This document shows, piece after piece, positions 1 through 33,326 of a stretch of DNA of 33,326 bases. Both the position numbers and the translations under genes were made by a program. This DNA is from Elusimicrobia bacterium CG_4_9_14_3_um_filter_62_55. Its GTDB lineage: Bacteria; Elusimicrobiota; Elusimicrobia; UBA1565. Numbering within the stretch: the first letter of the stretch is position 1; each line of letters begins with the position of its first letter. Under the pieces are notes generated by a model. It saw nothing but the letters and a program-made list of their open reading frames with translations. It was not told the origin of the DNA and did not search any database. Location: NCBI GenBank assembly GCA_002790095.1, contig PFUL01000025.1:1-33326 (forward strand). Direction: 5' to 3'.

Positions 1-10
1 GAGTGCATGA
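1..10 (+). repeat. clipped copy of the cassette-boundary repeat
   Basis: The first ten bases, GAGTGCATGA, match the inner part of the 34-bp repeat seen in full at 1334, 3238 and 4513. The match stops where the stop codon of the first ATPase gene begins. The rest of the copy would lie outside the window, so this is only a ten-base match. Confidence 0.4.
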
Positions 11-1240
11 CTAAGACCAAAGCGTACAAATAGGCGCCGCGAGCAGACGCTCGCCGAGGGAGAACGAACGCGGACCTGTATGCAAAACGACCCCGGCGAT
101 GAATCGGTCTCCGAGCGAGTCCCGCAGCCAGCGCAGGTGCTTGGTGGAATCCGGCCCCGGAGCGGCATCGGCCTTGACCTCGATCCCGACCACCCGTCCT
201 CCGCTCAACTCGGCGATGAGGTCGACCTCGTGACGCCCTTCCTCTTGGCGCAAATGAAACAGGCGGGGGCACGACTCGGCGACCGTCGACTCGGCGCGCA
301 ATTGAGCGGCGACGAAGGTATCCAAAACCCGCCCGAGCAGATCGCCGTCGCGCAGCACCGCCGCGGCGTCCGCCCTCAGGCTGCCGGCCAATAGCGCCGG
401 GTCGATCAGATAGCGTTTGGGCGCCCGAATCAGGCGCTTGAGACGGTTGGACGCCCAGGCGGGAACGCGGTCGATAACCGCCAGATTGAGCAGAAGCCGT
501 TCATAGGCGGCCGCCGTCCTGAAATTGATCCCCGCCGCGTCGTAGAGTGTTTTGTCCTGGGCGACCCCTGCCGAGTTGAGCGCGAACGCTTCGAAATACC
601 GGCGCAGCCGCTCGGGGTCGCGAAGACCTGCGACCGAGGCCGCATCCCGGGTCAAGAGCTGCTCGATATAACTTTCAAGCCACCGGGCCCTCGTGCCGTC
701 GGAAAGTTCCAGCGCCGCTTCGGGGAAGCCGCCGCGAAGAGCCAAATCAATGTAACCGCGCAGATCCGGCGCGTCGGAAGGGACTTTCAGCGCGTCGCCG
801 CGTGCCAACCGGTCGAGCAGAGGCCGCGTTCGCCGACCGAATTGCTCGGCGACCGTGAGTCCGAATAAGGGCACCCGTACAAGCCGGCCGGTTCCCGGCC
901 ATGTGGGCGCGTCGAGGTCGGCTCGTACGGATCCCGTCAGCAGATACCGGCCGGGACGATTGTCCTTGTCGACGGCGCGCTTGACGGCGCCGAGTACTTC
1001 CGGCACGACCTGCCACTCATCGAGAAGCACCGGTTCGTCGAGCCCGCGCAAAGCCGAATCGGGGTCGGCCCGAAACGCCGCCGCTTCTGCGGGCCGGTCC
1101 AGCCGCACGATCGAAGAGACGTGGCGCATTGCCGTCGTCGTCTTGCCGGCGGCGCGGGGACCTACGATGAGGAGGGCCGGCAGTTCGCTCAAGAGGCTCG
1201 CCAAGAGGCGATCCACGGCTCGGGTTTTATAGTCGCTCAC
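11..1240 (-). CDS. AAA_14/DUF4143-type ATPase (array gene 1)
   Basis: A 409-residue ATPase of the AAA_14 plus DUF4143 architecture; the cellular role of this family is not established. The P-loop GPRAAGKT lies at residues 27-34, a Walker B-like LLDEW at about 73-77 and a sensor-like LLTGS at about 100. The C-terminal part carries EVDLIAE followed by GIEVKAD, which matches the E/D and ExK positions of a PD-(D/E)xK nuclease-like fold. Nuclease activity is inference. The start is GTG at 1240: a TATTAT box at 1247-1252 ends six bases before it and no Shine-Dalgarno is visible, so the mRNA is probably leaderless. The stop codon abuts the clipped repeat at 1-10. Length is normal for the family. Confidence 0.85.
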   Translation of the reverse strand: MSDYKTRAVDRLLASLLSELPALLIVGPRAAGKTTTAMRHVSSIVRLDRPAEAAAFRADPDSALRGLDEPVLLDEWQVVPEVLGAVKRAVDKDNRPGRYLLTGSVRADLDAPTWPGTGRLVRVPLFGLTVAEQFGRRTRPLLDRLARGDALKVPSDAPDLRGYIDLALRGGFPEAALELSDGTRARWLESYIEQLLTRDAASVAGLRDPERLRRYFEAFALNSAGVAQDKTLYDAAGINFRTAAAYERLLLNLAVIDRVPAWASNRLKRLIRAPKRYLIDPALLAGSLRADAAAVLRDGDLLGRVLDTFVAAQLRAESTVAESCPRLFHLRQEEGRHEVDLIAELSGGRVVGIEVKADAAPGPDSTKHLRWLRDSLGDRFIAGVVLHTGPRSFSLGERLLAAPICTLWS

Positions 1241-1246
1241 AGACCA

Positions 1247-1252
1247 ATAATA
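1247..1252 (-). promoter_or_regulatory. -10 box of array gene 1
   Basis: On the minus strand this reads TATTAT, six bases before the GTG start. It fits the leaderless spacing seen at many genes in this window. No convincing -35 box is visible. The surrounding 1253-1333 is AT-rich and holds no gene I can support. Confidence 0.5.
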
Positions 1253-1333
1253 CTATCGAAACGCACTTCTTGCAACTATTTAACCGCATATACAAGTACT
1301 AATATTTCGCACATCCTGCTCGACATCCTATAC

Positions 1334-1367
1334 GGTACCGGAGATGCATGAGTGCATGAGTTGACGG
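1334..1367 (+). repeat. 34-bp cassette-boundary repeat, copy 1
   Basis: It starts with GGTACCGGAG, continues with the core ATGCATGAGTGCATGAG and ends TTGACGG. It is identical over 34 bp to the copy at 4513 and differs at one base from that at 3238. It contains two tandem TGCATGAG octamers and the small palindromes GGTACC and ATGCAT. Its right end is 18 bp from the stop codon of the minus-strand gene ending at 1386; 93 bp separate its left end from the start of array gene 1. Confidence 0.9.
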
Positions 1368-1385
1368 AACTAGGCTATCGGGGCT

Positions 1386-2813
1386 TCAAGGCTGCCCAGA
1401 CAGCAGCGCGTCCGCGGTAACAAGTCGAACCCCCGCGGGCGTCCGGGCCCCGGGACCCGCGGCGGGCACGAACAAAACGCGCACAATCGCGGCCGCGCGC
1501 AGTGCGGGCGGGAGGGAAGGCGCGGCACGCAGCGCAAGTTCGTCGGCCAAACGCGCGATACGGCCCGGCGCCAAGGGACGCTCCGAGAAGTGAGCCGAAC
1601 CGAGCACCACTGTTTTGCCGTCTTGCGCGGCGCTGACCAAATCCCATTCCGGGGCACTGCCCCGCCACCAGCGCGACGCGGGGCCGAAAGGGCCTGAGCG
1701 GAGGACGCGGTCGGCGACGCGGGGCCACTCGGCGCGGCAGAGCTCCTCGAAGGCTTCTCCCCGGAGTCCGTCCCAGACGCGCCGCAGCGCCGCGATCCGG
1801 GCCGCGGCGCCCGACGAGGCGAGAAGGGCCCGGTTCGGAGCGACCGCGCGAAACCACAGCCGCAGGCAGGCATCGGCGATTCGGTAGAGGCTGACCTTGG
1901 TTTTCTTTTCCGACTCGCCGAAGGGAACCTCGCGGCGGACGATTCCCATATCGATCAGGCGGTGGATCGGGCGCGAAAGCGAGGTAGCCGGGATTCCCGC
2001 GCGGCCGGCGATCTCCGAGAGTCGGTGCGCCCCCGCGCCGATGGCATCCAGGAGCGGGCGCGCCTCGGCGGCGGAGGGGAGTTCCTCCAGCAGCAGACGA
2101 TCCGGCTCCCGATGGAGCGGACCCAGCGGATCGAGCAGGAGGCGGTCGACGCGCTGCACGACGGCGCCGCGCTCCGCCGATGCCAGTTCCCAATAGCGGG
2201 GCACTCCGCCCCACGCAGTGTAGTGCTCAACGAGGCGGATCGCGTCCGCGTCCGGAAAGGCCGTCCGCAAATACGCGGGCGGCAGGGGGCCGAGCGCCAG
2301 TTCCTGAGCAGCGCGCCCGTAGAGCGGCGCCGACGCGGCGAGAGCGATTCCGTGCATCATGCGCTGGCTTGATCCCGCGACCGCCGTTGTGAGCCCAGCC
2401 TCCCGGGCATCGTGATCGATCCAGCGCTGCAGTACGCCGGCGAATTCGGGAGAGGACTCCGCGAGGTAAGGCAGTTCGTCAAATATTATGGGGCCGCGCC
2501 AGCCCGCCGCCGCGGCTTCGCGCGAGAGCCGCGAGAGCAGCGCGGCCCAGTCGGGATAGGCGACCTCGGCGAAAGCCGGAAACCGCGCGGCGATCGCTTC
2601 AGCCACATAGCGCCTCTGAATTTCAGGAGAAGAACGGTCGGCGGTGATGTAAAGACCGCCTGAGCGCCGGATCCACTCGAGCAATAGACGCGTCTTGCCT
2701 ACCCTCCGGCGGCCGTAGAGTACGGCGAGCCCGCCGCGAGGGGAGTTCGACAACGCCTGCAACCGCGACAATTCCTCGCGGCGGTTGAGAAAGGGGAGCG
2801 CATGGAGTTCCAT
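1386..2813 (-). CDS. ATPase_2/DUF234-like ATPase with degenerate nuclease-like end (array gene 2)
   Basis: A 475-residue P-loop ATPase resembling the ATPase_2 family with a C-terminal DUF234-like region. The P-loop GRRRVGKT is at residues 34-41 and a Walker B-like IIFDELPYLAE near 115. A winged-helix-like segment follows at about 250-310 (LSEIAGRAGIPATSLSRPIHRLIDMGIVRR). At the end, SAPEWDLVSA keeps the acidic position, but the ExK expected about 10-15 residues later reads LGSAHFS, so the nuclease-like site looks broken. ATG at 2813 was chosen because the homologous sequence begins there (MELHALPFLNRREEL). The open frame continues upstream only as antisense of the CapD remnant. A TTAATT box ends eight bases before the ATG. 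The role is unknown. Confidence 0.8.
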   Translation of the reverse strand: MELHALPFLNRREELSRLQALSNSPRGGLAVLYGRRRVGKTRLLLEWIRRSGGLYITADRSSPEIQRRYVAEAIAARFPAFAEVAYPDWAALLSRLSREAAAAGWRGPIIFDELPYLAESSPEFAGVLQRWIDHDAREAGLTTAVAGSSQRMMHGIALAASAPLYGRAAQELALGPLPPAYLRTAFPDADAIRLVEHYTAWGGVPRYWELASAERGAVVQRVDRLLLDPLGPLHREPDRLLLEELPSAAEARPLLDAIGAGAHRLSEIAGRAGIPATSLSRPIHRLIDMGIVRREVPFGESEKKTKVSLYRIADACLRLWFRAVAPNRALLASSGAAARIAALRRVWDGLRGEAFEELCRAEWPRVADRVLRSGPFGPASRWWRGSAPEWDLVSAAQDGKTVVLGSAHFSERPLAPGRIARLADELALRAAPSLPPALRAAAIVRVLFVPAAGPGARTPAGVRLVTADALLSGQP

Positions 2814-2844
2814 ATATATGCAATTAAGAATAATGCATAAATGA

Positions 2845-3255
2845 ATAATTATCAATCCCGCCGCAAAATTCACCTCCCAAAAAGGCGGCCCGCTCACCGT
2901 CACCGACGCCGATGTCACGCGATTCATGACGGTCCCCGAGGCGGTGCAGTTAATACTCCAAGCCTCCTCGATGGCGAAGGGGGGAGAGATCTTCGTGCTG
3001 CGCATGGGCACCCCGGTCAAGAAATCCGGCGAGAAGATGGACGAAGAACTCGTAGAAGACCACGCCGACCTAAAGGACTCCGCGCATCCCTCCATCATGG
3101 TCCTACGCGAAGCCGAAGTCCGCGACCTCGAAAAAGACATCATGAACCTCGAAATCCTCACCCGCACCGCCCCTTCTAAGACCCTCGTCGAACTCCTGAA
3201 CAAACTCGTCCCCTCCTTCACCCCCGCTATCGTACACGGTACCGGAGATGCATGA
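2845..3255 (+). pseudogene. remnant of a CapD/FlaA1-type polysaccharide biosynthesis dehydratase
   Basis: Reading in frame from 2845, after an in-frame TGA at 2842, the translation contains GGPLTVTDADVTRFMTVPEA, then VQLILQASSMAKGGEIFVLR and MGTPVK. This is the C-terminal signature of nucleoside-diphosphate-sugar 4,6-dehydratases of the CapD/FlaA1 family. The text then jumps directly to SGEKMDEELVED, omitting roughly 35 family residues, and continues with HPSIMVLREAEV and ELLNKLVPSFTPA, which match the family end. The N-terminal Rossmann domain and catalytic residues are absent. The frame ends at the TGA inside the 34-bp repeat. It has no start and an internal deletion, so it is a dead fragment. 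Confidence 0.8.
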
Positions 3256-3271
3256 GTGCATGAGTTGATGG
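3238..3271 (+). repeat. 34-bp cassette-boundary repeat, copy 2
   Basis: This copy has the same orientation and sequence as those at 1334 and 4513, except TTGATGG in place of TTGACGG at the right end. It supplies the last residues (GTGDA) and stop codon of the CapD remnant and lies 112 bp before array gene 3. Confidence 0.9.
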
Positions 3272-3319
3272 ACAGCGAGAGCAGCCGCCGCCTCTTTAAA
3301 CCGCGCCTGCTGAACCTCT

Positions 3320-3376
3320 ACTTATTTTCCTAACTGGAAAAATAAGTATTGACTTATTTTTCCAAGCGGCTAAAAT
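3320..3376 (+). promoter_or_regulatory. promoter of array gene 3 with palindromic operator over the -35 box
   Basis: The -35 TTGACT (3349-3354) and -10 TAAAAT (3371-3376) are 16 bp apart. A perfect palindrome with 12-bp arms, GGAAAAATAAGT (3336-3347) and ACTTATTTTTCC (3352-3363), is centred on the -35 box. A third half-site, ACTTATTTTCC, sits at 3320-3330. The -10 ends seven bases before the ATG at 3384, so the transcript should be leaderless. A repressor site is inferred from position; the regulator is not identifiable here. Confidence 0.75.
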
Positions 3377-3383
3377 AGTCAAT

Positions 3384-4490
3384 ATGCCCATCGCCCGCTA
3401 CCTCACCGCTCAGATCCGGCGGGATCTCGAGAAAAAGATGGTATTCGTCGGCGGCCCCCGCCAGGTCGGAAAAACCGTCATCGCCAAGACGCTGACCCAG
3501 GCGGGTTATCTCAATTGGGACACGGCCGAACACCGCGAGCGCATCCTGCGCCGCGAACTGCCGCGCACGCCGCTCTGGGTGTTCGACGAACTGCACAAAT
3601 ACCGCGGCTGGCGCAATTACTTAAAGGGACTCTACGACGGGGGGCGCAAGCACATCCTCGTCACGGGAAGCGCGCGCCTGGACTACTACCGCTTCGGAGG
3701 CGATTCCCTGCAGGGGCGCTACCACTACCTGCGGCTGCACCCGCTTTCGGCGGCGGAATTAAATCTGCGCTACGCGGCGGACTGGCGGCAGCTTTTGGCG
3801 CTGGGAGGCTTTCCCGAGCCTTTCCTCTCGGGATCGGCGACCGAGGCGAAGCGCTGGTCGCGCGAGTACCGCTCCCGGCTGGTCCGTGAGGATCTAGCCG
3901 ACCTCGAGCGCGTCACGGATTTGGGCGGGCTCGAACTGCTGCTGCTGCGGCTTCCGGAACTCGTCGGCGCCCCGCTTTCGGTCAACGCCCTGCGCGAGGA
4001 CCTGAGACTGGGCTATAAAACCGCGGCCAAGTGGCTCGACGGCCTCGAACGGATGTACGCGATATTTCGTCTCGCCCCGTTTGGACCGCCGCGCATCCGC
4101 GCGGTCAAGAAGGAACGCAAGCACTACCACTTCGATTGGTCGGTGGTCCCCGAACCCGGCGCCCGCTTTGAAAATCTCGTCGCGTCGCACCTATTGAAGT
4201 GGGTGCATTTCGAGGTCGACGCGAAGGGGCGGGAGTTGGAACTGCGCTATTTCCGGGATGTCGCCGGGCGGGAAGTGGATTTCGTCGTCGTAGAGGACGG
4301 CCGCCGTCCGGTTCTTCTCGTCGAATGCAAGCACGGCGACGCGCCCGTCGGAAAGGGTCTCAAGGCGATGAAGGCGCGCTATCCGGACTGCCCGGCCTGG
4401 CAGTTGTCTGCTCTCGGGAAGAAGGACTACGAGACCCCGCAAGGCATCCGCGTCGCACCGGCCTTGGTCCTGCTGCGCGATCTGCTCTAA
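3384..4490 (+). CDS. AAA_14/DUF4143-type ATPase (array gene 3)
   Basis: A 368-residue AAA_14/DUF4143 protein of undefined role. The P-loop GPRQVGKT is at residues 24-31, a Walker B-like WVFDELHKY near 67-75 and a sensor-like LVTGSARLDYYR near 92-103. The C-terminal DUF4143 part keeps FRDVAGREVDFVVVEDGRRP followed by VECKHGD, an intact D-ExK nuclease-like signature. The ATG at 3384 is directly placed by the promoter, whose -10 box ends seven bases upstream. The gene ends 22 bp before the next 34-bp repeat. It is only distantly similar to array genes 1 and 4, so these are not fresh duplicates. Confidence 0.87.
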   Translation: MPIARYLTAQIRRDLEKKMVFVGGPRQVGKTVIAKTLTQAGYLNWDTAEHRERILRRELPRTPLWVFDELHKYRGWRNYLKGLYDGGRKHILVTGSARLDYYRFGGDSLQGRYHYLRLHPLSAAELNLRYAADWRQLLALGGFPEPFLSGSATEAKRWSREYRSRLVREDLADLERVTDLGGLELLLLRLPELVGAPLSVNALREDLRLGYKTAAKWLDGLERMYAIFRLAPFGPPRIRAVKKERKHYHFDWSVVPEPGARFENLVASHLLKWVHFEVDAKGRELELRYFRDVAGREVDFVVVEDGRRPVLLVECKHGDAPVGKGLKAMKARYPDCPAWQLSALGKKDYETPQGIRVAPALVLLRDLL

Positions 4491-4512
4491 AGCGTCCTCC
4501 TCGGTACTCCTC

Positions 4513-4546
4513 GGTACCGGAGATGCATGAGTGCATGAGTTGACGG
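4513..4546 (+). repeat. 34-bp cassette-boundary repeat, copy 3
   Basis: It is identical to the copy at 1334 over all 34 bases. It is preceded by a tandem TCCTCGGTAC duplication (4499-4508 and 4509-4518), the second unit of which runs into the repeat. It lies 22 bp after the stop of array gene 3 and 60 bp before array gene 4. Confidence 0.9.
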
Positions 4547-4571
4547 CTGCGGCGCACTCTCGAGGCGCGTC

Positions 4572-4598
4572 TTGCAATTTTTATACTAGTAGTATAAA
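4572..4598 (+). promoter_or_regulatory. promoter of array gene 4 with palindromic operator over the -10 box
   Basis: A perfect palindrome with 9-bp arms, TTTATACTA (4580-4588) and TAGTATAAA (4590-4598) around a central G, includes the -10 box TATAAA (4593-4598). The possible -35 TTGCAA (4572-4577) gives a short 15-bp spacer. The -10 ends eight bases before the ATG at 4607. Binding by a dimeric regulator is inferred. Confidence 0.65.
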
Positions 4599-4606
4599 CT
4601 TTTATA

Positions 4607-5800
4607 ATGCTCACGGTCTCTCGCAGCGTTTATCCGTCTTTGTTGGCCGAACTAGACCGCCCCGAAGTCTCCATCCTCCTTGGGCCCCGGCAGGTGGGAA
4701 AAACCCACCTCCTCGGCGCCTTGCGCCTGGCCGCCTCGGAACGCGGCTTGCGCACCCACGCGTACAATCTAGAAATCCCGCACGATCTTATCGCCTTCAA
4801 CAAGCCCCCCGAAGCCGTTTTCGATCTGCTTACCCGCGATGTCGACGCGGTCTTCATCGATGAGTTCCACTACCTCGCCAATGCCTCCCGAATTTTCAAG
4901 GCCGTCTACGACAGCGGTCGGCGCGTCAAGATCTACGCGTCGGGCTCCTCGGCGCTGGAGATGCACAAGCACCTGAAGGAAAGCCTGGCCGGCAGGAGGC
5001 TCGTGACCCGGATCGCTCCTCTGAACTGCGATGAGGCCCGGGCCGGCGGGATCGGCCTCGATGCGCTGCTGCGGTGGGGGGGCCTGCCGGGGCTTCTGCG
5101 CGAGACGGACTCCGCGGCCAAGGAGCGCCTCTTGGCCGACATCGTCGAGACCTATATCCAGAAGGATGTCAAATCCTTGGTCCGGGAGGAGAATATCCGG
5201 GCCTTCAACCATCTGCTGCTGCTCTTGGCCGAGAGCCAAGGATCGCTCATCTCGGAGAACGGCTTGGCCAAGGAGGTGGGGCTGACCGCGCGCACGATCA
5301 ACCAACATCTCTCCATCCTCGAGAAAACCTATGTCTGCCGCATCCTGCCGTCTTACGCCCGCGGCCTCGCGGGTGAGCTCAAGAAATCGAAGAAGGCGTA
5401 TCTCTTCGATCTCGGCGTGCGCAACGCGATGCTCAGGGACTTCTCGGCCCCGGACGCGCGGGCGGACCGCGGGGCGCTGCGCGAAACCTTCGCGTTCCTG
5501 GAGATCGACCGCAGGCTGCGGCCGAATATGGAGCTGCGCTTCTGGCGCGATGTGACCGGCCGAGAGGTCGACTTCGTGGTCCTCAAGGACCGACGGCCGT
5601 TGCCCGTGGAAGTCAAGAGTTCACTGGTGCGCCCCGAGACGCCGCCCGCTGTTCGGACCTTCCTCAAGGCCTATCGCGACGCGCCCGAGGCCATCGTCCT
5701 GTGCGACGGCTTTGAAGGCGACGGCGAGGCCGAGGGGCGTCCGGTGCGATTTCGCCCTCTGACGGCCTTGGGGTCGGAACTCGATCGCCTAGGCTATTAG
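4607..5800 (+). CDS. AAA_14/DUF4143-type ATPase (array gene 4)
   Basis: A 397-residue AAA_14/DUF4143 ATPase. The P-loop GPRQVGKT is at residues 26-33, a Walker B-like VFIDEFHYLAN at about 84-94 and a sensor-like YASGSSALEM at about 111-120. A helix-turn-helix-like stretch, ENGLAKEVGLTARTINQHLS, lies near 219-238, as is common in the middle of DUF4143 proteins. The C-terminus keeps REVDFVVLKDRRPLPVEVKSS, an intact D-ExK pattern. Start: ATG at 4607, eight bases after the -10 box, with no Shine-Dalgarno. The stop is 19 bp before the diverged repeat at 5820. Specific function is unknown; a defence or addiction role is possible but unsupported here. Confidence 0.87.
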   Translation: MLTVSRSVYPSLLAELDRPEVSILLGPRQVGKTHLLGALRLAASERGLRTHAYNLEIPHDLIAFNKPPEAVFDLLTRDVDAVFIDEFHYLANASRIFKAVYDSGRRVKIYASGSSALEMHKHLKESLAGRRLVTRIAPLNCDEARAGGIGLDALLRWGGLPGLLRETDSAAKERLLADIVETYIQKDVKSLVREENIRAFNHLLLLLAESQGSLISENGLAKEVGLTARTINQHLSILEKTYVCRILPSYARGLAGELKKSKKAYLFDLGVRNAMLRDFSAPDARADRGALRETFAFLEIDRRLRPNMELRFWRDVTGREVDFVVLKDRRPLPVEVKSSLVRPETPPAVRTFLKAYRDAPEAIVLCDGFEGDGEAEGRPVRFRPLTALGSELDRLGY

Positions 5801-5819
5801 ACCGCTCACGCGCCGGAGC

Positions 5820-5854
5820 GTTACCGGAGATGCATGAGTGCAGGAGTGCGTGAG
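5820..5854 (+). repeat. diverged boundary repeat, copy 4
   Basis: It keeps TTACCGGAGATGCATGAG but then runs as three octamers, TGCATGAG, TGCAGGAG and TGCGTGAG, instead of two, and lacks TTGACGG. It marks the right edge of the ATPase array, directly before carB. Confidence 0.75.
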
Positions 5855-5871
5855 ACCCCCGACCGAAAATG

Positions 5872-5877
5872 TAAACT
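5872..5877 (+). promoter_or_regulatory. -10 box of carB
   Basis: TAAACT is followed by seven bases and then GTG at 5885. The same box, spacing and start codon occur at 13549-13564, which supports this as a leaderless start. Confidence 0.5.
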
Positions 5878-5884
5878 CTCCCGC

Positions 5885-8722
5885 GTGATCCCTCCCGTCG
5901 AATCCGTCCTCCTCATCGGCTCCGGCCCGATCGTCATCGGCCAGGCCTGCGAATTCGACTACTCGGGCGTCCAAGCCCTGAAGGCACTGCGCAAAAACGG
6001 TCTGCGCACCCTCCTCCTCAACCCCAACCCCGCGACGATCATGACCGACCCGGGCCTCGCGGACCGGACCTATCTGGAACCCCTCACGCTCGAAGCCCTG
6101 GAGAAAATCCTCACGGCCGAAAAGCCCGACGCCGTGCTGCCCACGATGGGCGGGCAGACCGGGCTTAACCTCGCGATGGCCGCGCATCGCGCCGGCTTGT
6201 TTAAAAAGCACGAGGTCCGGATGATCGGCGCGACGCCCGAGGCGATCCGCTGCGCGGAGGACCGCTGGGTGTTTCGCGAGACGATGGAGAAGGCCGGGCT
6301 TTCCCTCGCGCACGGATTTACCGCGAAGACACAGGAAGAACTGCTCGAGCGCGTCGACATGCTCGGCTATCCGCTGCTGCTGCGCACCTCGTTTACCCTC
6401 GGCGGTCTGGGCTCGGGCATCATCCGCAACGAAGAGGAACTGCTCGATTCCTTCCGCACCGCGCAGACGCTCGCGCCGGGACACGAGGTGCTGGTCGAGG
6501 AATTCCTGGAAGGCTGGTACGAGTTCGAGCTCGAGGTGATGCGCGACCGGCGCGACAACTGCGTCGTCGTCTGCTCGATCGAAAACGTCGACCCGATGGG
6601 CGTGCATACCGGAGACTCGGTCACCGTCGCCCCGGCGCAGACCTTGACCGACCGCGAGTATCAGGAAATGCGGCAGATGGCCTTTGCCTGCATACGCGCG
6701 GTCGGCGTGGACACGGGAGGGGCGAACGTGCAGTTCGCGCGGCATCCCGGCTCGGGGAAACTCCTGCTCATCGAGATGAACCCGCGCGTGTCGCGCTCCA
6801 GCGCGTTGGCCTCGAAGGCGACCGGCGTGCCGATCGCCTCGATCGCGGCGGAGTTGGCGCTCGGCAAGACTCTCGATCAGATCCCGAACGCCGTCACCGG
6901 CAAGACCACCGCTGCCTTTGAGCCGTCCCTCGACTACGTCGTCGTGAAGATCCCGCAGTTTCAATTTTCGAAATTTGAAGTGCGCGACCCGTGGCTGGGC
7001 ACCTCGATGAAATCCATCGGTGAGGCGATGGCGATCGGCCGCACCTTCCCCGAGGCTTTGCAAAAGGGCGTGCGCTCGATGGAGGAGGGTTTTGCCGGGC
7101 TCGCGCACAAGCACCGCCGCCCGACGGCGCGCAAGGAGATGTTCGAACGGCTCGAACGCGGCAACCCGTACCGGTTGTTCTACGTAAAAGAGGCGCTTGA
7201 TCACGGGATGAAGCCGGACGCGGTCTGCCAGCAAACCGGCATCCACCCTTGGTTCGTGGATCAGATTCAGCGTTTGGTCGTCTGGGAAGCGCGGCGCGCG
7301 GTGTTGAATGCGGGTTGGGTCTTGGAAGGAAAGGGCTTGGGCTATTCGGACGCGCATTTGGCCAAATTGCTCAAGAAGAAGCCGTCGCAAATCGAGGCGC
7401 TGCGCCGCAAGGCGAAGATCGAACCGGCGTTTCTGGAAGTGGACACCTGCGCCGGGGAGTTCGAGGCGCGGACCCCGTACTACTATTCCTCCTACGCGAG
7501 AAGTCCCGGCAAGCGCAGGCCGGTTCAATCCAAGAAGAAGCGCTTCGTCGTGATGGGCTCGGGCCCCAACCGCATCGGCGAAGGGCTGGAATTCGACTAC
7601 AGCTGCGTGAAGGCCTCGGAGGCGATTCAAGAGGCGGGCCACGACGCGGTGCTCATCAACTCAAACCCGGAGACGGTGTCCACCGATTACGACGTCTCGT
7701 CGCGGCTCTACTTCGACCCGGTGGACCTCGAAGAGGTCGACGCGGTGCTGCGCCGCGAGGACCCCGACGGAGTGATCGTGCAATTCGGCGGCCAGCAGCC
7801 CTTGATCCTCGCCGGTCGGCTCGCTAAGCGCGGCTGGCCGATCGTGGGCACGCCGGTCGCGGAGATTCACCGCACCGAGGACCGAATCTCGTTCGCCGAG
7901 TCCTTGCGCGCGCTCGACATCCCGTACCCGAAATTCCGCGAGGCCCCGCGGCTCTCGGCGGTGATGCATGTCGCCGAGGAGGTCGGCTACCCGGTGCTCG
8001 TTCGGCCCTCCTACGTGATGGGCGGAGACCGCATCCGCATCTTCAAGCACGCGGAGGCGCTGGAGCGCTACCTGGCGAAATGGCCCGACGACAACGTTTC
8101 GTTTCTCGTCGACCGCTTCCTGAGTCAGGCGGTGGAAGTCGACGTCGATGCCGTGTCCGACGGCAAGGACATCGAGATTTGCGGGATGCTCGAGCACATC
8201 GAACCGGCCGGCATCCACTCCGGCGACTCGTCGATGATTTTCCCGCCGTTTAATTTCAACGACGCGATGGTCGAGCGCATCGCGGGGTATGTCCGCCGCA
8301 TCGCCGCCGAGTTCAAGGTGAAGGGGATCTGCAATCTGCAGTTGGCGATCTACAAGGGGACGCCGTATGTCATCGAGCTCAACGCCCGCGCCTCGCGCAC
8401 GGTGCCGTTTTTGTCGAAGGCGACCGGCGTGCCGTGGGCGAAGGTCGCGACGCGCATTTTGCTCGGCGAATCGCTCAAGACGGCGATCGGGCATTACAAG
8501 CGGCGCAAGGACAAGAAGAAGCTCTACTACGCGAAGGCCTCCGCCTTCTGCTTCTACCGCTTCGAAGGCCCGCCGCCGCCCTTGGGCCCGGAGATGCGCT
8601 CCACCGGCGAGACGATGGGCATCGCCGCGACGCCCGAGGAAGCCCTGTCCAAGGCCCGCCTCGCCGCCGGACAAGAACCCCTCGGCCGCTTCGGCCGCGT
8701 CTACTGCCTCCAAGACCTGTAG
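5885..8722 (+). CDS. carB: carbamoyl-phosphate synthase large subunit lacking the C-terminal allosteric domain
   Basis: CarB makes carbamoyl phosphate for pyrimidine and arginine synthesis using ammonia delivered by CarA. Both ATP-grasp halves are present: GQACEFDYSG at residues 19-28 and TSFTLGGLGSG in the first, then the repeated GSGPNRIGEGLEFDYS near 558 and RPSYVMGGDRI in the second, ending with ELNARASRTVPFLSKATG. The protein stops shortly after EMRSTGETMGI at GRVYCLQDL, where the roughly 140-residue MGS-like regulatory domain normally begins. It is therefore 945 residues instead of about 1,060-1,080. GTG at 5885 is preferred to ATG at 5834, which lies inside the array repeat and adds residues with no family match. 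carA is not in the window. Confidence 0.95.
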   Translation: MIPPVESVLLIGSGPIVIGQACEFDYSGVQALKALRKNGLRTLLLNPNPATIMTDPGLADRTYLEPLTLEALEKILTAEKPDAVLPTMGGQTGLNLAMAAHRAGLFKKHEVRMIGATPEAIRCAEDRWVFRETMEKAGLSLAHGFTAKTQEELLERVDMLGYPLLLRTSFTLGGLGSGIIRNEEELLDSFRTAQTLAPGHEVLVEEFLEGWYEFELEVMRDRRDNCVVVCSIENVDPMGVHTGDSVTVAPAQTLTDREYQEMRQMAFACIRAVGVDTGGANVQFARHPGSGKLLLIEMNPRVSRSSALASKATGVPIASIAAELALGKTLDQIPNAVTGKTTAAFEPSLDYVVVKIPQFQFSKFEVRDPWLGTSMKSIGEAMAIGRTFPEALQKGVRSMEEGFAGLAHKHRRPTARKEMFERLERGNPYRLFYVKEALDHGMKPDAVCQQTGIHPWFVDQIQRLVVWEARRAVLNAGWVLEGKGLGYSDAHLAKLLKKKPSQIEALRRKAKIEPAFLEVDTCAGEFEARTPYYYSSYARSPGKRRPVQSKKKRFVVMGSGPNRIGEGLEFDYSCVKASEAIQEAGHDAVLINSNPETVSTDYDVSSRLYFDPVDLEEVDAVLRREDPDGVIVQFGGQQPLILAGRLAKRGWPIVGTPVAEIHRTEDRISFAESLRALDIPYPKFREAPRLSAVMHVAEEVGYPVLVRPSYVMGGDRIRIFKHAEALERYLAKWPDDNVSFLVDRFLSQAVEVDVDAVSDGKDIEICGMLEHIEPAGIHSGDSSMIFPPFNFNDAMVERIAGYVRRIAAEFKVKGICNLQLAIYKGTPYVIELNARASRTVPFLSKATGVPWAKVATRILLGESLKTAIGHYKRRKDKKKLYYAKASAFCFYRFEGPPPPLGPEMRSTGETMGIAATPEEALSKARLAAGQEPLGRFGRVYCLQDL

Positions 8723-8802
8723 GGACCTGGTCCATACTTATTTTCTTATTGAAGGGAACCAAATCAGGGTCTCGATCGTATGCTCTTGCGGGGGCAGTCC
8801 CC

Positions 8803-8808
8803 AGGAGG
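8803..8808 (+). promoter_or_regulatory. Shine-Dalgarno site of ssb
   Basis: AGGAGG lies seven bases before ATG at 8816 and fixes the ssb start against an upstream in-frame start at 8780. It is one of the few clear ribosome binding sites in the window. A small GGGGCAGTCCCC stem lies just upstream. Confidence 0.8.
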
Positions 8809-8815
8809 GCGTTTT

Positions 8816-9241
8816 ATGGCGAACTTAAACAAGGTGATGCTGATCGGCCGTTTGACGCGGGATCCGGAGATCAAGGAATTCGACAACGGCGGCAAAGTGG
8901 CGAACATCGGCTTCGCGGTCAACAACCGCCGCAAGAATCCCGACAGCGGCGAGTGGGAGGATGTCCCCGTCTGGGTGGACTTGAAGGCCTTCGACCGTGA
9001 GAACGGGCGCAAGCTCGCTGATGTCGCGCAGCGCTACCTGCGCAAGGGGCAGCAGGTGTATGTGGAAGGGCATCTGGTGCTCGAGGAGTGGAACGACAAG
9101 GAGAACGGCACGCGGCGCACGAAAACCGTTGTCTACGCCGATCAACTCCAGTTCTTGGAGAAAAAGAAGGACGCGGAGGACGAACCGGCCGCCCCCCGGA
9201 AATCGGCGAAGGGAAAGAAACCCATGGAAATTGCATTCTAA
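8816..9241 (+). CDS. ssb: single-stranded DNA-binding protein
   Basis: A 141-residue SSB with an OB-fold core: NLNKVMLIGRLTRDPEIK at the N-terminus, a VPVWVDLKAF strand, and YLRKGQQVYVEGHLVLEEW before the last strand (TKTVVYADQLQFL). It coats single-stranded DNA and recruits repair and replication proteins through its C-terminal tip. The tail is unusual. It is basic (KSAKGKKPMEIAF), with one acidic residue next to the final hydrophobics, whereas the usual bacterial tip is strongly acidic (DDDIPF type). The start is set by AGGAGG. It sits alone between carB and the sugar reductase gene. Confidence 0.93.
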   Translation: MANLNKVMLIGRLTRDPEIKEFDNGGKVANIGFAVNNRRKNPDSGEWEDVPVWVDLKAFDRENGRKLADVAQRYLRKGQQVYVEGHLVLEEWNDKENGTRRTKTVVYADQLQFLEKKKDAEDEPAAPRKSAKGKKPMEIAF

Positions 9242-9281
9242 TCCCCGCGGGGGCCGCGATTTAATAGAATGGCGGCCGACG

Positions 9282-10139
9282 ATGAAAAGCTTGGTGATCG
9301 GCGCGGGCGGGATGCTGGGCTCCGCGCTTATGAGAGTGTTCGAGGGGATCGGGGCGGACCGCGCCGAGCGCGAGGGGATGCGGGCTCTCGACGCGTGCGA
9401 CGCGGGCGCGGTCGCCTCCCTCATCGAGGAGTCGGCGGCGGAGGCGGTTCTCTTTCCGGCCGCGCAGCCGCATGTGGACCTCTGCGAGCGGGAGCCGGAG
9501 GCGACGGCCGCGATCAATGTGGAGGCGCCGGTCGCGGCCGCCCGGCTTTGCGCCGAGCGCAGGCTGCGCTTCGTGTTCTACTCGTCGGATTATGTCTTCG
9601 ACGGGCAGAAGGGACGCTACACCGAGACGGATTTTCTCAAGCCGTTGAGCGTCTACGGACTCCAGAAGCTCGAGGCTGAGCGGCGCATCTTGCAAGTGTG
9701 TCCGTCCGCGTTGGTCCTGCGCACCAGCGGCATGTACGGCAATGAGACGGTGGCGAAGAACTACGCGCTCCGGCTGATCGCCGCGCTGCGCGAGGGAAAA
9801 GAAGTCAAGGCGGTCACCGACCAGGCCTACTCGCCGACCTGGTCCGACGACTTGGCGAAGATGACGAAGGAAGCCCTGGAAAAGGGCGCGCGGGGAGTTT
9901 ATCACGCGACCGGTTCCAAGCGCCTGACCCGCTTCGAGTGGGCGCAGTTGATCGCGACCTCCTTCGCCCTGGACGCGTCTCTGGTGAAGCCCGCCCTGAC
10001 CGCGGAGTTCGACTCGGCGGGCCTGGCCCCGCGCCCGGCGGACAGCAGCCTGGACAGCTCGAAACTCGCCGCCTTGATCGGCCGAGCCCCGCTGAGCCCC
10101 GAAGAAGGGCTCGCGGGCCTGCGCGCGCAACTCGCCTAA
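9282..10139 (+). CDS. RmlD-like sugar-nucleotide reductase (dTDP-4-dehydrorhamnose reductase family)
   Basis: A 285-residue short-chain dehydrogenase of the extended RmlD type. The NAD(P)-binding GAGGMLG is at residues 7-13. The catalytic Tyr-Lys pair is in YGLQK near 126, preceded by FYSSDYVFDG with the conserved Ser/Asp region. PTWSDDLAK near 186 matches the family substrate-binding part. In RmlD the reaction is NADPH-dependent reduction of dTDP-4-keto-rhamnose, but relatives act on other NDP-sugars or as MAT2B-type proteins, and no rmlA, B or C is nearby. ATG at 9282 starts the Rossmann strand directly; a TAGAAT box at 9265-9270 would give only a few bases of leader. It may serve surface polysaccharide synthesis with the epimerase at 10866. 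Confidence 0.85.
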   Translation: MKSLVIGAGGMLGSALMRVFEGIGADRAEREGMRALDACDAGAVASLIEESAAEAVLFPAAQPHVDLCEREPEATAAINVEAPVAAARLCAERRLRFVFYSSDYVFDGQKGRYTETDFLKPLSVYGLQKLEAERRILQVCPSALVLRTSGMYGNETVAKNYALRLIAALREGKEVKAVTDQAYSPTWSDDLAKMTKEALEKGARGVYHATGSKRLTRFEWAQLIATSFALDASLVKPALTAEFDSAGLAPRPADSSLDSSKLAALIGRAPLSPEEGLAGLRAQLA

Positions 10140-10160
10140 ACGCTGGAGCGGCCCGCAGCC

Positions 10161-10207
10161 CCTAGTCACACGACTAGGACTCGCATAGGACTCCCATCGC
10201 AGGGAGT
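10161..10207 (+). other. two adjacent perfect hairpins
   Basis: CCTAGTC (10161-10167) pairs with GACTAGG (10172-10178) across an ACAC loop, and ACTCCC (10190-10195) pairs with GGGAGT (10202-10207) across a six-base loop. They lie 21 bp after the RmlD-like gene. There is no T-run, so a standard intrinsic terminator is not supported. A structured leader or recombination scar for the low-GC ORF6N gene is possible. Confidence 0.5.
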
Positions 10208-10301
10208 GAGGGCAATCCCGTCCTGCGGTGTACGCCAAACGGAACTAATCGATCGGGTTGTTCGTATACAAGGGTGTGGCGAATTCACCCTCAGGAGGAT
10301 T

Positions 10302-10343
10302 TAAAATCATCGCCGATGAGAATGCGATCGGCGCGATGATTTT
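10302..10343 (+). promoter_or_regulatory. -10 box and start-codon hairpin before the ORF6N gene
   Basis: TAAAAT at 10302-10307 ends eight bases before an ATG at 10316. Bases 10303-10317 (AAAATCATCGCCGAT) pair with 10327-10343 (ATCGGCGCGATGATTTT) apart from a 2-nt bulge, and the right arm contains the ORF6N start ATG at 10336. An AGGAGG at 10293-10298 lies upstream of the predicted transcript start. The hairpin is seen directly; control of translation is inferred. Confidence 0.5.
10316..10339 (+). CDS. possible 7-residue leader peptide MRMRSAR
   Basis: ATG at 10316 is placed eight bases after a TAAAAT box, the leaderless spacing typical of this window. It encodes MRMRSAR and ends at TGA 10337-10339, overlapping the next ATG (10336) as ATGA. 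Its stop codon falls in the right arm of the hairpin that covers the ORF6N start. Ribosomes on the peptide would open that hairpin, which suggests translational coupling. It is very short and could be chance. Confidence 0.35.
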   Translation: MRMRSAR

Positions 10344-10835
10344 CATTGTGAGAGGCCAGAAGGTAATACTGGACGCCGACCTCGCCCGTCTCTACGGCGT
10401 CGAAGTAAAACACCTCAAACGCCAGGTCCGCCGCAACGCGTCGAGGTTTCCGGCCGACTTCATGTTCTCCCTCTCCGCGGCCGAACACGCATTTTTAAGG
10501 TGCCAAATTGGCACCTTAAAGAAACGCGGGGGCCACTCGAAATCGCCCCTTTCGTCTTCACGGAACACGGCGTGGCAATGCTGTCGAGCGTCCTAAACAG
10601 CCGCCGAGCTATCCAAGTCAACATCGCCATCATCAGAGTCTTTGTGAAACTGAGAAGGATTATCGGCGGTAATGCGAAACTGGCGAATCAATTGGCCGAC
10701 ATAGAAAATCGCCTGGCCGGACACGACGCCGAATTGGGCATTCAGGCGGAAGCTATTCGGGCGGTCCTGGAATCGATACGGAGACTTATGGAAACGCCGG
10801 AGAAGACGAAAAGGCGAATCGGATTCGGTTCATAG
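10336..10835 (+). pseudogene. ORF6N-domain (KilA-N-associated) gene, frameshifted
   Basis: The first half reads MIFIVRGQKVILDADLARLY, then GVEVKHLKRQVRRN and SRFPADFMFSL, the ORF6N domain found in phage-type and mobile-element DNA-binding proteins. The second half continues one frame away as FVFTEHGVAMLSSVLNSRRA and IQVNIAIIRVFVKLR, then a coiled-coil-like tail to GFGS. The frame changes near 10530-10545, consistent with loss of one base; I see no slippery heptamer. GC is visibly lower than in neighbours, which suggests acquisition by transfer. ATG at 10336 is chosen by homology. A TTG start at 10258 would add residues unlike the family. Confidence 0.8.
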
Positions 10836-10865
10836 AGCGAGCGGCCGGCGGATTATGTCCGACGG

Positions 10866-11987
10866 CTACTTGGCCCGCGCGAGCGCGCGGGCGATGCGGG
10901 CGGCGGCCTTGCCGTCGCCGTAGGGGTTTTTCGCCTTCGCCATCTTCGCGTAGGCGTCGGGGCGGTCGAGCAGGCGCGCGGCTTCCTTGACGATTGCGGC
11001 GGTTTGGGTCCCCGCCAAGCGCGCGGCGCCGGCCGCCAAGGCCTCCGGCCGCTCGGTTTTCTCGCGCAGCACCAAGACCGGTTTGCCCAGAGACGGGGCC
11101 TCTTCCTGAATCCCGCCGGAATCGGTCAGGATCAGAGCGCAGCGGTCCATCAGATAGATGAAATGAGCGTAATCGGGAGGAGGGATCAAGAAGACATTTG
11201 AAACGCCTTTCAACGCCTTCGCGGCGGGCTTGCGGACATGCGGGTTCGGGTGCACCGGGTAGACGATCTGACAGTCGCCGCGCTTTGCCAAGGTCTTGAG
11301 CGCCCGGCAGATGTTCGCGATCCCGCCGTCGTGACTCTCGCGGCGATGCGCGGTGACGAGGATCAAAGATTTCGCCGCATCGAGATACCCGTATTCGCGG
11401 TCCAATGCCGCGCGCAGCACGCGGTCGGAACCCAATTTCTTCTTCACGAGAAGCAAGGCGTCGATCACGGTGTTTCCGGTCACCGGAATCCGCGCCGCAG
11501 GGACTCCCTCGCGCAGCAGGTTCTTCCGCGTCGTCGCGGTCGGCGCGAAATGCAAATCCGCGAGCAGGCCGGCGACGCGGCGGTTGGCCTCTTCGGGCCA
11601 CGGGGCGCTCAAGTCCCCGGTGCGCAGGCCGGCCTCGACATGGCCGATCTTGATCTTGCGGTGAAACGCCGCGATCGAGGCGGCCATCACCGTCGTCGTA
11701 TCGCCCTGCACCAGAATCCAATCCGGCCTCGTTTTCTCGATCACGCGGTCGATGCCCCGAAGGATGTCCGCCGCCAGCGGGGACAGAGACTGCCCCGGCT
11801 TCATCAAATTCAAATCGAAGTCGGGCTTGATTTTGAAAAGCCGCAGAACCTGATCGAGCATGCCCCGGTGCTGCGCGGTGACGCAGACGATGGGCCGCAG
11901 CCCCGGAGTTTTCCGAAGCGCCAGCACCACCGGCGCCATCTTGATGGCCTCCGGCCGTGTTCCGAAAACGCAAAGGACCTTCTTCAT
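10866..11987 (-). CDS. wecB: UDP-N-acetylglucosamine 2-epimerase (non-hydrolysing)
   Basis: A 373-residue WecB/MnaA family enzyme, which converts UDP-GlcNAc to UDP-ManNAc for surface polysaccharides or teichoic-type polymers. Family motifs are clear: GTRPEAIKMAPVVLAL at residues 9-24, VQGDTTTVMAASIAAF near 95, HVEAGLRTGD near 117, PEEANRR near 131 and DSGGIQEEAPSLGKPVLVLR near 281-300, followed by TERPEA. The length is normal. The start is ATG at 11987; a perfect TATAAT on the minus strand (11996-12001) ends eight bases upstream. No matching UDP-ManNAc dehydrogenase lies in the window. Confidence 0.95.
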   Translation of the reverse strand: MKKVLCVFGTRPEAIKMAPVVLALRKTPGLRPIVCVTAQHRGMLDQVLRLFKIKPDFDLNLMKPGQSLSPLAADILRGIDRVIEKTRPDWILVQGDTTTVMAASIAAFHRKIKIGHVEAGLRTGDLSAPWPEEANRRVAGLLADLHFAPTATTRKNLLREGVPAARIPVTGNTVIDALLLVKKKLGSDRVLRAALDREYGYLDAAKSLILVTAHRRESHDGGIANICRALKTLAKRGDCQIVYPVHPNPHVRKPAAKALKGVSNVFLIPPPDYAHFIYLMDRCALILTDSGGIQEEAPSLGKPVLVLREKTERPEALAAGAARLAGTQTAAIVKEAARLLDRPDAYAKMAKAKNPYGDGKAAARIARALARAK

Positions 11988-11995
11988 CCTCGGGG

Positions 11996-12001
11996 ATTAT
12001 A
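11996..12001 (-). promoter_or_regulatory. -10 box of wecB
   Basis: A consensus TATAAT on the minus strand lies eight bases before ATG 11987, with no room for a Shine-Dalgarno sequence in the mRNA. A weak GGGTCC/GGACCC stem at 12021-12038 lies upstream in the divergent spacer. Confidence 0.6.
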
Positions 12002-12108
12002 GCTTAGGAATATGGGACCTGGGTCCTGGCGGGGACCCGGTCGGATAGCGCGGCGGGGATTCCCGAGAAGTCCCTGCTTGTTCGGCGCGCGAATTGAGAG
12101 GATGGTTC

Positions 12109-13551
12109 ATGCGGCTCACGCGCGTACGGCTCCCGAAATCGGCGGACGAGCAAGCCGCGGCGCTGCGCGCGGCGTCGGCGTTTCGCCGACGGATGCTGGG
12201 GGGGCTGATCTGCCTCGTGGGGGCGTGGCTGCTGCTGCGGCTGGAACCGGCGGCGCGGCGGATGGCGGCGATGACGGGGTGGGGGGCGTTCCCCTCGGGC
12301 GTGTACGCCGGCTGGCGGGCCCGCTCCGCCGGCGCCGACGGCACCCGGCTCGTGCACGGGGAACTCCCGGGCTTTCGGAAATCGCCGAAGCGTCGAGACG
12401 GCAAGAAGACGCGGCGCCCGAAGCCCGCGAAGCGTCCCCTCCTGGAGACTCCGCAACACATGCGCGACGCGCTGAGCGACTCCGGCGGCGGCGCGCTCAC
12501 TTTGCCGCGCCGCTTCGACGGGCTCGAACGCGCCCGAAGGAAGGCGCAGAAACCGCGCGCAACCCGCAAGCCGCGCGCGCCCCACGGGGCAAAATCGGCG
12601 AAGGCCGGGCTCGCCCGCGCCGCCCGCTCGGCTCCAAGCGTCCGGACCCGAACCCCGGCGCAGGGGAAACCCGCGACGGGCTCGACCGCCTCCCGGCGCC
12701 CTCCTCAAGTCGGAGAACGCAAGAGCGCCCCACGCGCGCGGCCCGCCCCTTCCGAACGCAGCGTCCGCGTGGATTTCGACGGCCGGACCCGGCGCGAACG
12801 GTCCGGCGCGAGGCTCGCCTACCATTTACCGTCGTCGTCGATCAGCGCGTCGCCGCCGTTTTACCGGGCGGCCAAGGCGGCTCCGAAGCCTCCGAAAGAG
12901 AAAAAGGCGCCGACGCCCAAGGCCCCGACGCTCGCCGATTGGCTGGGGACCGGATCCCTGAGCCCGCCGAAATCGGAATGGATGAAGAAGGCGCCGAGCT
13001 TTAATCCGCTCAAAGGCGCCTTCCCGCCGTCGCTTCCGGACGGCAAGGCATACGACCGCCGCACTCCCGCGCCGGCGTTTGTCGAAACCGTCGCGCCGCC
13101 CGAAGAGCACGAACGCTACGAGCGCTGGCTCGAAATCGACGACGACAAGAACCGCGCGAAGGACGACGCCCACTGGCACGGCGACGGGAAGGAGATTCTC
13201 TTCATGCACTTCGACAAGGTCTGGGCCAGCCCGAAGGACGGGCGCTGGGTCTGGCTGCTGCGGGAAGGCACGCGCTGGTGGACGGTCGCCGACGGGACGC
13301 AGCGGATGGTCCGGGACAAGGAGCGTTGGTGGCGGCATACGGAGTTCGGCTGGTTCCCGCTCGTCGATGGGCAGGCCCGCGCCGCCGCCTTCGCGGAGGA
13401 TTGGAAGCGCGCGGGGCTGCTGAAGACGGGCGCGTCGATTCGCTTCAGCGCCGATTTCCTGCGGGTCGCGGTCGAAACGCCGGGCCTGGGAAGCACCGTG
13501 TTCGACGCGCAGACGGGGCAATACCTCGACCGTCTGCCGCAAAAGCGCTAA
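12109..13551 (+). CDS. unrecognised membrane-anchored protein with Trp-rich C-terminal domain
   Basis: I do not recognise this 480-residue protein. It has a short cytoplasmic N-terminus and one hydrophobic segment (LGGLICLVGAWLLLRL, about residues 36-51). A long basic Pro/Ala/Lys/Arg-rich low-complexity stretch follows to about residue 300. A compact C-terminal domain of about 150 residues is strikingly rich in Trp (WLEIDDD, WHGDGKEI, RWVWLLREG, TRWWTVADG, KERWWRHTEFGWFP). The topology suggests a single-pass anchor with a flexible linker to an extracytoplasmic or cytoplasmic W-rich fold. ATG 12109 follows GAGAGGA (12096-12102) by six bases, so it is preferred over ATG 12094. The next gene starts ten bases after its stop. 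Confidence 0.7.
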   Translation: MRLTRVRLPKSADEQAAALRAASAFRRRMLGGLICLVGAWLLLRLEPAARRMAAMTGWGAFPSGVYAGWRARSAGADGTRLVHGELPGFRKSPKRRDGKKTRRPKPAKRPLLETPQHMRDALSDSGGGALTLPRRFDGLERARRKAQKPRATRKPRAPHGAKSAKAGLARAARSAPSVRTRTPAQGKPATGSTASRRPPQVGERKSAPRARPAPSERSVRVDFDGRTRRERSGARLAYHLPSSSISASPPFYRAAKAAPKPPKEKKAPTPKAPTLADWLGTGSLSPPKSEWMKKAPSFNPLKGAFPPSLPDGKAYDRRTPAPAFVETVAPPEEHERYERWLEIDDDKNRAKDDAHWHGDGKEILFMHFDKVWASPKDGRWVWLLREGTRWWTVADGTQRMVRDKERWWRHTEFGWFPLVDGQARAAAFAEDWKRAGLLKTGASIRFSADFLRVAVETPGLGSTVFDAQTGQYLDRLPQKR

Positions 13552-13561
13552 ACTGCCGCCT

Positions 13562-14473
13562 GTGAGACGACTGCAAATTCCGTTCGCGTTCGCGTTCGCC
13601 GCGGCCTGCGCCGCGCCCGCGCCGCGCTACGCTGCGCACGACCCGCTCTCGGGCGCGCCGTCGCCCTCCGCGCACGAAGCCGACGGCGTCCACCTCTACA
13701 CCGCCGTAATCCCCCAAGGCTACACCCGCAGCGACGGGCGCTTCTCCGCGCCGCTCGTGGAATTTCTGCATCGGCCGGTCTACGGGGGGGAAGCCTCGAT
13801 CATGCTGGAGCGCTACCGCGAAGCCGACGGGGCGCCGGACCGGGAGTCCTTCGCGCGAAACCTGCACCCGTCCCGCCCGGTGCCGACCCTTCGGGAATTC
13901 GCGCAGAAGAAGCTCGCGGTCTATCACGACCTGCGCTTTGAATCCTACACGCGCCGCATTTCCACGAGCGATCCCTACGCCGACGTGCTCGGCGAGGACA
14001 TCGCCCCGCCCCGTCTCGATCCCCTCGGCAAGCGCCGCTTTCCCAAAGGCGGCGACGCCTTCCGCCTTCACCGCTGCAAAAAGAAAGGCGCCTGGGCAAT
14101 CCTGACCGATCAGACTCGCGCGCGCGTCGGGCTTGAGAAGGGCTCCCCCGAGCCCAAGCCCATCTCGCCTCGGGACCGCAGCCTGCTCGCGACCTGCTTC
14201 GGCCGAGGCGTTCTCGAGCATCTCGAAAAAGGGGAACCCTACGGCAGCATCCCCAAGCCCAGCCTCTCCCGCCTGCGGCTGATGGCGACCGACGAATGGG
14301 AGCATGGGGCCGCCCGCCGCATCGAGCGCGAGTGCGTCCATCTGCGTCCCACGCAGGACGGCTATGCGGTGATCCGCTTTCGCGCGCCGGATCACGCCTT
14401 CGACGACCAGCACGCGGCGTTCGAGTTGTTTCTCGGGAGTTTGACGGTGCCCGGGGAAACGACGGGACGATAA
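13562..14473 (+). CDS. putative lipoprotein of unknown function
   Basis: A 303-residue protein with a hydrophobic N-terminus and a possible lipobox (AFAAAC, Cys at about 16), so it is probably exported and lipid-anchored. The mature part contains ATDEWEHGAARRIERECVHL and ends with FELFLGSLTVPGETTGR. I see no known domain, but the build resembles small exported surface-binding proteins that end in a dimerisation-like helix and strand. The start is GTG 13562. TAAACT at 13549-13554, which includes the stop codon of the preceding gene, ends seven bases before it and matches the carB arrangement. The stop codon TAA is the first three bases of the 285-bp palindrome. Confidence 0.7.
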   Translation: MRRLQIPFAFAFAAACAAPAPRYAAHDPLSGAPSPSAHEADGVHLYTAVIPQGYTRSDGRFSAPLVEFLHRPVYGGEASIMLERYREADGAPDRESFARNLHPSRPVPTLREFAQKKLAVYHDLRFESYTRRISTSDPYADVLGEDIAPPRLDPLGKRRFPKGGDAFRLHRCKKKGAWAILTDQTRARVGLEKGSPEPKPISPRDRSLLATCFGRGVLEHLEKGEPYGSIPKPSLSRLRLMATDEWEHGAARRIERECVHLRPTQDGYAVIRFRAPDHAFDDQHAAFELFLGSLTVPGETTGR

Positions 14474-14755
14474 ACGGAAACGAACGGAACGTTTACGCGC
14501 TTCGGGCGCGTGGCTCGAAGAATTGCTTCGCAATTCTCCGAGCTCCAACGGAAACGGCTCGGCCCTCCCGGGCGAACGCGCCTCCAGCAACGGAAATTCG
14601 TGCAATTGAAAATCAACGGCGTTCGTTAAAGGAGCGTTCGCCCGGGAGGGCCATGCCGTTACAGGGCCGTTGCCTTTCGAGCTCGCGCGTTTTTTGCGAA
14701 GCAAAAAACCGCGAGCCACGCGCCCGAAGCGCGTAAACGATCCGTTTCCGTTTAT
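14471..14755. repeat. 285-bp imperfect palindrome between convergent genes
   Basis: The left arm begins TAAACGGAAACG and continues CGTTTACGCGCTTCGGGCGCG; the right end is its reverse complement, with a 4-base indel, for about 43 bp (14471-14517 against 14713-14755). Inside, each arm has its own mini-hairpin (GAATTGCTTCGCAATTC on the left, TTTTTTGCGAAGCAAAAAA on the right). A second matching block follows, GGCCCTCCCGGGCGAACG paired with CGTTCGCCCGGGAGGGCC. The element exactly spans the gap, taking the stop of the left gene and reaching one base into that of the right. Part of it recurs at 31720-31860. It could end transcription in both directions, but its size and recurrence point to a REP- or MITE-like element. 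Confidence 0.8.
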
Positions 14756-15585
14756 CAGGGCGCCGAAAAATACAGCGTGCGCGTCGCGGGATCGATGCGC
14801 AGGATGAGGGTGGGACCGTCCTTCACCTTGTATTTCTTCGCCTGTCCCGCGGAGAGTTCCGAGAACGGGACGATGAGCCGCTTCAGATCCGGCGAGCCGC
14901 TTCCCTGTTTGCGGTCGTAGGCGATCACGATGCCGAAGCGGTCGTTCACGATGCGGCCGTTGGGCTGTCGGTCGAGGTCGTTGGAGAAGTAGACTCGAAA
15001 CTCCCGGCCGCCGGCCTTCACCTGCGCCCCCTGGGCATAGGCCTTGTTGACGAGGTCCTGAATCTCGATGTCGTAGACGGAACCGGCGCGGTCGGCTTGA
15101 ATGCGGATGTGGTTGCAGATCTTGCAGAAGATATTCGTGATGCGGACGTCGGCGCGGTAGTTGAGCGCGCCGGTGCGCCAGCGGCCGTCCATGCTACGTT
15201 CCAAGCGCGAGAAGTTGGGAACGACCTCGCCCGGGGGGAGAACGCCGAGGTAGGATTCGCCGACGAGGTCGAAGGTGACGCTGACCTCAAAGGTCTTTCC
15301 GTCGTGCGTGAAGCGGTCCACGCCGGTCCAATGCTTGTTGAAGATCCCATCGAGCAGTACCGCCGAGCTTTCCCGGCTGAGGACTCGGACGACGGGTTCG
15401 CCCTCGACGAGCTCGCCGCCCGGCACCAAAGACCCGTCGTCGAGTTCCACGGGGCGGGGGGCTTCCACCGGGGGGACGGCGGCCGCAAACGGCGCTCGCG
15501 CGCCGGGGACGCCCGTGAAAACGCCCTGGGCGCCGGCCGGGGAGGCCGAGAGCAGAACCGAGAGAACGACGCGTCGGATCAACAC
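14755..15585 (-). CDS. exported protein of unknown function with CxxC
   Basis: A 276-residue protein with an N-terminal signal sequence (MLIRRVVLSVLLSASPAGAQ, likely cut after GAQ or AQG). The mature part is mostly beta-like, with a CKIC motif at about residue 155 that could bind metal or form a disulfide, and a C-terminal IDPATRTLYFSAP. I do not recognise a family. The start is GTG 15585; GATACT on the minus strand ends seven bases upstream. It converges on the lipoprotein gene across the large palindrome and diverges from the exported protein at 15739. Confidence 0.7.
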   Translation of the reverse strand: MLIRRVVLSVLLSASPAGAQGVFTGVPGARAPFAAAVPPVEAPRPVELDDGSLVPGGELVEGEPVVRVLSRESSAVLLDGIFNKHWTGVDRFTHDGKTFEVSVTFDLVGESYLGVLPPGEVVPNFSRLERSMDGRWRTGALNYRADVRITNIFCKICNHIRIQADRAGSVYDIEIQDLVNKAYAQGAQVKAGGREFRVYFSNDLDRQPNGRIVNDRFGIVIAYDRKQGSGSPDLKRLIVPFSELSAGQAKKYKVKDGPTLILRIDPATRTLYFSAP

Positions 15586-15603
15586 CGGACTCAGTATCGC
15601 CTG

Positions 15604-15660
15604 TAGGCCTATGAAATTAAAGGGTCCTTCCGGGTGGATTTAGAGACCCCGATAGGCCTA
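15604..15660. promoter_or_regulatory. two TAGGCCTA palindromes in a divergent spacer
   Basis: TAGGCCTA occurs at 15604-15611 and 15653-15660 between two divergent exported-protein genes. The same core recurs at 16935 and around 18026-18070 near other genes of this group. A shared regulator site is one reading; no regulator gene is nearby. Confidence 0.4.
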
Positions 15661-15738
15661 GATTGTTTCGGCGCCGGCCTTGCCGAAAGACGACCCGCCG
15701 TCTAAAATCTGTAACACCGAATAGGCAAAATTGATCTA

Positions 15739-16884
15739 GTGAAGCTTCTCTCTCTCCTTGCGTTCGCGCTGGCCCTCGGCCGCCCTCTCGCGGCGGAAAC
15801 CAGCGTGATTTCCGTCGAACCGGGCGATCCGGCCTATCAAAAGCAGGTCGAAGCCGCGCGGGAAATCCACGAGAAGAACTTCGGCAAGAAGAAGAAGCGG
15901 GGTTGGTTCGGCCGCGATAAGACGGAGGCCCCGGCCAAAAAACCGCCCGCCGGTCCCGGAGGGGGGGACATTCAGGTCGGAGTCGACGTCGACCCGGGTC
16001 CGGCGACGAGGCGCACCAAGTCGGGCAAGGTGCTGCGGGAAATGACGGGAAGCCGGGTGCCCGGAATCTTCCCCGTGTACGAAACCGCGAAGCGCTGGAT
16101 GCTGGTCGAGCGACTGCCGAAGGGTTCCACACGCAAACGCCTCGTCTCGAAAGGGACCCGGCTCTTGGTGATCGGCTCCGAGGGCATCGCCGAATTTTAC
16201 GCCCAGGCCTCGACGAGAACCTTCTTGGCCGATTGCGAGAACCTCAAAGCCAAGCCGATGCTCGCCTACTACCTTTCGGCGAAATCCGCGAAGGCCTTTC
16301 GGAAGGTGGGCAAGCCGGTGATCGCCATCAAGCTTCCGAAGGGACGCAAGGTCAACACGAGCCGCGCCACGTTTTCCAAACTCCCCAACGCCGTGGGGGA
16401 AAACGACTACAAGGAACTCGAAGCGACGATCCGCGAAGCCGTGATCGGCGACGTGAAGTCCGGCGCCTTCCAGACCGAACTCGACGATCCGGGGTTCCTG
16501 CGTTTTGAGAACAGCCCGGACCCGAAGGGCTTTCAAATGAAGATCGACTATGCCTCCGCGCTCGGCTTCCGAGGACTGAGCCGTCCCAAAATCGCCGTCG
16601 AAGGCGTGCAGATTTCGAAAGCCTACCGCCGATGCCTGCGGCTCTTCGATGAGACTCGTCCCGTCGGCGCCTGCGTCGAGATGCCGCACGAGTTGATGAG
16701 CGAAACCGGCGGTCTCGAGTTCGTCACCTACGACCCGACCGGCGGCGGAAGACCCTTTCTCCTGGCCTACACGAACGGGAAGCCGCTGTGGGGGCACGAA
16801 CGCTGGGGCTTTCAGCTCTCCACAAAAGGACCGACGCTGTTTCTCCAAGACGCGCTCGACACCCGATGTCGGGAAGCGTTTTAG
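15739..16884 (+). CDS. exported protein of unknown function
   Basis: A 381-residue protein with a signal peptide (MKLLSLLAFALALGRPLAAE, likely cut at LAA-E). A Lys-rich, low-complexity segment follows (FGKKKKRGWFGRDKTEAPAK), then a Gly/Pro linker and a globular domain of about 300 residues with several Cys (LADCENLK, YRRCLRLF, GACVEMP, DTRCREAF) that could form disulfides. No known family is evident. The start is GTG 15739; CAAAAT at 15726-15731 ends seven bases upstream and there is no Shine-Dalgarno. Together with the gene at 14755 it forms a divergent pair of exported proteins. Confidence 0.7.
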   Translation: MKLLSLLAFALALGRPLAAETSVISVEPGDPAYQKQVEAAREIHEKNFGKKKKRGWFGRDKTEAPAKKPPAGPGGGDIQVGVDVDPGPATRRTKSGKVLREMTGSRVPGIFPVYETAKRWMLVERLPKGSTRKRLVSKGTRLLVIGSEGIAEFYAQASTRTFLADCENLKAKPMLAYYLSAKSAKAFRKVGKPVIAIKLPKGRKVNTSRATFSKLPNAVGENDYKELEATIREAVIGDVKSGAFQTELDDPGFLRFENSPDPKGFQMKIDYASALGFRGLSRPKIAVEGVQISKAYRRCLRLFDETRPVGACVEMPHELMSETGGLEFVTYDPTGGGRPFLLAYTNGKPLWGHERWGFQLSTKGPTLFLQDALDTRCREAF

Positions 16885-16934
16885 TTCGTAAATTGTTGGT
16901 AAATAGGTCTTTAGGCCCTTCCAAGTATAGGACT

Positions 16935-16944
16935 ATAGGCCTAT
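16935..16944. promoter_or_regulatory. ATAGGCCTAT palindrome before the PilZ gene
   Basis: A perfect 10-bp palindrome lies 15 bp before the ATG of the PilZ gene, overlapping or touching where the promoter should be. It shares the AGGCCT core of the sites at 15604, 15653 and 18026. Confidence 0.4.
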
Positions 16945-16959
16945 GTTATCCACAGACTT

Positions 16960-17433
16960 ATGCCCACTGTCCACGAGTTCCGCCGCCATCCCCGCATTGA
17001 AAGCCGGCAACTGCCCCTTGGGATTTTCGAGGAGGGCCGCCGTCTCTCCGGCGTCGAGATCAACGATATCAGCCTCGGCGGAATGGGCGTTCTTTCCAGC
17101 GAGCGCCTGAGCGAAGGACAGGAAATCGATTTCAGCGTCGTCCTTCCCGGCGGCGAAATGAAGGGCCGCGGGGTCGTCCGCTGGGCTCAGCCCTTCGACC
17201 TCGGCTACCGCGGCGGGGTGGAATTCAAAAAGCTCGGGTTCTGGCAGCGGCGAAGACTCGGTTCCTTTGTCGGCGGAACCCTTGAATGGGGCCTGAAGAC
17301 CCGGGCGGCGCACTTTTTCGACTGGGCGTTGATCACGGGAACCGTCGCCGTGACGGGGCTGATCGTGTTGGATCGATTCGGAGTCTCGCTGCGGGATCTC
17401 TCCGACCTCGCGCGCTTCTTCGCCTGGCTTTGA
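16960..17433 (+). CDS. PilZ-domain protein with C-terminal membrane helix
   Basis: A 157-residue protein. The PilZ signature that binds cyclic di-GMP is present: RRHPR near residues 8-12 (the RxxxR element) and NDISLGGMG near 35-43 (the [D/N]xSxxG element), followed by RGVVRWAQPF and GVEFKKLGFWQRRRLGSFV typical of the barrel and final helix. The end contains one hydrophobic segment (WALITGTVAVTGLIVL), so the PilZ domain is probably tethered to the inner membrane. Neighbouring on the opposite strand is a second PilZ protein with the same layout, 10 bp away and convergent. Confidence 0.85.
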   Translation: MPTVHEFRRHPRIESRQLPLGIFEEGRRLSGVEINDISLGGMGVLSSERLSEGQEIDFSVVLPGGEMKGRGVVRWAQPFDLGYRGGVEFKKLGFWQRRRLGSFVGGTLEWGLKTRAAHFFDWALITGTVAVTGLIVLDRFGVSLRDLSDLARFFAWL

Positions 17434-17443
17434 AGCCGGGAAG

Positions 17444-17983
17444 CTAAACGCCCTGTTTGGCGAAGTAGGCCATGATCGCGGCGGCGGCGAGGTATGTCAG
17501 CCACGGCAGCGCGAACAGCGCCATTTCGGTGCGCATGGGATCGGCGGCGATCCAGTCGTGGGCGACGTAAATCCCCATCATCGTGGACGCGGCCTGAAGG
17601 GCCAAGGTCGCCCACTCCTCGACGCCCATGTGCTTGGGGTTTAGGAAGCGCTTCAGGCGGTTGCGGTCGTAGTAGCCGAGCCCCTCGAGTTCGAGACCGT
17701 AGGTGTTGGAGAAGCCGTAGGGGCGGGCCCACCGGACCCGCGCCGTTGCGCGCATCGTCCGTCCTTCCTCCACGGTCATCCTGAAGCCGAGGCGGTCTCC
17801 GACCTGGAATGCCTGCTGGGATTCGATCCCCAGCCCGACCGTGCTCATGTCCGTTAACCGTACGGCTTCTCCCGCGAGCCGGTTGCCTTGATCCAGCAGG
17901 TTCGCATCAAGTTCCTGAGGGTGTCTTTGGCAACGGCGCTTCTCAGAGAGAAGAGGGGAGTCGGGAGAAGCCGAAATCTGCAT
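17444..17983 (-). CDS. PilZ-domain protein with two C-terminal membrane helices
   Basis: A 179-residue protein. RRCQRH near residues 16-21 supplies RxxxR, and TDMSTVGLG near 44-52 the [D/N]xSxxG motif; RATARVRWARPYGFSNTYGL and YYDRNRLKRFL complete the PilZ fold. Two hydrophobic segments follow (TLALQAASTMMGIYVAHDW and MALFALPWLTYLAAAAIMAY). It is probably a cyclic di-GMP sensor fixed to the membrane. The start is ATG 17983, with TACCCT six bases upstream on the minus strand as a weak -10. No diguanylate cyclase or pilus gene is in the window. Confidence 0.85.
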   Translation of the reverse strand: MQISASPDSPLLSEKRRCQRHPQELDANLLDQGNRLAGEAVRLTDMSTVGLGIESQQAFQVGDRLGFRMTVEEGRTMRATARVRWARPYGFSNTYGLELEGLGYYDRNRLKRFLNPKHMGVEEWATLALQAASTMMGIYVAHDWIAADPMRTEMALFALPWLTYLAAAAIMAYFAKQGV

Positions 17984-18020
17984 ACGCTTAGGGTAGCCGC
18001 GAGCCCGTTTTTTTGGAGGA

Positions 18021-18073
18021 GCCGAAGGCCTAGGCCTTTCGGCGATTTGGGCCTATTTTATTTTAGGCCTTAA
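18021..18073. other. AGGCCT-rich hairpins between two minus-strand genes
   Basis: GCCGAAGGCC (18021-18030) pairs with GGCCTTTCGGC (18033-18043), one base bulged, around TA. GGCCTATTTTATTTTAGGCC (about 18051-18069) forms a second stem of GGCCT with AGGCC. Neither is followed by a T-run on the minus strand, so a normal terminator is not shown. Both are built from the AGGCCT unit seen at 15604, 15653 and 16935. Confidence 0.5.
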
Positions 18074-18076
18074 GTC

Positions 18077-18703
18077 CTAGTCCGGCCGACGGAGCCACGG
18101 AAGGGGATTGATGTTTTCCTCTTCCTTCGGCGTCGCGAGCGTGAGCGACTCGAGCATCCTCTCCTGAACCCGGTAGAAGCGGAAAAATTGATCCTTCGGC
18201 GCTTCGTAGCGAATCAGGTAAATCCCGGCGGGGTCGGGCACGAGAATCAACTCGGTGTAGAGCACCTTGACGACCTCCCCGAGCAGGAACTCCGGGGAAT
18301 AATCGAAGGTCGTAAAGCGCGCGACGCTCGCCGTTCTCGACGAGATCTCCATCTCGGTGAGCACATGGGAATCGGCGACGGTTCCCTGCTCGCGCATGTG
18401 CTGACGGTAATCGTTGATTTCCCGGTAGCCCTCCATGCTCGGCATCAAAAACAGAATCGACACCCACGCGCGGCCCTTGGGCTCGCTGAAGCGCACGCCG
18501 CCGTCGACGGATTGGGGGCCCTTCCAGTTGGACTTGATGTAAAACGAAAACTGCGGGTGGTCGAGGAACGGCTTGGACCAAGGCCGGTAGAGCAGGCGCA
18601 GCACCGGGGTCCGCTTGACGAAGCGGGGGGGATTCGCGCAACCGCCGCCGGCTGACGCCGCCGCGGAAAACGAAAGCGCTAAGAGAATCCGCTTTCCATT
18701 CAC
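18077..18703 (-). CDS. putative lipoprotein of unknown function
   Basis: A 208-residue protein with a signal sequence and a lipobox-like SAGGGC (Cys at about 22), so it is probably a lipoprotein. The mature part has PWSKPFLDHPQFSFYIKSNW and, at the C-terminus, RFYRVQERMLESLTLATPKE, the pattern of small exported PsbP/LpqN-like proteins (a strand, then a final helix ending in an SL-type turn). That likeness is weak. The start is GTG 18703; GATAAT on the minus strand (18710-18715) ends six bases upstream. It is divergent from nadE, and the two -10 regions are only about 35 bp apart. Confidence 0.75.
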   Translation of the reverse strand: MNGKRILLALSFSAAASAGGGCANPPRFVKRTPVLRLLYRPWSKPFLDHPQFSFYIKSNWKGPQSVDGGVRFSEPKGRAWVSILFLMPSMEGYREINDYRQHMREQGTVADSHVLTEMEISSRTASVARFTTFDYSPEFLLGEVVKVLYTELILVPDPAGIYLIRYEAPKDQFFRFYRVQERMLESLTLATPKEEENINPLPWLRRPD

Positions 18704-18727
18704 GGCGACATTATCCCATAAAAATTA

Positions 18728-18756
18728 TTGTGATTTCTCCTTAAAATTCCTTAAAT
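18728..18756 (+). promoter_or_regulatory. promoter of the nadE-mrp operon
   Basis: TTGTGA (18728-18733) and TTAAAT (18751-18756) are 17 bp apart. The -10 box ends eight bases before ATG 18765, implying a leaderless or nearly leaderless transcript for the whole operon. A GATAAT for the divergent lipoprotein gene lies at 18710-18715. Confidence 0.65.
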
Positions 18757-18764
18757 ACGCGGCA

Positions 18765-20411
18765 ATGAGGATCGCACTCGCCCAACTCAACTCCACCGTC
18801 GGCGATATCGCCGGGAATACCGCCAAGATCAAGGCCGCCTACGACCGCGCCGTCGAGATGAAGGTCGACCTGCTCGTCACGCCCGAGTTGTCGCTTTGCG
18901 GCTATCCTCCCCGCGACCTGCTCGAACAGCCGGACTTTATCGACGCGATGGAAGCCGCCATGGCGGACCTGGCCCAGTACACGGGCGCGGTGGGACTGCT
19001 CGTCGGCTGCGCCGAAAGGCGCAAGGCGAAATTCGGACGAAAACTGCACAACGCCGCCGTGCTGCTGGACAATAAGAAGGTCGTCGCGCGCCGCCGCAAA
19101 ACCTTGCTGCCGACCTACGATGTTTTCGACGAGGACCGATATTTCGAACCCGAGACGGAGAACAAGCCGGTTCGCTTTAAAGGGAAGCGGCTCGGAATCA
19201 CGATTTGCGAGGATGCCTGGAACGACGGGCATTTCTGGCCGGCGCCGCGCTACAATGTCGACCCGGTCCGCTCCTTGGTCCAGCAAGGCGCCGAAATCCT
19301 GATCAATATGTCCGCGTCCCCTTACGAAGCGGGGAAAATCGGGCTCCGACAGAAAATGCTCCAAGCGCACGCCCAGAAACTGAAGCGGCCCCTTCTGTAC
19401 TGCGCGGCCGTGGGGGGCAACGACGAACTGATCTTCGACGGCAACAGTTTCGCGATCGATGCGAAGGGAGGGCTCGTCCTGCGCGCGAAGGGCTTCGAGG
19501 AGGATTTCGTCGTCGTCGATCCCAACGCCGAAGTGCCCAGCGCGAAGTGGGAGGACCGGGACCCTTCGGAGGAACTCTATCACGCGCTCGTGCTCGGCAT
19601 TCGGGACTATGCCGGAAAGTGCGGCTTCAAGGACGCGTTGATCGGCCTTTCGGGCGGGATCGACTCGGCCGTGACCTGCGTGCTCGCCGCGGAGGCGCTC
19701 GGCGCCGAACATGTCACCGGAGTCGCGATGCCCTCCATGTATTCCTCCCCGGGCAGCGTCGCCGACGCGACCGCGCTGGCGGCGAATCTCGGCGTACGCC
19801 TGTATCAGATTTCGATCACCGGCGCCTACACGGCGCTGCTCCGCTCCCTCGACGAAGTCTTTCGCGACACCGAACCCGGCGTGGCCGAACAGAATCTGCA
19901 GGCCCGCATCCGGGGAACCCTGCTGATGGCGATCTCCAACAAAACGGGAGGGCTGCTGCTTTCCACCGGGAATAAAAGCGAAATGGCGGTCGGGTATTGT
20001 ACGCTCTACGGGGATATGAACGGCGGCCTCGCGGTCATCGGAGACGTGCTTAAAACGAAGGTGTACGAGCTCGCCCGCTGGATCAATCGAGAAACGGAAC
20101 GCATCCCCGCCGCCTCGATCACGAAAGCGCCTTCGGCCGAACTCCGTCCCGATCAAACCGACCAAGACGATTTGCCGTCCTACGAGCAACTCGACGCGAT
20201 CCTGCGCGCTTACGTCGAAGAGGGGCAGGACGCCGCCTCCATCGCGAAGAGCGTCAAGGACAAGGAGTGGGTGTTCGGGCTTTTGGACCGGGTCGACCGC
20301 AACGAATACAAGCGCCGGCAGGCGCCGCCGATTTTACGCGTCTCCCCGAAGGCGTTCGGGACCGGGCGCCGTATTCCGATGGCCCGAGGCTCGCACCGGA
20401 AATCCGCGTGA
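18765..20411 (+). CDS. nadE: glutamine-dependent NAD+ synthetase
   Basis: A 548-residue enzyme that amidates nicotinic acid adenine dinucleotide to NAD+ with glutamine and ATP. The N-terminal nitrilase-type glutaminase has its Glu in TPELSLCGYPP (about 41), Lys in RKTLLP (about 112) and Cys in ITICEDAW (about 148). The C-terminal synthetase has the pyrophosphatase loop LSGGIDSA (about 294-301), STGNKSEMAVGYCTLYGDMN and KAPSAELRPDQTDQDDLPSY. The length is normal. ATG 18765 begins the first strand (MRIALAQLNSTVGD) and follows the -10 box by eight bases. Its TGA overlaps the GTG start of mrpE, so NAD+ synthesis and the antiporter are co-transcribed. Confidence 0.96.
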   Translation: MRIALAQLNSTVGDIAGNTAKIKAAYDRAVEMKVDLLVTPELSLCGYPPRDLLEQPDFIDAMEAAMADLAQYTGAVGLLVGCAERRKAKFGRKLHNAAVLLDNKKVVARRRKTLLPTYDVFDEDRYFEPETENKPVRFKGKRLGITICEDAWNDGHFWPAPRYNVDPVRSLVQQGAEILINMSASPYEAGKIGLRQKMLQAHAQKLKRPLLYCAAVGGNDELIFDGNSFAIDAKGGLVLRAKGFEEDFVVVDPNAEVPSAKWEDRDPSEELYHALVLGIRDYAGKCGFKDALIGLSGGIDSAVTCVLAAEALGAEHVTGVAMPSMYSSPGSVADATALAANLGVRLYQISITGAYTALLRSLDEVFRDTEPGVAEQNLQARIRGTLLMAISNKTGGLLLSTGNKSEMAVGYCTLYGDMNGGLAVIGDVLKTKVYELARWINRETERIPAASITKAPSAELRPDQTDQDDLPSYEQLDAILRAYVEEGQDAASIAKSVKDKEWVFGLLDRVDRNEYKRRQAPPILRVSPKAFGTGRRIPMARGSHRKSA

Positions 20412-20911
20412 TCTTCCTCGCCTGTGTTCTCTTCGCGTTCTGGATCATGCTCTCCGGCAAGATCGACGCCTTCCATCTGACGCTCGGCGCGCTCAGCGCC
20501 GCGGCGGTCGCCTGCGCGGGACGCCGTCTGAGCGAACTCGAACCGTCGATCACGGGTCTGCACGCGCGCACCTGGCGCCGATGGCCCGGCTATCTGGTCT
20601 GGCTGATCAAGGAGATCGTCCTCTCCGCGTGGGACGTCGCGAAGATCGTGCTGACGCCGGGCCTGCCGATCTCGCCGCGCTTGGTGCGCTTTCGCTGCGG
20701 CCTCGACCACACCGTCGCCCATCTGACCTTGGCCAACTCGATCACGCTGACCCCCGGCACGGTCACCCTCGACTGCGACGCCGCCGGGGACTATGTGATC
20801 CACGCGATCTCGAAGGAAGCCGGCGACGCGCTGACTCCCGCGAAAGGGGAAGGCCAGATGCAGCGCCGCGTACGGGCGCTGTTCGATACCGGATCCGGGG
20901 GACCCTCGTGA
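20408..20911 (+). CDS. mrpE: Mrp/Mnh cation-proton antiporter subunit E
   Basis: A 167-residue MnhE-family membrane subunit. The N-terminus has two close hydrophobic segments (IFLACVLFAFWIML and FHLTLGALSAAAVACAG), and a third near YLVWLIKEIVLSAWDVAKIVL is the family hallmark. The cytoplasmic end carries NSITLTPGTVTLD and VIHAISKEA, also typical. It starts with GTG inside the nadE stop (GTGA) and ends with the same overlap into mrpF, so translation is probably coupled. It belongs to the hetero-oligomeric Na+/H+ antiporter. Confidence 0.9.
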   Translation: MIFLACVLFAFWIMLSGKIDAFHLTLGALSAAAVACAGRRLSELEPSITGLHARTWRRWPGYLVWLIKEIVLSAWDVAKIVLTPGLPISPRLVRFRCGLDHTVAHLTLANSITLTPGTVTLDCDAAGDYVIHAISKEAGDALTPAKGEGQMQRRVRALFDTGSGGPS

Positions 20912-21171
20912 GCGTCTTGATGCTCTTCGCGGTCGCGCTCGGCGCGGCGATGCTGTTTTCCATGTACCGCTTGATCGCGGGACCGACCCACTTCGACCGG
21001 CTCATCGGCCTCGGGCTGATCGGAACGAAGACCACCGTGCTGCTGGTGCTGATCGGGGCGATCAACTCAACCACGAGCCTCGCCGTCGATTTGGCGCTCA
21101 CCTACGCTTTGGTCAGCTTCATCGGCACGCTCGCGCTGGCGAAGTTCTTCGAGAAGGAGCGTCCCGCGTGA
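20908..21171 (+). CDS. mrpF: Mrp/Mnh antiporter subunit F
   Basis: An 87-residue MnhF-family subunit with three hydrophobic helices. The conserved YRLIAGPTHFDRLIGLGLIG loop follows the first helix and DLALTYALVSFIGTLALAKF forms the last. The start is GTG 20908, overlapping the mrpE stop by four bases; its own stop overlaps mrpG in the same way. Confidence 0.9.
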   Translation: MSVLMLFAVALGAAMLFSMYRLIAGPTHFDRLIGLGLIGTKTTVLLVLIGAINSTTSLAVDLALTYALVSFIGTLALAKFFEKERPA

Positions 21172-21542
21172 GCCTGCATCACCTGCTCGATGTTTTCGTC
21201 TGGCTGATGATGGCCGGAGGGTTCTTCTTCATCGTCGCCGGGATCGCCGGCGTGCTGCGTCTGCCCGACTTCTACACCCGCCTTCACGCGCAGGGCAAGT
21301 GCGACACCCTCGGCGTGTCCTTGATGCTCGGCGGCCTCGCGATCCGCGAAGTCGCCCACGGACTTGAGCACGGCCACGACATGCTCGGACCGGTGCTGAC
21401 CGCCTTGAAGATCCTCGGGATCCTGTTCTTCATTTTGCTGGCCAACCCCACCGCCACGCACGCGCTGGGCCGCGCGGCGCTCTACTCCGGACTCAAGCCC
21501 TGGACCGCCGAGGACGGCGCTGCGGAGGATTCCACGCCATGA
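21168..21542 (+). CDS. mrpG: Mrp/Mnh antiporter subunit G
   Basis: A 124-residue MnhG-family subunit. The family core is clear: FFFIVAGIAGVLRLPDFYTR, then LHAQGKCDTLGVSLMLGGLA, then ILFFILLANPTATHALGRAA. Three membrane helices are visible. A His-containing insert, REVAHGLEHGHDM, lies between helices 2 and 3. GTG start and stop both overlap neighbours. Confidence 0.92.
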   Translation: MSLHHLLDVFVWLMMAGGFFFIVAGIAGVLRLPDFYTRLHAQGKCDTLGVSLMLGGLAIREVAHGLEHGHDMLGPVLTALKILGILFFILLANPTATHALGRAALYSGLKPWTAEDGAAEDSTP

Positions 21543-21793
21543 TGCAGCCGCTCGATACGATGTTCTTAGCGCTGCTGATCGTCATCGCCGTCGCGGCGCT
21601 GGAGGCCGGCGATCTCCTGGCGGCGGTGATCTTGTTCGGCGCCTTCAGCTTTTTCTCCGCGACCTTTTACGCCTTGGTCGGGGCGCTCGACGTCGCCTTC
21701 ACGGAAGCCGCGCTCGGCGCGGTGATCGCGACGGTGTTCTTCGTGTCGGCGATCCGCCGTTCCTCGAAAGCGGCGCGCAAGAGGGCCCGGTGA
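21539..21793 (+). CDS. MbhD-like (DUF4040) antiporter subunit
   Basis: An 84-residue, three-helix protein matching the MbhD/DUF4040 piece that forms the middle of the C-terminal part of MrpA in standard antiporters: LIVIAVAALEAGDLLAAVIL, then FGAFSFFSATFYALVGALDV and AFTEAALGAVIATVFFVSAI with the conserved acidic residues. Here it is a separate gene, as in membrane-bound hydrogenase-type (Mbh) clusters. ATG 21539 overlaps the mrpG stop. Confidence 0.85.
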   Translation: MMQPLDTMFLALLIVIAVAALEAGDLLAAVILFGAFSFFSATFYALVGALDVAFTEAALGAVIATVFFVSAIRRSSKAARKRAR

Positions 21794-22566
21794 GGTCCCT
21801 CTCGTGGATCGCCGTGCTGTTTACCGGGGTGGTGCTGTTTTACACCGCGCCCAGCCTGCCGCCGATCGGCGATCCCGAGAGCCCGGCCTCCTCCCACGTT
21901 TCCCCGTACTACATCGAGAACAGCGTCTCGGACATGGCGACGCCGAACCTGGTGACCACCGTCGTCACCGACTACCGAGGATATGACACCCTCGGCGAGA
22001 CGACCGTGATCATGACCGCGGGGCTTGCCTGCCTGCTCATCCTCGGCTTCTGGACGCCGATGCGGCGGCACCCGACCGAAACGGATCGACTCTCGTTCGG
22101 CAGCCCGGTGCTCGACGCCGCGGCGCGTCTGCTCGTTCCTTACATTCTCCTGTTCGCGCTGTACGTGCTGTTTCACGGCCATCACAGTCCGGGCGGCGGC
22201 TTCCAAGGCGGAACCTTGCTCGCCGCGGGCGTCATCCTGGTGCGCCTCGTACGCGGACGCGATTGCGGATGGGGCGTCGACCGCGAGCAGGCCGTGCGTC
22301 TCGCCTGCTCGGGCGCGTTCCTTTACTACGCGGTCGGCCTGATCACGATGCTGATGGGCCATCTCTTCCTCGACTACTCGAAGCTGCCGCTGCCGCTGAC
22401 GGCGGCGATGCGGCGCAACATGGGCATCCTCGGCGTGGAAATCGGAGTCACCGTCGCGGTCGCCGGAACGATGATCCTGATCTTCGACTGCCTGCACGCC
22501 ACTCCCCACGAGGATCGCGAAGCCGAAGTCTCCGCCGAACGCGCGGGGGCGGAGGGACATACGTGA
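21790..22566 (+). CDS. mrpB: fused MbhE-like and MrpB subunit
   Basis: A 258-residue protein. The first 95 residues resemble MbhE, the last part of MrpA: one hydrophobic helix, then PYYIENSVSDMATPNLVTTV and DYRGYDTLGETTVIMTAGLA. From about 105 it is MnhB: SPVLDAAARLLVPYILLFAL, then FHGHHSPGGGFQGGTLLAAG and AVGLITMLMGHLFLDY. In standard systems these lie on MrpA and MrpB separately. Here one gene carries both, which fits the absence of a long MrpA. GTG start and stop overlap the neighbours by four bases. Confidence 0.88.
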   Translation: MRSLSWIAVLFTGVVLFYTAPSLPPIGDPESPASSHVSPYYIENSVSDMATPNLVTTVVTDYRGYDTLGETTVIMTAGLACLLILGFWTPMRRHPTETDRLSFGSPVLDAAARLLVPYILLFALYVLFHGHHSPGGGFQGGTLLAAGVILVRLVRGRDCGWGVDREQAVRLACSGAFLYYAVGLITMLMGHLFLDYSKLPLPLTAAMRRNMGILGVEIGVTVAVAGTMILIFDCLHATPHEDREAEVSAERAGAEGHT

Positions 22567-22940
22567 GCGCGTTTTACGAGATCGCCAACTACTGGGGCGT
22601 CGCGATCCTCTTGCTGGTGGGCCTGCACGGAATGCTCGCGCGCCCCAATCTCATGCGCAAACTGATGGCCATGAACATTTTCCAGGTGGCCGTGATCCTG
22701 TTCTATCTCTCCTTCGCGGAGAAAACCGGCGCGTCCACGCCGGTGGCGCCTCACGGGCTGCTGCATCCTCTCGCGGCCGACTTCATCAACCCGCTTCCGC
22801 ACGCACTGATGCTGACCGCCATCGTCGTCGGCGTCGGAACGACCGGCGTCGGGCTGGCGCTGCTCGTCTCCATTTACCGCCGCTACGAGACGCTCGAAGA
22901 GCCGGAGCTTCTCGAAAAGATGCGCCGGGAAAACGCCTGA
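22563..22940 (+). CDS. mrpC: Mrp/Mnh antiporter subunit C (NuoK-like)
   Basis: A 125-residue NuoK/MnhC-type subunit with three helices: WGVAILLLVGLHGMLARPNL, then MAMNIFQVAVILFYLSFAEK and PHALMLTAIVVGVGTTGVGL, the last being the family signature (DPLPQALVLTAIVI type). A Pro/His-rich loop (STPVAPHGLLHP) lies between helices 2 and 3. The start is GTG 22563 inside the previous stop. Its TGA shares a base with the ATG of the next gene. Confidence 0.92.
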   Translation: MSAFYEIANYWGVAILLLVGLHGMLARPNLMRKLMAMNIFQVAVILFYLSFAEKTGASTPVAPHGLLHPLAADFINPLPHALMLTAIVVGVGTTGVGLALLVSIYRRYETLEEPELLEKMRRENA

Positions 22941-24457
22941 TGCTCTTGGACGCGGTTCCCTTCCAAGACACGATCGGCCTCGCCGCCCAACTGATCCGCC
23001 GCGCGATGCCCGCGATGGTCCTGATCCCGCTCGGGGCGGCGATGCTTTCGCCGATCCTCGCCGCCCGCTCTCCCCGCGCCGCGCGCTTTTTCGGAGGGGG
23101 GGCGCTGCTGCTCAATTTCTTCCTCTCGCTCTTGGTCTCCAACCTGGTCTGGTGGCAGGGGCCGATCCACTACCACTTCGGCGGCTGGGCCCCGCCGATC
23201 GGCATCGAGTACTCGGTCGACGCGGTCGGCGCGATGATGGCGCCCCTGGTCGCGTTCTTCGCGCTGCTCTCGTTTGCGAGCGCGTCGCGGCTCGAAAAAG
23301 AATGGACCCCGTCGCATGGCGGGGCCTTCCAAGCGCTCTACCTGCTGCTTTCGGCCGGACTCATGGGCATCGTCGTCACCGGGGACCTCTTCAACCTTTA
23401 CGTCTTCCTGGAGATCTCGTCGCTTTCGACCTACGCCCTCGTCGCCGCGGGCGAGGACCGGGCGAAGGTCGCGGCGTTTCGCTATTTGATCATCGGCAGC
23501 GTGGCGGCGACGTTCTGGGTGTTCGGTCTCGGGTATCTGTACGCGCTGACGGGAACGCTCAACATGGCGGACATGGCCGAGCGCCTGCCGGCGGTGATCG
23601 GCTCCCGCGCCGCCGTCGCCGGACTCGCGTTCATCGTCGCCGGACTGGCGATCAAGATGGCGCTGTTCCCGCTGCACGGCTGGCAGCCCGACGCGTACAC
23701 CTACGCCCCGCCCGGTGCGATGCCGTTTATCTCGGCGATCATGGCGAAGGTCAGCGCCTACGCGCTGTTTCGCGTGCTCTACGATGTTTTTCTGAAAGCG
23801 GGCCCCGCAGGCGAGGCCCTCGAACTCCTCGGCTGGGTCGCGGCCCTTTCGATCCTCGCGGGTTCGGTGCTGGCGCTCGGCCAACGGGACATCCGCCGCA
23901 TGCTCGCCTATTCCAGCGTCGCCCAGATCGGCTACGTCCTGCTCGGATTCTCGATCGGCAACGCGTTCGCGGTGACCGGAGCGCTGCTGCATATGGTCAA
24001 CCACGCGGTCATGAAGAGCTGCTGCTTCGCCGCCCTCGGCGCTTTCCGCGCGAAGACCGGACGCGCCGACGTCGACGGCGTGGCCGGGCTCGCCAAGGAG
24101 ATGCCCTGGACCGCCGCGGCGTTCACGATCGCGGCCTTGGGGATCATCGGCATCCCGCCTCTGTGCGGCTTCTTCAGCAAGTATTACTTGATCCGCGGAG
24201 CGGTGCAGGCTTCGGCGTGGCCGTTCGTCGCGGTGTTCGGCGTCAGCAGCGTGCTCGGCACGGTCTATTTCTTCCGGATCATCGAATCGCTGTACCTGCG
24301 CTCCGCCGATCAGGGAGCGAAGCGGGAAATCGCCCCGCTTTCCGTGATCGCGCCGGCGCTGCTTTTGGCGGGGCTGGTGCTCGCGCTGGGCGTCTTCAGC
24401 CAGGACGTCGTCGGGAACTTCGTCCCGATCATCGTCGGCGCCGGAGGACCGTCGTGA
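22940..24457 (+). CDS. mrpD: MrpD/NuoL-like antiporter subunit (first of three)
   Basis: A 505-residue, multi-helix proton-channel subunit of the Proton_antipo_M family. The conserved acidic residue of helix 5 is in YVFLEISSLSTYAL (about 153-166), the channel Lys in GLAIKMALFPLHGWQPDAY (about 238) and a second Lys in IMAKVSAYAL (about 269). Further on are RDIRRMLAYSSVAQIGYVLL and IPPLCGFFSKYYLI. All key charged residues look intact. It begins on the last base of the mrpC stop and overlaps the next antiporter gene with GTGA. Confidence 0.9.
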   Translation: MLLDAVPFQDTIGLAAQLIRRAMPAMVLIPLGAAMLSPILAARSPRAARFFGGGALLLNFFLSLLVSNLVWWQGPIHYHFGGWAPPIGIEYSVDAVGAMMAPLVAFFALLSFASASRLEKEWTPSHGGAFQALYLLLSAGLMGIVVTGDLFNLYVFLEISSLSTYALVAAGEDRAKVAAFRYLIIGSVAATFWVFGLGYLYALTGTLNMADMAERLPAVIGSRAAVAGLAFIVAGLAIKMALFPLHGWQPDAYTYAPPGAMPFISAIMAKVSAYALFRVLYDVFLKAGPAGEALELLGWVAALSILAGSVLALGQRDIRRMLAYSSVAQIGYVLLGFSIGNAFAVTGALLHMVNHAVMKSCCFAALGAFRAKTGRADVDGVAGLAKEMPWTAAAFTIAALGIIGIPPLCGFFSKYYLIRGAVQASAWPFVAVFGVSSVLGTVYFFRIIESLYLRSADQGAKREIAPLSVIAPALLLAGLVLALGVFSQDVVGNFVPIIVGAGGPS

Positions 24458-25935
24458 ACGACACCCGCCCGCTTTGGGCCGTGCTTGTTTCGCTGGCGGC
24501 CGTCGGACCGATTTTGCTTTCGGACAAGCGCCCCAACCTGCGCGAGGCGTGGTCGTTTATCGCCGCCGCGCTCAAGTTCGGCTTCGTCGTCTCGCTGCTG
24601 CCGGCTGTGCTCGCCGGCGGGACGCCGGAATGCAAACTCCTGGACCTCGCTCCGGGCATCGCTTTGCATCTTCGTGCGGATCCCGCCGGCATGGTGTTCG
24701 CGCTGCTCGCATCCACGCTCTGGATCGTCACGACGCTCTACTCCATCGGCTATATGCGCGGAGGGAAGTCCCCGCATCAAACCGCCTACTTCGCGAGTTT
24801 CGCGGTCTGCGTCTCGTCGGCGATCGGCATCGCCTTCGCGGCGAACCCGCTGACCTTCTTGCTGTTTTTCGAGCTGCTGACGGTCGCCACCTACCCGCTC
24901 GTCGTGCACAACCGCAGCGAGGAGGCCGTCCGCGGAGGCCGCAAATACCTGGCCTACACCTTCATCGCGGCGCAATGCCTGCTGGTCGCGGTGGTGTGGT
25001 CGACCTTTTTGGTCCCGGGCGCGACCTTCCAGGCAGGAGGCTTTCTCGCAGCCTCGGGCGCGACCCCCGCGCAGCTGCGCATCCTGCTGCTCCTCTTCAT
25101 GATCGGCATCGGCGTGAAGGCCGCAATCATGCCCCTGCACGGCTGGCTGCCCGCCGCGATGGTCGCGCCGACCCCGGTCAGCGCCCTCCTGCACGCCGTC
25201 GCCGTCGTCAAGGCCGGCGCGTTCGGCTGCGTGCGCGTGCTCGTCTTCATCTTCGGCCCGTCGCTTTTGCGTGAAATCGGGATGGACTGGCTGATCGCCT
25301 CGGTCGCCGCGGCGACGATCGTCGGCGGCTCGCTGCGCGCTCTCGGCGAGGACAACCTCAAACGCCGGTTGGCCTACTCCACCGTCAGCCAGCTTTCCTA
25401 TATCGTGCTCGGCGCCGCGCTCGGCTCTCCCGCCGCGATCGCCGGTGCGATTTTCCACATCGCGGCGCACGGGTTCATGAAGATCACTTTGTTCTTCTGC
25501 GCCGGCTCCATCTACACCCGAACGCACTACACCGAGATCGCCCAACTCGCCGGTCTCGGGAAGCGCATGCCGATCACGATGGGCGCGTTCACGCTCGCCG
25601 CCCTCGGCCTCGCGGGCACTCCCCTGTTGGCGGGGTTCGTGAGCAAATGGAACCTCGCGCTGGGTGCGATTCACAGCGGCAACGAGGTGTTCGTCGCGAT
25701 CCTCGTGCTCAGCGCGTTCTTGAACTTCGCCTACTTCTTCCCGATCGTCTACACCGCCTTCTTCGAAGGAGACAAGGGCGAGACGGTTCGCTTCGACGAG
25801 ACGCACGTCGCCGTGTGGCTGCCCCCGGCGTTGACGGCGGTCGCGGCGCTCGCGCTCGGAATGTTCCCGGATTTCTTCTGGTCCTTCTACACCCTCGCGT
25901 GGACGGCCGCGAAAGCGGCGACGGGGCTCGGATGA
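24454..25935 (+). CDS. MrpD/NuoL-like antiporter subunit (second of three)
   Basis: A 493-residue Proton_antipo_M protein. The helix-5 Glu is in FFELLTVATYPLVV (about 139), the channel Lys in GIGVKAAIMPLHGWLPAAM (about 221) and the second Lys in AVVKAGAF (about 252). DNLKRRLAYSTVSQLSYIVL and GTPLLAGFVSKWNLALGA follow. By its MPLHGWLPAAMVAPTPVSAL loop it resembles the NuoL/MrpA N-terminal type more than the first copy, so it may take the MrpA role. GTG 24454 lies in the previous stop; an ATGA overlap joins the next gene. Confidence 0.88.
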   Translation: MNDTRPLWAVLVSLAAVGPILLSDKRPNLREAWSFIAAALKFGFVVSLLPAVLAGGTPECKLLDLAPGIALHLRADPAGMVFALLASTLWIVTTLYSIGYMRGGKSPHQTAYFASFAVCVSSAIGIAFAANPLTFLLFFELLTVATYPLVVHNRSEEAVRGGRKYLAYTFIAAQCLLVAVVWSTFLVPGATFQAGGFLAASGATPAQLRILLLLFMIGIGVKAAIMPLHGWLPAAMVAPTPVSALLHAVAVVKAGAFGCVRVLVFIFGPSLLREIGMDWLIASVAAATIVGGSLRALGEDNLKRRLAYSTVSQLSYIVLGAALGSPAAIAGAIFHIAAHGFMKITLFFCAGSIYTRTHYTEIAQLAGLGKRMPITMGAFTLAALGLAGTPLLAGFVSKWNLALGAIHSGNEVFVAILVLSAFLNFAYFFPIVYTAFFEGDKGETVRFDETHVAVWLPPALTAVAALALGMFPDFFWSFYTLAWTAAKAATGLG

Positions 25936-26231
25936 GCGCCGCTCCAGACGCGATCGGCCGGCGGCAGGGCCTGAAGATGACGCTCGGCGGGATGATCGGC
26001 CTGACGCTGTGCATGGACGCCTCGCTTTACCTGCGCGCCCGCCAGACCGCGCAGCACGCGGCGGAACACGCCGCGCCGCACGCCCCGTTTTGGATGTCCT
26101 TCCCCGGATTCGAACTGGTGTTCGGCGTCCTGGCCGCCTTCGCGCTCGGACTCGTCGCGAAACTGATTCTCTTTCCGCTGCTCAAACGCGATGAAAACTA
26201 CTACGACGACGCGCCCGCGGAGGAGACATGA
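25932..26231 (+). CDS. small two-helix membrane protein in the mrp operon
   Basis: I do not recognise this 99-residue protein. It has two hydrophobic helices (MTLGGMIGLTLCMDASLYL and FELVFGVLAAFALGLVAKLI) joined by a His/Ala-rich loop (ARQTAQHAAEHAAPHAPF) with three regularly spaced His, and an acidic tail (KRDENYYDDAPAEET). It sits between the second and third antiporter genes with 4-bp overlaps on both sides, so it is very likely made with, and part of, the complex. A metal- or proton-related role for the His loop is only speculation. Confidence 0.75.
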   Translation: MSAAPDAIGRRQGLKMTLGGMIGLTLCMDASLYLRARQTAQHAAEHAAPHAPFWMSFPGFELVFGVLAAFALGLVAKLILFPLLKRDENYYDDAPAEET

Positions 26232-27898
26232 TCGGCGCGCACCCTTCCATTGCGCTGTTCGCCGCCGCGCTCGCGCTGCCGTTTTTGAAGGGGTCGGCGC
26301 GCCGCTGGGCGATGATCCTGGGGCCCTCGCTGGGGTTGGCGCTGCTCTCGGGGCTCGGGGACGGGTCCACCTTGTTTCACGCACTCCCCGGCTTCACCTT
26401 GGAATTGCTGCGCGTCGACGCGCTGAGCCGGCTGTTCGGGACGGTGTTCTGCCTCGTCGGGGTCTTCGGCATGCTCTACGCCTCCCACCTGGAAGAATCG
26501 GGGGAGGCCGCCTCCTCGCTGGCGCTGATCGGGGGATCGCTCGGCGTCGTCTTCGCGGGAGACTGGCTCACGATGTTCGTCTTCTGGGAACTGATGAGCG
26601 TTTTTTCGGTGTTCGTGATCTGGTACGCCGGCACGCCCGAAAGCCGCCGCGCGGGAGTGCGCTACCTGCTGCTCCATGTGCTCGGCGGCGGAACCTTGTT
26701 CGCGGGGATTCTCCTGCACCGGGCGGGGGGAGGAGCGGAGGCGTTTGCGTCTTTGACCGGAGAGGCGATGACCCCGGGCGCATGGCTGATTTTGGCCGGG
26801 ATCGCGGTCAACGCGGCGATCCCGCCGCTGCACACCTGGCTGACCGACGCCTACCCCGCGTGTTCGGTCACCGGCAGCGTCGTGCAGAGCGCGTTCACGA
26901 CGAAGACCGCGGTCTACGCGTTGATCCGCGCCTTCCCGGGACAACCCGTTTTGATTTGGTTCGGCGCGGGGATGGCCGTTTACGGCGTGTTTTACGCGAT
27001 CTTCTCCAACGACATCCGCCGCCTGCTCGCCTATCACATCGTCAGCCAGGTCGGCTTCATGGTCGCCGGCATCGGCCTCGGCACCGCCCTCTCGCTCAAC
27101 GGCGCCGCGGCGCACGCGTTCTGCCACATCCTCTACAAGGGCCTGCTGTTTATGAGCGCCGGCGCGGTCGTCGCCGCGGCCGGCACCGGGAAGTTGACCG
27201 AACTGGGCGGACTCGCGCGGAAGATGCCGGAGGTCTGCGTGTTTTTCTTCGTCGGCGCGCTCTCGATTTCGGGATTGCCCCCGTTCAACGGCTTCGTCAG
27301 CAAAACGATGACGATTCACGCCTTCGGCGCGGCGCACCGGATCGGGCCCGAACTGATGCTGGAACTCGCCTCGGTCGGAACCTTCCTCTCCATCGGACTC
27401 AAGCTCGGCTGGTTCGCGTTTTTCGCCGAAGCGAAAACCGAGAGGAAGCTCCGACCCGTGCCCAAGAACATGGTCGCCGCGATGGGCGGCCTGGCCGGTC
27501 TGTGCCTGCTCTTCGGCGTCTGGCCGGATTTGCTTTACCGCGCCCTTCCGTTCGCCTCCGAGTACCGTCCGTACACCGCCGACCGAGTGCTCGGCTCGAT
27601 CGAACTGCATCTGGGGACCGCGCTCGGTTTCTGGATTCTGCTCAGCCTGCTCGCGGTCAAGCCCAAGATCGCGCTCGACGTCGATTGGCTTTACCGCAAA
27701 CCCGGCGCGGCCGTCCTCTCCTTCGCCGTCGCGCTCCTCAAAGGAGTCGGCGCTCTCGCGCAAACCCGGGGCGTGGACGCGGTCTACGCGGCCGTTCCCG
27801 GCGAGTACGACGCGGACGGCAAGCGCGTCCCGGTCGGCCTCACGTTGTTTTGGATCTCGCTCTTCGTCGCCCTGCTGGCCTTCTACTCCTGGACCTGA
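26228..27898 (+). CDS. MrpD/NuoL-like antiporter subunit (third of three)
   Basis: A 556-residue Proton_antipo_M protein. The helix-5 Glu is in MFVFWELMSVFSVFVI (about 120), NAAIPPLHTWLTDAYPACSV carries the conserved LHxWLxDAxP loop, and the channel Lys is in AFTTKTAVYAL (about 225). NDIRRLLAYHIVSQVGFMVA and LPPFNGFVSKTMTI follow. It ends with extra helices (LGFWILLSLLAVK and a final LFWISLFVALLAFYSW), the long C-terminal form. It closes the operon and converges on the methyltransferase gene 18 bp later. Three such subunits is one more than in standard Mrp systems. Confidence 0.9.
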   Translation: MIGAHPSIALFAAALALPFLKGSARRWAMILGPSLGLALLSGLGDGSTLFHALPGFTLELLRVDALSRLFGTVFCLVGVFGMLYASHLEESGEAASSLALIGGSLGVVFAGDWLTMFVFWELMSVFSVFVIWYAGTPESRRAGVRYLLLHVLGGGTLFAGILLHRAGGGAEAFASLTGEAMTPGAWLILAGIAVNAAIPPLHTWLTDAYPACSVTGSVVQSAFTTKTAVYALIRAFPGQPVLIWFGAGMAVYGVFYAIFSNDIRRLLAYHIVSQVGFMVAGIGLGTALSLNGAAAHAFCHILYKGLLFMSAGAVVAAAGTGKLTELGGLARKMPEVCVFFFVGALSISGLPPFNGFVSKTMTIHAFGAAHRIGPELMLELASVGTFLSIGLKLGWFAFFAEAKTERKLRPVPKNMVAAMGGLAGLCLLFGVWPDLLYRALPFASEYRPYTADRVLGSIELHLGTALGFWILLSLLAVKPKIALDVDWLYRKPGAAVLSFAVALLKGVGALAQTRGVDAVYAAVPGEYDADGKRVPVGLTLFWISLFVALLAFYSWT

Positions 27899-27916
27899 CG
27901 ACGCCCGCGTCTTCGG

Positions 27917-28735
27917 CTACTTTTTTCCGACGACATAGGCGATCCAGGACTCGCACTCTTCGCCGGTCTCCACGCGCGTGAACTCGGAATTGCCTTGTCC
28001 GGTCGCTTCGTCGGTCCCTTCCCAATAGACGAAGCTCTCAGAGAATCCGACCTCTTCCATCAGATCGCGCAGTTCGGGGATCGTCCACATCCGCCAGTCG
28101 TAGGTGAAGACGCGTTTGATCTTCTTGCGTCCCTCGGGCTTGAAGTGGATGTGAAAGCGGGCGTGGTGCGTGACGGGATCGAAATCGACCTGATCCCAAT
28201 AGTAGGTGAAGCCGCTGTGCTTCGTGGCGTCCTCGATCGCGCTCTGGCACTCGCTTCCGCCGAAACAGTCGAGAATCAGAAGTCCGTCCGGATTGAGGGA
28301 GTCGAGGCAGCACGTGAGATACCTCTTCATCTCCAAACGCTTCTTGAAGATGAAGTAGGAGAAGTTGAGCGCGTTGATCAGGTCCGCTTTCGGGGCCCGC
28401 GGATCCATCACGTTGAGGTTGTGGATGTTCACGCGCTTCTGTTGTTCGCGGGTGAGCTTCGCGAGGTATTTTTCGCGGCCGTACTCGATCGGCTCCTCGT
28501 CGAGGTCCAGGCCGTGCGCGACATATTTCTCGCCGAGCTTCGCCCACGCGCAGCACAACGCGAAGGTGCCGCAAAAGTCCTCGCGCAGCGTGTGGGGGGT
28601 GCGGCCCGCCAGTTCGCGATAGGTGTCCCGGAAAAACTTTACGTCTTCGTCGGGCTGCTGCACCGCGCGGATGTAGTAGTCGTACTTATCGAACATCCGG
28701 TGCGACAGCGCTTCTTCCAAGGATTTCGAGCTCAT
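27917..28735 (-). CDS. class I SAM-dependent methyltransferase
   Basis: A 272-residue methyltransferase of unknown substrate. Motif I is the variant REDFCGTFALCCAW (about residues 51-64), followed by GLDLDEEPIEYGREKYL (motif II with the acidic residue), INALNFSYFIFKKR and LNPDGLLILDCFGGSEC (motif III-like). The end, WTIPELRDLMEEVGFSESFV, is the common final helix and strand. The set looks like a widespread uncharacterised bacterial methyltransferase family. The start is ATG 28735; TATAAT on the minus strand (28741-28746) ends five bases upstream. It is transcribed alone. Confidence 0.88.
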   Translation of the reverse strand: MSSKSLEEALSHRMFDKYDYYIRAVQQPDEDVKFFRDTYRELAGRTPHTLREDFCGTFALCCAWAKLGEKYVAHGLDLDEEPIEYGREKYLAKLTREQQKRVNIHNLNVMDPRAPKADLINALNFSYFIFKKRLEMKRYLTCCLDSLNPDGLLILDCFGGSECQSAIEDATKHSGFTYYWDQVDFDPVTHHARFHIHFKPEGRKKIKRVFTYDWRMWTIPELRDLMEEVGFSESFVYWEGTDEATGQGNSEFTRVETGEECESWIAYVVGKK

Positions 28736-28740
28736 GTCCG

Positions 28741-28746
28741 ATTATA
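28741..28746 (-). promoter_or_regulatory. -10 box of the methyltransferase gene
   Basis: A consensus TATAAT on the minus strand, only five bases from ATG 28735, so the transcript must begin at or next to the start codon. Confidence 0.6.
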
Positions 28747-28770
28747 GGAAATCGTTCGCATGGGGCCCCG

Positions 28771-30567
28771 CTATCTAGCACCCCTCAGCGCGAGAATCTC
28801 CGTACGCCGACGCTCGAAGCCGACGGCGGCGGCCTCGTCTTGGGCCATGCGCGCGAGGGCCGCGCTGTCGGCCAGGACCGTCGTGGAATAGGGATCGAGT
28901 TCGCGGGCGCGCGCGATCGCCGACAACGCCGCGCTGAGACAATCCTCGCCGGCGAGAGTCCCGCCGACGGCGCAGGCCAGCCCGCTCAGATGCGGCCCGC
29001 GGACATCGCCCGGGTGGCGGCGCTTCACGATGCCCGAAAGCGTAAAGAGCTCTTTCGCCAGCGGGGCGCGCACGATCTCGGGAGCTCTTTGCACCAGCAT
29101 CGCGAGCACGGTTGCGTAGGAGGATCCGTATTCGGCATAAAACGGATTTTTGCGGATCGCGCTCCGGTAGGCGGTGATCGTCGTGTCCATGTCGCCCTTC
29201 GCGCGCGCGGTTTCGGCGACTTGGCGCAGACGATCCGTATAGAAGAGATCCGCGGAAAGCGCCAGCCCCGCGACGGCGACGGCGGCGAAGGCCGCGCCGA
29301 CGGCGCGCGCATCGAGCGAGAACTTCGAAGGCTCAACGCGGGAGACGATCCAACCGGAAAAAACGCTCAAGGATACCAGCGCGGAGAAGGAAACGGGGTT
29401 CACCTTGGCTTGAAGGAAAACGCCCAACAGCGCGCCCCCGAGCGCGGCGAACAACGCGCGCTCCGGCCCGTCCCGGGACAACGCTCCCGCGAGTCCCGCG
29501 CAGAGCGTCCACAGCAGGAACCCGTAGGCGAGCAGGCCCAGCCCTCCCGTCGTCGCGGCGACGTGAAGGAAATCGTTGTGCGCGTCCGCCTGTCCCGCGA
29601 CGGGTCCGAGCATCCTCACATGGGCCTCGGTGCGGTGCTTGCGGAATCCGATTTCAAACGCGTCCGGTCCGACCCCAAAAACGGGATGCTCGGCGGCGAT
29701 GCGGACGGCGGTCTTCCAGACCTCGACCCGCGACCGGTCCGCCTGGGTTCTCGCCGTCCCGATCAGAGACGCCAGCACCGCGACGGCGGTCAACGCGGCC
29801 GCGCCCGCCGCGATGTTTTTCCCGGAGAGGAACACGCGCGAGAGGGCGCGCTGAGAGGCGATCCAGGCGAAGAGACTGCCCACCGTCGCCCCGATCATCG
29901 CACCGCGGGATCCGCTGAAAAGAAGTCCCGCCCAGACCGCGCCCGTCGCGACGATTCCCAACACCCGGTCCGCGCGGTTTTGGCGAAGCGAAAAATACAA
30001 AGCCGTCGGCGCGAAGGGGATCAAGGCGGATCCCAAATAAACCGGACCGCCCAAGGTGGAGATCACCCGCCCTGAGATCGTCCCGTGGCCCGCGGCGGGA
30101 AGCACCGGTTCCACGCCCAAGGCCTGAAGCCCCGCGTAGACGCCGCAGAGAACAGCCGCCGCAAGCCCGAGTCTCAGCACGCGCAGGATCGTCTCGTGTG
30201 AATCGAAGCGGCCCGCGGCGAAATAGAGGGAAAGGTAGAGGGAGACCGGCAGCACCCCGCCGAGAAAGTAGACATAGCCGCCGGAGAGACTGCGCAGCGG
30301 ATCCTCCGAGAACGCGGCGCACACGAGCGTCGCCGCCCCGCAGGCGAGGGCGGCCCCATCGGCGCGCCGAAAATTCAAGCGCCGACTTTGGATCCCGAGC
30401 AGCACGCCCGCCCAGGCGGTCAAAACCCCGAGTCCGGTCGCGATCAGTTTCGGGATGCCGTAGGCATCGGGGACCTTGATCGTGAAAACCAGCAAGGCCC
30501 CGGCGATCGCCAAGACAAGCCCCGCCCGACCGATCGTCTCCGCTGAGCCGCGCTCCGCCGTGTTCAC
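28771..30567 (-). CDS. O-antigen ligase/polymerase-type membrane protein with C-terminal TPR-like part
   Basis: A 598-residue protein. About ten hydrophobic segments fill the first 430 residues, with the Wzy_C/WaaL-type periplasmic signature VGPDAFEIGFRKHR and AGQADAHNDFLHVAATTGGL (about 310-340, conserved His and Asn-Asp). A soluble end follows with TPR-like helices (DTTITAYRSAIRKNPFYAEY). Members ligate or polymerise surface polysaccharides, or glycosylate pilins. The substrate cannot be told here. The start is GTG 30567; TAGGAT on the minus strand ends six bases upstream. The gene lies 12 bp after the pseudouridine synthase gene on the same strand. Confidence 0.85.
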   Translation of the reverse strand: MNTAERGSAETIGRAGLVLAIAGALLVFTIKVPDAYGIPKLIATGLGVLTAWAGVLLGIQSRRLNFRRADGAALACGAATLVCAAFSEDPLRSLSGGYVYFLGGVLPVSLYLSLYFAAGRFDSHETILRVLRLGLAAAVLCGVYAGLQALGVEPVLPAAGHGTISGRVISTLGGPVYLGSALIPFAPTALYFSLRQNRADRVLGIVATGAVWAGLLFSGSRGAMIGATVGSLFAWIASQRALSRVFLSGKNIAAGAAALTAVAVLASLIGTARTQADRSRVEVWKTAVRIAAEHPVFGVGPDAFEIGFRKHRTEAHVRMLGPVAGQADAHNDFLHVAATTGGLGLLAYGFLLWTLCAGLAGALSRDGPERALFAALGGALLGVFLQAKVNPVSFSALVSLSVFSGWIVSRVEPSKFSLDARAVGAAFAAVAVAGLALSADLFYTDRLRQVAETARAKGDMDTTITAYRSAIRKNPFYAEYGSSYATVLAMLVQRAPEIVRAPLAKELFTLSGIVKRRHPGDVRGPHLSGLACAVGGTLAGEDCLSAALSAIARARELDPYSTTVLADSAALARMAQDEAAAVGFERRRTEILALRGAR

Positions 30568-30579
30568 CCTAAAATCCTA

Positions 30580-31173
30580 TCACTTCCCAACGGAGCGCGG
30601 TCTCAGCGCCGCCGTCAGCCGCCGGGTTTCGCCCGGCGTGAGATCGCGCCAGAGACCCGGCGCGAGCCCCTTCAGCGTGAGATCCCCGATGCGCACGCGC
30701 AAAAGGCGCAAGGTCGGATGACCGACATGCGCCGTCATCCGCCGGATCTGACGGTTGCGCCCTTCGGTCAGACGGATTTCAAGCCACGCCGTCGGCACGG
30801 TTTTCCGGAAGCGGATCGGAGGATCCCGGGGCGGCAGTTGGGGCTCGAGCGCAAGCGCCTTCACCTTGCAGGGCCGGGAGTGCCCGCCCTGGATCACAAC
30901 CCCGGAGGCGAGCCGGGCGATCGCGGAGGGCGGGGGGACGCGCTCCACCTGCGCCCAATAGGTCTTCTCGTGCTTGAACTTCGGATCGGTCAGCCGGTGC
31001 TGCAATCCGCCGTCGTCGGTCAAGAGCAGCAGCCCTTCGCTGTCATGATCCAGCCGCCCCGCCGGGTAGACGCCTTTCGGAAGGCGGAAATAGGCGAGCG
31101 TCTTCTTCTCGCCGTCCGGCGAGAATCGGCAGACGACGCCGTAAGGCTTCCAAAAGAGGACGATGCGCGGCAT
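30580..31173 (-). CDS. rluE: RluE-type 23S rRNA pseudouridine synthase
   Basis: A 197-residue RsuA/RluB/RluE-family enzyme without the N-terminal S4 domain, which points to the short RluE type (pseudouridine in 23S rRNA helix 89 in known members). It begins FWKPYGVVCRFSPD. The catalytic Asp lies in PAGRLDHDSEGLLLLTDDG (about 37-55), then KTYWAQVER and TEGRNRQIRRMTAHVGHPTL, the family's RNA-binding motif. The start is ATG 31173 with CATTAT five bases upstream. Its promoter core is shared, on the other strand, with that of the cupin gene. Confidence 0.85.
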   Translation of the reverse strand: MPRIVLFWKPYGVVCRFSPDGEKKTLAYFRLPKGVYPAGRLDHDSEGLLLLTDDGGLQHRLTDPKFKHEKTYWAQVERVPPPSAIARLASGVVIQGGHSRPCKVKALALEPQLPPRDPPIRFRKTVPTAWLEIRLTEGRNRQIRRMTAHVGHPTLRLLRVRIGDLTLKGLAPGLWRDLTPGETRRLTAALRPRSVGK

Positions 31174-31177
31174 GTTC

Positions 31178-31184
31178 TATAATG
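31178..31184. promoter_or_regulatory. overlapping divergent -10 boxes (rluE and cupin)
   Basis: TATAATG reads TATAAT on the plus strand (cupin, about 35-nt leader) and CATTAT on the minus strand (rluE, five bases to ATG). The two transcripts would start back to back from the same seven bases. Confidence 0.45.
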
Positions 31185-31224
31185 AACAATCTTTTTTAAC
31201 GGCGAGCAACCTCGGAGGCCGACG

Positions 31225-31602
31225 ATGGGATCCAAAAACTACCTGAAGCAGGACGCCCCTTTCCGGGTGCCGACCGACGACGGGAAACTGATCGAAGAAC
31301 ACTTCGGCGGCGCGAGCCTCAACGGCGCCGCCTTCAGCGTCGCACATATGGTCGCCCCGCCGGGGTGGGGGGAGCCCGCCCAGAAACCCGATTTCGACGA
31401 GATCACGATGGTCGTCCGCGGCCGCAAACGCATCGAAGTCGACGGGGAGGCCGTGGAGCTCGGTCCCAACGAATCCATCCTCGTCCGCCGCGGGGCGCGC
31501 GTGCGGTACTGCAATCCGTTCGCGGAAGAACTGGAATACTGGTCGGTCTGCATCCCGGCCTTCTCTCCCGAGACCGTCCACCGCGAAGACCCGGCGGCTT
31601 AG
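31225..31602 (+). CDS. cupin-domain protein
   Basis: A 125-residue single-cupin protein. DEITMVVRGRKRIEVDGEAV and LGPNESILVRRGARVRYCNP form the two cupin motifs. The usual first-motif HxH is replaced (KPDFDEITMVV), as in EutQ- or capsule-type cupins, so metal binding may be altered. No substrate can be assigned. GGAGG at 31214-31218 lies six bases before ATG 31225, one of the few clear ribosome binding sites here. The stop TAG touches the first copy of the 21-bp direct repeat. Confidence 0.8.
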   Translation: MGSKNYLKQDAPFRVPTDDGKLIEEHFGGASLNGAAFSVAHMVAPPGWGEPAQKPDFDEITMVVRGRKRIEVDGEAVELGPNESILVRRGARVRYCNPFAEELEYWSVCIPAFSPETVHREDPAA

Positions 31603-31623
31603 GCGATCTTCTCCCGCCGCACC
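31603..31623 (+). repeat. 21-bp direct repeat, left copy
   Basis: GCGATCTTCTCCCGCCGCACC is repeated exactly at 31888-31908, where it codes for the last residues (RREKIA region) of the minus-strand gene. This copy, with TTA just before it, still spells the same ending and a stop codon on the minus strand. Confidence 0.85.
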
Positions 31624-31887
31624 CGTTTCATCGGCGGTAGACGCTCAACTGTCCCCGGGGACAGTCGTCGTTTCCCGCGCGTCACGCTGCTCCCATCGGG
31701 GTGGTTTTGGAATTTTGAAATTTACCGGCGTTCGTTAAGGGCGCGTTCGCGCGGGAGCGCCGAGCCGTTTCCGTTCGAGTTCGCGTGTTTTCGCGCCAGC
31801 GAAAACCGCGAACCTGGCGCACGAGGCGCCACGCAGTCGCGCACGAAGCGCGAAAGAAAATCCGTTCAATAGACGCGAAACCGCTAC
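31624..31887. repeat. repeat-rich insert between cupin and frameshifted gene
   Basis: 264 bp lie between the two copies of the 21-bp direct repeat. The right half (about 31716-31860) is homologous to the right arm of the 285-bp palindrome at 14471: it shares CGGCGTTCGTTAA, then GCGTTCGC-CGGGAG, then TTCGAG-TCGCG and an analogous GTTTTCGC/GCGAAAAC hairpin (31787-31806). Two further hairpins with ACGAR loops follow: TGGCGC/GCGCCA (31815-31831) and TCGCGC/GCGCGA (31837-31853). The left half contains a perfect 18-bp palindrome around CCCCGGGG (31648-31665). No ORF is supported. Confidence 0.7.
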
Positions 31888-33117
31888 GCGATCTTCTCCC
31901 GCCGCACCGAGCGGCTGAACCGACGCGAGAGGGCCTCGATCGCGCGTTCGTCGGGGACCCAAAACAGATCCCAGGAATAGTCCGCCCGGCGAAACAGCGG
32001 ACGGTCCGAGACGAGAATCGAGCCGGTCCGCTCGCGGTTGACCCACAGGTCGAACAAAGACACAGGCGCGCCGGTTCTCATGTCGGAGAGGACGGGAATT
32101 TCCCAGAGCGCCCGCTTGAAGCGGTCCGGGCGATCCCGCTCCGGTTGGGTCAAGACCTCCGCGCAGCGCTCCAGCGTCCAGTAGGTCCATTCCCCGAAAC
32201 CCACCATCCACTCCTGATCCGGCGCGAGCGCGGCCTGGCGCCGGAGCGTCGCGGCGCGCAGACCCGCCGCTTTGAGGAGCAGGCGGCGGGCCTCCCCGCG
32301 CAGGAAGGAACGCGCGGCCTCGAACTTCGCGTCCTGCACGAACCCCGCCAAGGACGCCGTCAAGCGCAGATCATCATCGTCGAGAAATCCCCAAACGCCG
32401 ACCATCGGCCCGGCGAACGGCAGCCTCTGGACCAAGACGCCGTAATGGCACCACTCGATCTCCCCGTGTTCGCCGCCGACGAGTTCCAAAAATCCATGCC
32501 GGGATCCGTGATCGAAGCGAAGCGAGATTCCTTTGCCGCTCGGCTGAGCGCGCCGCTGCAACTCCCCGTAAAACCGGAGCTGTGCGCGGCCGTACCCGCT
32601 CGCGGCGGTCGCGCGCGCCAGCCCCTCGCGAATCGCGTCCGGCGCCTCGCCCCGCGGCCACAACACGCGCAGCGCCGTTTCGCCGCCGTCGGCTCCGCCC
32701 TCCAAGGCTTCCAAGCGGTCCTGGTCCAAACCGGTGATGCAAAGACGCAGGCGCTGCTCCAGCGGGCCCGATACCGTCCGGATCTCGGTCGCGCCGAGCC
32801 GCAGCGCGCCGAGAATGCCGAAGCCGAAATGCTTCAAGCGCGGATCGGCGCGTTCTTCTTCCGGCGAAAATCCCGCCGTAGGGATCCCGAAGCTCCGGGC
32901 GGGTAAAGGGCCTGCCGTCGAAACGAAAACTCAGTTCCTTTCCGTCGAAGTCGAACGCGATGCGCCGGGCGCCAGAGGCCTCGGCCGTGCGAATCCAGCA
33001 GTTGACGAATTGCCCGGGTTCGGCCAGTTGGAACGCGCTCAGCTTTTCAAGCGCCTTCGCGCGGTCGACTCGAAACGATCCCGACTCGACCAGTTCGCCG
33101 CGTTCCTCCGCGTCCAT
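31884..33117 (-). pseudogene. frameshifted gene of unknown function (possible GHKL/Hsp90-like N-terminus)
   Basis: The N-terminal frame reads MDAEERGELVESGSFRVDRA, then KALEKLSAFQLAEPGQFVNC, GARRIAFDFDGKELSFRFDG and RPELRDPYGGIFA. The frame then changes at about 32850-32870, in a GAAGAAGAA run, and continues as ERADPRLKHFGFGILGALRL to RREKIA. Joined, this is about 410 residues. The order (helix, beta strand, FDG turn, then RLKHFGFG) resembles degenerate GHKL/Hsp90-type ATPase domains, but the match is weak. ATG 33117 is preferred over ATG 33171, because TATGCT on the minus strand (33124-33129) ends six bases upstream. The shift may be real decay or an assembly error. Confidence 0.6.
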
Positions 33118-33210
33118 TCCGCTAGCATAGCTCCCGGCGGAGGATTTCGCCATGCGACGGAGTTCCTCCATGTTCCCGTAGTTTCAAGGACGGAATGCCC
33201 CCAACGGCGC

Positions 33211-33259
33211 GGACGCCCCCGCGGGGGGCGTCCAGCCTCGGCGCGCAAGCGCGCCGAGG
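33211..33259. other. two perfect tandem hairpins
   Basis: GGACGCCCCC pairs with GGGGGCGTCC across GCG (33211-33233), and CCTCGGCGCGC pairs with GCGCGCCGAGG across AA (33236-33259). Neither has a following T-run on either strand. They lie upstream of the minus-strand gene; the rest of 33118-33326 holds no gene I can support. Confidence 0.6.
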
Positions 33260-33326
33260 GGAAATACGAGAGTTGCCCTCGGCATAATGGATTTTACGCC
33301 GGCGGGCTCCAGGCGACGCGCTCCCG

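Follow-up and report, generated by a model that had tools for sequence, protein, structure and literature searches.

Among the intergenic palindromes of bacteria, those of the ERIC and MITE type are long, with sizes of 100-300 bp. Published REPs are described as lying in convergent and unidirectional gaps, less than 20 bp from stop codons, which they can supply themselves (PMC3733652). According to the same description, heterodimers are preferred in most REP families, and RAYT-type genes of Pseudomonas are flanked by 'double palindromic' TIRs that consist of a degenerate GTAG-1 unit and an unrelated stem-loop (PMC3733652). A palindrome that shares several of these features was analyzed here in a stretch of 33,326 nt (the window) from the genome of Elusimicrobia bacterium CG_4_9_14_3_um_filter_62_55.

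In an earlier note on the window, a 285-bp palindrome was described that fills the gap between two convergent genes (Table 1). An inverted-repeat search revealed three nested arm pairs within it, of which the outermost (14469-14482 / 14743-14756) matched over 14 nt at 100% and the next one inward (14483-14517 / 14712-14746) over 35 nt at 97%. The figure of about 43 bp given before for the tips is, if anything, low. The arms were further said to match again inside, which was borne out by the innermost pair (14553-14583 / 14630-14660, 31 nt, 90%). Folding of the 286 nt as a single strand gave a stability about 15 standard deviations beyond that of dinucleotide shuffles (z about -15) for DNA and RNA alike, and none of 200 shuffles reached the stability of the palindrome. 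In the predicted fold, an outer and an inner stem are accompanied by two side hairpins. Together, arm matches and fold confirm that the palindrome is real. Comparison with other copies placed the boundaries of the family near 14483 and 14746; the outer bases of each arm (about 12, TAAACGGAAACG) are an extension that is missing from the three other near-full-length copies of the same genome in a four-copy alignment. No part of the window matched an Rfam family at gathering score.

Table 1. Features of the palindrome, its neighboring genes and the half copy in the window.
Feature	Position	Strand	Remarks
Left convergent gene	13562..14473	+	No Pfam match; stop TAA inside palindrome
Whole palindrome as first reported	14471..14755		Perfect pairing in fact 14469-14756; fold
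Outer left extension TAAACGGAAACG	14471..14482		Holds TAA stop of + gene; mirrored at 14743-14755
Family element	14483..14746		AACGG... ...CCGTT; ends from comparison with other copies
Left tip TTTACGCGCTTCGGGCGCGTGG with hairpin A (14496-14510)	14492..14513	+	
Left hairpin B GCTCGAAGAATTGC-TTC-GCAATTCTCCGAGC	14513..14543	+	
Inner stem, left arm	14553..14583	+	Inverted-arm match
Central core between inner arms	14584..14629		Arm match and four-copy alignment
Inner stem, right arm	14630..14660	-	Inverted-arm match
Right hairpin B, stem differing from left one ('heterodimer')	14681..14716	-	
Right tip TTTACGCGCTTCGGGCGCGTGG read on - strand, with hairpin A	14716..14737	-	
Right convergent gene	14755..15585	-	No Pfam match; stop TGA, one base touched by palindrome
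Diverged half copy (right arm)	31715..31829	+	73% identical to right half, E 9.9e-14

Both flanking genes were kept by the codon-usage gene caller, which was purpose-made for this analysis and is not a standard program. The palindrome begins with the TAA of the plus-strand gene (14471-14473), and the stop of the minus-strand gene lies at 14755-14757 (TCA on the plus strand), the last base of the palindrome being its T at 14755. The observation that the element supplies the stop codon of one gene and reaches one base into that of the other was therefore correct. For the right-hand gene, relatives were only 22-33% identical, so that they provided no empty site for the window copy.

The assembly of the window (G000; 4.31 Mb, 202 contigs) yielded 36 matches, which were grouped here into 17 places with whole or partial copies, the window copy included. 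Near-full-length copies on contigs C75, C64 and C147 were 77-83% identical, and the others were halves or broken. One of the halves is the partial repeat reported before at 31720 in the window. With about 16 further whole or partial copies in the genome, the possibility raised earlier that the palindrome is a one-off terminator has to be abandoned. Matches at DNA level were present in five of 57 kin genomes, counting its own. The exact 22-base tip TTTACGCGCYTCGGGCGCGTGG was found in 98 stretches of a named-genome collection that may omit records of the window's own genome, all of them from three MAGs of the same taxonomic family, namely JACPXC (Elusimicrobia bacterium NC_groundwater_827; G002), SCTT (bacterium FW305_bin.15; G007) and JACRDU (Elusimicrobia bacterium NC_groundwater_1680; G005); it was absent from a collection of viral contigs. 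In G002, near-identical copies are dispersed at unrelated flanks.

A covariance model of the arm, covering 60 positions with the tip and the second hairpin, detected matches in seven of the eight genomes of this taxonomic family: at least 150 in G007, 73 in G002, 22 in G000, six in G005, four in G001, one each in G004 and G006, and none in G003. With stricter filters, a phylum-wide search gave matches in seven of 198 genomes, three of which (G012, G066 and G224) had best E-values of only 2e-4 to 5e-4. Among 13 returned loci that were inspected, for some of which the stretch viewed did not include the match, some kept the tip and carried a different second hairpin.

Further palindromic sequences were noted around the copies. 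Just upstream of the half copy in the window lies a ACTGTCCCCGGGGACAGT palindrome (about 31650-31667); similar palindromes, ACTATCCCYRGGGATAGT, occur in the cores of many G007 copies and may represent a nested repeat of another kind. A larger composite repeat in G000 (contigs C74, C83, C48 and C92; loci L012, L014, L016 and L020) has the right arm together with additional outer sequence, CTCCAGGTTTCCCTACTTTCAACGAGGAG and a palindrome of the TTTACATCTCGCGCGAGATGCAAAA type. A sister variant, CGCGCTTCGTGCGCGATGCTCG, is located in the same genome on C49, C75, C90 and C66 (L044, L046, L047 and L051), in two cases no more than 90 bases from the end of a contig, which suggests another assembly-breaking repeat family. 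In two loci of G002 (L062 and L076), both between divergent genes, copies are nested in an outer pair GTTCCCGGGGTTT / AAACCCCGGGAAC.

The anatomy of the element was derived from 65 distinct paired copies in loci L001-L175, defined as inverted tips 100-900 bp apart with at most four mismatches. The paired elements are mostly about 200-430 bp long, their cores vary between sub-families, and the gene caller placed no gene within any of the 65. One G002 copy of 718 bp (L276) was seen to hold a DUF6998 gene in its core (864-1298, minus strand; Pfam E 1.2e-43), as if carried as cargo. In 126 aligned element ends, ACGGCGNA was conserved before TTTAC and conservation stopped sharply at the ACGG motif, nine bases outside TTTACG, with flanks that are near random; the conservation of the tip itself is inflated because the loci were fetched by it, an effect that does not touch the flank columns. 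Hairpin A (ACGCGCYTCGGGCGCGT) is GC-rich and almost invariant. Hairpin B, as judged from alignment A1, is kept in structure and not in sequence: 13 of its 15 pairs showed changes on both sides, and its 13 inner pairs comprised 1222 Watson-Crick, nine G-T and 43 mismatched cells (1274 in total). Across the whole structure 250 double-changed cells were counted, while shuffles gave 76 and slid controls 22-50. This result is favored by the composition of A1, which holds 98 of 103 distinct half sequences, since five halves with a missing or broken second hairpin (L009 right, L076 left, L117 left, L150 right and L162 right) were removed by hand. Within an element, left and right hairpin B could be compared in 55 of the 65 pairs and differed in 53 of them. 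A long-range pairing of the two tips was considered as well and rejected: at a C/T position the two tips of an element read CC 26, CT 15, TT 12 and TC 12 times (n=65), without clear covariation, so that the tips look conserved as separate units.

Placement relative to genes was assessed for 55 copies, of which 31 lie in convergent, 18 in tandem and six in divergent gaps according to the codon-usage caller; the remaining 10 of the 65, mostly at contig ends, have no gene called on one side. Convergent gaps thus hold 31 of 55 copies compared to 61 of 492 background pairs (Fisher p about 1e-12). The background consisted of the other neighboring gene pairs in 98 named loci, and the test is conservative because these include gaps beside single or cut copies. 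On stop-facing sides the distance between gene and TTTACG had a median of 19 nt (n=85), on start-facing sides of 96 nt (n=35). In 16 of the 85 stop-facing sides the gene ends at most nine bases from TTTACG, that is inside the ACGG tip, indicating that the window copy is not alone in the family in supplying part of a stop codon. Gene-end placement and stop supply have already been described for REPs (PMC3733652) and are not in themselves new. The expectation that copies always sit between convergent genes was not met by the 18 tandem and six divergent ones. From the proposal of a new REP/MITE-like family that targets gene ends, dispersal, REP-like build and a bias to gene ends stand, and targeting is not proved: the placement seen in these sequences would be the same whether gene ends are chosen or the element is tolerated only there.

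Two pairs of corresponding gaps with and without the element were found, those without it in a congener. In the first, a convergent pair in G007 (L075) has stops 298 bp apart and nearly all of this gap is element, and in the counterpart in G005 (L264) the same convergent arrangement has stops 1 bp apart and lacks it. The left gene of L075, which we take to be acyl-CoA dehydrogenase-like, encodes a protein identical to that of L264 at 283 of 376 aligned positions; the right gene is cysteine-rich, and the right proteins are only distant homologues. In the second, the stops of another convergent pair are 284 bp apart in G007 (L069) and 4 bp in G005 (L282). The G002 orthologue of the left gene in L075 has no element in the sequence behind its stop codon. 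The two element-free stop-to-stop junctions support insertion at these sites, for which the comparison provides good evidence; the direction, gain in G007 and not loss in G005, is a parsimony argument based on a small number of genomes. No target-site duplication was detected at offsets 5-13 with k of 2-8, the only standout being a 2-base match at offset 6, which lies inside the element. A further candidate for an empty site, L073, was not counted, as its left gene is present in relatives and the right neighbor is located on another contig. In G003 (L266), the gene orthologous to the left one of L075 has on its 3' side REP-like palindromes that are unrelated to the element, CATCCCGGCGAAAGCCGGGATCC and a partner in inverted orientation; it looks as though gaps of one kind were used by different repeat families.

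The genomes were also searched for a gene that might mobilize the element. Y1 (HUH) transposases (PF01797) are present in all eight genomes of the taxonomic family. A pattern scan of 30 Y1 loci gave no tip at up to five mismatches, and BLAST of the 65 elements against 40 Y1 loci from the eight genomes, several with flanks cut by contig ends, gave no significant arm match; three rows on two loci covered 16 and 25 bases (E 0.009 and 0.002), none of them at the tip. Other inverted repeats were common to both flanks at 19 of the 40 loci. A transposase carrying the same tips, as envisaged in the earlier note, was accordingly seen neither in the 65 elements nor at the 40 Y1 loci. In the loci covered, from draft genomes whose contigs break at the repeats, tip pairs up to 5 kb apart contained no autonomous element with the same ends. 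In the sole tip pair 0.9-5 kb apart (L058), two different half elements flank a broken gene of the IS110 type (Pfam DEDD_Tnp_IS110, E 1.4e-15). This gene was rejected as mobilizer and more likely represents a later insertion into a REP-like target. Insertion sequences that enter REPs as targets are described in the literature (PMC1525189).

These observations are probably best explained by a non-autonomous, REP-dimer-like (BIME/REPIN-like) palindromic repeat of Elusimicrobiota that is copied in trans and survives behind stop codons. Two copies of an arm of about 60-100 nt, inverted relative to each other, flank a variable core, and each has the fixed outer motif ACGG..TTTAC, the near-invariant hairpin A and the hairpin B kept by structure only. 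A trans-acting enzyme presumably recognizes the folded arm and copies the element to new sites, most plausibly on single-stranded DNA, and copies would persist where neither a gene nor a promoter is broken, that is just behind stop codons. There the element may become the 3'-terminal part of the transcripts of one flanking gene or of both, and its nested RNA hairpins would stop 3' exonucleases as well as transcription reading through from the gene opposite. The element has no U-run such as follows the stem in an ordinary intrinsic terminator, and only a weak 5-pair stem was detected in it, on the minus strand; judged by its sequence, it is not a terminator of this type. Counted against the preferred explanation are the missing conserved GTAG or CGTC tag, the lack of a RAYT with the tip at the 40 Y1 loci, the missing target duplication and the six of 55 copies in divergent gaps.

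That the element belongs to the RAYT-mobilized GTAG REP superfamily, with the RAYT located elsewhere and the GTGG between the hairpins as tag, appears unlikely to us. GTGG does precede hairpin B in most copies and is described as a variant tag in Opitutus terrae (PMC3733652), and Y1 transposases of the PF01797 type occur throughout the taxonomic family; however, the fourth base of the tag is C (GTGC) in a sub-group, distant relatives read GTGA or otherwise, and none of the examined Y1 loci has the tip nearby, while 19 of 40 share other inverted repeats. Quite improbable is a mobile single-stranded DNA lineage, a REP-like system independent of GTAG and RAYT, in which arms of two hairpins with TTTAC 5' of the first would be cut and pasted between converging stops by an unlinked nuclease and the two sides of the inner hairpins rewritten together by template switching, a process that the complementary changes and the near absence of G-T intermediates would fit.

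We assign a similarly low probability to a host-made bidirectional terminator or mRNA 3'-end element that is selected for ending converging transcripts and whose spread is incidental. The very stable RNA fold and the strong bias to convergent gaps and to the bases beside stop codons agree with it, but 24 of 55 copies lie outside convergent gaps, terminator-like sites near the element are about as frequent as by chance (two found, 0.9 expected), and the two empty sites manage with stops 1-4 bp apart. Moreover, the number of arm matches ranges from none to at least 150 within one taxonomic family, which argues against a needed part. There is likewise little chance that the element is a MITE, left by deletion from an insertion sequence that has the same TIRs, and moved by a DDE transposase: its long terminal inverted repeats, the size of mostly about 200-430 bp, the sharp ends and the near-identical G002 copies at unrelated flanks would be expected, but no gene is called in the paired elements, L058 looks like an IS110-type insertion into the repeat, no target duplication was found at offsets 5-13, and the element ends in conserved hairpins, which is unusual for a DDE element.

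The element thus belongs to a real dispersed family that is apparently undescribed, of a known, REP-like kind. The literature on Elusimicrobia contained no description of such repeats within our coverage, which leaves out most subscription papers and makes this a weak indication. An apparently undescribed REP-like family is thereby added to the Elusimicrobiota. The two natural empty sites make it testable whether REP-like palindromes choose stop-to-stop junctions or are just tolerated at them. That stems changed on both sides contain almost no G-T bears on whether RNA function or copying at the DNA level keeps the hairpins, and a family without an obvious transposase is a case for finding how orphan REPs spread.

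Compared with known systems, the element shares the long intergenic palindrome with the ERIC and MITE types, a likeness of description only (no Rfam match); it shows neither the target-site duplication of a MITE nor the stem with U-run of an intrinsic terminator. In GTAG REPs the tag is unpaired and present in more than 90% of members in most families, and the cognate RAYT is flanked by the same repeat; in contrast, no conserved GTAG tag and no RAYT beside a copy were found here (PF01797 loci, eight genomes), and G-T makes up only nine of 1274 cells in the covarying stem, whereas frequent GT pairing is reported for GTAG REPs. The sole candidate tag, GTGG, lies partly inside hairpin A and changes to GTGC within the alignment and GTGA in distant relatives; being in part base-paired and variable among relatives, it gives no ground for filing the element under GTAG REPs. 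CGTC-tagged REPs, as described, are likewise orphans without a dedicated transposase that form head-to-head dimers in the same placement (PMC3733652), but their CGTC tag with a stem of 8-9 bp is not matched by the tip and stems seen here, which have no CGTC, TGTC or CCTC and measure 13-16 bp. With the 'double palindromic' TIRs described from Pseudomonas (PMC3733652) the element has in common two adjacent stem-loops per arm and hundreds of copies, although its arms flank no transposase gene and the likeness is again one of description. REP dimers, BIMEs and REPINs, in the accounts given of them, are dispersed extragenic inverted pairs of hairpins, often heterodimers with complementary stem changes (PMC3733652, PMC3116915), as is this element, which differs in having two hairpins per arm and about 280 bp in all. 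In the broad sense of REP/BIME, the family consists of numerous short palindromes outside genes, which stand as inverted pairs around a spacer (the 65 distinct paired copies) and prefer convergent and unidirectional gaps near stops. Because of its double-hairpin arms, the lack of a tag and of a linked RAYT and the few G-T pairs, it is regarded as a variant rather than a plain member of this group.

Follow-up and report, generated by a model that had tools for sequence, protein, structure and literature searches.

A 21-bp direct repeat around a repeat-bearing segment between convergent genes of an Elusimicrobia bacterium: a probable insertion with target duplication

In the stretch of DNA analysed here (the window, 33,326 nucleotides of a contig from Elusimicrobia bacterium CG_4_9_14_3_um_filter_62_55), it was found that an exact 21-bp direct repeat, GCGATCTTCTCCCGCCGCACC, brackets a 264-bp segment at the junction of a cupin gene and a minus-strand gene that converge on each other (Table 1). 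The best reading of this arrangement, judged from the sequence, is that a repeat-bearing segment was probably inserted at the junction with duplication of a 21-bp target. The locus probably reflects the ordinary biology of mobile repeats, apart from a target duplication that is unusually long and clean, and the first interpretation of it is probably right in outline.

Table 1. Coordinates in the window of the features discussed in the text
Feature	Position	Strand	Remarks
Cupin_2 gene	31225..31602	+	PF07883, E 1.6e-7; stop codon TAG at 31600-31602
Outer 21-bp repeat copy	31603..31623		minus strand reads VRREKIA, ending GCC TAA
Putatively inserted segment, 264 bp	31624..31887		bounded by the two 21-bp copies; repeat-family matches inside
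18-bp perfect palindrome ACTGTCCCCGGGGACAGT	31648..31665		14 sites in the genome
Homologue of the palindromic repeat family	31709..31866		84% to contig C116 across the span; 31726-31829 92% to contig C74
Tip of the segment, GTAG on the minus strand	31884..31887	-	source of the TAG stop for the minus-strand frame
Inner 21-bp repeat copy	31888..31908		minus-strand frame retained, VRREKIA
Minus-strand gene	31884..33171	-	frameshift near 32860-32880
Full-length palindromic relative	14471..14757		abuts both flanking stop codons (14471-14473, 14755-14757)
Part of a different composite repeat	33168..33326		tip CCATGTTCCCGTAGTTT; copies elsewhere 97-99% identical; contig ends inside

The direct repeat and the two gene ends

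The two copies of the repeat lie in the same orientation with a start-to-start spacing of 285 bp. If the comparison is extended to the left by TA, the match becomes 23 of 24 residues (TAGGCG... versus TACGCG...). The 21-mer is confined to positions 31603 and 31888 in the whole 4.31-Mb assembly when up to 2 mismatches are allowed. Shuffled versions of the window gave 0.01 matches (up to 3 mismatches), and the longest exact direct repeat obtained by simulation was 13 bp (60 Markov simulations of 31300-32200). Chance similarity or an assembly artefact is very hard to credit as the origin of the repeat; the assembly is broken into 202 contigs, but the 21-mer occurs at these two places alone and is far longer than chance would give, and a chimeric join would not leave its two sides with identical gene ends.

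On the minus strand, both copies read GTG CGG CGG GAG AAG ATC, which is followed by GCC TAA in the outer copy and by GCG TAG in the inner copy. The outer TAA (the complement of 31599-31601) overlaps with the cupin stop codon TAG within the sequence TTAG at 31599-31602. Thus, the original prediction of an exact duplication of the gene end with two different endings, and of overlapping stop codons at the outer copy, can be read directly in the sequence. When the outer flanks are joined via one 21-bp copy, the minus-strand frame meets an in-frame TAA one codon past the repeat; the chance of an in-frame stop at that codon is 3 in 64 (~5%). Thus, the joined flanks give a sensible ancestor, in which the frame ends at a TAA overlapping the cupin stop codon, as a single insertion predicts.

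Two other orders of events were considered. The repeat may have come first, with a later event such as gene conversion copying the 21-bp tail next to the cupin gene, and the sequence does not fix the order without an outgroup. This order is nevertheless improbable, because it does not predict that the outer frame stops at the same codon, for which chance gives about 5%. Alternatively, the tail may have been duplicated by slippage first, and the repeat may have landed between the copies later. Short tandem duplications are common, and nothing in the sequence speaks against such a course; but the second event must hit the boundary of the duplication exactly, and this less parsimonious history is quite unlikely as well.

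If the insertion reading is followed, the 264-bp segment, which contains the 18-bp palindrome and a portion of a resident palindromic repeat, would have entered a convergent junction at which the two stop codons overlapped within TTAG. In this step, 21 bp of the minus-gene tail would have been doubled, presumably through a staggered break (or a repair step with the same effect) about 21 nt wide. The outer copy would have retained the old TAA context, while the inner copy would have remained joined to the minus gene and would now stop at the TAG supplied by the tip of the segment. The order of these steps is a conjecture and is not fixed by the sequence alone. The junction would then be a legible scar, from which one can read how a repeat gains entry to a zero-length gap between convergent genes with neither reading frame destroyed, the frame being preserved by a duplicated gene tail and a new stop codon from the insert.

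Is there a relative with an uninterrupted junction? Among the best matches in 57 relatives and in 235 genomes of the class, no homologue of the minus-strand gene above about 32% identity was found, and the GTDB contigs had none. The relatives of the cupin gene have other neighbours instead of an adjacent homologue of the minus-strand gene. As no close relative of the minus-strand gene exists in the 235 class genomes, there is no empty site to compare and the insertion is unproven. The claim that an insertion duplicated its target therefore stands on a repeat far above chance that brackets mobile-type repeats, and on the in-frame TAA of the joined flanks, and falls short of the empty site.

The 264-bp segment and its palindromic relatives

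The segment contains parts of a mosaic palindromic repeat family which has about 20 loci in this genome. Residues 31715-31829 match 14606-14732 at 73%, and residues 31740-31783 match the other arm of the 14471 palindrome (14539-14582) at 91%. The full-length relative at 14471-14757 is palindromic over almost its whole length (DNA fold -122 kcal/mol, z -15.8) and carries terminal inverted repeats. In contrast, the segment is not a full palindrome (z -3.6), and no matching inverted tips of the kind seen in MITEs were found in 31624-31887. The left outer arm of the family element is absent, and the 18-bp palindrome lies in its place. Thus, the predicted homologue of the 14471 palindrome proved to be a degenerate part of it, recognisable by partial matches. 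The insertion reading is supported by the fact that the segment is largely made of multi-copy repeat modules. No Rfam family matched anywhere in the window, and a known RNA family was set aside as the identity of the segment.

At 14471-14757, a near-perfect palindrome of 280 bp fills another convergent gap. A cruciform or hairpin of high stability could arise from it. A TA-type duplication (ATA...TAT) seems possible at that site; by eye, it is not repeated in the other copies.

Two genomes from the same taxonomic family also contain relatives of the repeat. In one of these genomes, 27 matches are spread over about 18 places; they too are long palindromes, and several are centred on variants of the 18-bp palindrome. 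Loci L141-L159 of genome G002 are relatives of the family with varying central palindromes (ACTGTCCGCGCGGACAGT, ACTATCCACGTGGATAGT, and GCTATCCCCGGGGATAGC), which suggests a conserved central site with a changing sequence.

The flanks of the family members were compared with those of the segment. None of 31 other copies, from two genera, is flanked by a comparable direct repeat. In a scan of the fetched loci of this genome for exact repeats of at least 15 bp bracketing a family member, the 31603/31888 pair alone was found. These results rule out a regular 21-bp duplication as a trait of the family and indicate that the duplication is special to the event at 31.6 kb. The segment thus has the direct repeat of 21 bp expected of the target-site duplication of a MITE, and the other family copies have no comparable repeat.

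Many family members lie at gene ends. In 10 copies, 12 of 16 element ends are located within 15 bp of the stop codon of an open frame heading toward the end (11 of 14 when the segment at 31.6 kb is excluded), while a random control gave 28 of 560 position-and-side tests near such stop codons. These counts are descriptive; the frames (at least 150 codons) are simple open stretches rather than curated genes, and recognisable tips only were counted. That other copies also adjoin gene stops supports the insertion reading.

The tips of the segment differ from those of the other family copies. Its right tip occurs once in the genome, and no other locus could be linked through it. A donor locus with the whole 264 bp was not found in the genome, in which partial matches only were present (the assembly is incomplete, at 95%). 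In a transposase-free variant of the insertion, a break or a stalled fork between the convergent genes would have been repaired by copying 264 bp, together with the repeat in it, from elsewhere, with synthesis restarting 21 nt back. Such a repair is a tentative possibility to which the unusual tips, the partial family member, and the lack of a sister copy duplicated in the same way all point; against it, no donor of the whole 264 bp is seen among the partial matches of the 95% complete assembly.

Candidate agents and comparison with known systems

Either an IS1634-type transposase acting in trans or a transposase-free repair may have been the agent of the insertion. I found one gene for an IS1634-family transposase in this genome (NF033559, 128.9 bits against a cut-off of 100), which is the only DDE_Tnp_1 transposase found in it. 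The gene lies at residues 39-1000 of locus L187 (contig C154 of this genome) and is cut by the contig start, and the left end of the element is not visible. It is reported that IS1549 and IS1634 produce direct repeats of 8-514 bp, and, according to a 2008 study, no mechanistic model for such long and variable duplications had been put forward by then (PMC2266710). Thus, the presence of an IS1634-family transposase supports the insertion reading, and on the basis of this presence alone it is plausible that the IS1634-type transposase acted in trans as the insertion agent. However, a partial element and unusual tips are explained equally well by a repair-associated templated insertion, and one cannot choose between the two agents. 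The insertion reading itself is weakened by the odd tips, by the lack of a similar duplication in the other sampled copies, and by an IS1634 link that consists of presence alone.

A broader proposal is that the mosaic palindromic family inserts at stop codons, donates a stop codon, and generates variable-length duplications by means of an IS1634-type transposase in trans. This general scheme seems unlikely. The junction is the sole duplicated case in its family, and it points to the IS1634-family transposase as a testable partner for long and variable duplications. A short sequence directly after the stop codon of the IS1634-type gene, AACGGCGAAGTTTA, is also the tip of a palindromic repeat in contig C69, which is a weak lead.

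The locus resembles IS1549 and IS1634 insertions in having a long direct repeat of non-fixed length, in a genome with a transposase of that family. It differs from them in that the insert is non-coding and has no demonstrated tips in common with the resident IS1634-type element.

Another comparison is with REP/GTAG palindromic repeats and BIMEs, which are mosaics often situated in convergent gaps, less than about 20 bp from the ends of genes (PMC3733652, PMC2817692), and whose GTAG tips reportedly often donate TAG stop codons to the flanking genes (PMC3733652). The modules described here are likewise palindromic mosaics near gene ends, and a GTAG tip supplies a TAG here too. However, the units are 260-340 bp in length, there is no clear GTAG-tagged stem-loop, and they are not found beside the six Y1 transposase genes. 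Next to the GTAG tip of the segment, a short stem-loop of the multi-copy kind known from REP/GTAG sequences (20-40 bp) was not found. Y1/RAYT transposases were dismissed as the agent of the family, since none of the six Y1_Tnp genes in the genome is flanked by a family member. A separate repeat, CGGTACCGGAGATGCATGAGTGCATGAGTTGA, occurs at positions 1325, 3229, 4504, and 5811 of the window, and three further copies surround a Y1 transposase gene at another locus (L125).

The family is similar to MITEs in being small, non-coding, and multi-copy, with palindromic full-length members, and the composite repeat nearby shows inverted tips together with short target duplications. It differs in that no matching autonomous element was found, and the duplication at the segment, at 21 bp, exceeds the 7-11 bp seen at that nearby repeat.

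The minus-strand gene and the neighbouring repeat

The minus-strand gene is disrupted upstream of the junction. The frame of its N-terminal part (start at 33171) is not that of its C-terminal part (31884-32837), while its best relatives are single open frames and distant relatives have at least 438 codons. No Pfam match was found for it. Either a pseudogene, a gene with a frameshift, or an assembly error accounts for this. Thus, although the frame and the stop codons are as originally described, it cannot be taken for granted that the gene end is functional.

The broken gene is sandwiched between two repeats, the second of which is the composite repeat at the end of the window. This repeat is about 300 bp when complete and has inverted tips. 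Direct repeats were searched for within 16 bp of its tips, and it was revealed that 3 of 5 complete copies have exact flanking direct repeats (11, 9, and 7 bp), while a fourth has an 8-bp flanking repeat with one mismatch. As controls, 20 mismatched pairings gave repeats of 6 bp or less, and random 16-mers reach 7 bp in 0.9% of cases. Repeats of this genome thus seem to insert with duplications of variable length, which supports the reading of the 31.6-kb junction as an insertion. By eye, no transposase was recognised beside the partial copies, and an autonomous version of the neighbouring repeat was rejected as a candidate. The minus-strand gene has its predicted ATG (33168-33171) within the tip of this repeat, and near-identical copies of the repeat are located at the ends of several contigs.
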